Of a stretch of DNA of 64,000 nucleotides, positions 1 through 64,000 are shown in pieces; within the stretch, counting starts at the first letter, position 1, and every line of letters begins with the position of its first letter. Under the pieces are notes generated by a model, which saw only the letters and a list, made by a program, of their open reading frames with translations, was not told the DNA's origin and did not search any database. This DNA comes from Halogranum gelatinilyticum. Lineage in GTDB: Archaea > Halobacteriota > Halobacteria > Halobacteriales > Haloferacaceae. The stretch covers positions 372,001 to 436,000 of the forward strand of contig NZ_FNHL01000004.1 in NCBI RefSeq assembly GCF_900103715.1, written 5' to 3'. The translations under genes and the position numbers were made by a program.

Positions 1-1
1 C

Positions 2-883
2 GCGGGCGCGCTCCAGCTCCGGCGGCTCGACGCGCCGAGCGTCAGCCGCGAGCTCCCGAACGACGACTTCGTCGGCGAGACACACGAGGTGACGCTTCGC
101 TTCCGCGACGTCGACCGCCCCTTCGTCGGCACCGTCACCGACACCGTCGGCGCGGGGCTGTCGGCGAGCGGCGGGCCGACGACTGTCGCCGTCGGCGACG
201 AGCCGGTCAGCTACGACGTGACCTACGACGAGCGTGGCGAGCAGCGGTTCGGCCCGGCTCGCGTCGTCGCCCGCGACGTGCTCGGGCTGTTCGAGACCGA
301 CCTCGTCTGTCCGGGGACCGACAGCCTGCTCGTCTATCCCCGCGTCCACCCCCTCTCGGGATGGACCCGCCGCGAACTGTTCTCGCTCAGTCAGACCGAC
401 CGCACCGACGAGCGCTCGGAGTTCGACAGCCTCCGCGAGTACGTCCGCGGCGACGCGCTTCGGGACATCCACTGGAAGTCCAGCGCGAAGCGCGACGACC
501 TCATCGTCCAGCAGTTCGCCGCCGACTACGACGTGACGAGCGTCACCGTCTCCGGCGGTGCCGACCCCGACGCGGCCGACGAGCTGGCCGAAGCGGCGGC
601 GAGCATCGCCACGGTGCTCCACGACGCCGAGATTCCCGTGACGCTCTCGCTGCCGAACGGCCGGGTCGACGCCGACGTCGACCTGTCGGGCCGGACGCAG
701 TTGCTCGAACACTGCGCGCTCGTCGTCGACGGCGCGGTCCCCGACCCCGACGCCGACATCGTCGTCGAGGCCCGCAGCGGGGGCGTCGAGGTCCGCATCG
801 GAGAGGGCAGCCAGTCGTTCGCGAGTCTCGCTGGCGGGCGACGAATCGTCGACGACGCGGCGACCCGGGAGGCAGCCGCATGA
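2..883 (+). CDS. DUF58 domain protein (5' end cut by window)
   Basis: The reading frame is open from the first complete codon, so the gene begins outside the window; 293 codons are visible. Around 435-510 it encodes the DUF58 signature REYVRGDALRDIHWKSSAK, which resembles a degenerate vWA-like module. DUF58 proteins usually sit in MoxR-ATPase/DUF58/transglutaminase clusters thought to help mature envelope or secreted proteins. The next gene starts inside this stop codon (ATGA overlap) and is a transglutaminase, which fits that cluster; a MoxR gene would be expected further upstream. The biochemical role is not established from sequence. Confidence 0.9.
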   Translation, partial: AGALQLRRLDAPSVSRELPNDDFVGETHEVTLRFRDVDRPFVGTVTDTVGAGLSASGGPTTVAVGDEPVSYDVTYDERGEQRFGPARVVARDVLGLFETDLVCPGTDSLLVYPRVHPLSGWTRRELFSLSQTDRTDERSEFDSLREYVRGDALRDIHWKSSAKRDDLIVQQFAADYDVTSVTVSGGADPDAADELAEAAASIATVLHDAEIPVTLSLPNGRVDADVDLSGRTQLLEHCALVVDGAVPDPDADIVVEARSGGVEVRIGEGSQSFASLAGGRRIVDDAATREAAA

Positions 884-3120
884 GCGCGAATAGAACCGAC
901 GGCGGAGGGGAGGGGTCGGGCGGCCGATTCACCGAGTTCCTCCAGCCACCGCTGCTCGCGGTCGCCGTCCTGACGCTTTCGTATCTGAGCGTACTCGCCC
1001 ACGTCACCGACGTCGTCGGCGGGACGGGGAGTCTCGTCCTCGTCGCCGCCGTCGCCGCCGGGTTGGCGACGGTGCTCGGCCGGTTCCTCCGCGTGCGGAG
1101 CGCCGTCGCCCTCACGACGGTCCTGCTCGTCGGCGGGCTCACGGCGTACTTCTTCTCGGTGCCGGAGAGCAACCGCGCGCTGTTTACCGTCGGCCGGGTC
1201 CTCTCCGACACCGTCGCGCTGTTGACCGGTCTCTCCGTGCTTCGGCTGACGAAAGCCGGTGCGTGGGCACTCGCCATCACGCCCGGCCCGGTCTTCCTCT
1301 CGTGGTATCTCGCGGTGCGACGCGAGTACGGCTGGTCGGTCCTCGTCGGCGGCGGGACGCTCTGCTTCTTCGTGCTGACGGGCGACGCCGGGTCGGGAAC
1401 GACGCTCGTCGGCGTGTTGGCGGCCGCCGCGGCCATCGGCTTCGAGACGCTCTCGGTCCGTGGCGGCTGGGCGGCCCAACTGGACACGCTCGCGGTCGTC
1501 CTCGCCGCGATGGTGGTGCTCTCGGCGACACTCTCGGTCGTCCCCGGCGGGGCGGCTCAACCCCTCTTGGAGAACCGCGGGGCGGTGACCGTCGAGTCGA
1601 GTCTGGTCTCCTCGAACGACGAGGTGAACATCCTCGGCAGCATCCGGCTGTCGCCACAGGTGCGCTTCAGCGTCCAGAGCAACACGCCGGAGTACTGGCA
1701 GACCGCCGTCTACGACCGCTACACCGGCGGCGGCTGGGTGCGGTCGGGCGAAGACCAACAGCTGTCGGGACGCCTCGAATCGCCGCCGGGGAGTTCGCGG
1801 ACGGTCGTCCAGACCGTCGAGGCGCGGACCCGGATGAGCGCGCTCCCGGCCGCGTGGAAGCCCGTCGACGTCGACGGCATCAACGAGAACGTCGTCCGCG
1901 TCACCCAACAGGGCAGTTTCCTGACGACCGACTCGCTGCGGGAGAACGAGAGCTACCGAGTCCGCTCGGAGGTGCCGCAGTACACGAGCGAACAGCTCCG
2001 CAGGTCGGGCGACGACTATCCCGCGACGGTCAACGACAGCTATCTCCAGCTGCCCGAGAGCACGTCGGACCGCGTGCGCCAGCGGGCCGCCGAGGTCGCG
2101 GGCAACGAGACGAACGCCTACGACAAGGCCGTCGCCATCGAGCAGTATCTCGAAGCGGAGAAGGAGTACTCGCTGACGGTCCAGAAGCCCGAGGGCGACA
2201 TCGCCGACGCGTTCCTCTTCGAGATGGACGCGGGCTACTGCACCTACTACGCGACGACGATGGTCGTCATGCTCCGCTCGCAGGGCGTCCCCGCGCGGTT
2301 CGTCAGCGGCTACACCACCGGCGAACAGGTGGGCGACGACCGCTACGTCGTCCGCGGGCTGGACTCCCACGCGTGGGTGCAGGTCTACTTCCCCGAGGTC
2401 GGCTGGGTCACGTTCGACCCGACGCCCTCCGGTCCCCGGCAGACCGCCGAGTCCGCTCGGCTGACCGAGGCGCGACAGAGCCAGGAGGCGGGCGTCGACA
2501 CCGAGGAGACCGACCCCGAATCGCAGACGACGACGCCGACGCCGACGCCGTCGCCGACGACGGGCAACGAGACGAACGAGACGGCGAACGGGACCCAGAC
2601 GGTCAATCCGAACGCGCTCGGCCAAGAGGGCGGGACGAACAGCAACCCCGCCGTGACGCCGCCACCGGGGCTGGAGGGTGTCACCGGAACCACCGGTGAG
2701 ACCGAGGACGACGGTCTCCCGTCGTTGCCGTCGCGTGAGACGCTCGGCGTCGGGCTCGCGCTGATGGTCGGTCTCGCCGCCGGTGCACGTCGGACCGGTG
2801 TGACCGGGCGAGCCAGCCGGTTCGTCTGGATGGTCCACCAGGGGGCGCGACAGGACCCCGTCGCCGACACCGAGCGGGCCTTCAGGCGGCTGGAGTATCT
2901 GCTCGAACGCGAATACCGCCCCCGGCGGCCGCGGGAGACGCCCCGAGCGTATCTCCGCGCGCTCTCGAAGGTCGGTGCCGACGAGCGGATCCAGACGGTC
3001 GGAGCGGTGTACGAGAAGGCTCACTACGGGACAGGCGTGTCGGCCGAGGAGGCCGACAGAGCGGTCGCGCTCGTCGACGAGCTAGTGCGCGAGGAACTCC
3101 CCGTTCTTCGGCGGTTGTGA
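880..3120 (+). CDS. Membrane transglutaminase-like protein (TgpA type, DUF3488/DUF4129)
   Basis: This 746-residue protein has about six or seven N-terminal membrane segments (residues ~20-230), then a large extracytoplasmic part with a transglutaminase-like core. The Cys-His-Asp triad is visible: Cys454 in DAGYCTYYA, His497 in DSHAWVQVYF and Asp513 in FDPTPS. A Thr/Pro-rich linker (~545-600) precedes one more membrane helix and a C-terminal DUF4129-like tail. I chose the ATG at 880, which overlaps the DUF58 stop, over the far upstream ATG at 361 that lies inside the DUF58 gene. Together with DUF58 it probably modifies or cross-links surface proteins; the substrate is unknown. Confidence 0.9.
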   Translation: MSANRTDGGGEGSGGRFTEFLQPPLLAVAVLTLSYLSVLAHVTDVVGGTGSLVLVAAVAAGLATVLGRFLRVRSAVALTTVLLVGGLTAYFFSVPESNRALFTVGRVLSDTVALLTGLSVLRLTKAGAWALAITPGPVFLSWYLAVRREYGWSVLVGGGTLCFFVLTGDAGSGTTLVGVLAAAAAIGFETLSVRGGWAAQLDTLAVVLAAMVVLSATLSVVPGGAAQPLLENRGAVTVESSLVSSNDEVNILGSIRLSPQVRFSVQSNTPEYWQTAVYDRYTGGGWVRSGEDQQLSGRLESPPGSSRTVVQTVEARTRMSALPAAWKPVDVDGINENVVRVTQQGSFLTTDSLRENESYRVRSEVPQYTSEQLRRSGDDYPATVNDSYLQLPESTSDRVRQRAAEVAGNETNAYDKAVAIEQYLEAEKEYSLTVQKPEGDIADAFLFEMDAGYCTYYATTMVVMLRSQGVPARFVSGYTTGEQVGDDRYVVRGLDSHAWVQVYFPEVGWVTFDPTPSGPRQTAESARLTEARQSQEAGVDTEETDPESQTTTPTPTPSPTTGNETNETANGTQTVNPNALGQEGGTNSNPAVTPPPGLEGVTGTTGETEDDGLPSLPSRETLGVGLALMVGLAAGARRTGVTGRASRFVWMVHQGARQDPVADTERAFRRLEYLLEREYRPRRPRETPRAYLRALSKVGADERIQTVGAVYEKAHYGTGVSAEEADRAVALVDELVREELPVLRRL

Positions 3121-3179
3121 ACGGTGCCGAGAAGGCTCCTCGCGTCGGTTTCCGGGGGCTGTGCAAGGTCCCGATACTG

Positions 3180-3187
3180 TTTAATAT
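3180..3187 (+). promoter_or_regulatory. TATA box of the aIF1 gene
   Basis: TTTAATAT is centred about 30 nt before the ATG at 3213, the spacing expected for a haloarchaeal promoter driving a leaderless or nearly leaderless transcript. Confidence 0.6.
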
Positions 3188-3206
3188 CCCCATCGTGTAG
3201 GTGTGA

Positions 3207-3506
<300 letters not shown>

Positions 3507-3669
3507 TCGTCACCTGACACCACAGCGGACCGACGCTTTTCGTACTCTCACACTCGCGAGCGGAGAGGCCGTCCGCTCGTGACGTCTTCGACCGACGAGC
3601 GGTGCCACCGGTTCGGGTGCACGCGGGGAGAACGGTCATTAGGTAGACGGGCGAACCCTCCAGTAGCGA

Positions 3670-5736
3670 ATGTTCCGTGCCGCCGTCGCCCTCCTCGTCG
3701 TCTGCTCGGTCCTCGCCACCGGTGTCGCTCCCGTCACGGGAAGCGTCGCCGATAGTGGGATGTCCTCGACCTCGTCGGATTCGATGGCCGACGCGACCGC
3801 CGCCGAGCGGTCGCCAGCACTCACGGCCAGCACCACCCGGACACTCGACCTGACGACGCGATACCAGCTGACGCCGAGTCGGCCCGGCGAGGTGCTCGTG
3901 ACGCTCCACTACGAGATTCCGAGCACCGTCACCGCCGTCGAGACGCGCATCCCCGAGAACGCGACCGTCACGTCGACGACGGGGTTCGCCCGCGAGTCCG
4001 ACCGGCTGTACGCCTGGCAGGGGACGAGCCGGAGTGCCGACCTCACCTACCGGCTCGCAGTCAACGAGACCGCGGGCGGGCGGCTCCCGCTCGCCGCCGA
4101 GGGTGAGTATCTCTTCGCCGACCCCGGCCCGTGGGCACTGTTCAGGCGGCCGTCGACGGGGACCCGCTGGGAGTGGCGAACCGGCGAGGTCGAGTTGACC
4201 CGGCGGTCGGTCGTCGAGGAGGGCGTCGTCAGCGACCAGCTCGTCTTCCTCGGCCCGGTCGAGGAGTACCGTCGGCAGGCCAACGGCCAGACCTTCCGGC
4301 TCGTCGTCCCCGAGGCGGCGACGCTGACCGAGTCGCCGACGGCCCTCCTCGACAGCCTCGCCGACGCGTCCGGCCGCCTCGACGTGGGTGACCGCGACCG
4401 GGAGGTCGTCGTCGTCGCCGCGCCGACGGCGGGGGTCGAGTGGGGCGTCCGCGGCCTCCAGACCGGCGAGAGCGACATCTGGGTGCGCGACACCGAGCCG
4501 CTGGCGACGCCGAACAACGTCTGGCTCCACGAGTACGTCCACAGCCGCCAGTCCTACCAGCCGACGCGGGAGACGCGGTGGTTCACCGAGGGGAGCGCGA
4601 CCTACTACGCCGCGCTGTTGACGCTCGAACAGGGCTACGTCGGCTACGACGACTTCGAGTCGTGGCTGGCACTCGGTGCCAACGACCCCGTGGGGTCGAC
4701 CGTCCTCTCACAGCCCGTGACGTGGGGAGTCGAGGGTGACTACCGGAAAGGCGCGCTCGTCGCCGGCGCGCTCGACTACCGCATCCGCGGCGCGGGCGAG
4801 GAGTCGCTGGCGACGGTCTTCGCCGACGTAAACGGCCACGATGGGCCGCTGTCGGCCGCCGACCTCCGGGGGTTCGTCGGCGCGGCGGGGAACGAGTCGG
4901 CCGCGGAGGCGACAGAGCGGTATACCACGACCGACGCGGCCCCGCCGACCTGGCCGCTCTCGGCGCACATCGACCGGTTCGGTGCCTTCCCCGGCCACAT
5001 CACCGCCGAGTTCGTCGTCGCCGACGACACGCCAGCCGTCGTCAGCGGGCCGTACCGAAACGCGTCGGTGACCGAGTCGGCGGGGACGCTCGTCGTCCCG
5101 AACGAGACGCTCTCGCTGCCGGTGGCGATCCGAAACGACGGCGGCCAGCCGAAGGCCTACGAACTCACGTTCACCGTGGGGACGGGGACGGAGCGGCTAA
5201 ACGGGACGCTCGACCCCGGCGAACGTCGGATCGAGCGGCTGAACCGCACGTTCGAGGAGCCAGGGACCTACACGCTCACCGCCGGCACGGACCGCTACAC
5301 CGTCTTCGTCCGCGAACCGGCGGTCGCGCAGGTCGTCGACGTCTCGGTGTCGGCCACGGCGGTCGCGGTCGGCGAGCCGGTCACGGTCACGGCGACGGTC
5401 CAGAACGACGGCCCGCGACCCGGCGAGACCACGGTGGCGTTCACGCTCGACGGCGAGCGAGTCGCCGAGCGTCGCGTGACGCTCGATGCGGGCGAGGAGA
5501 CGACCGTGTCGGCGACGGTCGTCCCCGAGAGACCGGGGACGGTGGACGTCGGAACGGACGAGACGGTGGTCGCCGTCGAGGTCGTCGAGTCCACGACGAC
5601 GGCGGTGCCGACGGCCGACCGGACGACGGCGACCTCGCCCGGCTTCGGCGTCCTCGGCGCGCTCGTGGGAGTCGTGGGAGTCGTCGTGACCCTCCTCGGC
5701 GCGGTCGCAGCACGTCGAACGGGTCGGAGACGATGA
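3670..5736 (+). CDS. Surface metallopeptidase-like protein with CARDB-like domain and PGF-CTERM anchor
   Basis: This 688-residue exported protein starts with a signal peptide (residues 1-~26). A gluzincin-like zinc site is visible: His287-Glu-Tyr-Val-His291, with a likely third ligand Glu307 in WFTEGSATYYA, as in M1/M61 peptidases, although the HExxH-to-Glu spacing is shorter than in classical M1. A CARDB-like beta domain follows (~555-640), then a Thr-rich stretch and a C-terminal SPGFG motif, hydrophobic helix and Arg-rich tail. This is a PGF-CTERM signal, which archaeosortase A processes for lipid anchoring at the cell surface. The substrate is unknown and I know no close named homologue. 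Confidence 0.85.
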   Translation: MFRAAVALLVVCSVLATGVAPVTGSVADSGMSSTSSDSMADATAAERSPALTASTTRTLDLTTRYQLTPSRPGEVLVTLHYEIPSTVTAVETRIPENATVTSTTGFARESDRLYAWQGTSRSADLTYRLAVNETAGGRLPLAAEGEYLFADPGPWALFRRPSTGTRWEWRTGEVELTRRSVVEEGVVSDQLVFLGPVEEYRRQANGQTFRLVVPEAATLTESPTALLDSLADASGRLDVGDRDREVVVVAAPTAGVEWGVRGLQTGESDIWVRDTEPLATPNNVWLHEYVHSRQSYQPTRETRWFTEGSATYYAALLTLEQGYVGYDDFESWLALGANDPVGSTVLSQPVTWGVEGDYRKGALVAGALDYRIRGAGEESLATVFADVNGHDGPLSAADLRGFVGAAGNESAAEATERYTTTDAAPPTWPLSAHIDRFGAFPGHITAEFVVADDTPAVVSGPYRNASVTESAGTLVVPNETLSLPVAIRNDGGQPKAYELTFTVGTGTERLNGTLDPGERRIERLNRTFEEPGTYTLTAGTDRYTVFVREPAVAQVVDVSVSATAVAVGEPVTVTATVQNDGPRPGETTVAFTLDGERVAERRVTLDAGEETTVSATVVPERPGTVDVGTDETVVAVEVVESTTTAVPTADRTTATSPGFGVLGALVGVVGVVVTLLGAVAARRTGRRR

Positions 5737-5752
5737 CGGGCGAGAAAAGGAG

Positions 5753-6112
5753 TTAGAACGGTGCGTCGGGACCTTCGTCGGCGGCGGCCTGTTCGACCTC
5801 GCTTTCGAGGTCGCCGTCCCACGCGGTGAGACCGCCTTCCATGCTGTCGACGCGGGCGTCGCCCGTGCCCTCGTAGGACTTGATGAGCCGGGCGGCCTGC
5901 ACGCTGGCCTGGCCGTGCGGGCAGACAGTGACGATGTGGGCTGCGCCCTCCAGCGACGCGACCTTACTCGCCAGTTGGTTGAACGGAATGTTCTCGCTGC
6001 CGGGGATATGTCCGCGAGAGAACGAGGCGGGCTGGCGGATGTCTACGATTCGGGGAGGGTCGTCGCTGTGCAGGAGTTCCTCGACCTCCGCGGGGGAGAT
6101 TTCGCCGTCCAT
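5753..6112 (-). CDS. Single-domain rhodanese-like protein
   Basis: This 119-residue protein is a lone rhodanese domain: it has the IVDIRQPASFSRGHIPGSENIP motif region and the catalytic Cys64 in the VCPHGQAS loop. Rhodaneses carry persulfide sulfur to acceptors. The active cysteine is present, so activity is plausible, but the sulfur acceptor is unknown. It lies 37 nt downstream of the NUDIX gene on the same strand and may be co-transcribed with it. Confidence 0.92.
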   Translation of the reverse strand: MDGEISPAEVEELLHSDDPPRIVDIRQPASFSRGHIPGSENIPFNQLASKVASLEGAAHIVTVCPHGQASVQAARLIKSYEGTGDARVDSMEGGLTAWDGDLESEVEQAAADEGPDAPF

Positions 6113-6149
6113 GGGAGAACCAACGGACGGGACGGGATAAGTGACTCGC

Positions 6150-6716
6150 TCAGAGCAGTCCTTCCTCGTGGGCGAGGAGGATACCCTCGACCGTCGCGTC
6201 GTTGGTCGGGGCCGCGCGGGCGACGTCGAGCGCCTCGTCGACCGGAACCGCCCGGGGCGTCAGGAACTCGTTGGAGTCGAGCTGGCGTTCGCCGGGTTCC
6301 AGCCCCTCGGCGAAGACGAAGCCCCGGCGGTGTCGGAGCAGGCCCGTCGAACACCAGAAGTCCTGGAGCAGCGAGGTGCTGTCGGGGACGAAGCCGGTCT
6401 CCTCCTCCAGTTCGCGGGCGGCGGCGGTCGTGAAGGACTCGCCGCCCTCGACGATACCGGCGGGGAGTTCCATCTGCGTCTGGCGGACCGTCGGCCGGTA
6501 CTGCTCGACGAAGAGCACCTGGCCGTCGGTGACGGCGACGACGACCACGGCGGTCGCCAACTCCGCCCAGTAGTATTTCTTCTCGCCGCCGTCGGGCTGT
6601 TCGACGAGGTCGTAGCCCCCGGTGAACCAGGGTGTGTCGTACTCGACGACCTCGTCGAGGACGGGCCACTCGGGGTCGGGCAGGGATTCGTGTCGGCGGC
6701 CGTTGTGAGCGGTCAT
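6150..6716 (-). CDS. NUDIX hydrolase (ADP-ribose pyrophosphatase-like)
   Basis: This 188-residue protein has a perfect Nudix box at residues 87-109 (G-x5-E-x7-REL-x-EE-x-G), preceded by VLFVEQYRPTVRQTQMELPAG, the pattern typical of ADP-ribose pyrophosphatases. It would hydrolyse nucleoside diphosphate derivatives at the expense of a bound metal. The start codon overlaps the stop of the upstream membrane-protein gene by 4 nt, so the two are probably translated from one message. The exact substrate is inferred from similarity only. Confidence 0.92.
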   Translation of the reverse strand: MTAHNGRRHESLPDPEWPVLDEVVEYDTPWFTGGYDLVEQPDGGEKKYYWAELATAVVVVAVTDGQVLFVEQYRPTVRQTQMELPAGIVEGGESFTTAAARELEEETGFVPDSTSLLQDFWCSTGLLRHRRGFVFAEGLEPGERQLDSNEFLTPRAVPVDEALDVARAAPTNDATVEGILLAHEEGLL

Positions 6717-7105
6717 GGTTGGACGACCGTTACACGGTATCGCTGCCCATTAAAGTCGACGAGAATCGCGTCCTCGCCGTCGACGCGGGCGTCGGGGTTC
6801 TGCACCACGAGCGCGTCGTACTCGTCGAACGGCGAGTGGGTGAACGACCCTTTTATCCCAAATGGCCCGCGCTGGTAGCCCTCCGAGCGGCCGTCTTCGA
6901 GCGCGCCGAGGAGGTAGGGATACCGCCGGGCGGAGAACTCGCTGACGTTGACCGCTTCGTCGGAGACGTCCGTCTCGTTCACCGGCTCGGCCGTCAGATA
7001 GTACGGGTCGCCCGTGCCGAGATAGCTCGGGAGTGCCCCGAGCGCGAGCAGGGCGACGATGACGATGCCGACCCCGATGAGGAAGTTACGGGTTACGCGT
7101 CGCAC
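6713..7105 (-). CDS. Hypothetical protein with one N-terminal membrane helix
   Basis: This 130-residue protein has an N-terminal membrane helix (FLIGVGIVIVALLALGALP, residues ~9-27) and a small soluble domain containing GPFGIKGSFTHSPFDEYDALVV. Topology suggests a membrane-anchored extracytoplasmic domain. Its stop overlaps the NUDIX start (ATGA), implying translational coupling. I do not recognise the family. Confidence 0.75.
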   Translation of the reverse strand: MRRVTRNFLIGVGIVIVALLALGALPSYLGTGDPYYLTAEPVNETDVSDEAVNVSEFSARRYPYLLGALEDGRSEGYQRGPFGIKGSFTHSPFDEYDALVVQNPDARVDGEDAILVDFNGQRYRVTVVQP

Positions 7106-7152
7106 GAGTCGAGGTTAGGCGGCGAGGCGTATGGTGGTTTCGACCGCGACGG

Positions 7153-7806
7153 TCAGTCGACGCGTTCGACGGTCATGAGGTCCGCCCACTGGTCGCCGAC
7201 GACGTACTCCATCCGGTAGGTCTCGTTCTCGTAGCGGACGTAGTCGGTGTCGCCGAGCGGCTGCGGGAGGCTGTCCCACTTGCCGGAGGGCGCGTAGTAG
7301 TCGCCCTCGACGAGTGCCGTCCGCACCTCATCGCGGAGGTCCGCAGGGAGGTCAGTGAAGTTCGTCACGGTCTCACTATCGCTCGGGACGCCGAGTTCGG
7401 CACTGATGCCGTAGCTGGCGTACAGCTCGCCCGCACCGTAGTCTATGTCGATGCGGTACAGCTCCCCCTCGTAGCGCACGTAGTCGGTGTCGCGGAACGG
7501 CCCAGCCTGGTCGGAGGGGTAGCCCTCGTCGGCGGCGACGTAGGAGGAGTTCGGGACGAACGCGACCGTGCCGTCGAGCGCGTCGCGGAAGGCCGCCTGC
7601 TGGTCGGCGTTCAGCTCGTCGAAGTCGACGACTCGTGACTCGTTGGTGGTGGGCGTCGGCGACGTCGACGTCGTCGGGCCGTCGTGTGTGATCGTCGCTG
7701 GCGTCTGCGTCTGCGTCGCCGTCTCGCTTCCCGCTGGCGGTCCGCCGGTACAGCCCGCGAGGACGATCAGACCGACGACGAGCAGCGTGGAGGGCAGTCG
7801 GGACAT
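7153..7806 (-). CDS. Lipoprotein with two repeated small domains
   Basis: I start this 217-residue protein at the ATG at 7806, because it gives a clean signal peptide with lipobox (VLAGC, Cys ~18); upstream in-frame codons give an Arg-rich low-quality extension. After a Thr-rich linker come two copies of one module: VDFDELNADQQAAFRDAL...DTDYVRYEGELYRI and VTNFTDLPADLRDEVRTAL...DTDYVRYENETYRM. The internal repeat suggests a duplicated surface domain. I do not recognise a function. Confidence 0.8.
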   Translation of the reverse strand: MSRLPSTLLVVGLIVLAGCTGGPPAGSETATQTQTPATITHDGPTTSTSPTPTTNESRVVDFDELNADQQAAFRDALDGTVAFVPNSSYVAADEGYPSDQAGPFRDTDYVRYEGELYRIDIDYGAGELYASYGISAELGVPSDSETVTNFTDLPADLRDEVRTALVEGDYYAPSGKWDSLPQPLGDTDYVRYENETYRMEYVVGDQWADLMTVERVD

Positions 7807-7874
7807 ACCGGCGAAACACGTCAGTCGGTTGAATATCTTGTGTGGAAGAAACAGCGTTCGGTCCAGTTCGAGGG

Positions 7875-8297
7875 TTACGCTTCGAAGACGGGGCGGTAGA
7901 TCCGGCCGAACGCCTGCCGCCGGAGCGTCCCGACCGCCGCCTCGCGTTCCTGCTGGTACGTCGCCGCGACGGCCGTCTCCGCGAAGGGGGCGACGTGCCA
8001 GACGACGTTGTCGACGTTCTCGCTGCCAGCCTCGTGGACCTCGTAGTCCGGATGCTCCTCGCACCACGCGTCGAACTCCTCGCGCGTCCCGACGGACACC
8101 ACGAGCAACGAGGCGAACAGCGCGTCGCGGGCCGTCTCGACGACGTCGCCCGTCACACGGGATTTGTACTCCTCGCGGTCGAAGTCCATCGCCGTGACCG
8201 TCTCGCGGACGACGACCTTCGCCGCGGGACCGGTGTCCTCGTAGGCAGCGCGTGCCTCGGCTTCCGTCTCGGGTGCGTAGACGCCCTCGCGTTCCAT
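7875..8297 (-). CDS. Haloarchaeal DUF5809-like protein
   Basis: This 140-residue soluble protein (MEREGVYAPETEAEARAAYE...) contains no catalytic motif I recognise. From memory of haloarchaeal genomes it matches DUF5809, which is usually found beside a DUF5810 zinc-finger protein, and that is the neighbour here (8340-8795). The constant pairing suggests a shared role, but none is known to me. Confidence 0.75.
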   Translation of the reverse strand: MEREGVYAPETEAEARAAYEDTGPAAKVVVRETVTAMDFDREEYKSRVTGDVVETARDALFASLLVVSVGTREEFDAWCEEHPDYEVHEAGSENVDNVVWHVAPFAETAVAATYQQEREAAVGTLRRQAFGRIYRPVFEA

Positions 8298-8339
8298 GGT
8301 CGAGACGTGTCGCGCGCGACGCTTACGCCTTTCCGTCCG

Positions 8340-8795
8340 TCACTCTTCGGTCGTCTCCTCGTCGCGCTCGGACTCCTCGGCCGCGGCCTCCCGCTCGCGC
8401 ACCGCCTCGGCGACCTCGTCGGCGTCGCCGACCATCTGCTGGGTGAGTTCGCGAGCTTCCTGGAGGACCTCCTGGGTCTCCGAGCCGAACTCGCCCTCCG
8501 TCCGGATGGCCGGGCTGCTCTGTCCGTGTCCGTGGCCGTGGCCGTGGCCCTGCGGATGGGCGTGGCTCTCGCCGTCGACGGTGTCCTCGAACAGCTCGTC
8601 GAACTCCTGTTCCTCGGCGTGGTCGACGACGACGTCGGCCAGTGCGGGCGCGTTCATGTCCTGCCAGCCGTCGACGTGCTCGTCGAGCCAGTCTTCGTGT
8701 TCCTCGTGGCGGAGCATGGCGGTGAAGGCGAGATGGTTGGCGAGATGTTTCCCGTCGCGCTGTGGCACGTCACAGACCGGGCAGGCGTATCCCAT
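8340..8795 (-). CDS. Haloarchaeal DUF5810-like C2H2-type zinc-finger protein
   Basis: This 151-residue protein begins with a single zinc-finger-like module (CPVCDVPQRDGKHLANHLAF, residues 5-24) whose Cys/Cys/His/His spacing suits one zinc ion. Residues ~75-90 carry an alternating His-Gly run (HPQGHGHGHGHGQ), and the tail is acidic. I match it to DUF5810 from memory. It is 42 nt from the DUF5809-like gene on the same strand and both are probably co-expressed. A nucleic-acid-binding role is possible but unproven. Confidence 0.78.
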   Translation of the reverse strand: MGYACPVCDVPQRDGKHLANHLAFTAMLRHEEHEDWLDEHVDGWQDMNAPALADVVVDHAEEQEFDELFEDTVDGESHAHPQGHGHGHGHGQSSPAIRTEGEFGSETQEVLQEARELTQQMVGDADEVAEAVREREAAAEESERDEETTEE

Positions 8796-8828
8796 ACCCG
8801 CCCTTACCGGTCGACGGACAAAAGCCCA

Positions 8829-9383
8829 CTACTCTCGGGTCGTCGGGTCGGGGTCGTCTGCGGGCGGGTCGGCGGGACCGTCCGGGTCCGGTGCGCGGGC
8901 CTGTCGCTGCCAGTCGTCGAGGTCCAGCACCATCACGAGTGCCGCCTCGCCGTCCTGGTAGTAGCGGGGGACGCGTTGGGTCGGCTCGAAGCCCTCGTCG
9001 CGGTAGAGCGCGAGCGCCGGGCTGTTGGACTCGCGTACCTCCAGTTTGACGAGCGCCGCACCGGCGAAAACGAGACCGACGAGCGCGCGTTCGAGCAGCT
9101 GCCGACCGAGACCGTCGCCGCGGTGGTCCGGATGGACCGCGAGGTCCTTGATGTGGCCGATGTCGCGGCCGTAGTTCGGGACGGTGTCGGAGACGACGTA
9201 GCCGACGACGACGCCGTCGCGTTCGGCGACGAGGAAGCCCGGCTCGCCGAGGAAGCTCTCGAACGCGGTGTAGGGCCACGGTTGGGAGAAGCAGGTCTTC
9301 TCGATGCGGAACACGTCGAGGAGGTCTGCACGCTCGACTTGCCGAATCGAGAGCGGCGGCCCGTCGACCGGCGTGGTGGTCAC
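8829..9383 (-). CDS. rimI: RimI-type N-terminal acetyltransferase
   Basis: This 184-residue GNAT enzyme has the RimI pattern: an N-terminal DLLDVFRIEKTCFSQPWPY segment and the acetyl-CoA motif IKDLAVHPDHRGDGLGRQLL (residues ~77-96). Archaeal RimI/Ard1-type enzymes acetylate protein N-termini. I use the GTG at 9383: a TATA-like TTTTACA (9405-9411) lies 22-28 nt upstream, and the nearby ATG is out of frame. The tail is low-complexity Pro/Asp. The family is secure; the target set is inferred. Confidence 0.88.
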   Translation of the reverse strand: MTTTPVDGPPLSIRQVERADLLDVFRIEKTCFSQPWPYTAFESFLGEPGFLVAERDGVVVGYVVSDTVPNYGRDIGHIKDLAVHPDHRGDGLGRQLLERALVGLVFAGAALVKLEVRESNSPALALYRDEGFEPTQRVPRYYQDGEAALVMVLDLDDWQRQARAPDPDGPADPPADDPDPTTRE

Positions 9384-9411
9384 ACGTGACCATTGGTGTA
9401 GGCCTGTAAAA
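9378..9411 (-). promoter_or_regulatory. rimI promoter with inverted repeat over the start codon
   Basis: A TATA-like TTTTACA (9405-9411, minus strand) places the transcription start close to the GTG start codon. GGTCAC-2nt-GTGACC (9378-9391) is an inverted repeat covering that start codon, so it could be an operator or chance palindrome. Confidence 0.4.
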
Positions 9412-9563
9412 GCCGTGTGGCTCCGTGGTCGTGACGGTGTCCGTGGCCCGCACGCGGAGCGGACGACGAGAACAGCGCGTGCGAGACGACGGGACAGTCG
9501 CTCACGGGAGCGTCGTCACTGGCCGGACAGCAGCAAGAAAATGGGACGGTTAGGGGTGTGGCT

Positions 9564-11537
9564 TCAGTCGTCGGCCGGAGCGGCGCCGGAGTCGGACTCG
9601 TACTGCTGCTTCGTCCACGAGAGCTTGCCACCGGCGGCGAGAATCTTGCGCTCGCGCTCGGAGGCCTTCAGGCTCGTCGTGGCTTCCCAGTCGTCGTTGA
9701 CGCGGATGGTGAACTCCTCGGCACCGGAGCGGACTGCCTCGGCGACGTCGTCGACGATCTCGATGTTGTCGCCCTTGTCCAGCTTCTCGTACGTCTCCTC
9801 GTCGATGGTGAGGGGGACGATACCGAAGTTGAACAGGTTCGCCTTGTGGATGCGGGCGAACGACTGGGCGAAGACGGCCTCGATGCCGAGATACATCGGA
9901 CACATCGCGGCGTGTTCGCGGGAGGAACCCTGGCCGTAGTTCTCGCCAGCGACGAGGACGCCACCGTCGGAGTCCTTGGCACGCTGTGCGAAGGTGTCGT
10001 CGACACGCGAGAGCGTGAACTCCGACAGCCGCTCGATGTTCGAGCGGAACTTGAGGATGTCCGACGTGGCCGGGATGATGTGGTCCGTCGTGATGTTGTC
10101 CTCCATGTGGAGGAGTGCCTCACCCTGGATGTCGGCGGCGAGCGGGTCCTTCAGCGGGACGGCACCGATGTTGGGGCCCTTGATGAGCTCGTCGTCGATG
10201 GCGTTCTCGGGCGTGATGAGGTCGGACTTCGAGCCGTCGTACTTCTCGGGGAGCTCGATGCCGGGTGCCTCGAGGTCGCCGAGCTCGTCGGCGAGGTCAC
10301 GCGGGTCGACGATCTCGCCCTTGAGGGCGGCGGCGGCGGCGACTTCCGGCGAGCAGAGGAAGACGGAGTCGTCCTCGATGCCGGAGCGGCCCTCGAAGTT
10401 GCGGTTGAAGGTACGCAGGGAGACGGAGTCCGAGGCGGGGACGTGACCGATACCGATACACGGCCCACACGTCGCTTCGGAGACGTTGACACCGGCTGCC
10501 ATCATCTCTGCCGTCCAGCCCTGGCGGGCGAGCATCTCGCCGGCCTGCTTCGAGCCGGGCGCGACGATCATCTCGAGATGCTTTGCGACTTCGCGGCCCT
10601 TGACCATCTTCGCGGCCGGGAGGACGTCCTCGTAGCCGCCGTTGGTACAGGAACCGACGATGACCTGCTCGACCTTCTCGCCGGCGACTTCGCGGACCGG
10701 AACGACGTTGTCCGGCATCGACGGCTTGGCGATGAGCGGTTCGAGGTCGCCGAGGTCGATGACGACTTCGTCGGCGTAGTCGGCGTCCTCGTCGGCGGTG
10801 ATTTCGACGTACTCGTCGCCACGGCCCTGGCGCTCCAGGTAGTCCTTGGTCTTCTCGTCCGTCTCGAAGATCGAGGAGGTGGCACCGAGTTCGGTCCCCA
10901 TGTTGGTGATGGTGGTCCGTTCGGGAACGGTGAGCGAGGCAGCACCGTCACCGGTGTATTCGAAGACCTTGCCGACGCCGCCCTTCACGCTGAGGCGACG
11001 GAGCATCTCGAGGACGATGTCCTTCGCGGTCGCCCACTCGGGAAGCTCGCCTTCGAGCTTGACGTTGACGACTTCCGGCATCTCAACGTAGTACGCGCCG
11101 CCACCCATGGCGACGGCGATGTCGAGACCACCCGCACCGATTGCGAGTTCGCCGAGGCCACCGGGCGTCGGCGTGTGGGAGTCCGACCCGAGCAGCGTCT
11201 TGCCGGGTGCGGCGAAGTTCTCCTTGTGGACGTTGTGGCAGATACCGTTGCCCGGGCGGGAGAAGTACGCACCGTACGTGCCAGCCGCCGAGCGGAGGAA
11301 GCGGTGGTCGTCCGTGTTCTTGAAGTCGAACTGGTAGGTCTGGTGGTCGCAGTACTGCGCTGCGAGTTCCGTCTGCACTTCGTCGAGGTCGAGTGCCTCG
11401 AACTGCAGCCAGACCATCGTCCCGGTCGTGTCCTGGGCGAGGACCTGGTCGATTTCGATCCCGATCTCCTCTCCGGGGGTCAGCTCCCCTTCGACGAGGT
11501 GATCCGCGAGGATTTTCTCTGTGAGCGTCTGTCCCAT
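9564..11537 (-). CDS. acnA: Aconitate hydratase
   Basis: This 657-residue enzyme interconverts citrate and isocitrate in the citric acid cycle. Visible hallmarks are GSDSHTPTPGG (~residue 117), the [4Fe-4S] ligands in GSCTNGG (Cys297) and ATCGPCIG (Cys357, Cys360), and the C-terminal swivel domain with YGQGSSREHAA. An in-frame ATG 54 nt upstream exists, but the ATG at 11537 gives the normal start (MGQTLTEKI) and sits about 30 nt after a clear TATA box. It is monocistronic and divergent from the dUTPase-like gene. Confidence 0.97.
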   Translation of the reverse strand: MGQTLTEKILADHLVEGELTPGEEIGIEIDQVLAQDTTGTMVWLQFEALDLDEVQTELAAQYCDHQTYQFDFKNTDDHRFLRSAAGTYGAYFSRPGNGICHNVHKENFAAPGKTLLGSDSHTPTPGGLGELAIGAGGLDIAVAMGGGAYYVEMPEVVNVKLEGELPEWATAKDIVLEMLRRLSVKGGVGKVFEYTGDGAASLTVPERTTITNMGTELGATSSIFETDEKTKDYLERQGRGDEYVEITADEDADYADEVVIDLGDLEPLIAKPSMPDNVVPVREVAGEKVEQVIVGSCTNGGYEDVLPAAKMVKGREVAKHLEMIVAPGSKQAGEMLARQGWTAEMMAAGVNVSEATCGPCIGIGHVPASDSVSLRTFNRNFEGRSGIEDDSVFLCSPEVAAAAALKGEIVDPRDLADELGDLEAPGIELPEKYDGSKSDLITPENAIDDELIKGPNIGAVPLKDPLAADIQGEALLHMEDNITTDHIIPATSDILKFRSNIERLSEFTLSRVDDTFAQRAKDSDGGVLVAGENYGQGSSREHAAMCPMYLGIEAVFAQSFARIHKANLFNFGIVPLTIDEETYEKLDKGDNIEIVDDVAEAVRSGAEEFTIRVNDDWEATTSLKASERERKILAAGGKLSWTKQQYESDSGAAPADD

Positions 11538-11563
11538 AACGTCCGTGAGTCGTTTCCCGTCGG

Positions 11564-11571
11564 ATATAAAT
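11564..11571 (-). promoter_or_regulatory. TATA box of the aconitase gene
   Basis: Minus-strand ATTTATAT lies 27-34 nt before the ATG at 11537, as expected for a leaderless haloarchaeal message. It supports choosing that start over the upstream in-frame ATG. Confidence 0.65.
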
Positions 11572-11714
11572 CCCGCGTGTTCCCGTTCCATTTACCATGT
11601 GAAACGGGAACCGTACGGCAATTTTCGCAGGGACTCGTGAAGTAACTCGTATCCGAGTTGTAATCTCTACAAACGAGTCAGCAGTTTTTTCGACGGGACG
11701 GCGAATCGCCGAGT

Positions 11715-12197
11715 ATGTACAAGTCCGGCTCGTTCGTCGCTGAGCACATCAGTCCGCTCACCGCAGACCAGGTCCAGCCCAACGGTGTCGACCTCACGCT
11801 CGACGCCGTCTTCGAGCAGCTCGACCCCGGCCGCATCGGACAGGACGGCAAAGAGATCGGCGAGCGACAGGCCGTCAGCCTCGAAGAGCGCGACGAGGGC
11901 GACCCCGAGACCTACTATCTCCCCGCGGGCGGCTACATCGTCCGCTACGCCGAGACGGTCCACATCCCCGAGGACCACGTCGGCTTCATCTACCCCCGCT
12001 CCTCGCTGATGCGCAACTCCTGTATGCTCAACACGGCCGTCTGGGACGCTGGCTACGAGGGCAAGGGCGAAGGGCTACTGCAGGTCCACCACGACATCGA
12101 ACTCGAACGCGGCGCGCGCATCGCACAGATCGTCCTCGCCGACGCGGAGCACGACAGCACCTACGACGGCAGCTACCAAGGCGAGAATATCGACTGA
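11715..12197 (+). CDS. dut: dUTP diphosphatase / dCTP deaminase family protein
   Basis: This 160-residue protein belongs to the trimeric dUTPase/dCTP deaminase fold: QPNGVDLTLD, PRSSLMRNS, the GYEGKGEG loop and RIAQIVL are all visible. Such enzymes remove dUTP to keep uracil out of DNA and supply dUMP. Archaeal members can be dUTPase, dCTP deaminase or bifunctional, and I cannot decide which from these motifs alone; haloarchaeal genes of this kind are usually annotated as dUTPase. It is divergent from the aconitase gene. Confidence 0.88.
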   Translation: MYKSGSFVAEHISPLTADQVQPNGVDLTLDAVFEQLDPGRIGQDGKEIGERQAVSLEERDEGDPETYYLPAGGYIVRYAETVHIPEDHVGFIYPRSSLMRNSCMLNTAVWDAGYEGKGEGLLQVHHDIELERGARIAQIVLADAEHDSTYDGSYQGENID

Positions 12198-12322
12198 GGT
12201 CACTGCGGCGGCGAAGGGCACGAGCAAGCGCGGCCTGGCGTACTCAGTCCCTCGAACAGATTTCTCACAGAACTCTTGTTGGCCGAGCAAAACTTTTGTT
12301 AGCACTAATTGAACCCGGAGGT

Positions 12323-13228
12323 ATGCCTCGCAATCAGTTGCAGAGCCTCCTCCTCGGGAACTCCAGCGCACGGCGGTTACTTGACGTGTGCGCACTCTTC
12401 GCGTTTGTGTTCCTTTTCGGACTCGCCGAACCGGGGACGACGTTCGGTTTCCTCCTCTCGCAGTTACATCTGGTCTCGTTGGCCGTCGTCATCGTCGGTG
12501 GGGGGCTGGCTGCTATCGTTGCGTATCGGGATGGTGGGCTTCTGTTCAGTTGCCTCACCGTCTTCGCCCCGACGGTTGCGATGTTGTTGCACGTGTTCGT
12601 CATTAGCCCCAACGGGTCGTGGCTGACGTTCACGGGAGTCGCCATCGGATTCAGCCTCGTCCCAGCGGTTTTCGTCGGAACACTCGGCTACGCTCTCGGG
12701 CGTCTGCTGGCAACGAGAGATGGTCGGCTACGGAGCGAGATGGGCGACGGAACGGCGACGCTGTTGCTCGGTGGTGATGACTTGGCGCGGGCGAATCGGT
12801 ATCTCGCACTCTCGGTCGTCCTCTTCGTCGCGTCGGCCACGACGATGACGTTGATCGGACCGTACACTACTCTGTTCGGTGAGGCGCGCCTCTACGAACT
12901 GTTCAGTCCGTTCGGCCCGGTGCGGGTGTACTCTCCACTCGGGGCGGGAATGCTGTTCGGCTGGGTCTGTCTCGCGGCGTGGCCAGCGTTCCGAAACCGT
13001 GGGTTGGTCGTGAGTTGGCTCCTCGTTTTCGGACCGATGGTCGGTGGACTGTCGAGCTACTTTGTCATCCAGCAGACGTCAGGTGGTACGGTATTCGTCA
13101 ACGCCGCACTGGGTCTGTTGATGGCGACGATCATGACACTCGCCCTCGGGACAGTAGGGTTCGTCATAGGCGTCGGAGCCAGAGTCCTTTCGAAACGACT
13201 GAAACCAGCGACGATGGCGGAGTTGTAG
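12323..13228 (+). CDS. Hypothetical polytopic membrane protein, low GC
   Basis: This 301-residue protein has about eight hydrophobic segments (e.g. FAFVFLFGLA, LAVVIVGGGLAAIVA, LSVVLFVASATTMTLIG, ALGLLMATIMTLALGTVGFVIG). No transporter signature is recognisable. I start at the ATG at 12323. A GGAGGT abuts it directly, too close to be a normal ribosome-binding site, and a longer in-frame start at 12296 is possible. Codon use is visibly more AT-rich than in its neighbours, and it lies just upstream of tRNA-Lys debris, which suggests foreign origin. Confidence 0.75.
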   Translation: MPRNQLQSLLLGNSSARRLLDVCALFAFVFLFGLAEPGTTFGFLLSQLHLVSLAVVIVGGGLAAIVAYRDGGLLFSCLTVFAPTVAMLLHVFVISPNGSWLTFTGVAIGFSLVPAVFVGTLGYALGRLLATRDGRLRSEMGDGTATLLLGGDDLARANRYLALSVVLFVASATTMTLIGPYTTLFGEARLYELFSPFGPVRVYSPLGAGMLFGWVCLAAWPAFRNRGLVVSWLLVFGPMVGGLSSYFVIQQTSGGTVFVNAALGLLMATIMTLALGTVGFVIGVGARVLSKRLKPATMAEL

Positions 13229-13313
13229 CCTCGCTCAAGCAGTTGATTTGAGGCCTCACCGTGGCGCGAACCGCGAGCACACGAGGTCCTCGCCGTGTTG
13301 AGTCTCGTAGAAG

Positions 13314-13487
13314 CGGGCCGGGAGGGACTTGAACCGGGCCGAGACGTGCTCGCTCACTTCGGCAGAGCAAGCTCTGCCGTGCTCTCGCTCGTTCGTTCAC
13401 GAGAACTTCGTTCACTGTGCGCGACTCGTCGGGTTCAGTCCTCCCGCGTTCGACTGACACCGCTCGCTGTCGCTCGCGGGTCAAGTA
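13314..13487. repeat. tRNA-Lys-derived debris with a 22-bp copy of the tRNA 3' end
   Basis: Positions 13314-13335 repeat 13488-13509 exactly (22 bp), covering the discriminator base, the 3' acceptor strand and most of the T-arm of the neighbouring tRNA-Lys gene. Between the copies lie a perfect 20-bp palindrome (13360-13379, CGGCAGAGC-AA-GCTCTGCCG) matching the tRNA D-arm, and an opposite-strand T-arm-like stretch (13429-13447). No complete cloverleaf can be drawn. It looks like an attachment-site scar or a decayed tRNA duplicate. Confidence 0.7.
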
Positions 13488-13602
13488 CGGGCCGGGAGGG
13501 ACTTGAACCCCCGACCGTCTGGTATCTCCCGCAACCACACGCAAAACGGCTCGTGTAGTCGCGATAAAAGCCAGACGCTCTGCCGAACTGAGCTACCGGC
13601 CC
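13488..13602 (-). tRNA. tRNA-Lys (anticodon UUU) with 41-nt intron
   Basis: Minus-strand cloverleaf: acceptor GGGCCGG/CCGGCCC, D-arm GCTC...GAGC, anticodon stem TCTGG/CCAGA, T-arm GGGGG-TTCAAGT-CCCTC, discriminator G. The mature RNA is 74 nt (exons 13602-13565 and 13523-13488), and its spliced anticodon loop CTTTTAA gives UUU. CCA is not encoded. A CTTAAG TATA-like element (13628-13633) lies about 28 nt upstream. The intron sits at the canonical 37/38 position. Confidence 0.95.
13524..13564 (-). other. Archaeal tRNA intron (bulge-helix-bulge) in tRNA-Lys
   Basis: The 41-nt intron folds into a canonical hBHBh motif: outer helix TCTGG/CCAGA, 4-bp central helix CTTT/GGAG (with G-U pairs), 3-nt bulges TAT and ATA, and an 11-bp inner helix (CGCGACTACAC with GTGTGGTTGCG). 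Cleavage after the second base of each bulge restores the loop CTTTTAA exactly. Processing would be by the archaeal splicing endonuclease EndA. Confidence 0.9.
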
Positions 13603-13685
13603 TCATGCACATCTTTCTGCACTACGGCTTAAGCGTTTACGATTATCCCGAAGTCCTTTCACGCGCACCACCCGACGACAGCACA

Positions 13686-14918
13686 ATGACCGACATCCGA
13701 ACGTTCACCGAGGAGTTCCTCCGCTTCGACACCACCGGCGGAGCCGAGGCCGACGCCCAGGCCTGGGTCCGCGACCGACTCGACGAGCTGGGCTTCGAGA
13801 CCTACGAGTGGACCGCCGACGCTGGCCGCCTCGCCGAGCATCCCTCCTTCCCCGACGACCCGAGCGACATCGACGTCGCCGACCGGCCGAGCGTCGCGGG
13901 CGTCCTCGAATTCGGCGACACCGGCGCGGGCAAGACGCTCGTATTGAACGGCCACGCGGACGTGGTGCCCGTCGAGCGCGACCTGTGGAGCAGCGACCCC
14001 TTCGAGCCGACGTGGGTCGGCGACGACGACCTCCGAGCGCGCGGCGCGGCCGACATGAAATCCGGGCTCGCCGCCTGCGTCTTCGCGGCACTCGCGCTGC
14101 GCGAGGAAGCTCCGGACCTCGACGGCCGAGTCGTCGTCGAGAGCGTCGTGGGCGAAGAAGAGGGTGGCATCGGCGCGGCCGCCGCCGCGCTCGACAACCC
14201 CTATCCGTTCGAGCGCGACGCCGCCATCGTCGCCGAGCCGACCGAGTTGCAGGTGGTGACGGCCACAGAGGGCTGTCTGATGAAACGGCTGACGCTCACC
14301 GGCCGGTCGGCGCACGCCGCGACGCGGTGGGTCGGCGAGTCCGTCCTGCCGCATTTCGAGACGGTTCGCCGCGCCTTCGAAGCACTGGAGAGCGAGCGAA
14401 CCGAGACGGTGACGCATCCGCTCTACGACGACTTCCCGATCCCGTGGCCGGTCGTGGTCGGGACCGTCGAGGCCGGGTCGTGGGCGTCGACGGTCCCCGC
14501 CGAACTGACCGCCGAGATGCGGATCGGCGTCGCACCCGGCGAGACGGTCGACGACGTGGAGACACAGTTCGAGGCGCGGCTGGACGAAATCGTCGCCGAC
14601 AGCGAGTGGCTCTCGGCCCACCCGCCGACGTTCGAGCGGTTCTCGATCCAGTTCGAACCGGCCGAAACCGACCCCGACGAGCCGGTCGTCGGCGCGCTAC
14701 AAGCAGCGATGGAAGCGACCGGACTCGACGACACCGAGCCGCGGGGTGCGACCTACGGTGCGGACTCGCGGCACTACGTCGCGGCCGGGATTCCGACGGT
14801 CGTGTTCGGTCCCGGCTCTATCGAGCAGGCGCACTACCCCGACGAGACGGTCCACTGGCCGGAGGTCGAACAGGCGCGGGAGACGATTACCGAGACCGCA
14901 CGACGCTTCCTCGGCTAG
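13686..14918 (+). CDS. M20-family amidohydrolase (ArgE/DapE-like)
   Basis: This 410-residue protein is an ArgE/DapE/ACY1-type metallohydrolase. It has the metal-site motifs LNGHADVVP (His-x-Asp, ~residue 82), RGAADMKSGLA with the bridging Asp, the EEEGG catalytic pair (SVVGEEEGGIGA) and the lid domain GRSAHAATRW. Such enzymes remove acyl groups from amino acids or cleave small peptides. I start at the ATG at 13686, after a TTTACGATTAT promoter-like stretch. There is no lysine or arginine pathway neighbour, so the substrate remains open. Confidence 0.9.
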   Translation: MTDIRTFTEEFLRFDTTGGAEADAQAWVRDRLDELGFETYEWTADAGRLAEHPSFPDDPSDIDVADRPSVAGVLEFGDTGAGKTLVLNGHADVVPVERDLWSSDPFEPTWVGDDDLRARGAADMKSGLAACVFAALALREEAPDLDGRVVVESVVGEEEGGIGAAAAALDNPYPFERDAAIVAEPTELQVVTATEGCLMKRLTLTGRSAHAATRWVGESVLPHFETVRRAFEALESERTETVTHPLYDDFPIPWPVVVGTVEAGSWASTVPAELTAEMRIGVAPGETVDDVETQFEARLDEIVADSEWLSAHPPTFERFSIQFEPAETDPDEPVVGALQAAMEATGLDDTEPRGATYGADSRHYVAAGIPTVVFGPGSIEQAHYPDETVHWPEVEQARETITETARRFLG

Positions 14919-14942
14919 GTCTCCTCGAAAGGGATTCTCCGG

Positions 14943-14990
14943 GGAGGTAATTCGCCGCGGAGGTAATTCTCTGGAGAGGTAATTCGCCGC
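14943..14990. repeat. Three tandem 16-bp repeats between convergent genes
   Basis: Units are GGAGGTAATTCGCCGC, GGAGGTAATTCTCTGG and AGAGGTAATTCGCCGC, head to tail, with a weaker fourth copy just upstream (14927-14942). They lie between the stop codons of the convergent M20 and ParB-like genes. No spacers exist, so this is not a CRISPR array. Confidence 0.8.
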
Positions 14991-14994
14991 GACG

Positions 14995-15666
14995 TCAGTG
15001 CTCCGCGAAGTAGTCGGTGAGCGCGTCGCCGACGATGTCGCCGGGCGTGGTGTTCTGGACCGACGCGCGGCGGCGGAGTTCGGTGTAGAGTTCGACCGGC
15101 AGACCGAGTTCGAGATGGCCGGGCGTGACCCCGTACGAGCGGAGCGCGTCGACCGGGTCGGTGCCGTTGTTGATCTCGCTGGCGATAGCCCGAACTTCTC
15201 GCACCGTGAGGTCGCCGTCGATAGTCGCCCACGCGAGGGTGAAGCGCGCTTCCCCGGGGACGCGGGCGATGTGTTTGGCGGCCGTCGGCGCGATGTGGCC
15301 GCGGGCGACGTGGCGGCGGATGGACTGCGGCAGGTCGTGGACGCGCGCCCACTTGCGGATGAAGGAGATGGAGGCGACGCCGTCGGTCCGTTCGGCGGCG
15401 GCCTTGTAGGAGCCGACGCCGCGGACGAGCGCTGCGCAGGCCGCCGCGCCGCGGAGCATGTAGACGTTGTCCTCGGCACCCGCGGTGTTCTGGACGAACG
15501 CGCTGACGGTCTCGGCGGCTTCGGCGACGCTCTCGGGGTCGTCGGGGTCGAAGCCGACGGCGTCGGCGGCGCGGTCGCCGGTGACGGCGGGGTCGGCGCG
15601 GACGACCGGCGCGCCGACCGGCTCCTCGCGGTCCGCTGGCAGACCCGACGGCGGCTGATCACTCAT
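14995..15666 (-). CDS. ParB/Spo0J-like HTH protein
   Basis: This 223-residue protein has a Pro/Asp-rich N-terminus. Residues ~95-165 (SISFIRKWARVHDLPQSIRRHVARGHIAPTAAKHIARV, given here in part) resemble the helical DNA-binding region of ParB: a helix-turn-helix followed by a 'return on success' style helix. The C-terminal 45 residues (LGLPVELYTELRRRAS...GDALTDYF) look like a ribbon-helix-helix dimerisation unit. The ParB CTPase motif is absent. It is probably a haloarchaeal DNA-binding regulator; the target is unknown. Confidence 0.75.
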   Translation of the reverse strand: MSDQPPSGLPADREEPVGAPVVRADPAVTGDRAADAVGFDPDDPESVAEAAETVSAFVQNTAGAEDNVYMLRGAAACAALVRGVGSYKAAAERTDGVASISFIRKWARVHDLPQSIRRHVARGHIAPTAAKHIARVPGEARFTLAWATIDGDLTVREVRAIASEINNGTDPVDALRSYGVTPGHLELGLPVELYTELRRRASVQNTTPGDIVGDALTDYFAEH

Positions 15667-15757
15667 TGCTTATCTTCCGTTCGGTGGTCGTTCCTAAAAA
15701 CATCTCGCTGTGTGGTACTTTTGCGGACCGTCCTGATAGTGAAAGAGAACAGATTGC

Positions 15758-15910
15758 TTACTCTTCGGCTGCTTCGCGCCGCTCGGAGAGATGCTCCCAG
15801 ATTTCGGTACAGCCGGATCCGTCCTCGAGGTCGCGGAGGTGGTCGTCGTGGCGGTCGTCGGCGTCGTCAGTGTCTGTGACCTCTTCGACTTCGGCGGCGG
15901 GGTTACTCAT
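15758..15910 (-). CDS. Very small acidic protein (50 aa)
   Basis: This 50-residue protein is highly acidic and ends with DGSGCTEIWEHLSERREAAEE, a motif I recall from small haloarchaeal proteins. Its start overlaps the stop of the 32-residue ORF upstream by 8 nt, so translational coupling is likely. It lies 91 nt upstream of the ParB-like gene on the same strand and may share its message. The single conserved Cys is the only notable functional residue. The longer in-frame extension is rejected because it is not acidic. Confidence 0.6.
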   Translation of the reverse strand: MSNPAAEVEEVTDTDDADDRHDDHLRDLEDGSGCTEIWEHLSERREAAEE

Positions 15911-16001
15911 CTCCGCCTCCCTGCGTCGGTTCGTACAGTTCCGGCGCGACGTCTGCGGAGACGTGCGTGCGGACATCGCGGTCGGATTCGTGGCGACTCA
16001 T
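15903..16001 (-). CDS. Tiny acidic protein (32 aa)
   Basis: The 32-residue reading frame (MSRHESDRDVRTHVSADV...) begins at the ATG at 16001, with a CTTATG TATA-like element (16027-16033) about 27 nt upstream, fitting a leaderless message. Its stop overlaps the next small ORF. The overlap, promoter and acidic composition support a real gene, but length makes it uncertain. Confidence 0.5.
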   Translation of the reverse strand: MSRHESDRDVRTHVSADVAPELYEPTQGGGDE

Positions 16002-16218
16002 CAGACTATCCAATGGCGAGAACACCCATAAGGACGCCTCTATGCGTAACCTTGACCTCTGCTCCCGCGTCCCGGAACCGATTGCCGCTATCTTCGACGC
16101 CCGATTTTTGCAAAACCGCACGACAGCGAACAATCCTGCCCGAACCGTCACGTCGTGAAGTCCGACAGGGCTTGCGGTGGCCGACTGGTACAGGTGCCCG
16201 GAGCTCGTAGAGCCGACA

Positions 16219-16542
16219 ATGAGTGTCGCCCTTCGTATCCTCGACGACGGTGCCTGGATCTCCGTCAACGACCACAGAGAGGTCAGTGTCAGCGAGCTGT
16301 GGCGGTTTCCCGACCCCGAGTTCTGCGGCTGTGAGCTGCCCGATATGGTCGTCGAGAACTTCCAGGAAGTCGGCGTCGACGGGCGGACGGTCGAGGTCCG
16401 CGTCTACGGCCAGTGCATCGCCTGCGGCGGCAAGGACGTCACGGAATGGCTCCCCGTCGGCCGAATCGTCGACGGCGAGTTCCGCGACATCGACCGCGAG
16501 AGCGTCCTCGCACCCTCGGGCGTGACAGCGAGCCAAGAATAA
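16219..16542 (+). CDS. Hypothetical protein with CxC/CxxC pairs
   Basis: This 107-residue protein carries two cysteine pairs, FCGCEL (~residues 34-36) and CIACGG (~65-68), which could together bind one zinc or other metal. The rest is beta-rich with an HREVSVSELWRFPDPEF segment. I prefer the ATG at 16219 over the in-frame one at 16177, because residues after it look native (MSVALRILDDG). A T6 run just after the stop is a likely terminator. The family is not recognised. Confidence 0.7.
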   Translation: MSVALRILDDGAWISVNDHREVSVSELWRFPDPEFCGCELPDMVVENFQEVGVDGRTVEVRVYGQCIACGGKDVTEWLPVGRIVDGEFRDIDRESVLAPSGVTASQE

Positions 16543-16546
16543 GCAA

Positions 16547-16552
16547 TTTTTT
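16547..16552 (+). terminator. T-run terminator after the Cys-pair protein
   Basis: TTTTTT starts 5 nt after the stop codon at 16542. Haloarchaeal termination typically occurs at such T-stretches. Confidence 0.5.
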
Positions 16553-16631
16553 CCCCTTCATGGGAGCACCGGGAAGGGTTGACGCCATGCGCGCTACCTT
16601 AGGGGTAGATACGAAAGGGATGGGCAGACAA

Positions 16632-18410
16632 ATGCCTACGGACGTCGAGAAGTGGAAATCGGAGGTGTACGGCAACGAGATTCGAGAGCATCTGCTCGAG
16701 TTCGCCGAAGAGGGATGGGACTCGATTCCCGAAGACGAACACGACGAGTGGTTCGAGCGGTTCAAATGGTGGGGGCTGTACCACCAGCGCAACGGCCAGG
16801 AGAGCTACTTCATGATGCGGATCGGGACGCCGAACGGCGTGCTGACGCCCGGTCAGACCGAAGTCGTCGCCGACGTCGCCGACGAGTACGCCCGCGGCCC
16901 GGCCGAGAACCCGGTCTTCGGCAACGGCTACGTCGACTGGACGACGCGACAGTCCATCCAGCTGCACTGGATCAAACTGGAAGACATCCCAGAGATCTTC
17001 GAGAAACTGGAGTCGGTCGGGCTGTCGACCCAGCAGGCCTGTGGTGACTCGTGGCGCAACATCGTCGGCTGTCCCGTCGCCGGCAAGGACAAACACGAGC
17101 ACGTCGACGCGCTGCCCGTCGCGATGGAACTCAACGAGGAGTTCAAGGGCAACGAGGACCACTCGAACCTCCCCCGGAAGTGGAAGGTCTCGATCACCGG
17201 CTGCCGCGAAGGCTGTGGCCAGGGCGACATCAACGACCTCGCGCTCGAACCCGCCACGAAGGAGATCGACGGCGAAGAGACGAAGGGCTTCAACATCCGC
17301 ATCGGCGGCGGCCTCTCGCGTAACGAGCCGCGGCTCGCCCGCGACATCGACGTCTTCGTCACGCCCGAGCAGGCGTCCGAGGTCTCGGGTGCCATCTCCG
17401 CGCTCTTCCGCGAGAACGGCGACCGCGACAACCGCTACAACGCCCGCATCAAGTTCCTGATGGACGAGTGGGGGCCGGAGAAGTTCCGGAACGTCCTCCA
17501 GGAGGAGTTCGTCGACTTCGAACTCGAGACGGCAGGCGAGGACCTGCGCTCGGAGTACTCCTACAACTCCGGCTACGAGAACGGCGGCCACTCGGACCAC
17601 GTCGGAATCCACGAGCAGGCCGACGGCAACTACTACGTCGGTCTCGACGTCCTGGTCGGTCGGATGGGCGTCGACGACACGAAGGAACTCGCCCGCGTCG
17701 CCGACGAGTACGGCTCCGGCGAGATCCGCATCACCCAGCGACAGAACGTCATCATCACCGACGTGCCCGAGGAGAAGCTCGACGCGCTGAAGAGCGAGGA
17801 GCTCCTCGACCACTACTCGCCGGACCCGCATCCGTTCATGCGCGGCTCCGTCGCCTGTACGGGCACCGAGTTCTGTTCGCTCTCCATCGTGGAGACGAAG
17901 AACCGCCAAGTGCGCTACGCCCGCTGGCTCAAGGAGAACGTCGAGCTTCCCGAGGGCGTCGAGGACTTCCACATCCATCTCTCGGGCTGTACGGCCTCCT
18001 GCGCGCAGCCGCAGATCGCCGACATCAGCCTCCGCGGGATGAAGACCCGCAAGGACGGCGAGCCGGTCGAGGCACTCGACATCGGGCTCGGCGGCGGGCT
18101 GGGCGAGAACCCGAACTTCGCCGACTGGGTCGCCCAGCGGATTCCCGTCGACGAGGTGCCGGGAGCCATCAAGAACCTGCTCGCGAACTTCGAGGAGCGT
18201 CGTGAGGGCGGCGAGACCTTCCGCGAGTTCGTCGAGCGCACCGACGAGGACGACCTCGCCGACCTGGTCGAACCCGAGGAGACCAGCTACGACGACCCGA
18301 TGATGCACAACACGAAGATGACGTGGTATCCCTACGCGGAAGACGACTCGATGGACGCCAGCCCCGCGCCGACCGACGGCGAGGGCCAGCCGCTTCCCTC
18401 GGACGACTAA
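16632..18410 (+). CDS. Ferredoxin-dependent nitrite/sulfite reductase (siroheme)
   Basis: This 592-residue protein has two nitrite/sulfite reductase repeats and the siroheme-[4Fe-4S] ligands Cys409-x5-Cys415 (ACTGTEFC) and Cys453-x3-Cys457 (GCTASC). It reduces nitrite to ammonia or sulfite to sulfide with electrons from ferredoxin. No nitrate reductase, nitrate transporter or assimilatory sulfate genes are adjacent, so the substrate cannot be decided from context. I use the ATG at 16632; in-frame ATGs at 16620 and 16587 are alternatives. A CTACC-5nt-GGTAG repeat (16594-16608) lies in the promoter. Confidence 0.9.
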   Translation: MPTDVEKWKSEVYGNEIREHLLEFAEEGWDSIPEDEHDEWFERFKWWGLYHQRNGQESYFMMRIGTPNGVLTPGQTEVVADVADEYARGPAENPVFGNGYVDWTTRQSIQLHWIKLEDIPEIFEKLESVGLSTQQACGDSWRNIVGCPVAGKDKHEHVDALPVAMELNEEFKGNEDHSNLPRKWKVSITGCREGCGQGDINDLALEPATKEIDGEETKGFNIRIGGGLSRNEPRLARDIDVFVTPEQASEVSGAISALFRENGDRDNRYNARIKFLMDEWGPEKFRNVLQEEFVDFELETAGEDLRSEYSYNSGYENGGHSDHVGIHEQADGNYYVGLDVLVGRMGVDDTKELARVADEYGSGEIRITQRQNVIITDVPEEKLDALKSEELLDHYSPDPHPFMRGSVACTGTEFCSLSIVETKNRQVRYARWLKENVELPEGVEDFHIHLSGCTASCAQPQIADISLRGMKTRKDGEPVEALDIGLGGGLGENPNFADWVAQRIPVDEVPGAIKNLLANFEERREGGETFREFVERTDEDDLADLVEPEETSYDDPMMHNTKMTWYPYAEDDSMDASPAPTDGEGQPLPSDD

Positions 18411-18418
18411 CCACGACC

Positions 18419-18423
18419 TTTTT
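18419..18423 (+). terminator. T-run terminator after the nitrite/sulfite reductase
   Basis: A T5 run 9 nt after the stop codon at 18410 is a plausible terminator. The rest of the gap to 18574 holds small hairpins (GGCC-5A-GGCC and CTCGCTCGC/GTGAGCGAG) but no gene. Confidence 0.4.
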
Positions 18424-18574
18424 CTCCGGGAGGTTCGCCAGTGCCTCCGGCGCTGGCTCAACCCCCGGCAAAAAGCTCGGCCAAAAAGGCCGCGAGACTC
18501 GGGCTTACGCCCTCGCTCGCGGTGAGCGAGCTAGTTTTCCCCACCGGCGTCGACAGTGGCGTCGCTCACGACGC

Positions 18575-19237
18575 CTACTGCCCGCCGCCGCCGAACAGGA
18601 TCATCGGGTCGCGCGTCTGGACCCAGACCCGCCCGTCGCCTTCGAGTCGCGTGACGAAACCCTCCCCTCCGAGCAGCGAGGACTTGATGCTGGAGTCTTT
18701 CGCGCGCGACACCGAGAGGTCCTCGCTCCACGCGAGCAGATGGTCCTCGTCGACGACGAGCGGTTCGTCGCTCGTGACCCGCTCCTCGCGGACCGCGCCG
18801 AACGCCGAGATGAAGGCCGTACCCGACCCGCCGAGACGGAGGACGGTGAGTTCGCCCGACGAGAAGAAGTTACTTGCCTCGTTGCGGGCGGTGCCGCGTT
18901 CGACGTCGGGTGTCCACGCGAGCAGCCCGCCGGACTGGACCTTCACCGGCCCGGTCTCGTCGATGTCGAGTTGGGCGATGTCGCCGAGATAATCCGGGGC
19001 GAGCACGGCCCGAGAGCCGTCGGTCTCCGCCTCAAGGAACGTCGTCATGACCTCCAGTTCGTCGGAGACGGCGCGTTTGAGCATCCCGCCGAGACCACCC
19101 TCGCTCGCGTTCGTCTCCGAGCGGATGGCGTCGCTGCGGGTCACCATCGAGCCGGGGTCGATGCCAACGCGGTCGCCGCTGTCCATCGTGACTTCGAGCG
19201 TCGCGTAGCTCCGTCCGTCGGCAATCTGGAACTCCAT
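18575..19237 (-). CDS. AIM24 family protein (TIGR00266 type)
   Basis: This 220-residue all-beta protein shows the AIM24/TIGR00266 pattern: DPGSMVTRSDAIRSET near the N-terminus, GGLLAWTPDVE in the middle, and a Gly-rich FGGGGQ end. The family is widespread in bacteria and archaea, and is named for a yeast mitochondrial protein needed for inner-membrane organisation; its prokaryotic function is unclear. It is a single gene, convergent with the nitrite/sulfite reductase. Confidence 0.9.
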   Translation of the reverse strand: MEFQIADGRSYATLEVTMDSGDRVGIDPGSMVTRSDAIRSETNASEGGLGGMLKRAVSDELEVMTTFLEAETDGSRAVLAPDYLGDIAQLDIDETGPVKVQSGGLLAWTPDVERGTARNEASNFFSSGELTVLRLGGSGTAFISAFGAVREERVTSDEPLVVDEDHLLAWSEDLSVSRAKDSSIKSSLLGGEGFVTRLEGDGRVWVQTRDPMILFGGGGQ

Positions 19238-19378
19238 GCGCGGCCGTTCCGCGGCGTCGCATAAATTCTTTCAGGCGGGGTGGGACGGAATCTCACGGCG
19301 ATGGGGACCTGGGGTTCGGGCGGCGTGGATGCTGTCGCGGACGACACGCCTATTCGAGTCGCCGACCGAGAGGTGAGT

Positions 19379-19675
19379 ATGCCCGACCGACTCCTGCGCA
19401 TCAACGCCTACACCACGTTCGATATGCTCGACGGCACCGCGACGGGCCACGACTTCGACGAGGAGGCTTTCGCCGTCCTCAACGTCACCGCCCCGCGGCA
19501 GAACCCCGACCACGTGAAACTCGAACTCGAACTCGACAACACGCAACTGGAGACGCTTCCGGCGCACGCCGACCGCGTCACCCTCAGTGCCGAGCAGGCA
19601 CGGACGCTCGCGGGCGAGTTGGAGAAGTACGCCGACCGCGTCGAAGCGGCCCAGTTGGACAACGACGACGAGTAG
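19379..19675 (+). CDS. Small haloarchaeal protein (DUF6360-like)
   Basis: This 98-residue acidic protein (MPDRLLRINAYTTFDMLDG...) probably belongs to haloarchaeal DUF6360, recalled from similar small proteins. Residues ~55-98 form two predicted helices (LETLPAHADRV, AEQARTLAGELEKYADRVE). I chose the ATG at 19379 because the upstream in-frame stretch reads as low-quality sequence. No function is known to me. Confidence 0.75.
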   Translation: MPDRLLRINAYTTFDMLDGTATGHDFDEEAFAVLNVTAPRQNPDHVKLELELDNTQLETLPAHADRVTLSAEQARTLAGELEKYADRVEAAQLDNDDE

Positions 19676-19805
19676 CCGAGCAACGGCCGGTTCGCCACCG
19701 CCGAGAGCCGTGAGACTTCGGCACAGTTCCCCACGTGACTCGCTAACACCCGTTTTGATTTTAGCCGAAATGAGCGAGCGTTTGTCACGGTAAACCGAGT
19801 CCCAG

Positions 19806-19851
19806 TGAAAATAAGTAGTGCCAGAGCGCACGATTAGTTGAGGAACTCAAC
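19806..19851 (+). promoter_or_regulatory. Promoter with 15-bp palindrome upstream of the EamA gene
   Basis: A TATA-like GAAAATAAG (19807-19815) would place transcription start near 19840. GTTGAG-GAA-CTCAAC (19837-19851) is a perfect 6+6 bp inverted repeat lying right there, an arrangement suited to repressor binding. It implies a leader of about 120 nt before the ATG at 19961. Confidence 0.5.
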
Positions 19852-19901
19852 ACATGGGCTATCACTCTCTCCACTCGTGTTCTCGTGTCGGCTCGACGAC
19901 T

Positions 19902-19951
19902 CCCGGTTTCGGCAGCCGCAATACGCACACTGCGGCTGTTCCGAAACCGGG
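19902..19951 (+). promoter_or_regulatory. Large leader hairpin directly before the EamA start codon
   Basis: Arms 19902-19920 and 19931-19951 pair over 19 bp with one 2-nt (AA) bulge and a 10-nt loop. The hairpin ends 9 nt before the ATG at 19961, so the intervening GGGTGGGGCG would hold any ribosome-binding site. A stem this strong could control translation or attenuate transcription; function is inferred. Confidence 0.65.
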
Positions 19952-19960
19952 GGTGGGGCG

Positions 19961-20908
19961 ATGAGTTCGCGCGGAACGCTCACCCTCTTCGGCGCGGCTT
20001 CGGTCTGTCTCGGCACTTCCTTCGTCGCCATCAAGGTCGGTCTCGCGACGGTCCCGCCAGTCCTCTTCGCAGCCTTCCGCTTCGACATCGCCGCCGTCCT
20101 GCTGCTCGCGCTCGCGGCGTATCTGTACGACGACTGGCTCCCACAGACGCGCCGCGACCTGCTCGGCATCGCCGCCAGCGCGGTCTTCATCGTCGGCATC
20201 AACAACGCACTGTTGTTCGTCGGCCAGCAGTACACCACGAGCGGCGCAGCCGCGATCATGTACAGTCTGATGCCCGTCGTCTCGCCGGTGTTCACCTATC
20301 TGCTGCTCGGCGAGCGCGTCGCGCGCCTCGACGTCGCCGGTATCCTCCTTGGTCTCGTCGGCGTCATGGTCATCGTCCAGCCCTCGCCCGACCAGCTCGG
20401 TGTCGGGACGGTGGGCCAGCTGCTCGTCCTCGTCGCCGCGGTCAGCGTCTCGCTGGGGAGCGTCCTCCTCCAGCGTGCTCGCCCGCGGCTGGCGATGCTC
20501 CCGCTGTCGGCGTGGGCGATGCTCCTCGGCGCGCTCGGTCTCCATGCGACGAGTCTCGCCATCGGCGAGTCGGCGGCGACCATCCCGCTGACGGCCGACA
20601 CGGTCGCCGCCGTCATTTACGTCGGCGCGCCCGGAACGGCCATCGCCTACGGGGCGTACTTCCTGCTCATCGCCGACGCGGGCCCGGTCCGGGCCAACCT
20701 CGTCGCCTACGCCGTCCCGGCGGTCGCGACGGTGACGGCCTGGGCACTCCTCGGCGAGGCACTCGCGACGACGACGCTGGCCGGATTCGGCATCATCCTC
20801 GCGGGGTTCGCCCTCCTCCAGCGGACGCAGCTCCGCGCCGAGGTGGACCGGTTCCTCCACACGGCCGAACAGGACGTCCGGGCGTTCGAGCGCGAGAGCG
20901 ACGACTGA
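19961..20908 (+). CDS. DMT-superfamily transporter (EamA repeats)
   Basis: This 315-residue membrane protein has about ten hydrophobic helices arranged as two EamA units (residues ~5-145 and ~155-290). Signatures are GTSFVAIKVGL and AYLLLIADAGPVRANLVAY-type ends. Such permeases export amino acids, metabolites or nucleotide sugars. The start at 19961 follows the leader hairpin; an in-frame upstream ATG (19838) would translate through the hairpin and is rejected. Residues ~290-315 are a soluble acidic tail. The substrate cannot be inferred. Confidence 0.9.
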   Translation: MSSRGTLTLFGAASVCLGTSFVAIKVGLATVPPVLFAAFRFDIAAVLLLALAAYLYDDWLPQTRRDLLGIAASAVFIVGINNALLFVGQQYTTSGAAAIMYSLMPVVSPVFTYLLLGERVARLDVAGILLGLVGVMVIVQPSPDQLGVGTVGQLLVLVAAVSVSLGSVLLQRARPRLAMLPLSAWAMLLGALGLHATSLAIGESAATIPLTADTVAAVIYVGAPGTAIAYGAYFLLIADAGPVRANLVAYAVPAVATVTAWALLGEALATTTLAGFGIILAGFALLQRTQLRAEVDRFLHTAEQDVRAFERESDD

Positions 20909-21068
20909 ACGGAGTCGCCGCGCGGCGGTGTTCGTCGCTCACTGTGGCGTCAACGGACACGAACTCCGCCCTCGGCTCGGCAGCGCGATTCTTTTAGAAG
21001 ATCGAGTCAGAGATTATCGTCAGACGCGCGAGGAAATATTCAAGTGTATTGGTAACAATTGCCACGCA

Positions 21069-21359
21069 ATGGGCAGACGGGCATCACGACTGCGCGGCTA
21101 CTGTCCCTGTTGTGGCTACCGGACGCTGGAGCAGGACGAGCCGGGGTCCTACGAGCGGTGCGGCATCTGCTTTTGGCACGACGACCCCGAGCAGTTCGAG
21201 CGGGTCGACTATCCGGGCGGAGCGAACCGCGAGTCGCTCCGGGAGGCGTGGCGGAACCTCCGGGAGTTCGGCTGGTGTGGCCGCGGGTTCAGACCCGCGC
21301 TGCTGCGGAAACCGCGGTGTTCCGACCAGCGCGACCCGCGGTGGCCGTACGACGGCTGA
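21069..21359 (+). CDS. CPCC-type cysteine-rich protein
   Basis: This 96-residue protein has the CPCC-domain pattern CPCCGYRTL followed by CGICFWHDDP, likely binding zinc, and then a basic/aromatic C-terminus. A GAGGAAATATTC promoter-like element (21030-21041) lies about 30 nt before the ATG at 21069, which I prefer over an in-frame ATG at 20928. CPCC proteins are small, widespread and functionally undefined. Confidence 0.8.
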   Translation: MGRRASRLRGYCPCCGYRTLEQDEPGSYERCGICFWHDDPEQFERVDYPGGANRESLREAWRNLREFGWCGRGFRPALLRKPRCSDQRDPRWPYDG

Positions 21360-21377
21360 CTCCCCGCCTCAGAGTTC

Positions 21378-22805
21378 TCAGAGTTTCCCGCCGAGCACCT
21401 TCGCCGCCGTGAGCACGGGGTCCCAGACGGGACTGAACGGCGGCGCGTAGGCCAGGTCGAGCCGTTCGACTTCGGAGACGGTCAGCTCCCCGGCGAGTGC
21501 CGTCGCCACGGTGTCGATACGGATCGCCGCGCGGTCGCTGCCGACGATGGTGCCGCCGAGCAATTTTCCAGAATCGCGGTCGGCAGTCAGCGTGACGGTC
21601 GTCTCCGCCGCGCCGGGGTAGTAGCCCGAGCGCGACCCTGCGGTGATCGTCTCGCTCACCGGGTCGAACCCCGCCTCCCTCGCCTCCTCGTGGTCGACGA
21701 CCCCCGTCCGGCCGCACTCCAAGTCGAAGGCCTTGAGCACGGCCGTCCCGGCGACGTCGCCGACGGGCGTCGGGTCTCCCGCGACAGTCCCGCCGATGGC
21801 CCGCCCTGCTCTGTTCGCGGTCAGCCCGAGCGGGACCCACGCCGGGCCGCCGGTGACGACGTGGCGGTCCTCGGCGACGTCGCCCGCGGCGTAGACCCCC
21901 TCGACGTTCGTCCGGCCGTACTCGTCCGTGGCGATGGCTCCCGAGTCACCCAGTTCGACGCCGGTCCCCGCGAGGAGGTCGGTGTTCGGCCGGATGCCGA
22001 TGCCGACGAGCACCATGTCGACGTCGAGCGGGCCGTCACCGAAGGAGACGCCCGTCACGCGACCGTCGTCGCCAGCGAGGCGGTCGACTTCGGTGTCCAG
22101 ATGCAGCGTGACGCCCTGTTCGCGTAGGTGCTCCTCGACGCGCTCGGCGACGGCCTCGCCGAACGGCTGGAGGACGTGCGCGGACCGCTGAAAGAGATGG
22201 ACGTCGAGGTCGTGGGCCGCGAAGGCCTCGGCCATCTCGATGCCGACGTAGCCGCCGCCGACGAGCGCGACCGTCTCGGGCGGGTCCATCGCGCCGTACC
22301 GCGCCACGGTCTCGCGGTCGACGTACTCGCCGCCGCCGACCGCCTCGACGGACGCCGCGTCGGGGGCGTCGAGGAACGCGCGGATGGCCGCCGCCGAGTC
22401 GAGTCCGTGCAGCGTGAACACGCCGTCGAGGGCTGCCCCCTCGATGGGACTCGTCGCGGCGTGCGCGCCGGTCGCGACGAGCAGGTCGCCGTAGGCCTGC
22501 TCGACGGCGTCGCCGTCGGCGGTGCGGACGGTTACGGTTCGCTCGTCGGGTGACACCGCGACGACCTCGTGTTCCCGCCGGAGGTCGATACCGCGCTCTT
22601 CGATCTCCTCGGGCGAGAGTGCCAGGAGGTCGCTCAGATGCTCGATGTCGCCCTTGACGAAGTAGGGCGTCCCGCAGTGGGCGTAGGAGACCCACCGGCC
22701 CTTCTCGAAGACGATCACCTCGCGGTCGGGGTCGTCGCGCTTCAGTTTGCTCGCGGCACTCAGGCCGGCGGCGTCACCGCCGACGACGACGAACGGGTCG
22801 GTCAT
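21378..22805 (-). CDS. FAD-dependent disulfide reductase (CoA-disulfide reductase/NADH oxidase type)
   Basis: This 475-residue flavoprotein has an N-terminal FAD site (VVVGGDAAGLSAA), an NAD(P) site (VALVGGGYVGIEMAEAF, ~residue 186), the FAD-closing GVYAAGDVAE, and a C-terminal dimerisation domain. The single redox Cys44 in SYAHCGTPYF is the mark of CoA-disulfide reductases and Nox/Npx enzymes, which act on CoA disulfides, peroxide or oxygen. Which of these it uses is undecided. The start at 22805 is chosen over the upstream ATG at 22832, because it begins directly with the nucleotide fold. Confidence 0.9.
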   Translation of the reverse strand: MTDPFVVVGGDAAGLSAASKLKRDDPDREVIVFEKGRWVSYAHCGTPYFVKGDIEHLSDLLALSPEEIEERGIDLRREHEVVAVSPDERTVTVRTADGDAVEQAYGDLLVATGAHAATSPIEGAALDGVFTLHGLDSAAAIRAFLDAPDAASVEAVGGGEYVDRETVARYGAMDPPETVALVGGGYVGIEMAEAFAAHDLDVHLFQRSAHVLQPFGEAVAERVEEHLREQGVTLHLDTEVDRLAGDDGRVTGVSFGDGPLDVDMVLVGIGIRPNTDLLAGTGVELGDSGAIATDEYGRTNVEGVYAAGDVAEDRHVVTGGPAWVPLGLTANRAGRAIGGTVAGDPTPVGDVAGTAVLKAFDLECGRTGVVDHEEAREAGFDPVSETITAGSRSGYYPGAAETTVTLTADRDSGKLLGGTIVGSDRAAIRIDTVATALAGELTVSEVERLDLAYAPPFSPVWDPVLTAAKVLGGKL

Positions 22806-22883
22806 GTGTCGAGAGTCGGCCGCGGGCGACATGAAGGCTCGCGGGCGAGGTCGGACGCACGGCTAGCGGCCGACTGCGCCCGG

Positions 22884-24140
22884 TCAGACTTCGACGACCT
22901 GGCCGACTTCGGGCGCGCTCGCCTCGTAGCCGTCCTCGCGTAACTCGGCGGCGAAGTTCTCGCAGTTGTCGCCGTGGTTGACGAGAATCTCACTCGCTTC
23001 GTACGCCGAGAGGAACTCGCGGAGGCCGTCGTGGTCCGCATGAGCAGAGAAGTCGTAGGACTCGGCCTGCGCCGAGATGGGCATGATTCGGCCGTCGATC
23101 TCGGCACTGCCGCGTTCCAGAAGGTCGCGGCCGGGCGTCCCCTCGACCTGGTAGCCCGTCATGGTGATCTTGTTCGTCGGGTCGGCGCGGACCTCGGGGA
23201 TGTAGGTCATCGCCGGGCCGCCCGAGAGCATCCCGCTCGTCGTCACGATGACGGTGTTCTGCTTCGCGATGCGTTTGCGCTGGCCGTTCCGACCCGTGAC
23301 GAAACGGGCGTGGGACTTCGCCCGGCGGAGCGCGTCGGCGTCGCGGACGAACTCGGGGTGGTTCCGGAGCATCCGCGTCACCTGCTTGCCCATGCCGTCG
23401 ACGTAGCACGGGAGGTCGTGGGCCTCACAGATGAGCAGCATCTCCTGCGTGCGGCCGATGGCGAAGGCGGGGACGACGACGGTCCCCCCCTCCCACATCG
23501 TCGTCTGGAGACTCTCGACGAAGCGGCGTTCGACCTCGCCGCGGGGGTCGTGTTCGACGTCGGCGTACGTGCTCTCGCAGATGACGACGTCGGCGTCGGG
23601 GCGGTCGGTCGACCCGGGGACGAGCCGTTGGCCGACGACGTCGCCGCCGTCCTCTTCGTCGAGGTGGAAGTCCGCGGTGTAGAGCAGTCGCGTGTCGCCG
23701 TCGTCGACGAGGACGTGCGCGCTGCCGGGGATGTGGCCGGCGTTGTAGAGCGTGACCTCGTGGCCCGCGGCCTCGAACGGTTCTCCATAGCCGTGTGGGT
23801 TCGACACCTGCGTCATCCGCTGGACGTGCGTCTCGGTGAACGGGCAGTCGTACGTCCCGCCGTGGAGTTTGAGCGTGTCGCGGGCGAGCGTCAGCGCGAG
23901 TTCCTGCGTCGGCGGCGTCCAGTGGATGGGCGGCCGCCGGTCGCCCGAGAGGAGCGTGGGGACCGCGCCGACGTGGTCGAGATGGCCGTGAGAGACGACG
24001 ACTGCGTCGGGTTCGGGGGAGGCGACGGGATACTGCGGGGGGTTGCCGGTCAGCATCCCGTAGTCCAAGAGCAGGGAGTCGTTGACGAGGATGGCACTGC
24101 GGCCGACCTCGCGGGCCCCGCCGAGGAACTGGAGTTTCAT
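22884..24140 (-). CDS. Beta-CASP metallo-beta-lactamase ribonuclease (aCPSF2-like)
   Basis: This 418-residue protein begins MKLQFLGGAREVG and has the metallo-beta-lactamase motif HGHLDH (His51, His53, Asp55, His56) plus beta-CASP motifs (FAIGRTQEML, TTSGMLSGGP, SAHADHDGL, NHGD). It lacks the N-terminal KH domains of aCPSF1, so it matches the shorter aCPSF2/RNase-J-like nucleases that trim or cut RNA. It acts on RNA in the cytoplasm; whether it is endo- or exonucleolytic is not clear from sequence. Confidence 0.9.
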   Translation of the reverse strand: MKLQFLGGAREVGRSAILVNDSLLLDYGMLTGNPPQYPVASPEPDAVVVSHGHLDHVGAVPTLLSGDRRPPIHWTPPTQELALTLARDTLKLHGGTYDCPFTETHVQRMTQVSNPHGYGEPFEAAGHEVTLYNAGHIPGSAHVLVDDGDTRLLYTADFHLDEEDGGDVVGQRLVPGSTDRPDADVVICESTYADVEHDPRGEVERRFVESLQTTMWEGGTVVVPAFAIGRTQEMLLICEAHDLPCYVDGMGKQVTRMLRNHPEFVRDADALRRAKSHARFVTGRNGQRKRIAKQNTVIVTTSGMLSGGPAMTYIPEVRADPTNKITMTGYQVEGTPGRDLLERGSAEIDGRIMPISAQAESYDFSAHADHDGLREFLSAYEASEILVNHGDNCENFAAELREDGYEASAPEVGQVVEV

Positions 24141-24232
24141 TGGCGGGTCGTAGCGACTCACGCCCTATTCGTTCGTCGGTTTCGAGACGGAGAGGGCGAA
24201 CCGCTAAGTGACGGCCGCGAGTCATCTCGGCC

Positions 24233-25459
24233 GTGACGCCCTCCACCCCTCGCTCGCGTCGTGACCTCGTGTCGCGTCGCTCGCTCCTCGGGCTCGCCGG
24301 AGCTGCCGCGGTCGGGAGTGCCCTCCTCGATCCGGCGTGGTTCCGCAGCGAGCAACGGCTCAGTTCGGATGACGACGACGCGTGGCCGATGAGCCGCGGC
24401 GGTCCGGAACGGACCGGCTTCGCCGAACGCGGCCCGACCGAGGAGGTCGGCGTCGCGTGGCACCGCGACCTCGGCGACTCCTTTCCCGGTCTCGCACTCC
24501 CCGTCGCCGTCGCCGACGAGACGGTCTACACGGCGACACGCTACGCGGTCCACGCGCTCGACGCGGCCGACGGGACGCCGCGCTGGGAGTACGGCTTGAG
24601 CGGCGAGGGCTGGTTCGGTTCCGACTTCTTTCAGAGCGGGACGCATTTCGTCCAGAGTCCGCCCGTCGTCGGCGACGAGGGGGTCTACATCTGCGCCGGG
24701 TCGGACCTCTTCGCCGTCGGGAGCCGGGGAACTGCCCGCTGGCAGTACGACACGTCGAGCAGTTTCGAAGACGTGCTCGTCGTCGGCAACACGGCTTATT
24801 TTACTTCGAATCTCGACAGCGAGACGCTCGTCGCGCTCGACACCGACTCGGGGGTTCCACGCTGGACCGACACACCGGCCCCGATTCTCCCGCGGGCGTA
24901 CGGCGACGGTCTGCTCGTCGGCCCGACACTCGACCGCGACGAGGGAGTCCTGCGCGCCGTCTCCGCGGAGACAGGCACCACGCAGTGGAGTCGGGAACTC
25001 ACCCTCGCCGACCCCTACCGGCTCGTGCCGACCGTCGCCGACGGCACCGTCTTCTACGGCGACACGACGCTCTACGCGCTCGACGCCGAGACCGGCGAGA
25101 CACGGTGGACGTACGAGACGCCGGACGACAGCGGACTCGCACCGGTCGTCGCCGGCGACACCGTCTACGTCGTCGCCGAGTTCTCCGGACTCGTGGTCGC
25201 GCTCGACGCCGAGACCGGGGAGGTGCGTTGGGAGCGAACCGTCGAGCGGGCCGAGTCAGTCGAGAGTCCCGCCGTGACGGCCGACACGCTCTATCTCGCC
25301 GCCGGGAGGGCCGCCATCGGCCTCGACACGAGCGACGGCACGGAGCGGTTCCGCGTCGGCGTCCCCGGTGGCGGCGTGGACTCATTCGCACTCGCCGGAG
25401 GAACGCTCTACGTCGGCAGCGGCGAGACGGTCGTCGCGCTCCGGGAGGGTGAGCGATGA
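24233..25459 (+). CDS. Exported PQQ-like beta-propeller protein
   Basis: This 408-residue protein (GTG start) has a Tat-type N-terminus (SRRSLLGLAGAAAVG) and about eight repeated blades of the form xxVYxxxxxxxxALDAETGExRWxxx (for example near residues 100, 150, 190, 235, 280, 320). This is the PQQ_2/BamB-like propeller found in outer-surface scaffolds and some quinoproteins. The PQQ-binding catalytic residues of dehydrogenases are not evident, so a structural or binding role is more likely. It overlaps the next gene by 4 nt. Confidence 0.85.
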   Translation: MTPSTPRSRRDLVSRRSLLGLAGAAAVGSALLDPAWFRSEQRLSSDDDDAWPMSRGGPERTGFAERGPTEEVGVAWHRDLGDSFPGLALPVAVADETVYTATRYAVHALDAADGTPRWEYGLSGEGWFGSDFFQSGTHFVQSPPVVGDEGVYICAGSDLFAVGSRGTARWQYDTSSSFEDVLVVGNTAYFTSNLDSETLVALDTDSGVPRWTDTPAPILPRAYGDGLLVGPTLDRDEGVLRAVSAETGTTQWSRELTLADPYRLVPTVADGTVFYGDTTLYALDAETGETRWTYETPDDSGLAPVVAGDTVYVVAEFSGLVVALDAETGEVRWERTVERAESVESPAVTADTLYLAAGRAAIGLDTSDGTERFRVGVPGGGVDSFALAGGTLYVGSGETVVALREGER

Positions 25460-25878
25460 GCGACGAGAGCGAGCGTTCGGCTCGGACGGGTGGCGGCGTC
25501 CTACAGTCGCTGCTCGTCGTCTTCGGACTGAACGGTGCCTCGAACGTCGTCCTCTCGCTCGCCGTCGCACCACTGCTCGTCAACGAGCCGTGGAACTTCG
25601 CAACCTCGTGGTCGCTCCTCCTCACCGTCGTCGTCGTCGTCGCCCTGCGGCGGTGGGGACTCGGCCCGACGGTCAGAGAGGCGTGGACCTTCGGCATCAC
25701 CGCGCTCGTCGCCACCGTCGTCTTCATCCCGTTTGGCGTCGGCGACCCCCGACTGAGTGGGTCGCTCTACCCGGTCCTCCGGGGTATACTCTCCTGCGTC
25801 GCCATCCTCGCGTTCGCGGGGTTCGTGACGACGCTCGGGATGGACGACCTCCGGCGAGTAGTGAAGACGGAGAAGTAG
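25456..25878 (+). CDS. Hypothetical membrane protein (4 helices)
   Basis: This 140-residue protein starts inside the stop of the propeller gene (ATGA), so the two are coupled. It has four hydrophobic helices (VLQSLLVVFGLNGASNVVLSL, WSLLLTVVVVVAL, TFGITALVATVVFIPFGV, LSCVAILAFAGFVTT). The pairing suggests it could anchor or support the exported propeller, but I do not recognise the family. Confidence 0.75.
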   Translation: MSDESERSARTGGGVLQSLLVVFGLNGASNVVLSLAVAPLLVNEPWNFATSWSLLLTVVVVVALRRWGLGPTVREAWTFGITALVATVVFIPFGVGDPRLSGSLYPVLRGILSCVAILAFAGFVTTLGMDDLRRVVKTEK

Positions 25879-25903
25879 CCCGCTCGCCTCCTCGCCTCCT
25901 CGC

Positions 25904-26626
25904 CTACTCGGCGGTGTTATCGACGGATTCGGGTTCGTACGCCACCGCGACCGCGACCTCGTTGCGTCGGAGGAACGGTGGCGTGTAGGGGGCGTTGTAC
26001 TGCAGGAGGAACGGCTCGCCGCGCAGGTCGAGATCGCGCTCGGCGAGCGTGTCGAGCAACGCCGACCGCTGGTCTGTGACCCGCTCGTCGGTCGCCCACC
26101 ACGAGAACGTCTTCACCGCGAGCGTCTGCGGCGGCTGGACGACGAGCCGGACCCGCGAGTCGGTCGGCGTCGGCGCGGTCGCGGGCGTGTACTCCGACGG
26201 GAGGTAGAAGGCCATCGTGACCTCGCCGTCGCCGTCGTCCGTGCGGACCGGTGCCGTCATCGACAGCTCGTCACTGTCGGTGTCGCGCGCGCCGGTCGTC
26301 GCACGCTCCGTCCGCACCGGCGCGGTCATCGACACCGTCTGGCCGTCCGCGTCGCTGGCGACGGGAGCCGTCATCGACACTTCCTCGCTCGACTCGTTTG
26401 CCCCCGAGAGGTAGCGGAACAGCCGTCGGAACGCGGCTTCGTTGCTCTCGGCGGTCGTCTCGACGAGGATCGTCCGTGGATACCGTCGAATCTCGACGCC
26501 GTCGAGTTCGGCGAGCGTGTCGTAGGGGACCCGTTCGGTCGACCGGGTGGAGTACAGTCCCCAGCCGGTCCAGAGCGCGAGGCCAGCGCCGCCGACGGCG
26601 AGCAGGCTCTTGGTGAGCGTTCGCAT
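25904..26626 (-). CDS. SOUL-family heme-binding-like protein, membrane anchored
   Basis: This 240-residue protein has an N-terminal membrane helix (residues ~8-24) and a SOUL/HBP domain (VPYDTLAELDGVEIRRYPRTILVET... MAFYLPSEY...FLRRNEVAVAV). The Met-Thr-Ala-Pro-Val signature occurs three times: VSMTAPVASD, VSMTAPVRTE and LSMTAPVRTD, separated by acidic linkers. SOUL proteins bind heme or related ligands. The start at 26626 follows the normal N-terminus; an in-frame ATG 27 nt upstream is less likely. Ligand and partners are unknown. Confidence 0.85.
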   Translation of the reverse strand: MRTLTKSLLAVGGAGLALWTGWGLYSTRSTERVPYDTLAELDGVEIRRYPRTILVETTAESNEAAFRRLFRYLSGANESSEEVSMTAPVASDADGQTVSMTAPVRTERATTGARDTDSDELSMTAPVRTDDGDGEVTMAFYLPSEYTPATAPTPTDSRVRLVVQPPQTLAVKTFSWWATDERVTDQRSALLDTLAERDLDLRGEPFLLQYNAPYTPPFLRRNEVAVAVAYEPESVDNTAE

Positions 26627-26664
26627 GAGTGAGAGGAGGGGCGCGAGCGACAAAACCTATCGCC

Positions 26665-26961
26665 TTACTTCACCGTCACGTAGGTCAGGAAGCCGACGGC
26701 GACGAGCTGGAGTGTCCGGAGCGCGAGGATGGCGTTCTGGACGACCGGCTCGCCCGAGTAGAGCATCGTCGTACTGAAGAAGAAGTAGATGGCCAGGGCG
26801 TTCTCCAGGATGAGCGTCGCGCCGAAGGCGATGAGTCCGAGCGTCAGCGTCGACTCGAAGGTCCGGTAGTTGCGGACCCAAATCCCTGTGAGCACGAGCA
26901 AAAAGAGGATGCTCAGTCCCGAGAGGGCGGTCGCGACCGTCAGTGTGGTTGTCATAGCCAT
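26665..26961 (-). CDS. Small membrane protein paired with an HTH regulator (DUF7521-like)
   Basis: This 98-residue protein has three hydrophobic helices (residues ~9-28, ~40-58, ~77-96) and no catalytic motif. It starts 2 nt after the stop of the winged-helix gene upstream on the same strand, forming a two-gene unit. In haloarchaea such HTH/3-helix membrane pairs are common; from memory this is DUF7521-like. It may be the target or partner of the regulator. Confidence 0.75.
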   Translation of the reverse strand: MAMTTTLTVATALSGLSILFLLVLTGIWVRNYRTFESTLTLGLIAFGATLILENALAIYFFFSTTMLYSGEPVVQNAILALRTLQLVAVGFLTYVTVK

Positions 26962-26963
26962 GG

Positions 26964-27239
26964 TTAGTCCATCTTCGTCAGGATGTCCTCGAACTGCTCG
27001 CGGTGGTGCTCGAAGCGGTCGGTGAGGAAGTACATCGTCCCGTAGCTGGCCTCGCCCTTCTCGACGACGTCGTGGTCGACGAGCAGGTCCAGATGGTAGC
27101 GGATCGTGTTGTACTCCAAGTCGAGCGTCTCCGAGAGCTGGTTGGCGTTCCGGGGACGCTCCGAGAGGGCGCGAATGATGCGCGCGCGGTTCTCACCGCC
27201 GCGCATCCCGGCCAAGAGATACCAGAGCGCCTTCTCCAT
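26964..27239 (-). CDS. Winged-helix (ArsR-like) transcriptional regulator
   Basis: This 91-residue winged-helix protein has a recognition-helix region NANQLSETLDLEYNTIRYHLDLL, typical of haloarchaeal ArsR-family HTH proteins, followed by a wing with YGTMYFLTDRF. No sensing domain or metal site is visible. It directly precedes the membrane gene 26665-26961 and probably autoregulates that unit. Confidence 0.85.
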   Translation of the reverse strand: MEKALWYLLAGMRGGENRARIIRALSERPRNANQLSETLDLEYNTIRYHLDLLVDHDVVEKGEASYGTMYFLTDRFEHHREQFEDILTKMD

Positions 27240-27282
27240 CCGAGTTCACCTCCACTGTCGGCGACGTGGCATATATACGTGC

Positions 27283-28836
27283 TCATGGCCGGAGCGTCTT
27301 CGACACCCAGCCGGAGGCCCCGTTGGGGAACGCCGAAGCCTCGTCTTCGGGCTGGAGCGTGCCGGTACCGTCGGTGGCGCGGACGACCACCTCGTGTTCG
27401 CCCCCGGGCGGCTCGTACCGGTAGACCCACTGCCGCCAGACGTCGGTGCCGGGCAGCCGCTCCGACAGCTCCGCGTCAGCCCACGTCGCGCCCCCGTCGG
27501 TCGAGACCTCGACGCGCTCGACGTCGCGGGTCCCGGCGTAGGCGTGGCCCGCGACCTCGATGCGGCCGTCGTCGAGACGGTTGTCGACCCACAGCTTCGC
27601 GACGGTGTTGACCGGGCCGGTGCCGTGCCAGCCGCGTTTCTCCCAGTAGCCGTCGGCGGGGCGGTCGAGGATCTCGATCTCGTCGATCCACTTGACGTTG
27701 ATCTCGCCCCAGTGGCCGGGGATGAGTGCCCGTGCCGGGTAGCCGTGGCCGCGCGGGAGGATCTGTCCGTTCATGCCGATGGCGAGAAAGCCGTCGCGGA
27801 GGGCCGACAGCGGGAACTCCTCGTAGAAGCCGTCGGCGGCGCGGAACATCACACAGCAGCCGTCGTCGACGCCAGCGGGTTCCACGAGGTCCATGATGGA
27901 CACGCCGGTCCAGACGGCGTTGTCCAGCTTCCTGCCGTTCAGCGGTTCGCCGACGCAGCGCAGCGAGACGAAGCGGTGCTCCATCTCCATCCGGGCAATC
28001 TCCTCGTAGGAGTAGGTCACCTCCTCGTCGACCGCGCCGGTGACCGAGAGCGACCAGTCGGCGGCGTCGAGAGCCGGGTCCGTCGAGTTGATGTCGACCT
28101 GGTAGAACGAGTCGCTGACGAGGGGTTCCAGCCCCGCGACCGCGAGCGACTGCTCGCTCGCCTGTGCGAGCATCGCGTCGACCTCGGGGACGGCCCACGG
28201 CTCGCCGACGTCCAGCGTCGACGACGCGGACGACGCCGACTGTGAGTCGGCACGCGCACCCAGCGCGTAGCCACCGAGAACGAGCGGGAGCGCGCTCGCG
28301 ATAGCCGCGAGGACGCGCCGCCGACCCGGTTGGGCCGCGTCGCCGTCGATGGCCGGGAACCCCCGAACCGCGACGAGGTCGGCGACGGCCGCGACCAGCC
28401 CCGCGGCGACGCCCGCCGCCAGCGACGGGAGGGGTGCCCCTGTGACGGCGTAGGCGACGGCGAGGACCGCCGCGGCGACGACCGGGCCCGAGACCGTCCC
28501 GCCGAGCGCGCGGTCCGCTCGCTGGCCGACCAGCGTCGCCCCGGCGAAGAGCAGCGTCGCGATACCGAGCGCGGTGAGGACGTTCAGCTGGTCGCCGAAG
28601 TCGCCGAGGACGACGATGGCGAAGGTGATGACCGCACCCGGTAAGCGGCGGGCGAGGAAGCCCGCGATGGGACCCGCGACGAACGCGGGCGTGAACGATG
28701 CGACCGCGAAGGAGCCAGCGACGCCCGCGACGCCCGCGAGGAGTGCCACGAGGATGCGAGCGGGCCACGAGTGTGACGGGGTAGCGTCGCTCGGTTCGGG
28801 GGATGTGTCAGCTGGGTCGGTTGGGGGCGAAGACAT
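27283..28836 (-). CDS. Membrane-fused molybdopterin oxidoreductase (sulfite-oxidase fold)
   Basis: This 517-residue protein has an N-terminal membrane part with about five helices (residues ~25-195) fused to a sulfite-oxidase-type molybdopterin domain. The molybdenum-ligating cysteine is Cys294 in SLRCVGEPLNG. RGHGYPARALIPGHWGEINVKW follows, and then a C-terminal Mo-co dimerisation domain of Ig-like fold (residues ~410-515). Electron acceptor and substrate are unknown: sulfite, methionine sulfoxide and other oxo-transfers are possible. Topology puts the Mo domain outside, where an exported cofactor would be needed. Confidence 0.87.
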   Translation of the reverse strand: MSSPPTDPADTSPEPSDATPSHSWPARILVALLAGVAGVAGSFAVASFTPAFVAGPIAGFLARRLPGAVITFAIVVLGDFGDQLNVLTALGIATLLFAGATLVGQRADRALGGTVSGPVVAAAVLAVAYAVTGAPLPSLAAGVAAGLVAAVADLVAVRGFPAIDGDAAQPGRRRVLAAIASALPLVLGGYALGARADSQSASSASSTLDVGEPWAVPEVDAMLAQASEQSLAVAGLEPLVSDSFYQVDINSTDPALDAADWSLSVTGAVDEEVTYSYEEIARMEMEHRFVSLRCVGEPLNGRKLDNAVWTGVSIMDLVEPAGVDDGCCVMFRAADGFYEEFPLSALRDGFLAIGMNGQILPRGHGYPARALIPGHWGEINVKWIDEIEILDRPADGYWEKRGWHGTGPVNTVAKLWVDNRLDDGRIEVAGHAYAGTRDVERVEVSTDGGATWADAELSERLPGTDVWRQWVYRYEPPGGEHEVVVRATDGTGTLQPEDEASAFPNGASGWVSKTLRP

Positions 28837-28859
28837 GAGGTGTGGTAACTCTCCAGATC

Positions 28860-29717
28860 TCAGTTGTCCATCGCTTGGGACGGAGAGATGGTTAGTCTGA
28901 CGACCGAGGTAGTCTCGGGATAGTCGTAGCCGTCGTCGACGTCGCCGATGCGGCGGACCGTGCCCATCTCGTCGTCGCCGGTGTTCGGGCCGGACTGTCT
29001 CGGGGCCTGGTTGGGGCCGACGCCCGGCTCCTCGTTGACCTCGGTGCCGGCGTCCCAGAGCAGCAGGTGGCTCGTCCGGTCGCCGTCGACGGGTTCGTCG
29101 TTCTCGTCGAACAGTGGAATCCCGCTCGGTTCGGGCGCGTAGAACAGGTCGTTCGACTGGACGAACATCGTCGCCAGCGACAGCCGGTGGCCCGCGTGGG
29201 CCTCGACCTGGAAGGTGTACGCGCCGCCGGGACCGATGGGTCCCGCCTCGTCGCCGCCCTCGGGGACGGCCGCGGCACCCGCGTGGTCGACGCTCATCTC
29301 GACTTCGCCGACCAAAGTCGACGGACCGCCGTCCTCGGCGAGCGTTTCGAGGCCGGGGCTGGCCGCCTCGTCCTCGGTGAACAGCGAGACGCCCTCGTCG
29401 TGGACCGCGTAGGCGACTGGCGCGAGAACCGCGGGCACGGGACCTTCAGAAGTCTGGAGCGTCTCCGCCGAGCCGACGTTCTCGACGCGGACGGTGAACG
29501 TCGTGGCCATCATGCCGTCGTCCATCGATTCGCTTGTCGTCTCGCTCATGCTCTCGTTCATCTCGCCACCCATCGACTCCGTCGTCGTCTCGCCGCCCAT
29601 CGACTCGGTGGTCGGCTGGCTCCCGCCGTCGCCGCCGGTCGTACAGCCCGCGAGCGCGACTGTCCCGGCCGCGCCGACGCCGATGAGGAACCGCCGCCGT
29701 GTCGTGTCGTGTGTCAT
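28860..29717 (-). CDS. Spondin-domain Tat lipoprotein
   Basis: This 285-residue protein has a Tat-type leader with lipobox (TRRRFLIGVGAAGTVALAGC), a Met/Ser/Glu-rich repeat linker (ESMGGETT, ESMGGEMN, ESMSETTS, ESMDDGM) and a spondin_N domain (FTVRVENVGSAETLQTSEGP...VQSNDLFYAPEP...LLLWDAGTEVNEEPGVGPNQAP). Spondin domains in prokaryotes are exported and probably bind ligands or polymers. The Mo-oxidoreductase gene begins 23 nt downstream on the same strand, so co-transcription is plausible. TATA-like sequence lies at ~29745-29757. Confidence 0.88.
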   Translation of the reverse strand: MTHDTTRRRFLIGVGAAGTVALAGCTTGGDGGSQPTTESMGGETTTESMGGEMNESMSETTSESMDDGMMATTFTVRVENVGSAETLQTSEGPVPAVLAPVAYAVHDEGVSLFTEDEAASPGLETLAEDGGPSTLVGEVEMSVDHAGAAAVPEGGDEAGPIGPGGAYTFQVEAHAGHRLSLATMFVQSNDLFYAPEPSGIPLFDENDEPVDGDRTSHLLLWDAGTEVNEEPGVGPNQAPRQSGPNTGDDEMGTVRRIGDVDDGYDYPETTSVVRLTISPSQAMDN

Positions 29718-29789
29718 TACGACCGAAGAAGCGTCGTTCGAGGGGATATTGATTTTTCAAAGTCGGACTCACATCGGCCGAACATCCGA

Positions 29790-29811
29790 CGAAACTCTCT
29801 CGAAACTCTCT
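29790..29811. repeat. Tandem 11-bp repeat upstream of the spondin gene
   Basis: CGAAACTCTCT occurs twice head to tail (29790-29800, 29801-29811), about 75-95 nt before the spondin start and upstream of its TATA box. One helical turn spacing makes a binding-site pair possible. Confidence 0.55.
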
Positions 29812-29899
29812 CTAGAATCTCCCTCGACTTCGAGCCGAAACGGAGGGGTCGCGCCGTCGACGCCGACGAACTCATGGGTCTCGGCGCGCGAAGAGGGGT

Positions 29900-30205
29900 A
29901 TGACCGAGGACGACGTCACGACGCAGCTCACCGCGCTCGCCGACGAGCTCGCCGCGACCGCAGAGCGGCCGATGCGGCCCGACGTGACCCACTGGGTCGC
30001 CGAGGCCGACGCCGTCGCGGGCGACGTTGCCGATGGTGTCGATGTCGGTGGCGACGGTGGCCTGCCGGACGAGGTGGTCCGCGAGCGCGTCGGCCACGTC
30101 CGCGAGCTGCTGTCGCACGTCGAAGAGACCGGTGACGAGAAAGCCGATGAGCACGTCGCGACGGCGAACAGACTGGCGGAGGCGGTGCTGACGGAACTCG
30201 ACTGA
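29900..30205 (+). CDS. Small haloarchaeal helical protein
   Basis: This 101-residue acidic protein is mostly helical (DDVTTQLTALADELAATAERP, RERVGHVRELLSHVEETG, EKADEHVATANRLAEAVLTELD) with no Cys and no catalytic motif. Similar unnamed proteins occur in haloarchaea. It is divergent from the spondin gene. Function unknown. Confidence 0.7.
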   Translation: MTEDDVTTQLTALADELAATAERPMRPDVTHWVAEADAVAGDVADGVDVGGDGGLPDEVVRERVGHVRELLSHVEETGDEKADEHVATANRLAEAVLTELD

Positions 30206-30257
30206 AGCGTTCACAGACCACCACAACCTCCTTACCGGAAACGGGACACACCGATTC

Positions 30258-31217
30258 ATGGACGAGGACGTCGCGTCGGCACTGGGCAGCGCGTTTCCCA
30301 GTCGAGAGGTCGACGACATAGGGTCGACAGGACCCTCTTGGAACGAGAAGAACCAGACGGTCAGAGTCGAGTTCGTCGACGGCGGGGCGGTCTATCTGAA
30401 ACTGGCAGCCGACGGCGACGGGTCGCGAATCAGACGAGAGCGTGCCGTACTCGACTACGTGAGCGCGAACTATCAAGTTCCGACGCCGACAGTACTGGTG
30501 AGCGAGACCGACACGCGAGTTCCGTATCTCGTGACCGACCCGGTCGCTGGCGAGACAGTCTCGAGAGTGTGGGCCGACGCCGACGACGCAGAACGAGCAG
30601 CGGTGGCACGACAGGTGGGCAAGGCACTCGCATCCCTCCACAGCCGTCGTTTCGACGGCCACGGCCGCGTCGTCGGTGGCGACGCCGACGGTCTCGAACT
30701 CGATCGAGGGTTGTGGACGGACGTCTTGAACGAGTCCGTCGCCGAGATGCGCGAACTGGCACCCGACGACCGGTTCGACGGATACTTCGAGACGGTGACC
30801 GACGCCGTCGAGACGAACCGCTCACTCCTCGACGACGCACCCGCCGCCCTCCTCCACGGCGACCCGGCGGGTCCGAACAGCTTTTGCGTCGGCGACGACG
30901 TCGGCTTTCTCGACTGGGAGCGCGCGCACGTCGGTGACCCGGCACGAGACCTCTATCGGGCCTACGACCAGCAGTTCTGCACGCTCCGAGCGGCGGCCTC
31001 AGAGCGGATTACGACGGCGTTCTTCGACGGCTATCGCGAGCGTGCCGGTGGACTGCCGGACGGGGCCGAGAAGCGGCGGCCCGTGTACGAAGCCGTCAGG
31101 TTCCTCGGTGTCGTCGGATACTTCGAGCACTGGGTGGAGTTCTCGGACGAACCATCGGACGAGCTCGCGACGTGGATGGAGGGAGAGATGGAGCGGCGGC
31201 TCGCAGCGGTTCGGTGA
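30258..31217 (+). CDS. Aminoglycoside-phosphotransferase-like kinase
   Basis: This 319-residue protein has the APH/choline kinase fold: a lysine in VYLKLA (Lys48) and Glu61 in the N-lobe, the Brenner-type motif HGDPAGPN (His200, Asp202, Asn207) and the metal Asp219 in FLDWE. It would phosphorylate a small hydroxyl-bearing molecule. In haloarchaea such kinases rarely act on antibiotics and more often on sugars, choline-like compounds or nucleosides. The context gives no substrate. Confidence 0.88.
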   Translation: MDEDVASALGSAFPSREVDDIGSTGPSWNEKNQTVRVEFVDGGAVYLKLAADGDGSRIRRERAVLDYVSANYQVPTPTVLVSETDTRVPYLVTDPVAGETVSRVWADADDAERAAVARQVGKALASLHSRRFDGHGRVVGGDADGLELDRGLWTDVLNESVAEMRELAPDDRFDGYFETVTDAVETNRSLLDDAPAALLHGDPAGPNSFCVGDDVGFLDWERAHVGDPARDLYRAYDQQFCTLRAAASERITTAFFDGYRERAGGLPDGAEKRRPVYEAVRFLGVVGYFEHWVEFSDEPSDELATWMEGEMERRLAAVR

Positions 31218-31230
31218 CTGAGCGACTGAG

Positions 31231-31509
31231 CTACTCCCGCGGGACGCGTTCGATCTGAAACTCCCGGTAGCCGCCGTAGGCGACGTCGAGCGCGCCAAGC
31301 CACCAGTTCCAGCGCGAGGGCAGAGAGGTCCCCTCGGGCGCGTCCGCGAGGTTCTCGACGATCTCCTCGACCGTCAACGGACGGCCCCGGTCGGCTTCGT
31401 GTGTGCCCGAGTCCGCGAGGTCGCGGGCCTGCCGGGCGACGACGCGCCGTTCGGCGGCCGTCCCGCCGAAGGCCGCTTCGAGGGCGGTCTCCAGTTCTTC
31501 GGGGTCCAT
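31231..31509 (-). CDS. Small hypothetical protein
   Basis: This 92-residue protein has an acidic N-terminal helix (MDPEELETALEAAFGG) and a conserved-looking tail SLPSRWNWWLGALDVAYGGYREFQIERV rich in aromatics. I start at the ATG at 31509, because upstream in-frame residues are Arg-rich and overlap the next gene. It lies 38 nt after the membrane protein gene 31548-32369 on the same strand. Family not recognised. Confidence 0.65.
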   Translation of the reverse strand: MDPEELETALEAAFGGTAAERRVVARQARDLADSGTHEADRGRPLTVEEIVENLADAPEGTSLPSRWNWWLGALDVAYGGYREFQIERVPRE

Positions 31510-31547
31510 GTCGTCTGAGAGGGGCGTCCGGCGCTTGAGTGCTGTGT

Positions 31548-32369
31548 TCAGGCGAGCCACGCGAGCACGACGAACAGCAGCCCCCATCCGGCGAGGAACC
31601 ATCCCACAGCAGCCGTCGGGGGCGGGCCGAAGAACGTCAGCGCGGCCGCGACGGCGACGAACAGGAGGCCGAGCCCGACGAGTGTCCAGCGCGCCGTCGT
31701 CCCCCGTGTCTCCTCCTCGGCCTCAGCGGTTCGCTCGGCCAGCGTCGCCAGCGCGGCCCGGAGGTCGGCACCGACTCGCGCGGGGAAGACCAGCCCGAAC
31801 GGTTCGGTGAGCGCGTTTCCGCGGCGGTGTCGGAGCAGACAGACGACGTACGGGCCGAGTCGGAACGTGCGAAACCACCGGAGGCCGCTCAGGTCGTGGT
31901 CGAACGTCCGACCCCTTCGCTCGCGGACGAGTTCGCCCGTCTCGACGTCGAGACGGCCGTCGTACTGTCCCGAGACCGCGACCGACCACGCGGCCGCCAC
32001 GCCGACGGCGTAGACGGGCAGAAGCCACGGCGCGACGCCTACGGTGAGAAAGGCGACGAAGGCGAGCGGGAGGGTGAGCGCGAGCCACCGGAGGCGGAGT
32101 TCGGACAGCCACGCGACGAGTCGGCCGCGTTCGTCCGCCTCGCCGTAGCGCAGCGCGTACCAGCCGTAGAGCAGCGAGAACGGCCCGCCCACGACGACCG
32201 CCGCGAGAATCACGAGGACGGCGCGGCTGTTTCCCGACAGGACCAAGCCGAGGACCGCGAAGGCGAGCACGCCCGCGAGGACGAGTGCGGCACTGACGGC
32301 GAAATGTTTGACCGCGGCGGCGAGTCGGCCCGGCGGCTGGCCGGACCACTCGATTCGGGAGGGGACCAT
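31548..32369 (-). CDS. Hypothetical membrane protein with PH-like central domain
   Basis: This 273-residue protein has two to four helices at the N-terminus (VSAALVLAGVLAFAVLGLVL, VLVILAAVVVGGPFSLLYGW, LALTLPLAFVAFLTVGVAPWLLPVYAVG), a soluble beta-like segment (residues ~135-190), and two C-terminal helices. The central segment could be a bPH-type domain, but I see no firm signature. It may be co-transcribed with the small gene downstream. Confidence 0.7.
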   Translation of the reverse strand: MVPSRIEWSGQPPGRLAAAVKHFAVSAALVLAGVLAFAVLGLVLSGNSRAVLVILAAVVVGGPFSLLYGWYALRYGEADERGRLVAWLSELRLRWLALTLPLAFVAFLTVGVAPWLLPVYAVGVAAAWSVAVSGQYDGRLDVETGELVRERRGRTFDHDLSGLRWFRTFRLGPYVVCLLRHRRGNALTEPFGLVFPARVGADLRAALATLAERTAEAEEETRGTTARWTLVGLGLLFVAVAAALTFFGPPPTAAVGWFLAGWGLLFVVLAWLA

Positions 32370-32453
32370 GCGAGAACTACTCCGGATTCGGTCAAAAGTC
32401 TGTGGCCGAATCGGTCACGTGTCCGTGGTCGGCTTGCTCACACGCTCGTGACC

Positions 32454-33530
32454 TCACTCCCACCAGTCGCTCCGGCGCTCGCTGTAGCTCGCATCCTGGA
32501 ACGGCCGGGGTCGCTCGTCGACCGCTTCCATCCCGAGTCCGTAGGCCAGCCAGTTGCCGACGTGCCAGCCGACGGCGGACGTATCGAGGTCGACGAGCGT
32601 GACCCGGAGCTTCGTGTAGGTCTCGATGGCCCCGTCGCCGTCGGGGTCGGGACCGAGCATCTGGCCACACGATCCTGCACCATCGTCACAGGGAGAGGTC
32701 TCGCTGAACTGGACGACGACGTCGGCCTCGTCGGGGTCGTCGACGAAGGTGAAAGAGAGGTTCGACGGGACGCCCTCGGTGCCGTCCGCGCCGGACGCGA
32801 AGTAGTCGAGGGCGTGGCCGACCTGGTCGCGAGCATCCGCCGGGTCCGAGGCGTTGGTGTCGTCGATGTAGACGGTGAACTCGGCGTCCTTCCACGGGAA
32901 GGCGCGGTCTTTCGCGTCCGGCTGCGGCTGAGTGTAGAGCACCGACTCGGCGGCCATCACGTCGGCGGGCGCGTCGTCGTGACGGAGACCGAGCGTGTGG
33001 CCGAACTCGTGTTCGAGGATGAGCGTCGTCGACTCGGCGGAGAGACCGGTCTGGATGTAGACGGCTTCGGGCCGGTCGAGCTGTCGGGAGTCGGTGACGA
33101 GCGGCGCGCAGCCGACGGCGTCGTTCGTGTCGCCGCAGGCCGGGACGTCCTCGACGAAGCGGACGACGATATCCGGCGAGTCGGCGTCGGCGTCGACGCG
33201 GTACGAGATGTTGTAACCGGCGTACTGCGGGGCGTTCGCCTCCCAGTAAGCGGTCGCATCGGCGACGAGCGCGGCGTAATCGCGGTCGGTGGCTGGCCCG
33301 TCGACAGCGACGACGACGGGGTCGCTTCCCCACGGGTTGGTCCGTGGCCGACTCGCGTCGCCCGTCGAACCGGTCGAACCGTCGACGTCAGCGGTCCCGC
33401 CACCGCTGCCGCTGGCTGCGGTCACCGGCTCCGAGCCAGCGGGGCTGTCGGTCGGCCCGAAGGCCACACCGAGACAGCCCGAGAGAACGACGAGACAGAC
33501 GAGTGAGAGCGAGAGCACCACGCGACGCAT
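32454..33530 (-). CDS. Two-domain metzincin-like lipoprotein, second domain degenerate
   Basis: This 358-residue lipoprotein (lipobox VLSGC, Cys19) has a matrixin-like first domain with a complete zinc site HEFGHTLGLRH (His174, His178, His184; catalytic Glu175) and a Met-turn Met192. A second copy follows (residues ~210-358). There, DLDTSAVGWHVGNWLAYGLGM aligns with the active-site helix but has His323-Val-Gly-Asn-Trp327 in place of HExxH, so it cannot bind zinc as a metzincin. The start at 33530 gives the signal peptide; the longer in-frame ORF does not. It is probably a surface protease whose extra domain binds substrate or regulates it. Confidence 0.87.
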   Translation of the reverse strand: MRRVVLSLSLVCLVVLSGCLGVAFGPTDSPAGSEPVTAASGSGGGTADVDGSTGSTGDASRPRTNPWGSDPVVVAVDGPATDRDYAALVADATAYWEANAPQYAGYNISYRVDADADSPDIVVRFVEDVPACGDTNDAVGCAPLVTDSRQLDRPEAVYIQTGLSAESTTLILEHEFGHTLGLRHDDAPADVMAAESVLYTQPQPDAKDRAFPWKDAEFTVYIDDTNASDPADARDQVGHALDYFASGADGTEGVPSNLSFTFVDDPDEADVVVQFSETSPCDDGAGSCGQMLGPDPDGDGAIETYTKLRVTLVDLDTSAVGWHVGNWLAYGLGMEAVDERPRPFQDASYSERRSDWWE

Positions 33531-33604
33531 TGGCTGTCTCTGGGGTGCAAGTGGGTAAGAGGATTGCGGCCCCGCGCCGGTCGGGTCGGACCGTCGCCGG
33601 GGAG

Positions 33605-36298
33605 TCAGTCTTCGGTGTGGTCCGTCCCGTCGGATTCGGGTCGCACGCCCGCCAGTCGGAGCGCGTTCCCGGTGACGCCGAGGCTCATCCCCATGTCGCC
33701 GACGACGATGGCGACGATGACCGAGACGTAGCCGAGCGGCGCGCCGATTGCCAGGACGGCCTTGACCCCAAGCGACGCCCAGATGTTCTGCCGGATGACG
33801 CCGTTGGCGCGGGAGGCGAGGTCGTAGAGGTAGGGCAGCCGCGTCAGGTCGTCGGCCATCAGTGCGATGTCCGCCGTCTCCAGGGCCGTGTCGGTCCCGG
33901 CGGCACCCATGGCGATGCCGACCGTCGCCGTGGCGAGGGCGGGCGCGTCGTTGACGCCGTCGCCGACCATGGCGACGCCGCCCTCGTACTGCTCGCGCAG
34001 TTCCTCGACGGCGGCGACCTTCTCCTCGGGGAGGAGGTCCGCCCGGACCTCGTCGATGCCGACCTGCTCGGCGATGGCGTTGGCCGTCCGCTCGTTGTCG
34101 CCGGTCAGCATGGCGACGTGGTCGACGCCGAGTTCGCGCAGGCGGGCGACGGCCCACTTGGCTTCGGGACGGACCGTGTCGGCGATGGCGACGACGCCCT
34201 CCAACTCCTCGTCGGTGCCGACGAGGATGACCGACTTCCCCTCCGCCTGGAGCCGGGGGATGGTCTCGTTGACGAGGTCGAGGTAGGTACCGTGGTCGCA
34301 GGCCTGCGGGTCGGCGGCGTCGCCGTTCTGTCCGGCAATCACTCGTCCGCCGTCCGTATCGTCGCGGCTGCCCAGTGCCGCGCCGCCGTCAGTTTTCACG
34401 TGCGTGTGCTCCAACTCGAAACCGAGGTCCGCGAAGAGCGCGGGCTTGCCGGCGTAGTGGGTCGTCCCGTCGAGGTCGGCCTTTACACCCTTGCCCGTGA
34501 TAGCCTCGAAGTTCGTGATCTCGCGGTCCGAGACGCCCTGGTCCTCGGCGTAGTCGATGATGGCCGTCGCGATGGGGTGTTCGCTGCGCTGTTCGATGGC
34601 GCGGGCACAGCCCAGAAGCTCCGTGTCGGTCGTTTCGTTGAGCGTGATGACGTCCGTGACCGACAGCTCGCCCGTCGTGAGCGTGCCGGTCTTGTCGAAG
34701 GCGACGGCGTCGACGCCGCCCATCGCTTCGAGATGGTTGCCACCCTTGATGAGCACGCCGTTGCGCGCGGCCGAGGTGATGCCCGAGACGACCGAGACGG
34801 GCGTCGAGATGACGAACGCGCACGGACAGGCGATGACCAAGAGCGTCAGCCCCCGGACGAACGCCTGGGTCCACGTGACGCCGAAAATCGCGGGCGAGAG
34901 CAGCACCGTCGCGACCGCGAGGACGACGATGACCGGCGTGTAGTAGCGCGCGAAGCGGTCGACGAACTGCTCGGATTCTGTTCTATTTGACTGGGCGTCC
35001 TCGACCAGCTGGATGACCTGCGAGAGCGTCGAGTCCGCCGAGGCCGCCGTCACCTCGACTTCGAGATAGCCGCCCTCGACGATGCTCCCGGCGTAGACCT
35101 CGTCGCCCTCGGCCTTGTCGGCCGGGACGCTCTCGCCGGTGATGGGCGACTCGTCGACCGGCGAACTGCCCTCGCGGACGACGCCGTCCAACGGCACCTT
35201 GTCGCCGGGGCGGACGACGACCGTCTCGCCGACGGCGACGTCCTCGACGGCGACGGTCGTCTCCGCGTCGTCGCGCAGGACGGTCGCGGTGTCGGGCGAG
35301 AGTTCCATCAGTTCGCGCATCGAGTCCCGCGCGCGGTCCATCGAGAACCGTTCGAGGAGTTCGGCGACGCTGAACAGCACGGCCAGCGTGGCGGCCTCGA
35401 ACGGGAGATCGACGATGAGCGCGCCGACGATGCCGGCGGTCATCAGGAAGTCGATGTCGAGGTTGCGGTTCACCGCCGAGTAGTAGCCGTTGCGGACGAT
35501 CTCCTGCCCGGCGACGAGCACCGCACCGAGATAGAGCGCCCACGCGACCGTCACCTCGCGGCCGAGCGCGGTCAGGAGCGTCACGTCGAACGAGACGAGG
35601 AGATACTCGACGACGATGCCGAGCAGGAGGAACGTCGCGCCGCTCCACGTCTTGAGTGCGCGGGGACTCCGCCAGACGCTCTCGCGGCCGTCGTCTTCCT
35701 CGTCGTCGGCGACGGCGTAGCCCGCACCCTCGATGGCGGCGACGACCGAGCCGCGGGAGGCGCGGGCGGTGTCGTAGGTGACGAGCACGCGGCCCGTCGT
35801 CGGCTGCGTCTCGTACTCCAAGACGCCGTCGACGCCGCTCAGGGCGTTCTCGACCTTCCCCGCGCAGGAGGCACAGTCCATGTCGGGGACGCTGAAGGCT
35901 TCCGAATCCGTGTCTTCGACCGTGTAGCCCGCGCTCTCGACCCGTTCGCGGACGGCGTCGAGGCTCGTCACGCTCGGGTCGTAGCGGACGACGAGCGTGC
36001 CCGTCGTCGGCCGCGGGTCGACGGCCGAGAGTCCCTCGAGGTCGGCCAGCGCGTTCTCGACCTTGCCCGCACAGGAGGCACAGTCCATCTCGGGGACGGA
36101 GAGCCGGAGTTCCTCCCCGTCGGCGTCGCCAGCGGGGTCGGCGGCGAGCGTTTCGTGGTCGTGGCTGTGGCCGTCCCCGTAGTCGTGTGTCTCACCCCCG
36201 TTGTCGTGGCTGTGACCGTCGCCGACGTCGGCCGTGGCTGTCTCGTCGCCGCAGCCACACGCCTCGTCGGCACACCGGTCACCGGTATCGTCGCTCAT
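33605..36298 (-). CDS. Heavy-metal P1B-type ATPase (Zn/Cd/Co type)
   Basis: This 897-residue ATPase has a Cys/His-rich N-tail (residues 1-50, with GHSHDNGG and GHSHDHET), two HMA metal-binding domains (Cys73/76 and Cys142/145 in MDCASCAGK), the CPC motif Cys491-Pro-Cys493, the phosphorylated Asp535 in DKTGTLT, and TGDNERTANAIA. The CPC plus Lys-bearing VLIKGGNHLE resembles ZntA/CadA exporters more than CopA. A His-containing insert (~residues 640-690) splits the nucleotide domain. It exports divalent metal, probably Zn, Cd or Co. The three TTAATAAC boxes at 36322-36395 are candidate regulatory sites. Confidence 0.93.
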   Translation of the reverse strand: MSDDTGDRCADEACGCGDETATADVGDGHSHDNGGETHDYGDGHSHDHETLAADPAGDADGEELRLSVPEMDCASCAGKVENALADLEGLSAVDPRPTTGTLVVRYDPSVTSLDAVRERVESAGYTVEDTDSEAFSVPDMDCASCAGKVENALSGVDGVLEYETQPTTGRVLVTYDTARASRGSVVAAIEGAGYAVADDEEDDGRESVWRSPRALKTWSGATFLLLGIVVEYLLVSFDVTLLTALGREVTVAWALYLGAVLVAGQEIVRNGYYSAVNRNLDIDFLMTAGIVGALIVDLPFEAATLAVLFSVAELLERFSMDRARDSMRELMELSPDTATVLRDDAETTVAVEDVAVGETVVVRPGDKVPLDGVVREGSSPVDESPITGESVPADKAEGDEVYAGSIVEGGYLEVEVTAASADSTLSQVIQLVEDAQSNRTESEQFVDRFARYYTPVIVVLAVATVLLSPAIFGVTWTQAFVRGLTLLVIACPCAFVISTPVSVVSGITSAARNGVLIKGGNHLEAMGGVDAVAFDKTGTLTTGELSVTDVITLNETTDTELLGCARAIEQRSEHPIATAIIDYAEDQGVSDREITNFEAITGKGVKADLDGTTHYAGKPALFADLGFELEHTHVKTDGGAALGSRDDTDGGRVIAGQNGDAADPQACDHGTYLDLVNETIPRLQAEGKSVILVGTDEELEGVVAIADTVRPEAKWAVARLRELGVDHVAMLTGDNERTANAIAEQVGIDEVRADLLPEEKVAAVEELREQYEGGVAMVGDGVNDAPALATATVGIAMGAAGTDTALETADIALMADDLTRLPYLYDLASRANGVIRQNIWASLGVKAVLAIGAPLGYVSVIVAIVVGDMGMSLGVTGNALRLAGVRPESDGTDHTED

Positions 36299-36321
36299 TA
36301 GCCGACGCTAGTCGTCCCGAA

Positions 36322-36395
36322 GTTATTAATCTCCCTGCCATTCCCACCGGCTTAGTTAATAACAACACCCCGATTTGAGAGAGCGAGTTAATAAC
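36322..36395 (-). promoter_or_regulatory. Promoter of the metal ATPase with three TTAATAAC boxes
   Basis: On the plus strand GTTATTAAT is at 36322-36330 (inverted copy), GTTAATAAC at 36355-36363 and at 36387-36395. The nearest lies about 27 nt before the ATG at 36298 and is probably its TATA box. The others sit 32-33 bp apart, about three helical turns, and may be operators for a metal-responsive regulator. Confidence 0.5.
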
Positions 36396-36420
36396 GAGCA
36401 CCGCGGCTCGGCGAGTCGAG

Positions 36421-36870
36421 TGTGGCTGAGAGGAGTAAGCCCCCTTCTGTTCCTCCCGACATTCGGCTGAGCGTCCGCGTCCTGCGTTCGGACTACCTTT
36501 GGGCACGCGGTCGACGCACGAATCGCGTCGAGTCGCGCGCCGCGTGGCACGGACTTGCACCGGTGAGGATTCGCCGTTCCATCCGTTCTCGGCCGTCTAC
36601 TCGCGGGCGCGAGGCGCCCGTTCGTGTTCGAGATGCGTGGCATCTCGCTGCCCTCGACGGGTCAACTCCCCTCCCTCGCGGTCGGGTTCGCACGTCTCAT
36701 CGGTCGGGCCGAGTGGTCTCGTTTCTGTTCCAGAGCCAGCCGTCTCCGACTCCGGGCTTGCGCCCGGTCACCCGTCCGAACGGTGGGGGGACTTTCCTCA
36801 TGCACCGGGGCACGTCGGCCGAAGGCCGCCGTGGGGTTCCGGCGCACGGTGGTCGGGCTCTCTCTGCCGA
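36421..36870 (-). ncRNA. rnpB: RNase P RNA
   Basis: The minus strand has the universal RNase P core: GAGGAAAGTCCCCCCAC (CR-I, near 36795) and ACAGAAGGGGGCTTACTC (CR-IV/V, near 36440). AGTCCCCC pairs with GGGGGCT to form helix P4. GGCAGAGAG (36867-36859) and CTCTCAGCC (36432-36424) can close P1 with one mismatch, giving ends near 36870 and 36421. A TTATTT promoter element lies at ~36893-36898. The ~450-nt length suits haloarchaea. The ends are estimated to within ~10 nt. It cleaves 5' leaders from pre-tRNA. Confidence 0.9.
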
Positions 36871-36991
36871 CTAGGGCTAGTCTGTCGGCTCAAATAAGGG
36901 GTTCGATAGCCGTAACGGGTGGTTAAAATCCCTCATGATTCATCTTGTCCGAAGGGAAGCGTTGAAGTCTATCGGCACCCTGTGTGAGTGT

Positions 36992-37600
36992 ATGTCCGAG
37001 GCGCAGACCGTACGCCTCTCCTACGAGGATGGGGCTCGGGCGGTCGAACTAGCGCGGGAATCGGTTGAATCGTACGTTCTTCACGGACAACGGGAGCAGC
37101 CCGGCAGTATGCGGGACGCGTTCTACAACCGCACCGGGGCGTTCGTCCGGCTGACTTCGACTCGGGGCCGAGGTCGCGTGCGAGGCTGTGCCGGCAGCTA
37201 CAAGAGCAAAGACCAACTCGGCCACGCAATCGTCGACGCGGCCATCAAGGCCGCCTCCGGCGACTCCTGTGGCTCCGAGATCGAACCGGCGGAGCTACAG
37301 AACCTCAACATCTCCGTCTGCATCGTCTCCAACCAGATCCTCACCAACGACCCACTCAACGACCTCGTTCTTGGGAAACACGGGGTCGCGGTCGACAAGG
37401 GCGGCAACCACGGCTGGCTCTATCCGACCATCCCGATCGAGAACAACTGGAGCAAGGAGAAGTATCTGACACGCGTCTGCCGGAAGGCGAAACTCTCGCC
37501 GCTCGCGTGGCAGGACGAGGATACCATGGTGACGCTCATCGAAGGACAGGTCTTCCGCGAGCGTCCCGACGGCGGCAGCGTCCAAGAACTGAAAGTGTAG
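36992..37600 (+). CDS. AMMECR1/TIGR00296 family protein
   Basis: This 202-residue protein has the AMMECR1 core: GAFVRLTSTRGRGRVRGCAGSYKSKDQLGHAIVDAAIKAASGD, then the LNISVCIVS strand and HGVAVDKGGNHGWLYPTIPIE. The family is conserved from archaea to humans, and is often next to MEMO or a radical-SAM partner, but its biochemical role is undefined. No MEMO gene is adjacent. I use the ATG at 36992; the in-frame ATG at 36935 adds an unlikely N-terminus. Confidence 0.92.
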   Translation: MSEAQTVRLSYEDGARAVELARESVESYVLHGQREQPGSMRDAFYNRTGAFVRLTSTRGRGRVRGCAGSYKSKDQLGHAIVDAAIKAASGDSCGSEIEPAELQNLNISVCIVSNQILTNDPLNDLVLGKHGVAVDKGGNHGWLYPTIPIENNWSKEKYLTRVCRKAKLSPLAWQDEDTMVTLIEGQVFRERPDGGSVQELKV

Positions 37601-37688
37601 CGCACGGCTCTCTGCCCTCTTTTCACCGCTTCCACTCCCGACTGACGACGGTCTCGTCTCACACCGTCAGCGTCTCATCTCTCGGTTG

Positions 37689-38846
37689 CTACTCCTCGCC
37701 GAAGCCCGTCAGCGTCGCGTCCGCCGCCGCCCGCTCGGCCGCCGCGTCGAGGTCGAAGGGTTCCTCGTCGACGACCTCGCCGTCACGAATGAGCGGTTCC
37801 ATGAGCGTCTCCGCATCCGCGGGTGCGTCGTGGCCGCGCAGGCCGACGTGGTGGCCGCCGTCGGCCGTCCGATACACTTCTTTCACGCCCGAGAGCTTGC
37901 CGCGCTTGGCCGCCGGTTCGCCGTCGACCTCGACGATGTCGAGCGCGAAGTCCACCGGGTCGGCGTTCGAGACGTAGCCGCCGACGCCGAAGCCGTCGAC
38001 GTGGTCTCTCAAATGCCGGAGGTCGCTCGGGCCGAGTCCGCCGCTGACGAAGATGTCGACGCCGTCGATGTCGCGGGCGTCCAGCTCCCAGCGGACCTCC
38101 CGGCAGATGTGTCGGAAGTCGCCGCGGCGCGAACTGGTCGTGTCGAGCCGTACCCCGGAGAGGCGGTCACCCAGGGTGTCGACCGCCCGGACGACCTCGT
38201 CTTTCTCGTCGGAGTAGGTGTCACAGAGCGCGACGCGGGGGACGTCCTCGTCGACCGCCTCGTCGAAGGCCTGCCACGCCTGCTCCTGATTGCCGCGGCC
38301 GAAGGCGATCATCAGCGCGTGGGGCATCGTCCCGCTCGCTTCCTTGCCCAGGATGTCGCCCGCGGCGACGTGCGAGAAGCCGTCGAGACCGGCGATGAGG
38401 GCGTTCCGCTCGACGACCGCCGCCATCGACGGATGGACGTGCCGCGCACCGAACGAGAGGACCGTCGAGTCGGGGGCCGCCCGCCGGGCTTCGAGCGCTG
38501 CCGTCGCGATGCCCGAGGCGTGTGAGAGAAAGCCCAGAAGCGAGGTTTCGAGCCGGGCGAACGCCAGATACGACCCTTCGATACGCATCACGGGACCGCC
38601 GTCGAACAGCCGCCCCTCGGGGACCGTGTCGACGTCGACGTCGTGGCCTTCCAGCAGGCGCGCGGCGTCCTTCAGCCCCGCGAAGAGTTCGAACTCGCCG
38701 TCGGGGAACTGGTCGGCGGTGACCTCGGCGACGACGTGGGGGTTCTTGCCCGCGTGTCGGAGTGTCGTCTCCGTGCGGTCGAAGTAGGCGTCGGTGGCAC
38801 GGCCGGACAGGATGGCCTCGTCGCCGACGATGTCGAAGGTGCTCAT
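37689..38846 (-). CDS. pncB: Nicotinate phosphoribosyltransferase
   Basis: This 385-residue enzyme makes nicotinate mononucleotide from nicotinate and PRPP in NAD salvage. It shows the NAPRTase type II fold: N-terminal DEAILSGRATDAYFDRT, FGARHVHPSMA with the catalytic His, and the SGGLGPSDLRHL PRPP-binding loop. The start at 38846 is chosen over the Arg-rich in-frame extension. Three Hvo_1808-type genes separate it from the nicotinamidase-like gene at 44080, which would supply its substrate. Confidence 0.92.
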   Translation of the reverse strand: MSTFDIVGDEAILSGRATDAYFDRTETTLRHAGKNPHVVAEVTADQFPDGEFELFAGLKDAARLLEGHDVDVDTVPEGRLFDGGPVMRIEGSYLAFARLETSLLGFLSHASGIATAALEARRAAPDSTVLSFGARHVHPSMAAVVERNALIAGLDGFSHVAAGDILGKEASGTMPHALMIAFGRGNQEQAWQAFDEAVDEDVPRVALCDTYSDEKDEVVRAVDTLGDRLSGVRLDTTSSRRGDFRHICREVRWELDARDIDGVDIFVSGGLGPSDLRHLRDHVDGFGVGGYVSNADPVDFALDIVEVDGEPAAKRGKLSGVKEVYRTADGGHHVGLRGHDAPADAETLMEPLIRDGEVVDEEPFDLDAAAERAAADATLTGFGEE

Positions 38847-38911
38847 TGGCTTCGCTTCTGCCGGGAAATTCAAAAAGACATCCGTTCGGGCGGCAGTTGG
38901 GGAGCGAACAG

Positions 38912-40288
38912 TCAGCCCGACCGGTGGACGTCGTCTAACTCCTCGACGGTCGGCGCGTTGACGATGACGACCCGCGTCCCCTCTCGCGTCACGCGGAAGG
39001 CGTCGCCGAACGGCCGGTCGTCGGGGACGCGGTAGACGCCCTCCGAGACACGCTGGCCGCCGACGTAGAGCTGGAGTGTCGTCCGGTAGGCCGCCGCGAA
39101 CTTCTTGGCGTCGGCGACGGTGTCCCACTCGGTCGCCCAGACGTAGCCGTAGTCGGCGTCGTCGCCCTCGCCGTGGCGGTAGGGGACGACGCGGTCACCG
39201 CCCCAGCCCGCGGTCACCGGATGGTCGTAGTTGTACGCGGAGTAGTTGCCCGTCTTCGTCCGCAGATGCGACCGCTCGATGTAGCCGTGCTGCCAGAACA
39301 TCGCAACCATCGACGCCTCGCCGACGGTGTCGCTCTCCGGACTCGAAAACCGCGACCACTCGGCCGACGAGCGGTCGGGGACGGCCACGTCGACCGGCGT
39401 CTCGTCGGGATACGCCTCGGGATGGATGAGCTGCTCCGTGCTCTCGGGGCTACGGCTGTACGCGCCGTCGACGGCGTCCCAGCCGCCGCGGCGACGGAGG
39501 TCGTCGACGAGCGTCGGTCCCTCGCTGTAGGGGGCGTAAATCGTGAGGAAGACGCCCGGCGCGGAGAGCGCGCCGCCGGCACCGCCGTCGCTCGGCGCGT
39601 TCGCTACGCACTCGAAGACGCCGCTCGCACACCGCTCCTCGTAGAGCTGTTCGACGTAGCGCGCGTCGCCCTCGACGATACCCTGGCGGGCGAGTTGGGC
39701 GTCCTGCGTCCGGGCGTCGCTCGACAGCCCGAACTGCTGGTCCTGCAGCGCGTGGACGAGTTCGTGGGCCAGCGTCGTACGGTCGATGGCCGGCGTCTCG
39801 GCGTCGCTGACGACGACGATTCGCTCCTCGCTCGACGAGTAGTAGCCCTGCACCGCGCCGCCGTAGAGTTCGTCGAAGACGTCGCTCACGTCGGTATCCT
39901 CGCCGACGAGCAACAACGCCTCCCAGACCTGGTTGTTCCACGCCCGATAATCGGCGTCGGGGTCGCGGTCGCCCCCTCTCGACTCGCGGAACTCCGCGCG
40001 GGAGATGACCTTGACGGGGACCGACCGCTCGAACTCCAGCCCCCGGATATGTTCGACGCGGGCCATCGTGCGGGCGACGAACGCCTCGCGTTCGGTCTCG
40101 TTCAGGCCGTCCGATTGGTCGACGGCGATGGACTCGTTGTACCAGTAGCCGTTCTCCCAGCCGAGTCTGTCGGTCGCGGGGTCGTCGGGCCACTGCCAGT
40201 CGGCGTCCGGGGTGGGCCGCGCTGTCGGCGCGGCACAGCCGGAGACGACGAGGACGACGGCGAGGAGGAGGGCGAGTCGTCGTGACAC
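38912..40288 (-). CDS. Hvo_1808-type surface lipoprotein with HExxH site (paralogue 1)
   Basis: This 458-residue protein has a signal peptide with lipobox (VVSGC, Cys18), the RLGWENGYWYNES motif, and a zinc-metallopeptidase-like site His175-Glu-Leu-Val-His179 in LAHELVHALQDQQF. A conserved IVEGDARYVEQLY about 35 residues later probably gives the third ligand. The C-terminal ~110 residues (VWATEWDTVADAKKFAAAYRTTL...FRVTREGTRVVIVNAPTVEEL) are shared by the three tandem paralogues. Haloarchaeal 'Hvo_1808 family surface protein' is the name I recall. It is the distal gene of the trio. Confidence 0.87.
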   Translation of the reverse strand: MSRRLALLLAVVLVVSGCAAPTARPTPDADWQWPDDPATDRLGWENGYWYNESIAVDQSDGLNETEREAFVARTMARVEHIRGLEFERSVPVKVISRAEFRESRGGDRDPDADYRAWNNQVWEALLLVGEDTDVSDVFDELYGGAVQGYYSSSEERIVVVSDAETPAIDRTTLAHELVHALQDQQFGLSSDARTQDAQLARQGIVEGDARYVEQLYEERCASGVFECVANAPSDGGAGGALSAPGVFLTIYAPYSEGPTLVDDLRRRGGWDAVDGAYSRSPESTEQLIHPEAYPDETPVDVAVPDRSSAEWSRFSSPESDTVGEASMVAMFWQHGYIERSHLRTKTGNYSAYNYDHPVTAGWGGDRVVPYRHGEGDDADYGYVWATEWDTVADAKKFAAAYRTTLQLYVGGQRVSEGVYRVPDDRPFGDAFRVTREGTRVVIVNAPTVEELDDVHRSG

Positions 40289-40339
40289 ACCGGAGATGGG
40301 CGCGCGGCCGACAAAGGTCGTTCGGCGGCGGAGAAAGAG

Positions 40340-41854
40340 TTACTCGCCGGCGCGGACGCCCGCGAGAGCCTCGACGGTCGGCGCGTTCGTGATGGTCACC
40401 GTGTCGCCGCGCTGGACGACGCGGAAGGCGTCGCTGAAGCCGTTGTCGTCACCCTCGGGGATGCGGTAGACCGACCCCGGACCGGACGCGTCCTCGACTT
40501 CGGTCGCGTTACGGTAGTCGAGCAGTTGGCCGTAGCCGTCGCGGAAGTCGTCCGCGGCCGACTCGTTGTCGAAGCGGACGGCCCAGACGTAGCCCGAGCG
40601 GTCCTCGGCGTCGGCGTCGGCGTAGGCGACGAAGCGGTCACCCGCGAAATCGTCGGAGTAGTCGGTGTCGTAGTTCAGCGGGTCGAAGGTCCGCGGCGTG
40701 CCGTTGTCGTCGGTGTTGAGCCACGACCGCGGCGAGACGATGGCCGCGCCGGGCTGTTCGTACAGCGGCGACGCGAACATGGCCGCCAGCCCCGCCTCGC
40801 CGACGCGGCCGTAGTTCACGCGACCCTCGGGTTCGACGCGCTCCCACGACCCCGTGGTTCGGTCGTCGACGGTCGGCACCGACGGCTCGCTCTCGGGATA
40901 CTGGCCGGGGTGGATGGTCTGGGAGGTCGACGTCGGCGGGGTCTCGTAGACCGCGTTCACGGCGTCCCAGCCGCCCGCCTCGTAGACCTGGTAGACGAAC
41001 GCCGGGCCGTCCGAGTAGGGCTGGTATTTCAGGAAGTACGGCCCGAGGTCGGCGAGACCGCCGGAGCTGGAGCCGCTGGAACTGTTGTTGCTGGTCTCTC
41101 CACTAGCACTGCCAGTGTCGCTCAGACAGGTCCACTCCTCGCCACACCGCTGTCCGTAGAGGTAGTCGACGAGGTTACCGTCGCCTTCGATAATGCCGTC
41201 GGCCGCGTTATGCTGTTCGCGGGTCGACTGGTCGAACGACGAGAGGTCGAACTGCTGGTCCTGCAGCGCGTGGAACAGCTCTTGGGAGAGCGTCACCTCC
41301 GAGACGCTCGGGGTCTGAGAGTTGCTAACGAGGACGATCCGTTCCTCGCTCGGGGAGTAGTAGCCGCCGACCGAGGCACCGCGGTTCTGCGACTGCACGG
41401 CGATGGAGTCCGTCGACTCGTTGATCATGAACAGCGCTTCGAACTTCGCGTTGTCGAACGTCCGGCGGCTCGGCGGCGTCTCGCGGTCGCTCTGTGAGGA
41501 CGCGAACTCGTCGCGGCTGACGACCTCGACGGGGACCGACCGCTCGAACTCCAGCCCACGGATATACTCGACACGGGCCATCGAGCGGTTGGTCACGGCC
41601 GCCAGCTCCGACGAGTTGAGACCGTCGGACTGGTCGACGTCGATGGACTCGTTGTACCAGTAGCCACCCTCCCAGCCGAGTCTGTCGGTGGTGGGGTCGG
41701 CGAGGTCGGCGGGCGCGGGGTCGATGTCGGCATGGACGTCGTCGGGCGGGACAGTGTCCTCCGCGGTGCCGCCCGAGTCGAGCATGGGGACCGACCCGGC
41801 ACAACCCGAGAGCAGTACGAGGACGACGGCTGCGAGTACTGGAAGGCGTCGCAC
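40340..41854 (-). CDS. Hvo_1808-type surface lipoprotein, zinc site degenerate (paralogue 2)
   Basis: This 504-residue paralogue (GTG start, lipobox LLSGC, Cys17) shares RLGWEGGYWYNES, the ALQDQQFDLSS helix end and the C-terminal domain with its neighbours. The zinc site reads Gln191-Glu-Leu-Phe-His195 instead of HExxH, so the first metal-binding His is lost while the Glu and IIEGD segment remain. It carries a Ser/Gly-rich insert near residue 260. It is probably catalytically inactive or binds metal differently. I chose the GTG because the ATG-started extension lacks a signal peptide. Confidence 0.87.
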   Translation of the reverse strand: MRRLPVLAAVVLVLLSGCAGSVPMLDSGGTAEDTVPPDDVHADIDPAPADLADPTTDRLGWEGGYWYNESIDVDQSDGLNSSELAAVTNRSMARVEYIRGLEFERSVPVEVVSRDEFASSQSDRETPPSRRTFDNAKFEALFMINESTDSIAVQSQNRGASVGGYYSPSEERIVLVSNSQTPSVSEVTLSQELFHALQDQQFDLSSFDQSTREQHNAADGIIEGDGNLVDYLYGQRCGEEWTCLSDTGSASGETSNNSSSGSSSGGLADLGPYFLKYQPYSDGPAFVYQVYEAGGWDAVNAVYETPPTSTSQTIHPGQYPESEPSVPTVDDRTTGSWERVEPEGRVNYGRVGEAGLAAMFASPLYEQPGAAIVSPRSWLNTDDNGTPRTFDPLNYDTDYSDDFAGDRFVAYADADAEDRSGYVWAVRFDNESAADDFRDGYGQLLDYRNATEVEDASGPGSVYRIPEGDDNGFSDAFRVVQRGDTVTITNAPTVEALAGVRAGE

Positions 41855-41912
41855 GGTTGGTTCCGCTTGGAGCGCGCGACGCAAAGGCGTACTGCCCGCG
41901 GCGAAGGAGGAG

Positions 41913-43490
41913 TCAGTCGCGACGGCCGACGCCCGCGGCGACGGCGAGCGAGACGACGAGTGCGACGAGGCCGGCGAACAGTCCGAAACCGGGCGACTGG
42001 GCGTCCGTGGAGTCGTCGCCGTCGCCCGCAGTGGCACTGTCGCCACCGTCGTCACCGCTCGCATCGCTCGCGCCGCTCCCGTCAGCTTGTGCCGACGTCG
42101 GCCGGACGTCGCCGAGGTCGTCGACGGTCGGCGCGTTGACGACAGTGATGCGAGTACCGTCCTGCGTCACGCGGAAGGCGTCGGCGAACGCGCCCTCCGG
42201 GACGACGTAGACGTTCTCACCCTGCTCGGTCGCGCCGTTGGCACGGAGCATCGCGAGGTAGGTCTCGCGGAACTGCGTCGCGTCGCGTTCCGTATCCCAC
42301 TCTAACTCCCAGACGTAGCCGTATTCGGCGTCGTCGCCCTCACCCTTGGCGTACGGGAAGACGCGGTCGTTCGCCCAGCCGGCCGTCGCCGTCGAGTCGT
42401 AGTTGAGCTGGTCGTACTCGCCCTCGGTCTGGCCGACCTCGCGCCAGTCGAAGCCCTCGAAGCCCTCGGTTCCCTCTCTGTCCTGATACCAGAACATCGC
42501 GTACAGCGAGGCCTCGCCGACGGTGTCGGAGCCGTCAAGGCCCTCGTCGAACAGCGACCAGCCGTTACGAGCGCGGTCGGTGTACTCGATGGGGACCGGC
42601 TCCTCTCCCGTCCGGTGGATGACCTGCTCGGAGGAGACCGGCGGGTTCTCGAAGCGTTCCTCGACGGCGTCCCAGCCGCCCTCCTGGTATAGGTCGTGGA
42701 CGAACACGGGGCCGTCGGAGTAGGGCTGGAAGATGACGAGATAGATGCCGAGGTTGAGGTTTCCGCCACCGCCGCCGCCACCCGAGCGGGGCGTCTCGAC
42801 GCACTCCCACTCGCCGCCACATTTCTCGAGGTAGAGATATTCGATGTAGTTCGCCTCGCCCTCGACCACGCCGGAGACCGCGAGGTCACCGTCCTGGCTC
42901 TCGGCGCGGTAGGTGTTGCTGGCGAGGTTGTGATACTGGTCCTGCATCGCGTGGACGAGTTCGTGGTGCAGCGTCGCGTTGTCGATGACCGGCCGGTCGG
43001 GCGAGTCGGTGACGATCTTGATCTCGTCGTCGCTCGGCGAGTAGAAGCCCGCGACGGCCGCGCCGAACGTCGATCCGAGTTCCGACTGGACGTTCTGCTG
43101 TTCGCCGGTGATGAAGAGTGCCTCCCAGACCTGGTTGTTCCACGCCTCGAAGGAGTCGTCGCGCTGACTGCTGTCGGCGGACTGCTGGCGGTACGCCTCG
43201 CGGGAGATGACTTCGACCGGCACGGACTCTTTGAACTCCCGGTCGCGGAGGTGTTCGACCCGCGCCATCGAGCGGGCGACGTAGGCCTCTAACTCGGCGT
43301 CGCTCAGCCCGTCGGACTGGTCGACGTCGATGGATTCGTTGTGCCAGTAGCCGTTCTCCCAGCCGATACGGTCGCTCGGAGGGTCGTCGGGGAACTGCCA
43401 GTCGCCGTCGGCCGCGGTCGGCGCGCCGGTGGGGGCCGCACAGCCGGAGAGGACGAGCGAGACGAGACAGAGGGCGATGAGCCGTCGCAT
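41913..43490 (-). CDS. Hvo_1808-type surface lipoprotein with PGF-CTERM (paralogue 3)
   Basis: This 525-residue protein has a lipobox (LVLSGC, Cys17), the RIGWENGYWHNES motif, an intact site His176-Glu-Leu-Val-His180 (HHELVHAMQDQ), VVEGEANYIEYLY, and the shared C-terminal domain. Unlike its two paralogues it ends with an acidic Ser/Asp linker plus SPGFG, a hydrophobic helix and Arg-rich tail, a PGF-CTERM signal. Thus it seems to have both a lipobox and a second sorting tail. It is the promoter-proximal gene of the trio, with ~50-60 nt between members. Confidence 0.88.
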   Translation of the reverse strand: MRRLIALCLVSLVLSGCAAPTGAPTAADGDWQFPDDPPSDRIGWENGYWHNESIDVDQSDGLSDAELEAYVARSMARVEHLRDREFKESVPVEVISREAYRQQSADSSQRDDSFEAWNNQVWEALFITGEQQNVQSELGSTFGAAVAGFYSPSDDEIKIVTDSPDRPVIDNATLHHELVHAMQDQYHNLASNTYRAESQDGDLAVSGVVEGEANYIEYLYLEKCGGEWECVETPRSGGGGGGGNLNLGIYLVIFQPYSDGPVFVHDLYQEGGWDAVEERFENPPVSSEQVIHRTGEEPVPIEYTDRARNGWSLFDEGLDGSDTVGEASLYAMFWYQDREGTEGFEGFDWREVGQTEGEYDQLNYDSTATAGWANDRVFPYAKGEGDDAEYGYVWELEWDTERDATQFRETYLAMLRANGATEQGENVYVVPEGAFADAFRVTQDGTRITVVNAPTVDDLGDVRPTSAQADGSGASDASGDDGGDSATAGDGDDSTDAQSPGFGLFAGLVALVVSLAVAAGVGRRD

Positions 43491-43646
43491 ACGTCCGAGT
43501 AGGGCCGGGGGTGCAAGTACCTTACCCGCATCTGTCGATTCCGGGGAGTCGCGTCTGCCCGTTTCGACCACGGCTCGAAGGGACGTCGGCGACAGCGTCG
43601 GCAACGCGTCCACATCTTTATCCCGACGCCACGGGTCGCATCATCC

Positions 43647-44033
43647 ATGGAATACGACAGCGGAACGAAGGTCGTCCTCCTCGACGCGTTCCTCGCTGCC
43701 TCCACGTTCCTCCAGTACTGGCTTACTCGCCAGTTCGCGACGAACGGCGACTGGTGGATCGCTGGCGTCGTCGCGCTCGTGACGTTCGGACTGTTCGTCG
43801 CCGCCGACAGGAGTCGCGTCGGTCTCTGGGCGCTGGTCGGTGTGGGGGTGCTCGCGATGGCGATACTCGTCTGGATGGGCGCGACCGGCACACTTCGAAC
43901 GTACCCCTTCGGCTGGTTCTTCCTCGGAGTTGCTGTCGCGATAGCCGCCAATCGCTTCGTCTTCGGCGTCGTCCGACCCGTCCCGGAGGCACGTCGCCGC
44001 CGCATGGACCCGTCGGGGTGGGTCGGCGAGTAG
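43647..44033 (+). CDS. Hypothetical membrane protein (4 helices)
   Basis: This 128-residue protein has four hydrophobic segments (VVLLDAFLAASTFLQYWLT, WWIAGVVALVTFGLFVA, LWALVGVGVLAMAILVWMG, FGWFFLGVAVAIAANRFVFG) and an Arg-rich end. A TTTATC element (43616-43621) lies ~28 nt before the ATG, suggesting a leaderless message. It is divergent from the Hvo_1808 trio. Family not recognised. Confidence 0.72.
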   Translation: MEYDSGTKVVLLDAFLAASTFLQYWLTRQFATNGDWWIAGVVALVTFGLFVAADRSRVGLWALVGVGVLAMAILVWMGATGTLRTYPFGWFFLGVAVAIAANRFVFGVVRPVPEARRRRMDPSGWVGE

Positions 44034-44079
44034 TGAAGCGGGACCAACCGTTTTGCGTCTCTCGCCCGAACCGGGAGCT

Positions 44080-44652
44080 ATGAGCTTCGACCCCGCCCGA
44101 ACCGCCGTCGTCGTCGTCGACATGCAGAACGGCTTCTGTCACCCCGATGGAAGCCTCTCCGCGCCAGCCAGCGAGGCCGCCATCGAGCCCGTCAGCGAGG
44201 TCGTCGCGTCGGCCCGCGAGGCCGGTGCGTCGGTCGTCTACACCCGCGACGTCCACCCGCCCGAGCAGTTCGAGGACAACCACTACTACGACGAGTTCGA
44301 CCGCTGGGGCGAGCACGTCGTCGAGGGGTCGTGGGAAGCCGAACTCGTCGACGGCCTCGACGTGCGCGAGGAGGACCACGTCGTCGTCAAGCACACCTAC
44401 GACGCCTTCTACCAGACCGACCTGGAGGGCTGGCTCGACGCCCACGGTATCGACGACCTGCTCATCTGCGGGACGCTCGCGAACGTCTGTGTGCTGCACA
44501 CCGCCGGAAGTGCCGGTCTCAGGGATTATCGACCGGTCGTCGTCGAGGACGCGCTGGGCTTCATCGAGGAGGGTCACAAAGAGTACGCCGTCGACCACGC
44601 CGACTGGCTGTTCGGCGAGGTGACGACGCGCGGGGAGATCGAGTTCAGCTAA
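44080..44652 (+). CDS. pncA: Isochorismatase-family hydrolase, probable nicotinamidase
   Basis: This 190-residue protein has the cysteine-hydrolase triad Asp14 (VVVDMQNGF), Lys104 (VVKHTYDAF) and Cys137 (ANVCVLHT), with metal-site-like DVHP (residue 57). Nicotinamidases convert nicotinamide to nicotinate, the substrate of the pncB product encoded 5 kb away; this makes the specific call likely, though other isochorismatase-family activities are possible. The ATG at 44080 fits the family; the upstream in-frame ATG at 44053 adds nine atypical residues. Confidence 0.82.
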   Translation: MSFDPARTAVVVVDMQNGFCHPDGSLSAPASEAAIEPVSEVVASAREAGASVVYTRDVHPPEQFEDNHYYDEFDRWGEHVVEGSWEAELVDGLDVREEDHVVVKHTYDAFYQTDLEGWLDAHGIDDLLICGTLANVCVLHTAGSAGLRDYRPVVVEDALGFIEEGHKEYAVDHADWLFGEVTTRGEIEFS

Positions 44653-44656
44653 TCAG

Positions 44657-45106
44657 TCAGCGAAAGAGTCGGTATGCGGCCTGTCCCGTCGCCACGGCGT
44701 CGGTCTCGCCCTCCGGGGTCGTACTCTCGACGGTGACGGTGCTGACGCCGATGGAGCCGCCCGAGCGGACCACCTCCGCCGTCGCCTGCAGGTCGCCGGA
44801 GGCGCGCTGGAGATAGTTGACGTTGAGGTTGACCGTCGCCACGCCGCCCTCCAGCGGATCGTCCAGCATCGTCCGCTGGGCGATGCCGCCCGCGGTGTCG
44901 ATGAGCGTCGCGGCGATGCCCCCGTGCATCGTCGGCGGCGTGACGGTGTTGGTCAGCTTCTCGTCGTACGGGATGGCCATGACGACCCGGCCGCGCTCCA
45001 TCGCGTCGACCTGCGTGTTGAGCCACGAGAGATAGCCGTGTTCGTTCTCGATGTAGGTCTGGACGATCTGGGCGGCGTCTTCGGGAAACGAGGCCTCGTC
45101 GGTCAT
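44657..45106 (-). CDS. PaaI-type hotdog thioesterase
   Basis: This 149-residue protein has the PaaI/DUF4442 hotdog pattern: TPPTMHGGIAATLIDTAGGIA, with the catalytic acidic residue on the hot-dog helix, and TVNLNVNYLQRA. It probably hydrolyses acyl-CoA or aryl-CoA. It is convergent with the nicotinamidase gene (stop codons 5 nt apart). The substrate is unknown. Confidence 0.9.
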   Translation of the reverse strand: MTDEASFPEDAAQIVQTYIENEHGYLSWLNTQVDAMERGRVVMAIPYDEKLTNTVTPPTMHGGIAATLIDTAGGIAQRTMLDDPLEGGVATVNLNVNYLQRASGDLQATAEVVRSGGSIGVSTVTVESTTPEGETDAVATGQAAYRLFR

Positions 45107-45167
45107 GGCCCCATCTGCGAGGGGGTGGGGCTTGTAACACCCGGTCGGCGACGCGGGACGCCGACAG

Positions 45168-46010
45168 CTACCCGAGTCGCACGGGGTCGTCGGTCGGCCG
45201 AACCGTCACCTCGACCGCGTCGCCGACGGCGAAGTCGTGGTCGAAGGCGACGAGTTTCGCACCGAACCCCGAATCCTGCGCGGCGAACAGCGAGAGCCCG
45301 ACGACGCGCTCGCCGTTCGCCAGTACCTCCACGTCGTCCCACGTCACGTCCCGGCCGTCGGCGACGCCGACTTGCGTGCCCAAGAAGGAGACCGGCCCCG
45401 TCGTCGCCGTCAGAATCCCGCCGCCGGTGTAGTGCGTCAGCCCCCCGTCCAGTACGGCCCCGTCGTCGGCGGTGATGCCCGCGAAGTAGTCGCCCGGTGC
45501 GGGGTGCGTCGGTGCGTCGAGGACGGCGTAGGTCTCGCCGACCGCGACGACCTCTCCCGTACCGTCCCAGTCCAGTGGTTCGACCGTCACGTCGGCTTCG
45601 ACGGGCAAGGAGCCACCGGCGCGGAGATAGTTCTGCCCCGGTTCGCGGAAGCCGAGATGGACGTGGTTGTCGACCCACTGGCCGAAGAAGCCCGAACGAA
45701 CCATCGGGCCGAGCGAGTCGCCGACGGCGACGACGTCGCCGGGTTCGACCGCCGGCTCGACGTGGAGGATTCTGGCGACCACGTCGCCACAGTCTATCAC
45801 GATGAGGTGGTCGTGGTCGACCGCGTAGGGCTGGTCGGGACAGCGGACGGTCTTCGTCGCCAGCACCTCGCCCGCGACGGGCGAGAGGCCGTCGTTCGTC
45901 TCCGGGTAGAGGTCGACCGCGCAGCCGTGGTCGTGGGCGGGATACGGCGAGTTGTACAGCGAGAAGCGTCGGTAGCGTTCGAGGACCTCGGCCGGGAGCG
46001 TGACCGCCAT
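45168..46010 (-). CDS. M23/LytM-like fold protein without export signal
   Basis: This 280-residue protein carries a duplicated-hybrid-motif (M23/LytM-like) segment: PAHDHGCAVDLYP (His-x4-Asp), AVDHDHLIVIDCGDVVARILHVEP...PGDVVAVGD and NHVHLGFRE (His-x-His), the metal ligands of LytM peptidases. No signal peptide or membrane helix is visible, so it appears cytoplasmic, and archaea lack peptidoglycan. The C-terminal ~130 residues are an unrecognised beta-rich domain. The zinc-site pattern is visible; a peptidase function is only a guess. Confidence 0.75.
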   Translation of the reverse strand: MAVTLPAEVLERYRRFSLYNSPYPAHDHGCAVDLYPETNDGLSPVAGEVLATKTVRCPDQPYAVDHDHLIVIDCGDVVARILHVEPAVEPGDVVAVGDSLGPMVRSGFFGQWVDNHVHLGFREPGQNYLRAGGSLPVEADVTVEPLDWDGTGEVVAVGETYAVLDAPTHPAPGDYFAGITADDGAVLDGGLTHYTGGGILTATTGPVSFLGTQVGVADGRDVTWDDVEVLANGERVVGLSLFAAQDSGFGAKLVAFDHDFAVGDAVEVTVRPTDDPVRLG

Positions 46011-46064
46011 GTCGGGCGGTCGGGGACGCGAGGTGATATGTACGTCGGGTCGCTACGGGCAGCC

Positions 46065-46751
46065 ATGCGCGTCATCCGCGGCCGGGAGCCGACTCCGGAG
46101 GCCGACCGGCAGGCCACCGCCGATATGCTCGCCGAAGCGGGCGAGACGGCCGTCCCGGCGATTCGCGTCTGGACTCCCGCTCGGCAGGTCGCCTTCGGCC
46201 GCCGCGACGGCCACGCCGAGCGGTACGACGAAGCCAAGCAGGCAGCCGAAGCACGCGGCTACCGCGCGCTCGAACGGAGCGTCGGCGGCCGCGCCGTCGC
46301 CTACACCGGCCAGACGACACTCGCGTTCGCCACGGCCATCCCCGTCGACGATATGCGGCAGGGACTCGACAGACGCTACGACGACGCAGTCGAGACGGTC
46401 GTCGCTGCACTGGAAACGGTGGGCGTCGCCGCCGAACCCGGCGAGCCGCCTGAATCGTTCTGCCCCGGCGACCACTCGGTGCAGTGCGACGGGAAGATCG
46501 CCGGCATCGCCCAGCGCGTCACGAAGGGCGCGGCACTCGTCTCCGGCTGCGTGCTCGTCGCCGAGCGCGACGAACTGGTGGACGTGCTCACGCCGGTCTA
46601 CGACGCGCTCGACGTCCCGTTCGACCCCGAATCGGTGGGGACTGTCGCCGACGCAGGCGGTCCCGACGACCCCGAGGCAGTCGCCCGCGCCATCGAGGAG
46701 ACGTTCGTCGCGGGGCGGGAGAAAACTGTAGAATATCTCGGCGAAGACTGA
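46065..46751 (+). CDS. Lipoate-protein ligase A-like protein
   Basis: This 228-residue protein belongs to the lipoate/biotin ligase fold: VFGRRDGHAERY, ERSVGGRAVAYTG and CDGKIAGIAQRVTKGAALVSGCVLV, with the Lys of GKIAGIAQ positioned as in LplA. It would attach lipoate to 2-oxoacid dehydrogenase or glycine cleavage proteins. A TATA-like GATATG (46036-46041) lies about 27 nt before the ATG at 46065, supporting that start over the in-frame ATG at 46038. None of the usual lipoylated partners are nearby. Confidence 0.82.
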   Translation: MRVIRGREPTPEADRQATADMLAEAGETAVPAIRVWTPARQVAFGRRDGHAERYDEAKQAAEARGYRALERSVGGRAVAYTGQTTLAFATAIPVDDMRQGLDRRYDDAVETVVAALETVGVAAEPGEPPESFCPGDHSVQCDGKIAGIAQRVTKGAALVSGCVLVAERDELVDVLTPVYDALDVPFDPESVGTVADAGGPDDPEAVARAIEETFVAGREKTVEYLGED

Positions 46752-46805
46752 TCGTTCACCACGGCGCGCGCTGGCGACGCGACGGCGTCGCCGACACCGT
46801 GCGAG

Positions 46806-46840
46806 GGATGAGCGAGCGAACGTAGTGAGTGAGCGAATCG
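46806..46840. repeat. Haloarchaeal extragenic GAACG-AGTGAG repeat
   Basis: GAGCGAGCGAACGTAGTGAGTGA lies between the lipoate ligase and a small membrane gene. Close relatives occur downstream of tRNA-Arg (61742-61764) and in the tRNA-Lys debris (13395-13420). These are the common haloarchaeal extragenic AACGAAGTGAG elements. The rest of the gap to 46977 shows nothing more. Confidence 0.5.
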
Positions 46841-46977
46841 GCTGGGGAGGCCGTGGCTGTGCGGAGCGGTGCGGTCACTCGGTGTGTTTCGAGTCCCGTC
46901 TTCAACGCTGCCACACCGTCAGTCGACGGAGCCAGAAGAACCAGAACCATCAACCACACGCCACGCGTGCTGCGAGT

Positions 46978-47193
46978 ATGAAGCCCTCCACGTACACCAC
47001 ACTCTCGCTCTCCCTCGCCCTCGCAGGTGGCACACTCGTCGCCGCGGCGTCGGGCTACAGACTTCTCTTCGGGCCGACCACCGACTTCACCTTCGCAACC
47101 AACCTCGCTGGTTTCGTCGGTGGTCTCCTGCTCGTCGTCGGTATCGGCGCGACGCTCCTCGGCGTCGACCCGACGAAGCGTCTCCTCGACTGA
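46978..47193 (+). CDS. Small membrane protein (2 helices)
   Basis: This 71-residue protein has two hydrophobic helices (residues ~7-28 and ~40-60) and a short charged end (GVDPTKRLLD). The start at 46978 follows MKPSTYTT; upstream in-frame sequence overlaps an extragenic repeat. No family recognised. Confidence 0.65.
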   Translation: MKPSTYTTLSLSLALAGGTLVAAASGYRLLFGPTTDFTFATNLAGFVGGLLLVVGIGATLLGVDPTKRLLD

Positions 47194-47248
47194 GCAAACA
47201 CCACCCGAAGCCACGACCTTTAGCACCCGCCGACGAACATAGCCGACA

Positions 47249-48532
47249 ATGCTCATCGAGAACGCGACGCTCGCCGACGGCCGGGTCCGGGACGTCCGGG
47301 TCGACGGGGACCGCATCGCCGACATCGCCACCGACCTCTCACCCAGTGCCAACGAAGCAGTCGTCGACGCGACGGACAAACTGCTCCTCCCCGGAGCCAT
47401 CGACGCCCACGTCCACTTCCGTCAGCCGGGCTACGGCCACAAGGAAACGTGGGAGACGGGGTCGAAGAGTGCCGCCGCGGGCGGCGTGACGACCGTCGTC
47501 GACCAGCCGAACACGTCGCCGCCGACGGTCTCCGGTGACGCCTTCGACGAGAAGGCCGACTTTGCGCAACAGTCCATCATCGACTGGGGCATCAACGGCG
47601 GCGTCACCGCCGAGTGGGACCCCGACTCGCTGTTCGCCAAACCGCTGTTCGCACTCGGCGAGGTCTTCCTCGCCGACTCGACCGGCAACATGGGTATCGA
47701 GGCCGATCTCTTCGCGGACGCCGTCGCCCGCGCCGCCGAGGAGGACGTCGTGGTCACCGTCCACGCCGAGGACGCGACGCTGTTCGACGAGAGTGCCAAG
47801 GAGACAGACGACTACGACGCCTGGAGTGCCTACCGCGCCGCCGAAGCCGAGGCCGCGGCAGTCGAGCGCGCACTGGAGGTCGGCGGCGACTCCGCCGCCC
47901 AGATTCACATCGCCCACACCTCGACGCCCGAGGGCGCAGACCTCGCACACGACGCGGGGGCCTCCTGCGAAGTGACGCCGCACCACCTCTTTCTCTCGCG
48001 TGAGGACTACGACGACCTCGGCACGAAGGGCCGGATGAACCCGCCCCTCCGGAGCGAGGAACGCCGCGCCGGGATGTTCGAACGGCTCGTCGACGGCACA
48101 ATCGACATCGTCGCGACCGACCACGCACCGCACACCGCAGAAGAGAAAGACGCGAGCATCTGGGACGCCCCGAGTGGCGTGCCCGGCGTCGAGACGATGC
48201 TGCCGCTCCTGCTGGAAGCGGCTCGCGAGGACCGACTCTCCTACGAGCGCGTCCGGGACGTCACCGCCGCCAACGTTGCCGAGGTCTTCGACCTCCCGCA
48301 GAAGGGCCACGTGAAGGCGGGCTACGACGCCGACCTCACCCTCGTCGACCCCGAGGCGAGTCGCGAAATCCGCGGCGACGAACTCCACTCGAACTGCGGC
48401 TGGACACCGTTTGAGGGGCGTCGCGGCGTGTTCCCCGAGCTGACGATGGTGCGTGGCGATGTCGTCTACGAGCGCGACGCCGACGGGACGGATTCGTTCG
48501 GCGACGCCGACGGGCAGAACGTCCGCGGGTAG
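47249..48532 (+). CDS. pyrC: Dihydroorotase
   Basis: This 427-residue amidohydrolase begins MLIENATLADGRVRD and has the metal site IDAHVHFRQPG (His54, His56), TTVVDQPNTSPP, the VTVHAED and IHIAHTSTP histidines, HHLFLS and the catalytic ATDHAPHT. The sequence closing with LVDPEASREI...TPFEGRRGVFPEL is typical of type I dihydroorotase, which closes carbamoyl-aspartate to dihydroorotate in pyrimidine synthesis. Allantoinase is the main alternative, but the motifs favour PyrC. A single gene. Confidence 0.92.
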   Translation: MLIENATLADGRVRDVRVDGDRIADIATDLSPSANEAVVDATDKLLLPGAIDAHVHFRQPGYGHKETWETGSKSAAAGGVTTVVDQPNTSPPTVSGDAFDEKADFAQQSIIDWGINGGVTAEWDPDSLFAKPLFALGEVFLADSTGNMGIEADLFADAVARAAEEDVVVTVHAEDATLFDESAKETDDYDAWSAYRAAEAEAAAVERALEVGGDSAAQIHIAHTSTPEGADLAHDAGASCEVTPHHLFLSREDYDDLGTKGRMNPPLRSEERRAGMFERLVDGTIDIVATDHAPHTAEEKDASIWDAPSGVPGVETMLPLLLEAAREDRLSYERVRDVTAANVAEVFDLPQKGHVKAGYDADLTLVDPEASREIRGDELHSNCGWTPFEGRRGVFPELTMVRGDVVYERDADGTDSFGDADGQNVRG

Positions 48533-48601
48533 GGAATCGAGAAGCGGAGTCACCTGCCGGAACGCGGCGGATTGATACCGCCCTGTCGCGTCCCCTTCCC
48601 A

Positions 48602-50476
48602 ATGAGTTCCACGGAGGAGAGCACCTTCGACCGCTACCGCGTGCAGGTCGACCGGCCGCTCGTCCGCCTCTTTTCGACCTACGGCCGGTCACGTCGACTG
48701 TGGCTCTCGGTCGGTCTCGTCGCCAACCTCTTCGCACAGGCCGCCTCACTGCTCCCGCCGGTCGTCCTCGGCGTCGCTATCGACGCGCTGTTCTCGTCCA
48801 ACGGGACGCCGTACAGCCTCCCGCTCGTTCCCCAGACACTGATTCCCGCGGGGACCGAAGCCCAGTTCTGGCTGTCGGTCGCGCTCATCGCGGGCTCGTT
48901 CGTCGCCACGGGCGTCTTCACCTGGATCTACGGCGTCTCCGCCAACCAGTTCGCCCACGAGGTGATGTACGCCGTCCGCACCGACAGCTTCGAGAAACTG
49001 CTCGCGCTCGACATGGCCTTCTTCGACGACAAACAGACTGGCGAGGTGATGGCCATCCTCAACAACGACGCCGGAAATCTGGAGGCGTTTCTCGACAACG
49101 CGCTCATGAACTCGCTGCGGCTCGTCGTCATGGTCGGCGGCATCGCCTTTATCCTCTTCACGCTCAACGCCCAGCTCGCGCTGGTGACGCTCGTCGCCGT
49201 CCCCGCCATCGCGGGGCTGACGTGGTGGTTCATGCGCGCCATCGCCCCGCGCTACCGCCAGCGGCAGTCGGCCGTCGCGCGGTTCAACACCCGCGTCGAG
49301 AACGGCATCGACGGCGTCGAGTTGACGAAGACCACCAACAGCGAAGCCTACGAACGCGACCGCGTCTCCGACGCCGCCTACGACGTCTTCCAGTCGACGA
49401 TGGGCGTCCTGAAGCTCAGCTACCTCTACCGCCCCGGGATGGAACTGCTCGCCGGGCTCTCCTTCGCCGCGACGTTCCTCGTCGGCGGCTACTGGCTGCT
49501 CGTCGGCCCGCCGCTGTGGTTCTCGGGCGAGCTGACGGTCGGGACGTTCGTCACGTTCGTCTTCATGACCCAGCGGTTCGTCGCGCCGCTCGCCGAAGTC
49601 TCGAACATCGTCGACCAGATTCAGAGTGCCCGCGCCTCCGCCGAGCGCGTCTTCGGACTTGCGGACATCCCGGCGCACGTCACCGAACGCGACGACGCGA
49701 CCGACCTTGGGGACCCGCGGGGTCGCGTCTCGTACCACGGCGTCTCCTTCGCCTACCGCGACCGGATGCAGGCGGACGGCGGGGGAAGTGAGGGAGAACG
49801 GGTCGTCCGCAACGTCTCTCTCGCGGCCGAATCGGGCGACACCGTCGCACTCGTCGGCGCGACGGGCGCGGGGAAGTCGACCGCGCTCAAACTGCTCCTC
49901 CGACTCTACGACGTCACCGACGGCGAGGTCCGCATCGACGGCCACGACATCCGAGACCTCACGCTCGCCAGTCTGCGGAGCAACGTCGGCTACGTCTCTC
50001 AGGACACATTCCTCTTCGACGGCTCCATCGCCGACAACATCAGGTATGGAAGATTCGACGCGTCGGACGAGGCGGTTCGGGAGGCCGCCCGCGCCGCCGA
50101 GGCCGACGAGTTCATCGAGCGCACGGCCGACGGCTACGAGACCCGCGTCGGCGAGCGCGGCGTCAGGCTCTCGGGCGGCCAGCGGCAGCGAATCGCCCTC
50201 GCCCGCGTCTTCCTGCAGGACCCACCGATTCTCGTCCTCGACGAGGCGACCTCCGCCGTCGACACCGAGACCGAACGCGCCATCCAACGCTCGCTGGACC
50301 GCCTGAGCGAGGGCCGGACGACGTTCGTCATCGCCCACCGGCTCTCGACCGTCGTCGACGCCGACGCGATTCTGGTGCTCGACGACGGCCGGGTGGTCGA
50401 ACGGGGGAGCCACGACGAACTGCTCGATGCGGGTGGGAAGTACGCCTCGCTGTGGGCGGCACAGACGGCTGCGTAG
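48602..50476 (+). CDS. ABC exporter, fused membrane and ATPase domains
   Basis: This 624-residue half-transporter has a six-helix ABC-B type membrane domain (residues ~20-345) and a C-terminal ATPase with Walker A VGATGAGKST, signature LSGGQRQR and Walker B ILVLDEAT, then the H-loop IAHRLS. It would dimerise to export lipids, peptides or drugs; specificity is not inferable. The ATG at 48602 gives the best start. An acidic/polar insert follows the intracellular loop before the ATPase. It is convergent with the small gene 50481-50687. Confidence 0.92.
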   Translation: MSSTEESTFDRYRVQVDRPLVRLFSTYGRSRRLWLSVGLVANLFAQAASLLPPVVLGVAIDALFSSNGTPYSLPLVPQTLIPAGTEAQFWLSVALIAGSFVATGVFTWIYGVSANQFAHEVMYAVRTDSFEKLLALDMAFFDDKQTGEVMAILNNDAGNLEAFLDNALMNSLRLVVMVGGIAFILFTLNAQLALVTLVAVPAIAGLTWWFMRAIAPRYRQRQSAVARFNTRVENGIDGVELTKTTNSEAYERDRVSDAAYDVFQSTMGVLKLSYLYRPGMELLAGLSFAATFLVGGYWLLVGPPLWFSGELTVGTFVTFVFMTQRFVAPLAEVSNIVDQIQSARASAERVFGLADIPAHVTERDDATDLGDPRGRVSYHGVSFAYRDRMQADGGGSEGERVVRNVSLAAESGDTVALVGATGAGKSTALKLLLRLYDVTDGEVRIDGHDIRDLTLASLRSNVGYVSQDTFLFDGSIADNIRYGRFDASDEAVREAARAAEADEFIERTADGYETRVGERGVRLSGGQRQRIALARVFLQDPPILVLDEATSAVDTETERAIQRSLDRLSEGRTTFVIAHRLSTVVDADAILVLDDGRVVERGSHDELLDAGGKYASLWAAQTAA

Positions 50477-50480
50477 TCCC

Positions 50481-50687
50481 CTACCAGCCGAACGAGATGG
50501 ACCAGATGCCAACGATAATCAGGAGAAGGGCACCGAACCGGTCGGCGGTCCGGCCCGCGTCGCTGCGTTCGGCCGTCTCGAAGAAGGGGTTGAGTCGGTA
50601 GGCGAGCGAGGGGTCGTAGAAGCCGGCAGCTCCGGCGACGGCGGCGGCGACGAGAGAGGGCTGTTGCATAGCTGTTCGTTCGCTCAT
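50481..50687 (-). CDS. Small membrane protein
   Basis: This 68-residue protein has an N-terminal hydrophobic segment (SLVAAAVAGAAG) and a C-terminal helix (FGALLLIIVGIWSISFGW). A second in-frame ATG at 50669, about 27 nt after a TTTTC promoter-like run, could be the real start, giving 62 residues. No family recognised. Confidence 0.6.
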   Translation of the reverse strand: MSERTAMQQPSLVAAAVAGAAGFYDPSLAYRLNPFFETAERSDAGRTADRFGALLLIIVGIWSISFGW

Positions 50688-50757
50688 CGGCAGAAAAGCC
50701 TAGGGACCCCACGTGGGAAACGAACGTTTTTCCCGTCCTCACAGTCGACGGTGTGGC

Positions 50758-51234
50758 ATGGACGACCATCCGCTCACGGGTTCGCTCGACATCTGGGAGG
50801 GTGTCGTCGAGGACATGGAGGCGACGGCGGCGGAGTACCGCGAGGAGGGCTGGGAGACGCTCGAACTGCATCCGGGCGACGTGACCGCGCTCCCCGCGGT
50901 CGAAGAGCGTGTCGACGGCCGCTTCGGACTCGACATACTCGTCCCCGGCGACGAGTACGAGGCACTCACGGAACTCGTCGCGGAGGCGACGTTCGACGAG
51001 TACGACGTCTTCCGCGCCCAGGAGAACGGGGTCGTCTTCCTCGTGATTGCGACGAAGTCGACGGCGACGAACCAGGTCGTCCTCCTGCCCGCGTACTACG
51101 GCATCGCCGACGCCGACCTGATGCTCAAGCGCGCCCGCGACGCCGGAGAGATGCAGACGCACGTCCGGCCGCTCTCGGGCGACGACCGCGTGACGCTGAA
51201 GCAAGAAGAGCCGGAGACGCTGTTTCCGCAGTAA
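50758..51234 (+). CDS. Haloarchaeal hypothetical protein
   Basis: This 158-residue acidic soluble protein (MDDHPLTGSLDIWEGVVEDM...) has alternating helices and strands ending in RPLSGDDRVTLKQEEPETLF. No catalytic or metal motif is seen. I place the start at the ATG at 50758, since the upstream in-frame part is Arg-rich. It resembles unnamed haloarchaeal proteins (DUF7529-like from memory, low certainty). Confidence 0.7.
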   Translation: MDDHPLTGSLDIWEGVVEDMEATAAEYREEGWETLELHPGDVTALPAVEERVDGRFGLDILVPGDEYEALTELVAEATFDEYDVFRAQENGVVFLVIATKSTATNQVVLLPAYYGIADADLMLKRARDAGEMQTHVRPLSGDDRVTLKQEEPETLFPQ

Positions 51235-51249
51235 GCGACAGGTCTCTTC

Positions 51250-52224
51250 TCACTCGACGCGCGTGCTCCGTGCGACGTGGACGTACCGCGCGAACCCGGC
51301 GCGCTTGGCGACCGGATACGTCTCGATATCGGTGTAGCCAGCAGCGGCCAGCCGCGCGCTGATGTCGGCACCGGCGACGTAGACGCCGCGCGGCGCGAGC
51401 GTCGCCGCGTGGTCGAGAATCCCCCGGACGACCGTCTCGTCGGCGTCCAGCGTCAGCCCGTAGGGGAGGTCGGTGACGACGGCGTCCGCACGACGGCGAC
51501 AGTCGCGGGCGTCACCCCGCTCAACGGTGACATCGTAGCCGAAGTGTGCGGCGTTCTCGCGGGCCATCTCGACCATCTCGCGGTTCCAGTCGACTCCGAC
51601 CGCGCAGAGACCGAGCGACCGCGCTTCTAGGAGGACCGAGCCGGTCCCGCAGCAGGGGTCGAGCACCGACTCGACGCCGGGGTCCGACGCCACGAGGTTG
51701 ACGAGCGCGCGCGACAGCCGCGCCGAGAGCGACGCGGAGGTCCGCCGCGGTTTCTCGTCGTGTCGTCTGTAGTCGCGGTCGGCCGTCGCGAGTATCTCGC
51801 CGAACCAGAGACCGGTGTCGCGGACGACGACGAGAAACCGGTGGGTCGGGTCGTCGAGGTCGGGACGGTAGGGGAGGGCGTCGGCGAGTGCGACGGTCGT
51901 GTCCCGCCGCGAGAGGTCGCGACCGTCGGCGGGCGCGTGGAACTCGATCCGGAAGTCGTCGGCGGGGACGTCGAGGTCGCCGACGGCGGCCACGAGGTCG
52001 GCGACGGTGTCGCCGCGAGCGAGCAGGCGGACGCCGTCTCTGACGTAAGCGGCCTGCGAGACGCGCGACGGCGAGCGACAGAGCGCGACGCCGTCCGTGT
52101 CCGGCGCGCCTCCGGTGAGGCTCCGACACTCGGCCGCGACTAGGCCGTTTCCGGGGAGCCGTGCACAGACGGCGGCGTACGTGCCGTCGAGCGTCGCCGG
52201 AACGGGCCGCGTCTGGAGGGGCAT
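51250..52224 (-). CDS. TrmG10-like tRNA (guanine-N2) methyltransferase
   Basis: This 324-residue protein has a THUMP-like N-terminal half (residues ~1-140) and a Rossmann methyltransferase with SAM motif VLDPCCGTGSVLLEA, GVDWNREMVEMA and the catalytic TDLPYGL (a D/N-P-P-Y/F-type motif). This matches archaeal TrmG10/Trm11, which forms m2G or m2,2G at position 10 of tRNA. RNA-dependent N6-adenine methylases are an alternative. It is a single gene with the stop of the neighbouring gene 15 nt away. Confidence 0.85.
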   Translation of the reverse strand: MPLQTRPVPATLDGTYAAVCARLPGNGLVAAECRSLTGGAPDTDGVALCRSPSRVSQAAYVRDGVRLLARGDTVADLVAAVGDLDVPADDFRIEFHAPADGRDLSRRDTTVALADALPYRPDLDDPTHRFLVVVRDTGLWFGEILATADRDYRRHDEKPRRTSASLSARLSRALVNLVASDPGVESVLDPCCGTGSVLLEARSLGLCAVGVDWNREMVEMARENAAHFGYDVTVERGDARDCRRRADAVVTDLPYGLTLDADETVVRGILDHAATLAPRGVYVAGADISARLAAAGYTDIETYPVAKRAGFARYVHVARSTRVE

Positions 52225-52286
52225 GAAGGAGTGAGACTGGCGTTCGAGGGCGGAAAGGGCTGTCTACTCGGGCGTCGCTCCGCCGC

Positions 52287-53075
52287 TCAGGGTTCGTGGA
52301 CGTGGCCGCACTCGGGACATTCGACCTCTTCGCCGCGCAGTTGGGCACTCTCCTGGCGCACCTCGCGCATGACGCTCGAAATCCGCTCCTCGGCGTCCAG
52401 TTCGTCGGCGACCGAGAGGTCGACGCCCTCGACTTCGAGGAGGAACTTCGCGATCTCCGTCACCTCGTACATCATCTCGTCGAGTTCTTCGGCCGTGAAG
52501 AAGCCCGACATCGCGCCGTAGAGGAACGTCGCGCCCGACTGCTTGACCTTCCCCTCGAACGACGAGCGCGCCTGGTTGACGGCCTGAGGGGTGTAGGTGT
52601 CGGTCATGAACGGGATGAGCCGCGGGAGGTTTTGGCCAATTTTCGTCATCTCGACGCCGGTCTCCGTGCGGAAGTCCGCACAGAGGCGGGCGATAGCCCA
52701 CTCACGGGCGGTGATGTAGGTGCGCTCGCGGAGGAAGGAGTTGACGCGGTCGTACTGCGCGCCGTCCATCTTCTTGAACCGCTCGTACTTGCGGACGTCC
52801 TCGGGCACATCGTCGGGAACGTCGTCGTCGGTCGGTTCGTCCGTGTCGGCATCCGCGTCCTCGGCGGGAGCCGAGTCGGTGTGGGCAGTATCAGCGGTGT
52901 CGGCGGTGTCGGCGGTGTCGGCAGTCCCGGTCGGTGTCGACTCCGCGTCGTCGGCTGCGTCGGCCGTTCCGTTCGCGTGCTCGTCGGACGCACCCGTGGT
53001 CTCGGTGGCGGCCGTCGACTCGTCCGGAGCGGCCTCCTCGTCGAAGTCGGGCGTCGCCGCGGGGTCGTCGGTCAT
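52287..53075 (-). CDS. DUF5806 family protein
   Basis: This 262-residue protein has a long acidic Thr/Ala-rich N-terminus (residues 1-95, containing TADTADTADTADTAHT), then the conserved haloarchaeal DUF5806 core: DVRKYERFKKMDGAQYDRVNSFLRERTYITAREWAIARLCADFRTETG. A C-terminal CPECGHVH suggests a half zinc ribbon. The core is well conserved in haloarchaea, as far as I recall, but unassigned. The start at 53075 is taken because upstream in-frame sequence runs over the USP promoter. Confidence 0.82.
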   Translation of the reverse strand: MTDDPAATPDFDEEAAPDESTAATETTGASDEHANGTADAADDAESTPTGTADTADTADTADTAHTDSAPAEDADADTDEPTDDDVPDDVPEDVRKYERFKKMDGAQYDRVNSFLRERTYITAREWAIARLCADFRTETGVEMTKIGQNLPRLIPFMTDTYTPQAVNQARSSFEGKVKQSGATFLYGAMSGFFTAEELDEMMYEVTEIAKFLLEVEGVDLSVADELDAEERISSVMREVRQESAQLRGEEVECPECGHVHEP

Positions 53076-53171
53076 AACCGCCCTTGCTCGGCGGGGTGCA
53101 AAAGGGTTGTCGTGCGCCGAATCGGGGAAACACGAGAAACTGTTTTCTATCACGCCACCAACGCATGGCCC

Positions 53172-53540
53172 ATGAAGGTACTCTTGGGCATCGGCGGCAG
53201 CGAGGACTCCATCTACGCCTTGGAGCAGACGGTCGACCGCGCGCTCGTCGCGGGCGACGACCTCACCGTCGCCGTCGTGGAGAACCCGAAGTCCGACGCG
53301 ACGCCGGAGGAGGTAGAGGCGCGTGTTCAGGCCGTCCTCGACGAGGCCGGTCTCGACGCCGATATCCGACACGTCAAGGGCGACCCCGGCAGTCGCATCG
53401 TCGACATCGCCGAGGAGGAAGGCTTCGACCAGATCGCCCTCGGCGGTGGCGAGACCAGTCCGATGGGGAAGATCAACATCGGCGGCATCGCCGAGTTCGT
53501 CCTGCTGAACTCCCACGTGACGGTGAAACTGGTCCGATGA
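53172..53540 (+). CDS. Universal stress protein, modified ATP loop
   Basis: This 122-residue protein has the USP fold (MKVLLGIGGSEDSIYALEQTV...LGGGETSPMGKINIGGIAEFVLLNSHVTVKLV). The usual G-x2-G-x9-G(S/T) ATP loop is only partly kept: GGG...GG without the Ser/Thr. Nucleotide binding is therefore uncertain. It overlaps the GNAT gene by 4 nt, so the pair forms an operon. Confidence 0.87.
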   Translation: MKVLLGIGGSEDSIYALEQTVDRALVAGDDLTVAVVENPKSDATPEEVEARVQAVLDEAGLDADIRHVKGDPGSRIVDIAEEEGFDQIALGGGETSPMGKINIGGIAEFVLLNSHVTVKLVR

Positions 53541-54073
53541 CCGACCGAATCTACCCCGAGACGGCCGCGGGTCCGTTCGACGAGCCGCCGCTGTCGTTCG
53601 AGGACCGCGAGGGCCGGACCATCGAGGTCCGCCCCTACGACGCCGACAGCGACGCCGACGAGACCGAGGCACTCGTCGAGATGTATCTGGACTTCGACCC
53701 GGCCGACCGCGCCCAGGGCATCCCGCCGGGCCGGGAGAACCGCGTCCGCAGCTGGCTGGACAACATCCTCGGCGGCGACTGTCTCAACGTCATCGCGTGG
53801 GACGGCGACCAGGTCGCGGGCCACGCGACGCTCGTCCCCGCCGACGAGGGCACGTACGAACTCGCCATCTTCGTCCTCCAGGCGTACCAGAAGGCCGGTA
53901 TCGGCACGCATCTCATCGAGGGGCTGCTCGGCTACGGCCAGACCGAAGGGGTCGAGAAGGTGTGGCTCACCGTCGAACGCTGGAACCGCCCGGCAGTCGG
54001 TCTCTACAAGAAGATCGGCTTCGAGACGAGCGACGCCGAGAGCTTCGAGCTGGAGATGACGCTGCGGCTGTAG
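53537..54073 (+). CDS. GNAT N-acetyltransferase
   Basis: This 178-residue protein is a GNAT enzyme: N-terminal RTIEVRPYDADSDADE, the acetyl-CoA loop LQAYQKAGIGTHLIEGLLGYG and the C-terminal NRPAVGLYKKIGFE. It begins inside the stop of the USP gene (ATGA), hinting that the USP partner and this acetyltransferase are co-expressed, perhaps regulating each other. The acceptor is unknown. A T6 run follows at 54082-54087 and may terminate transcription. Confidence 0.9.
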   Translation: MTDRIYPETAAGPFDEPPLSFEDREGRTIEVRPYDADSDADETEALVEMYLDFDPADRAQGIPPGRENRVRSWLDNILGGDCLNVIAWDGDQVAGHATLVPADEGTYELAIFVLQAYQKAGIGTHLIEGLLGYGQTEGVEKVWLTVERWNRPAVGLYKKIGFETSDAESFELEMTLRL

Positions 54074-54202
54074 AGAGACGATTTTTTCGCGGAGCGCGGC
54101 CCGTCGCGCGTCGGCTGTAGGACGAGCAGCGAGTGTGCACCGGGAGTGGGAGAGGTGAAGTGGTGAGCCCTGAGCAGCGCGTCCGGCCGACCCGTCGAAG
54201 CG

Positions 54203-54652
54203 TTACACCGAGAGGACGGGCTGGCTGGCGTAGAGCAGAACGTATTCGGCGGCTTTCTCCAGCACTTCGGCGGGGTCGCCGGAGACCGGTTCGCGGGGGA
54301 CGACGACGAAGTCGGCGTCGAGGTCCTCGGCGGTGTCGAGGACGACGCTTCCGGGGTGGCGGGTCTTGATGTGCGTCGAGAACCCGTAGGCCGTCGACGT
54401 CGTGAGGTCGACGCCGTGGTCGGCGGCGATCTCCTGGGCCGTGTCGGTGAAGTCGGTCGTCTCGGCGGCGACCTCCGCCTCGTCGACGACGCCGGTTTCG
54501 ATTGCGCGGACGACGTCCTCGCCGAGGATGTAGACGGTGTGGACGGTCGCGTCGTACTCGGCGGCGATAGCGACGGCGTACTCGACGGCGGTCGTCGACT
54601 CCTCGCTGCCGTCGACCGGGACGACCACCAGGTCGATGTCGAGTGGTTCCAT
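54203..54652 (-). CDS. Universal stress protein lacking ATP-loop motif
   Basis: This 149-residue USP-fold protein (LVVVPVDGSEESTTAVEYAVAIA...ADFVVVPREPVSGDPAEVLEKAAEYVLLYASQPVLSV) lacks the G-x2-G-x9-G loop, so it is likely of the non-nucleotide-binding USP class. It is divergent from the USP gene at 54779. I take the ATG at 54652. Confidence 0.85.
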   Translation of the reverse strand: MEPLDIDLVVVPVDGSEESTTAVEYAVAIAAEYDATVHTVYILGEDVVRAIETGVVDEAEVAAETTDFTDTAQEIAADHGVDLTTSTAYGFSTHIKTRHPGSVVLDTAEDLDADFVVVPREPVSGDPAEVLEKAAEYVLLYASQPVLSV

Positions 54653-54778
54653 ACCTCCTCTGCGGCGGCCGGCATCAAAAACACTGCCCCCGCCCGACTC
54701 CGGCTTGGCCTCTCGACCGGTGGGAACACCGCTCCCTCGCCGTGCAGTTTTATGCCACGGGCGGGCGAACCCCGCGAT

Positions 54779-55213
54779 ATGTTCGACCGCATCGTCATCG
54801 CCACCGACGGCTCCGAGAGCGTCCGCCGAGCCGTCGACGTCGCGCTCGACCTCGCCGACCGCTTCGACGCCGAGGTCCACCTCCTCTCGGTCGTCGACGC
54901 GGGCGAAGTCGAGTCCTCGCCCGACCGCCTCCGCGACGAGATGCGCGAGGCACTGCACGAACAGGCCGAAGACGCGCTGTCGACGGTTCGTGACGGGGTC
55001 GACCGCGAGGTCCACACCGCCGTCCGCGAGGGCCGACCGGCACCCGAGATCACCGAGTACGCCCGCGAGGTCGACGCCGACATGGTGGCGACGGGCACCC
55101 GCGGCCGCCACGGCGAGAACCGGTTTCTCATCGGCAGCGTCGCCGAGCGGGTCGTCCGGACCTGTCCCGTGCCCGTCCTGACGGTCCGGCAGTTGGCCGA
55201 CGGCGAGGAATAG
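54779..55213 (+). CDS. Universal stress protein (ATP-binding type)
   Basis: This 144-residue USP has the full ATP motif GTRGRHGENRFLIGS (G-x2-G-x9-G-S) before VAERVVRTCPVPVLTV. A TTTATG TATA-like element (54749-54754) lies ~27 nt before the ATG at 54779. It is the only one of the three local USPs with a canonical ATP loop. Role: stress survival regulator, mechanism unknown. Confidence 0.92.
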   Translation: MFDRIVIATDGSESVRRAVDVALDLADRFDAEVHLLSVVDAGEVESSPDRLRDEMREALHEQAEDALSTVRDGVDREVHTAVREGRPAPEITEYAREVDADMVATGTRGRHGENRFLIGSVAERVVRTCPVPVLTVRQLADGEE

Positions 55214-55258
55214 ACACCAGAACACCGGAGTTTTCACCCCGCACCTCCACTCGCGGAT

Positions 55259-56512
55259 ATGGAAGACGAGCTTATCGACAGCAAGCGACTCCCGCTTTCG
55301 CGGCGGTCGCTCCTGCCCGGCAAGGGCTTTTTCTACCCTGACTCGCTCGACGAGGACCGCGACGACGAACGCGTCAAGGAGGCCGTCGACGGCGCGGAGG
55401 TCGTCGTCATCGCCGACGGCGACGCCGACGGACTCGGCTGTGTCGCGCTCCTGCGAGAGGTCTACGACGCCGCCCTCGATGTCGAACCGTTCGAGGAGCG
55501 ACTCGCCGAGCGGTTGGCGGGTGAAGAGAAGGCGGACGAAGAAGAGGAAGAGGAGGAGAAACCCACCTCGCCCGTCGCGCTCGTCCGTGCCTCGCCGCAC
55601 AGCCTCGAAGACGAGATGGCGCGCGTCGCCGAGTTCGCCGACGACGGCGTCGACGTCTTCGTCTGTGACCTCTGTCCGGACCGCTACGAGTACGTCGAGG
55701 ACGAGCTGGCCGAGCTGCTCGACACGGCAGCCTCCGTCCGCTGGTTCGACCACCACCAGTGGCGGCCGGAGGTCGAGGAGAGCGTCCGCGCGACCGGCGT
55801 CGACCTCGTCGTCGGCGACTCCGACGAGGAGTGTACGACGGACGTCGCGCTCCGCTCGTTGGACTACGACTTCGACGAGAAATACGAGGACCTCGCGGCC
55901 GTCACGCGGGACCACGACCTCTGGCTCCGCGAGGACCCCCGGAGCGACGATTTAGCCGATTACGCCTACTGGACGCACTCCGAGGAGTACGTCACCGTCG
56001 TCGGCGCGTACGGGGCGGATTTGCCCGAGGTCGTCGAGGAGTACATCGCCGAGCGTCGCATCGAGAAGGAACAGCTCATCGACCTCGCCGTGAGCCGCGC
56101 GGAGATGAAGGAGGTCGGCCCGTGGACCGTCGGCGTCACCTACGGCCGCTGTTCGCAGAACGAGGTCGCCGAGGCACTGCGCGAGCAGGGGAGCGACGCC
56201 GCGGTCATCGTCAAACCCGCCGGGAGCGCGTCCATCCGCGGGACCGAGGAGTTCGAACACTGTCACGAGGTCGCCGGACAGGTCAACGGCGGCGGCCACC
56301 CGAAGGCCGCGGGCTGTAAGCCCGACATCTACGACGATATGCTCGACTACGCCAACCACTGGTCGACGCAGGGGTCGGCCGCGAAACGCGTCATCCTCGC
56401 CGCGTTCGAGCGCGTCGCCGAGGAAGTCGAAGCCGAGGAAGACGAAGACGAAGGCGATGTCGTCGACGACGAGGGAGCCGACGACGACGAAGGCGTCGAG
56501 ACCGAGCGGTAG
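55259..56512 (+). CDS. DHH-family phosphoesterase (RecJ-like)
   Basis: This 417-residue protein has the DHH motifs VVIADGDADGLG, the FDHHQWR motif and a DHHA1 ending GQVNGGGHPKAAGCKP. Residues ~83-105 (EEKADEEEEEEEKP) form an acidic insert, and the C-terminus is acidic. DHH enzymes are single-strand DNA/RNA exonucleases or cyclic-dinucleotide/nano-RNA phosphodiesterases; archaeal RecJ-like proteins (e.g. GINS-associated nuclease) are close. The exact substrate is not fixed by sequence. Confidence 0.87.
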   Translation: MEDELIDSKRLPLSRRSLLPGKGFFYPDSLDEDRDDERVKEAVDGAEVVVIADGDADGLGCVALLREVYDAALDVEPFEERLAERLAGEEKADEEEEEEEKPTSPVALVRASPHSLEDEMARVAEFADDGVDVFVCDLCPDRYEYVEDELAELLDTAASVRWFDHHQWRPEVEESVRATGVDLVVGDSDEECTTDVALRSLDYDFDEKYEDLAAVTRDHDLWLREDPRSDDLADYAYWTHSEEYVTVVGAYGADLPEVVEEYIAERRIEKEQLIDLAVSRAEMKEVGPWTVGVTYGRCSQNEVAEALREQGSDAAVIVKPAGSASIRGTEEFEHCHEVAGQVNGGGHPKAAGCKPDIYDDMLDYANHWSTQGSAAKRVILAAFERVAEEVEAEEDEDEGDVVDDEGADDDEGVETER

Positions 56513-56572
56513 TCGTCGACTTTTCGCGAATCGCCGTCGAACCCCCCGCTTTCGGGTGGAGAAAACAGAACG

Positions 56573-57001
56573 TTACTTCTCGCCGACGACCCACCGCTCG
56601 GAGTAGGCGGTCCCGCACTCACACTGCGCGTAGGCGTGGATGACGTCGCCCTCCTCGTAGAGGCCGCCGACCTCCTCGTTCTGTTCCTCCGCGAAGGCGA
56701 AGATGAACTTCACGTTGTGGTTCTCGTCGGCGTCCGCGTCGGGGCAGTCGCCGCCGCCGAGGTCGGCGTCAATCTCGCCGCGGTTGCCCATCGCGCCCTG
56801 GGCGAAGTCCATCGCGTCCATGCCGGTGCCCGAGGCGAACATCCCGCGGCCGTCGTCGCCGTCGACGACGAGGACGACGCCGTTGTCGACCGCCTCGCCG
56901 TAGTTGGCGATCTTGCCCTCCGCGTCGAGATACTCGTGGGTCAAGAACAGTGCGACGTCGTCGAGTCGCTCGCCCGCCAGGAACTCGTCGAGTTTGCTCA
57001 T
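56573..57001 (-). CDS. DUF5807 family protein
   Basis: This 142-residue protein (MSKLDEFLAGERLDDVALFLTHEYLDAEGK...) matches the haloarchaeal DUF5807 as I recall it. Toward the end HAYAQCECGTAYSERW has a Cys-x-Cys pair that might bind metal, with GGGDCPDADADEN earlier. Function is unknown. The start at 57001 is the first Met of the conserved core; the upstream ATG (57112) is less convincing. Confidence 0.78.
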   Translation of the reverse strand: MSKLDEFLAGERLDDVALFLTHEYLDAEGKIANYGEAVDNGVVLVVDGDDGRGMFASGTGMDAMDFAQGAMGNRGEIDADLGGGDCPDADADENHNVKFIFAFAEEQNEEVGGLYEEGDVIHAYAQCECGTAYSERWVVGEK

Positions 57002-57248
57002 AGATGGGGTTCGTTGGTCGAGGGGTAAAAAGAGCCTGTCCTGTCTCCAGTGACTGGGTTGCAGAGCCGTTGCGGACACGTCGCTGCTGTCCGAACGGAG
57101 CAGAAGACTCACCGCGTCGACTCGTTGGCTACTCGCACTCTGGCGAGCCAGCGGGCCGAAGGAACCCCACTCTCCTCACCGCCCAGTTTCCGAGAACCCC
57201 AACCCGTATACGCGAGGAGCGAATCCCCGTTAGGGAGGTTACCACCTG

Positions 57249-57485
57249 ATGGGCTTTCTCGATTCGTTCGGTGCGTTAGTCAGTAGTATCATCGCGTCGA
57301 TCGTGTTGCTCGTGTTTGCGATTGCCAGCTTCTTCGTGACCGTGTTCATCGTCCAGGTCGGTGCGGGACTGGCCGGGTACTCGCCGGCAGGCGACTTCGT
57401 CGTCCTTTCGGCCGCAATTCTGGCCACGGGAGCAATCGTTGCCGGTGCCACTCCCATGACGAGTCTGAGCGGCGTCGCCGAATAA
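57249..57485 (+). CDS. Small membrane protein (2 helices)
   Basis: This 78-residue protein has two hydrophobic helices (IIASIVLLVFAIASFFVTVFIV and FVVLSAAILATGAIVAGAT). A GGAGGT (57234-57239) lies 9 nt before the ATG, a good ribosome-binding site, unlike the leaderless genes around it; AGGT also pairs with ACCT just before the start. Base composition is more AT-rich than average. The upstream gap 57002-57248 has no gene I can support. Confidence 0.68.
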   Translation: MGFLDSFGALVSSIIASIVLLVFAIASFFVTVFIVQVGAGLAGYSPAGDFVVLSAAILATGAIVAGATPMTSLSGVAE

Positions 57486-57592
57486 CGTCGCACAGTGCCG
57501 CTCGGCGGAAGCACGCTGCTCAGTACAGCAGACGTGGTCGTTTTCAAACGGTCGTCCAATCTGTCGACACCGACGCCGAGCGACAGGCTCGG

Positions 57593-58024
57593 TCAGTTGT
57601 CGTCCAGCTGCTCCGCAATCGACGCGAGCGAGTCGTTCGGCTCCTGCGGCACGTCGTAGACCGTCCGCTTGCCGGGGACGCGGACGCCGTAGAAGAAGCC
57701 CGGTTCGACCTCGTCGACCTCGACGGCGGAGCCGGGGTCGCGGCCGCTCGACTCGGCCCACTCGACGAGGCGGTTCTCGCCGTCACCGGGGTCGCGGGCG
57801 AGCCGTTTGTTGTCGTAGGCTCCGCGGACGAGGAAGCCCTCGGCGTCCTCGACGACTGGCGCGTGGTAGGCCCGCCCGTCGAGCGAGAGCCGGACGATGT
57901 CGCCGCCCGAGAGGTTGAGGTCGGCCGGGAGGCGGAGACAGGGCCGGGTGGTGCCGCCGCTGCGGGCGATCTTGGCGCGGACTGTCGAGACCGACGGGTG
58001 GTCACTGGGGACGCGTTCAGCCAT
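57593..58024 (-). CDS. Haloarchaeal DUF7112-like protein
   Basis: This 143-residue protein is beta-rich (PCLRLPADLNLSGGDIVRLSLDGRAYHAPV), resembling an AbrB/SpoVT-type or barrel fold in its N-half, with YGVRVPGKRTVYDVP near the end. I recall it as DUF7112, found beside ribosomal protein S6e in haloarchaea. Its stop-to-start distance from the S6e gene is 25 nt and both are on the minus strand, so they form a unit. Function unknown. Confidence 0.78.
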   Translation of the reverse strand: MAERVPSDHPSVSTVRAKIARSGGTTRPCLRLPADLNLSGGDIVRLSLDGRAYHAPVVEDAEGFLVRGAYDNKRLARDPGDGENRLVEWAESSGRDPGSAVEVDEVEPGFFYGVRVPGKRTVYDVPQEPNDSLASIAEQLDDN

Positions 58025-58049
58025 TGAAATTGAAAGAGAGAAGAGACGC

Positions 58050-58457
58050 TTACTCTTCGGCGTCTTCGTCTTCGCCTTCGTCGTCTCCGCCGAGCGCGGC
58101 GGCGACGGACTCGTCGCCGAGTGCCTTGACGTTGATCTGGACAGTCTCCTCGGAGACCTCGCGACCGCGGACGGTGATGCGCTTGCGCTCGCCGTCGCGG
58201 GATGGCTTGTAGCCGACGCCGCCCTCGAGGAGGACTTCCTTGAGGTTCGGGCCAGCGACGTCCTTCCGCATCGGACGGCCTGCCTTGTCCGAGCCACCGG
58301 TGAGCTCGAGGCTGAATCCGTCGAGTCCGACGGCCGAGCCGTCGACCTCGTCACCGAGCTCGCGGCCGAGGAATCGGTTTGCGTCCTGTCCGTCTACGTC
58401 GAACTGGTGCGTGTCGCCCGTGGTGGGGTCAGCGACGACGACTTTGAAATCTGCCAT
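58050..58457 (-). CDS. rps6e: 30S ribosomal protein S6e
   Basis: This 135-residue protein matches archaeal S6e: [39 protein letters not shown], and [19 protein letters not shown], with an acidic tail ([11 protein letters not shown]). Archaeal S6e is a small-subunit ribosomal protein. It lies 25 nt upstream of the DUF7112-like gene on the same strand. Confidence 0.96.
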
Positions 58458-58591
58458 AGGCGGGATGAAACGGTCGGCGATAAAAAGTACGTCGAAACGG
58501 TCGCCCTCTGAGCCGTCAGTCCGTGTGAACGGCAGCCACGGATTTCGGGCGACAGCGCTTCTGGCGAGGAACCGAGGGACCGAGAGGGTGA

Positions 58592-59695
58592 CTACGCCTC
58601 GAAGCCGTCCTCCCAGCGGAACGTGCCGTCGCGCTGGACGACCTCGCCGTCGACCTCGATGCGGGAGTCCTCGGACATATCCGTAATCATGTCGACGTGG
58701 ACGGCCGACTGGTTGGCCTCCTCGGCGTGGCCCTCGGGGAAGTTCGAGTCGTAGGCGCGGCCGACCGCCAGATGGACCGTGTCGCCCATCTTCTCGTCGA
58801 AGAGGATGTTGTCGGTGAAGCGGTCGATGCCGCGGTTCATCCCGATACCAAGTTCGCCCAACCGGCGGGCACCCTCGTCGGTGTCGAGGATGTCGGCCAG
58901 CGCGTCCTCGCCCGACTCGGCCGAGAAGTCGACGACCGCGCCGTCCTCGAAGGTCAGCTGGACGTTCCGGACGCGCTTGCCCGAGAGCGTCATCGGGACG
59001 TCGAAGAAGACGGTTCCCTCGGTCGCGTACGGTGCGGTGAAGACCTCGCCGGAGGGGAGGTTGTGCGAGTCGTAGTCGACGGAGGCCGCGGAGTTGACCG
59101 CGACGCGGTTCTCGATGGACATCGTCAGGTCGGTGTCGTCCTTGACGATGCGGACCTCGCTCCCCGCGTCGAGGACGTCTTTCATCTCGGCCATCTGTCC
59201 CGCCAGCTCCTCCCAGTCGCGGAGGATCGCGTCGTAGACGAAGTCCCGATACTCGTCGTAGGCCATCCCGGCCTGCTGGGCGAGCGACCGCGTCGGATGG
59301 ACCGTCGACACCCAGTCGGTGTCCATGCGTGCCTCGCGGATGCCCGTCGTCGCCGTCGACTGCGCCTGCCTCTTCGGGCCGGGGACGTCTGCCAGGGCGG
59401 AGGTGTTGCGGCCGCCACCAAGGAACAGGACGGAGTCGGCGTTCTCGTAGAGGGCGAGTTCGTGGGCGGGGTTCTCGTCGAAGTCGCCGTCGTGGCCTTG
59501 GAGGTAGGCACGGGAGACTTCGCCCGAGGCGTAGAGCGTCACGACGTTGGCACCGCGCTCGCCGAGTTTCTCGGCGACGGCGACCGCGAGGTCGTGGGCG
59601 TCTTCGGCGACGGAGACGACGACGTCGTCACCGCGCTCGATGCGGGCACTCCAGTCGACGAGTACCGCGGCGTGTTCGGCGGTTCGTGGGTCCAT
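58592..59695 (-). CDS. M29-family aminopeptidase
   Basis: This 367-residue protein matches thermophilic M29 aminopeptidases (AmpS/PepS): [38 protein letters not shown] and GRAYDSNFP with [11 protein letters not shown], giving the co-catalytic metal ligands Glu, His, Asp. It removes N-terminal residues from peptides in the cytoplasm. The start at 59695 follows the family's [17 protein letters not shown]; the longer ORF is rejected. Confidence 0.92.
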
Positions 59696-59823
59696 ACAGG
59701 GAGCAGGCGCGGTTCGATTAAAACCTCGGCGTCTCCGTCGCCGGTGAGGTGGGAGTGCCGTCGCGTCAGTGGGGCGTCGCTCGAACCACAACCACTACCT
59801 CCCCTCCCTGACGACTCGCAGCC

Positions 59824-60726
59824 ATGCAACTGGGCGTCATCGGACTCGGACGGATGGGACAGATCGTCGTCAACCGCGTCGTCGACGCCGGCCACGAGGT
59901 CGTCGCCTTCGACCTCTCGGCCGAAGCGGTCGCGACGGCAGCTGACGCGGGTGCAGAACCGGCGGAGTCGGTCGAGGACCTCGTCGACCGACTCGGCGAC
60001 GACAAGCGCATCTGGCTCATGGTCCCCGCGGGCGATGCCGTCGACGCGACGCTCGACGAACTCGACCCTCTCTTGGACGAAGACGACGTCGTCGTCGACG
60101 GCGGCAACTCCCACTTCGAGGAGTCGACGCGCCGCGCCGACTCCGTCGAGGCGGCCTATCTCGACTGCGGGACCTCCGGCGGCCCGGCGGGCGCGGAACT
60201 CGGCTTCTCGCTCATGATCGGCGGTCCCGAGTGGGCCTACGAGGAACTGACGCCCGTCTTCGATGCTGTTGCCACGGGCCCCGCCGGCCACGACCGCATG
60301 GGTCCCGCAGGCTCGGGCCACTACGTGAAGATGGTCCACAACGGCGTCGAGTACGCGCTGATGCAGGCCTACGGCGAGGGCTTCGAACTGCTCGCGGAGG
60401 GCCGCTACGACCTCGACCTCGAAGCCGTCGCCCGCACGTGGAACAACGGTGCCGTGATTCGCTCGTGGCTACTCGAACTCTGCGAGGAAGCCTTCCGCGA
60501 AGAGGGCAACGACCTCGGCGACGTCGCCGACCACGTCGCCGGCGGGTCGACCGGCACGTGGACGGTCCAGGAGGCACTGGAGCAGGAAGTGCCGGTCCCG
60601 CTCATCTACCAGGCACTCTCGGAGCGGTTCGGCAGTCGCGCACCCGAGGAGGGCCGGTTCTCGCGCCGCCTCGCCAACCGACTCCGATACGGCTTCGGTC
60701 GGCACGAAGTCGCCCGCGAGGAGTAA
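59824..60726 (+). CDS. gnd: 6-phosphogluconate dehydrogenase (short archaeal form)
   Basis: This 300-residue enzyme oxidatively decarboxylates 6-phosphogluconate to ribulose-5-phosphate. It has the NAD(P) motif GVIGLGRMG at the N-terminus, VDGGNSHFEES, GTSGGPAGAELGFSLMIGG and the catalytic KMVHNGVEYALMQAY. Its ~300-residue length matches the shorter decarboxylating family seen in haloarchaea and some bacteria. Cofactor choice (NAD or NADP) is not settled by the sequence. A single gene. Confidence 0.93.
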   Translation: MQLGVIGLGRMGQIVVNRVVDAGHEVVAFDLSAEAVATAADAGAEPAESVEDLVDRLGDDKRIWLMVPAGDAVDATLDELDPLLDEDDVVVDGGNSHFEESTRRADSVEAAYLDCGTSGGPAGAELGFSLMIGGPEWAYEELTPVFDAVATGPAGHDRMGPAGSGHYVKMVHNGVEYALMQAYGEGFELLAEGRYDLDLEAVARTWNNGAVIRSWLLELCEEAFREEGNDLGDVADHVAGGSTGTWTVQEALEQEVPVPLIYQALSERFGSRAPEEGRFSRRLANRLRYGFGRHEVAREE

Positions 60727-60800
60727 CTGAAGACCACCGGCAGACGGGCGATTTTTACCGAGTGGACGGCCGCCCACTGACGAATCTAATCATAACCCTG

Positions 60801-60806
60801 TTAAAC
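60801..60806 (+). promoter_or_regulatory. TATA box of the ferredoxin gene
   Basis: TTAAAC lies 22-27 nt before the ATG at 60828, consistent with a leaderless transcript. Confidence 0.55.
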
Positions 60807-60827
60807 CCACACTCCGAACCCCTCGCT

Positions 60828-61409
60828 ATGGCAGAGGTAAACCTACTGGGAATCGGCCTCGGCGCCACGCTGACGCTCATCGCCGTCGCCATGCATTTCT
60901 CGAAAGGCACGGGATGGTCGCCCTCGCAGGACATCTCACAGGAGGTCCTCGAGCAGCGAGCGTCGACGGTCGCTGAGACCGACTTCCCCGAGCCGATGAA
61001 CCGCTCCATCGGCGGCGGTGGCGGTGTCGCCGCGGGCGCAGTCGCTGGCGAGGACGGCGCTGAACTCGAAGAAGCCGAAGAGGAAGAAGTCAGCCCCGCC
61101 GATATGCCCGAGGACGAAGTGGAGTACTTCGACGTCGAGTTCGTCAAGCAGGGCAAGACCATCGAACTCGCGAGCAACGAGACGATTCTCGACCAGGCCG
61201 AGGACGAGGGGATGGACCTCCCCTACGCCTGCCGGCAGGGTCAGTGTGTCTCGTGTGCCGCCCACATCCAGGACGGTCCCGGTAACGACTACGTGACTCA
61301 CTTCAAGCAGGAGACCTTCTCGGACTCCGAAATCGAAGAGGGGTACGTCCTGACCTGCGTCGCCTACCCAAAGGCCTCGTTCTCCATCGAGACGAGCGAA
61401 GCACCGTAA
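60828..61409 (+). CDS. Membrane-anchored 2Fe-2S ferredoxin
   Basis: This 193-residue protein has an N-terminal membrane helix (LLGIGLGATLTLIAVAMHF, residues ~6-24), a Gly/acidic linker (~60-97), and a plant-type [2Fe-2S] domain with ligands Cys135, Cys140, Cys143 (CRQGQCVSC) and Cys177. Soluble halophilic ferredoxins lack this anchor. It probably passes electrons at the inner face of the membrane; partner enzymes are not nearby. A likely TATA box (60801-60806) marks the start. Confidence 0.93.
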   Translation: MAEVNLLGIGLGATLTLIAVAMHFSKGTGWSPSQDISQEVLEQRASTVAETDFPEPMNRSIGGGGGVAAGAVAGEDGAELEEAEEEEVSPADMPEDEVEYFDVEFVKQGKTIELASNETILDQAEDEGMDLPYACRQGQCVSCAAHIQDGPGNDYVTHFKQETFSDSEIEEGYVLTCVAYPKASFSIETSEAP

Positions 61410-61613
61410 CTCCCGACCCGGCCGACTTCCTCTCTCTGCTCTTTTCTCGTCGCCAGCTGCGGCACCTTCCGCCGGTTCGTACGATAGCTCGGCAAGTGGG
61501 CGTGAGCCGACCGCGTCGTTTCGGTGTTTCACGGAGGTCGCATCCGGGATGTCGCCGACGGCGAACGGTGACTCCACAACGGTTAAACGGGGTTGGGCGT
61601 ATTGAGAGAGTGA

Positions 61614-61686
61614 GGGCCCGTAGCTCAGTGGACAGAGTACTTGGTTCCGGACCAAGATGCCGCGGGTTCAAATCCCGTCGGGCTCG
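61614..61686 (+). tRNA. tRNA-Arg (anticodon CCG)
   Basis: The 73-nt cloverleaf has acceptor GGGCCCG/CGGGCTC (one G-U), D-arm GCTC...GAGT, anticodon stem CTTGG/CCAAG around TTCCGGA, T-arm GCGGG-TTCAAAT-CCCGT, discriminator G; CCA is not encoded. CCG reads the CGG arginine codon. A TTAAAC promoter element (61583-61588) lies ~28 nt upstream. No intron. Confidence 0.96.
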
Positions 61687-61779
61687 CTTTTGTGAGGAAC
61701 AACGTGACGAGCAACGCGAGCAGACGCAGGACTTGAATCAGAGAACGAACGAAGTGAGTGACCGTCGTTCACACTCCTT

Positions 61780-61790
61780 TCGGGCTCGCT
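61780..61790. repeat. Short copy of the tRNA-Arg 3' end
   Basis: TCGGGCTCGCT repeats the end of tRNA-Arg plus two downstream bases (61678-61688), about 100 bp later. The intervening sequence includes the extragenic AACGAAGTGAG element (61742-61764). It may be a scar, but 11 bp is short. Confidence 0.45.
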
Positions 61791-61823
61791 GTTTTCCAGT
61801 TCGACACGACGTGCAGAGCGTAA

Positions 61824-62708
61824 CTACCGTTCGACGCAGTGGTTCGTGAGTTCGCCGACGCCCTCGACGCCGACGGTCATCGTGTCGCCGTCGCCGAGCA
61901 GGATCTGGGGGTCGCGGAAGAAGCCGACGCCGTCCGGTGTCCCCGTGTAGATGACGTCTCCGGGGTTCAGGGTGAACGCCCGGCTACAGAAGGCGACGAT
62001 CTCGTCGAGACCGAAGATGAGGTGCTCGGTGTTGGAATCCTGCAGTCGCTCACCGTTCACCTCCGTCCAGATATCGAGGTCGTGTGGGTCGTCGACCTCG
62101 TCGGGGGTGACTAGCTCCGGCCCGAGCGGGCCGAAGGTGTCGAGGCTCTTCCCACGGACCCACTGCTCGTCGGCGTTCTGGAGGTCACGAGCGGAGACGT
62201 CGTTGCCGACGGTGTAGCCAGCGATGTAGTCCAAGGCGTCCTCCTTGCTGACGTTGCGAGCGCGGTCGCCGATGACGACGACGAGTTCGCCCTCGTAGTC
62301 GACAGCACCCGTCAGTTCCGGATCCCACTCGACGGCCGCGTCGGGACCGACGAGCGACTGCGGGAACTTGGCGAACAGGACCGGTTCGTCGGGAACGTCG
62401 TGGTCACCCTCGTCGGCGTGCTCGCTGTAATTCAACCCGACGGCGACGACTTTTTCGGGGTCCGTGATCGGGGCGAGCTGGTCGAGTTCGTCACGGTCGT
62501 AGACACCCACTCCAGTCTCCTCCGCGTAGGAGACCGCCAAGTCGACCTTCTCTCGCCAGTGCCACTCGTCGAGTAGTGCCTGTGTCGTCTCCGGAAGACT
62601 GACACCCGCTGCCGCTCCCGCCTCGTGGAGGCAGATTACAGTCGCTTCGGAAACGACGCCTACCCATGCTTCCGCTGTCCCGTCTGTGGTGAATTGTCCA
62701 AGTCTCAT
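61824..62708 (-). CDS. Fumarylacetoacetate hydrolase-family protein
   Basis: This 294-residue protein has the FAH fold: AVGLNYSEHADE, the metal ligands in VDYEGELVVVIG, SARDLQ, the KSLDTFGPLGPELV motif and GDVIYTGTPDGVG. The family covers acylpyruvases, oxaloacetate decarboxylases and hydratases of aromatic degradation; no catabolic neighbours decide between them. The ATG at 62708 (MRLGQFTTDG) is standard for the family; the in-frame ATG at 62774 is rejected. Confidence 0.9.
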   Translation of the reverse strand: MRLGQFTTDGTAEAWVGVVSEATVICLHEAGAAAGVSLPETTQALLDEWHWREKVDLAVSYAEETGVGVYDRDELDQLAPITDPEKVVAVGLNYSEHADEGDHDVPDEPVLFAKFPQSLVGPDAAVEWDPELTGAVDYEGELVVVIGDRARNVSKEDALDYIAGYTVGNDVSARDLQNADEQWVRGKSLDTFGPLGPELVTPDEVDDPHDLDIWTEVNGERLQDSNTEHLIFGLDEIVAFCSRAFTLNPGDVIYTGTPDGVGFFRDPQILLGDGDTMTVGVEGVGELTNHCVER

Positions 62709-62951
62709 GTCTGTTGTCGTGGCCGACCGTTCGTCGGCCGACTGTGGCCGGATACCGTCAGAGTCAGTCACCACCGTGCCTACTGCGTGCTGCCAAGGAT
62801 GAGAGACTGTGTGCGTCGGTACCAGTGACCGTTTCTTCGGCGAGGCCGACCATAGCGTTTGGTATCCAGGTGACAGCCGCGGGTTTCACCCCGTCTCGAC
62901 ACGCCACCGCTACGGGCGTCAAGCAGCCCCGAAGCAGTCAGTGAGCACTGG

Positions 62952-63314
62952 TTACTCTGACTCCACCAGAGTTGACTCGTCGCCGTGGCCGACGACGACA
63001 CTGTGTCGGGTGTGTCGAGCGTGCGTCTCTGCCCACCGGCGTGCGGGCCGCTCGGCGAGGAACTGATCACCGCTGGGACACTGCTGACAGTCGGCTGTCC
63101 ATGGGGTCACGTCGTCCGGAAAGTGTCCGGTGTGCCGCAGATGGTCGAGTGCGAACTGCTCGAACGCGCGGTTACCCGCCCGCAGCTCGTCGAGTTCGTA
63201 GTTCAACTCCCACTCGCGGTCACAGCGACGGCAGGTGACCGTCGGCGTGTTGCCCTCGCTCGTCGTCTCGTCACCACTGTCAGTGTCGTCGGAACCGGAT
63301 GGCACAGTTCTCAC
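62952..63314 (-). CDS. Hypothetical zinc-binding protein
   Basis: This 120-residue protein has TCRRCDREWEL near residue 27 and CQQCPSG near residue 75, a four-cysteine zinc-ribbon pattern, with several His between (LDHLRHTGHFPDD). The Ser/Asp-rich N-terminus is typical of haloarchaea. Base composition is below the window average. Between it and the FAH gene (62709-62951) I see no supported gene. Function unknown. Confidence 0.68.
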   Translation of the reverse strand: MRTVPSGSDDTDSGDETTSEGNTPTVTCRRCDREWELNYELDELRAGNRAFEQFALDHLRHTGHFPDDVTPWTADCQQCPSGDQFLAERPARRWAETHARHTRHSVVVGHGDESTLVESE

Positions 63315-63372
63315 TACCGTGTCGTCGTACTTCTGTCTACATATCCGCGGAGGCCCTCGACGGGACGCCGCC

Positions 63373-63606
63373 TCAAACCTCGTGTTCGTCCCAGGTCTGT
63401 TCGCACTCGATGAGATGATACACGTCGTTCTCGTTGTCCTCGTTCACGAGCACGACGACCTCGTCACCGTCGACTTCGGCTCTGAGAACGGCAGAATACC
63501 CGAACGAACAGGCTGCGTCCCAGACGCCGTAGTCGGACCACTCCGTCCCGAACTGGTCCAGATACAGCTTGTCTCCCTCCGTCATGTCGTGGCCGTCCGG
63601 GTGCAT
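63373..63606 (-). CDS. Small hypothetical protein
   Basis: This 77-residue acidic protein (MHPDGHDMTEGDKLYLDQFG...) ends with VVVLVNEDNENDVYHLIECEQTWDEHEV and has two cysteines far apart. A minus-strand TTATTAC TATA-like element (63631-63637) lies ~27 nt before the ATG at 63606, supporting that start over the upstream ATG. Family not recognised. Confidence 0.65.
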   Translation of the reverse strand: MHPDGHDMTEGDKLYLDQFGTEWSDYGVWDAACSFGYSAVLRAEVDGDEVVVLVNEDNENDVYHLIECEQTWDEHEV

Positions 63607-63719
63607 TGAACCGTCACTCGGAGACGGAGGGTAATAAGGCTTCACGCTGTACGTACTGGGCGTCCAGCGGCGTTCTCACTCACTGGTCGGAGACGGAGAA
63701 GAAAAGACGTGCAGCGAAC

Positions 63720-64000
63720 TCAGTACCGCGACGGGAGATAGGCCAGACCGATGAGGAGGATGATGACCGAGGCGCAGAGAATGGTGACGCCCCACAGTCC
63801 GTTCTCGTACACGTGGAACTCGTCGATATTATCGGTCTGGGTGCGGTAGCTCTCGAAGTTCTGCGTCAAGACGACGCTGTCGTTGTTCGGGAAGAACGCG
63901 AGATACGTTTCCCCACCGAGGCTGACGTTACCCTCGTTGCTCAGCCCTGCGGTGTTCGTCCGCGGTGCGTTCCACGCGAGGGTCACCGACTCGTTCTCGA
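63720..64000 (-). CDS. Hypothetical membrane-anchored protein (5' end outside window)
   Basis: Only the last ~93 codons are in the window; the frame stays open to base 64000, so I extend past the internal GTG. A C-terminal helix (GVTILCASVIILLIGLAYLP) would anchor an extracytoplasmic domain with several Asn-x-Ser/Thr sites (NVSLGG, NDSVVL). This suggests an N-glycosylated surface protein. Family not recognised. Confidence 0.65.
   Translation of the reverse strand, partial: ENESVTLAWNAPRTNTAGLSNEGNVSLGGETYLAFFPNNDSVVLTQNFESYRTQTDNIDEFHVYENGLWGVTILCASVIILLIGLAYLPSRY

Follow-up and report, generated by a model that had tools for sequence, protein, structure and literature searches.

The minus strand of the Halogranum gelatinilyticum stretch that we analysed (64,000 nucleotides, hereafter the window) carries at 13602-13488 what we are highly confident is a working tRNA-Lys(UUU) gene, present as a single copy and split by a canonical archaeal intron of the protein-spliced type; that it is spliced in vivo, and precisely where it is cut, we infer. 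The intron itself is real, and the split gene is almost certainly functional. The features of the gene are as follows:

13602-13488, minus strand: tRNA-Lys(UUU) pre-tRNA, 115 nt (Rfam and ARAGORN)
13565-13602, minus strand: 5' exon, tRNA positions 1-37, with the anticodon UUU (Rfam, ARAGORN, orthologue identity)
13524-13564, minus strand: intron, 41 nt, site 37/38, with an inner stem of 12 bp and a loop of 10 nt (ARAGORN, BHB-frame alignment)
13488-13523, minus strand: 3' exon, tRNA positions 38-73 (Rfam, ARAGORN, orthologue identity)
13567-13570, minus strand: 5' strand of the BHB central helix, CUUU (tRNA positions 32-35), partner of GGAG at 13526-13529
13526-13529, minus strand: 3' strand of the BHB central helix, GGAG (sequence, intron alignment)
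13564-13566, minus strand: 5' bulge UAU, with a predicted cut after base 2 (BHB rule)
13523-13525, minus strand: 3' bulge AUA, with a predicted cut after base 2 (BHB rule)

The split tRNA-Lys(UUU) gene

The original prediction, made from the letters alone, was of a tRNA-Lys(UUU) gene with a canonical BHB intron of 41 nt at position 37/38, and this was borne out to the nucleotide on the minus strand. The Rfam tRNA model RF00005 matched 13602-13488 end to end with 56.7 bits, placing the additional bases as an insertion within the anticodon loop. ARAGORN, when introns were allowed, returned tRNA-Lys(ttt), with an intron of 41 nt at 37/38 ('tttta-Intron-accag') and a mature length of 74 nt. The bulges TAT and ATA and the central helix CTTT/GGAG were likewise present as claimed (UAU, AUA and CUUU/GGAG in the RNA), with G-U pairs making up 2/4 of the central helix in this species; the inner stem had been given as 11 bp and is 12 bp in the BHB frame (CGCGACTACACG/CGTGTGGTTGCG). 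In keeping with a canonical BHB intron, the insertion lies at 37/38 and the two 3-nt bulges and 4-bp helix are flanked by the anticodon stem and the intron stem; the spliced exons make a good tRNA, 100% identical to intronless orthologues in four genomes from its own family (G009, G022, G028 and G035). The pre-tRNA folds at -62.5 kcal/mol (z = -5.8), and 0/200 shuffles folded as low.

We propose that the precursor would fold into the hBHBh' motif around the anticodon, that EndA would cut after base 2 of each 3-nt bulge, and that RtcB would then ligate the exons, leaving an anticodon loop that reads CUUUUAA; the excised intron would probably form a circle. The H. gelatinilyticum genome encodes one splicing endonuclease EndA and one ligase RtcB, and the EndA of Haloferax has been reported to need the full hBHBh' motif (PMC7714728).

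Comparison of the intron with its counterparts in other haloarchaea showed its structure to be conserved. Each of the 45 distinct introns that haloarchaea have at this site kept the central helix paired at 4/4 positions, and the BHB geometry was the same in 45/45. (Boundaries in this comparison were set by pattern; ARAGORN gave wrong internal boundaries on some introns.) Over eight positions of the inner stem in the 45 introns, 90% of cells were paired in register, as opposed to 31-46% when the partner was slid and a maximum of 79% over 1000 shuffles of the column partners. As the central pairs are kept in 45/45 introns and the inner stem is paired well above both the slid and the shuffled controls, the BHB motif is not due to chance. 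Compensatory changes were found in the inner stem, where +3/-8 occurs as GC, AT and CG, and +4/-9 as CG, AT, TA, TG and GT. This covariation, together with the kept helix, speaks for selection on an RNA structure, as one would expect of an EndA substrate.

ARAGORN at its default settings, with introns disallowed, missed the gene at 13488-13602, as might happen if this were a decaying pseudogene with an insertion, the cell being served by some other Lys(UUU) gene. We find such decay scarcely credible: the exons are perfect, the intron structure is conserved across families, a search of the genome gave no second, intronless Lys(UUU), and the tRNA-Lys(CUU) found there by ARAGORN is a separate gene that is not expected to read AAA. 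Moreover, intronless and intron-bearing Lys(UUU) patterns never occurred together in one genome of a 146-genome haloarchaeal sample, none of the 15 intron-bearing genomes having an intronless copy, and thus the split gene is the only Lys(UUU) copy found.

Distribution and history of the intron

Using a pattern fitted to haloarchaea, we identified a Lys(UUU) intron at 37/38 in 38/392 Halobacteriales genomes (about one in ten), representing 13/95 genera and five families; these and our other intron counts are lower bounds, since divergent stems escape the patterns. All three Halogranum examined have the intron, and the named carriers include Haloferax, Halobaculum, Halorussus, Halorientalis, Halosimplex, Salinibaculum, Haloglomus, Haloplanus, Halomicrococcus and Halogranum. 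Six loci of the named scan (L066, L073, L075, L084, L088 and L090) were left out of the haloarchaeal counts; one of these, L073, matched the intron pattern in a record titled as a Prevotella MAG. When a wider pattern was run on the phylum sample, 21 genomes outside Halobacteriales proved to have a Lys(UUU) intron, and the 16 distinct sequences checked all had 4/4 central pairs. These other Halobacteriota introns (families f18, f31, f32, f33, f38 and f40) resemble that of H. gelatinilyticum in tRNA, site and intact 4-bp central helix, but are 14-37 nt long and do not resemble the haloarchaeal introns in their inner sequences.

The tRNA introns inventoried for Haloferax volcanii are those of Trp, elongator Met and Gln only, with Lys unlisted (PMC2584109, PMC2841640, PMC7714728), and those inventoried for Haloquadratum are in Trp and Met, again with Lys unlisted (PMC3119063); we found no description of a haloarchaeal tRNA-Lys intron in the open-access literature. 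According to a review, introns are found in all archaeal isodecoders, those of euryarchaea lying at the canonical position (PMC4090602). The Lys intron is like the H. volcanii introns in its 37/38 site, its hBHBh' motif and its expected EndA/RtcB route, and differs from them in residing in another tRNA and in having no visible C/D guide; the introns of Trp and Met are also longer. The suggestion that an intron in tRNA-Lys is unusual therefore holds in part: Lys is absent from the cited Haloferax and Haloquadratum inventories, but the intron recurs in the 38/392 Halobacteriales genomes and 21 genomes elsewhere. Nor is it the rule among haloarchaeal relatives, a finding that would have removed its novelty, as Lys(UUU) was intronless in 116 and intron-bearing in 15 of the 146 sampled genomes. 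We regard it as an intron of a known kind, uncommon yet widespread, that may already be catalogued in GtRNAdb, and with it tRNA-Lys(UUU) joins the intron-bearing haloarchaeal tRNAs named in the cited literature. As a separate observation, the tRNA-Gln(UUG) gene of H. gelatinilyticum (L134, C1:942544-942616) is intronless, and its H. volcanii counterpart has an intron.

The same neighbour genes were found beside tRNA-Lys(UUU) in many intron-bearing and intronless genomes; the locus is thus mostly orthologous, with gain and loss largely taking place at an orthologous locus. When the presence of the intron was placed on the tree of one neighbour protein it required 10 parsimony changes, at least 4 of them forced by supported branches. 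These changes could also be read as horizontal transfer of whole intron-bearing tRNA genes in place of descent with loss, a reading that we regard as doubtful given that in many genomes the same genes flank the tRNA whether or not it is split. The patchy intron at a largely syntenic locus reflects several gains or losses. Judged by their similarity, the haloarchaeal Lys introns are likely to derive from a single ancestor, although shared constraints could mimic such likeness. With the intron gained or lost repeatedly at a single orthologous locus, this is a clean case in which to ask what keeps tRNA introns in archaea.

One answer would be that the intron is spliced but kept for a function of its own, either as a guide RNA, as the tRNA-Trp intron holds a C/D guide (PMC2584109), or by shielding the anticodon region from integrases, a role in guarding against viral integration having been suggested for the tRNA introns of archaea (PMC4090602). 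We consider this quite improbable for the Lys intron, whose 41 nt have no visible C/D or C'/D' boxes (no CTGA and no RTGATGA) and which has undergone several losses or gains. In addition, a downstream duplicate of the tRNA 3' end is present at 30/44 intron-bearing loci and 12/24 intronless loci, which shows the intron to be no bar to 3'-end events. As a 41-nt sequence lacking C/D guide boxes, the intron is most likely functionless in itself and would have been kept by inheritance with repeated loss.

Repeated tails behind tRNA-Lys and other tRNA genes

The region directly downstream of the tRNA-Lys gene contained a second, exact copy of the tRNA 3' end, set among hairpins:

13314-13335, minus strand: second copy of the tRNA-Lys 3' end, exact, 22 nt, 174 nt downstream
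13432-13445, minus strand: imperfect inverted copy, GGGAGGACTGAACC, hairpin partner of the 13314-13335 copy
13454-13484, minus strand: first hairpin of the downstream unit (fold)
13336-13487, minus strand: hairpin-forming spacer between the tRNA-Lys 3' end and the tail copy

At the gathering score Rfam identified no family over 13314-13487. As at an attachment site the tRNA 3' end is duplicated in direct orientation, but the gap between the copies, at 152 bp, holds no integrase-bearing element. When the three Halogranum species were aligned the units were seen to end in the Lys tail copy, and H. amylolyticum is without the first unit of H. rubrum, the join falling at the tail copy. At least one Lys(UUU) tail copy lies within 400 nt in 42/68 distinct haloarchaeal loci, intron or no intron, and these copies match each host's own tRNA sequence. 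In HArc-gm2 (Halobacteria archaeon; L042/L072, G300) there are four successive Lys(UUU) tail copies, all of the host's own variant sequence.

Such repeats are not confined to tRNA-Lys. In the H. gelatinilyticum genome the final 17 nt of the gene recur within 400 nt downstream (at most one mismatch) for 20/45 distinct tRNA genes, as compared with 2 upstream, 0 in reverse and 1/1884 for the tails of tRNAs for other amino acids; as 2 of the 20 repeats are complete neighbouring tRNA genes, ~18/45 (about 40%) remain as units. The copied segment begins at the T-loop. One filler-type pattern, used in a whole-genome search blind to tRNAs, had matches in 8/99 genomes, and in the loci that were fetched every match (24/24 rows, 20/20 distinct places) lay 46-215 nt behind a tRNA gene on the same strand. 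Partial samples of three other haloarchaeal genomes had tail copies behind 10/30 tRNA genes; there were none behind the 27 tRNA genes of a methanogen control or the 22 tRNA genes of loci outside Halobacteriales, and two cassette patterns had no match in viral contigs.

The units fold well (median z -3.5), and many have an arm complementary to their own tail copy. The complementarity is exact in 17/95 units, versus 1/1490 foreign arms, and with one mismatch it extends to 46/95 units, versus 13/1490 foreign arms; with up to 3 edits 92/95 units have such an arm, a weak result in that foreign arms often pass too.

Possible nature of the units

We suggest, at roughly even chances, that these sequences belong to an undescribed class of haloarchaeal element: short noncoding units (~80-210 nt) that form hairpins and follow tRNA genes directly. 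Each would close with a ~22-nt repeat of the 3' end of its own tRNA and contain an arm complementary to that repeat; the units stack in arrays of up to four and can be precisely present or absent between tail copies. We found no description of them in the open-access literature. The nearest likeness is to the end of a haloarchaeal prophage in Haloquadratum, where a 22-nt tRNA 3'-end duplication has been reported (PMC3119063), and it is this shared duplication of a 22-nt tRNA 3' segment that favours an origin by recombination. Unlike the prophage, the unit copies are ~70-210 nt apart with a hairpin-forming filler that leaves no space for an integrase, and they occur at many tRNA genes at once. 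A simple remnant of a prophage attachment site was set aside, given the short spacing, a structured filler that is shared between isotypes and the recurrence behind many tRNA genes.

The units could be non-autonomous, integrase-dependent cassettes, or they could be a structured RNA module in tRNA trailers. Recombination between copies could account for their homogeneity; by itself it would leave the tRNA-specific complementary arm unexplained, and that arm would fit an RNA role. If the class is real, its members would be mobile cassettes of a new kind directed at tRNA ends, or else a novel RNA element within tRNA transcripts, and the units may then matter more than the intron.

Other observations

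Several further RNA features were seen. The H. gelatinilyticum genome has an odd tRNA-like gene (L146, C2:155670-155763) that ARAGORN reports as Pro(GGG); its anticodon loop holds a 13-nt insertion, and its acceptor stem does not resemble those of the other Pro genes. A tRNA-Thr(UGU) gene lies ~1 kb away. In another haloarchaeal genome (G038, C1:2635124-2637763) about a dozen tRNA-like matches, several of them low-scoring, are packed into 2.6 kb, possibly a mobile tRNA array. Finally, the window holds an archaeal RNase P RNA at 36424-36830 on the minus strand (Rfam, 117 bits).
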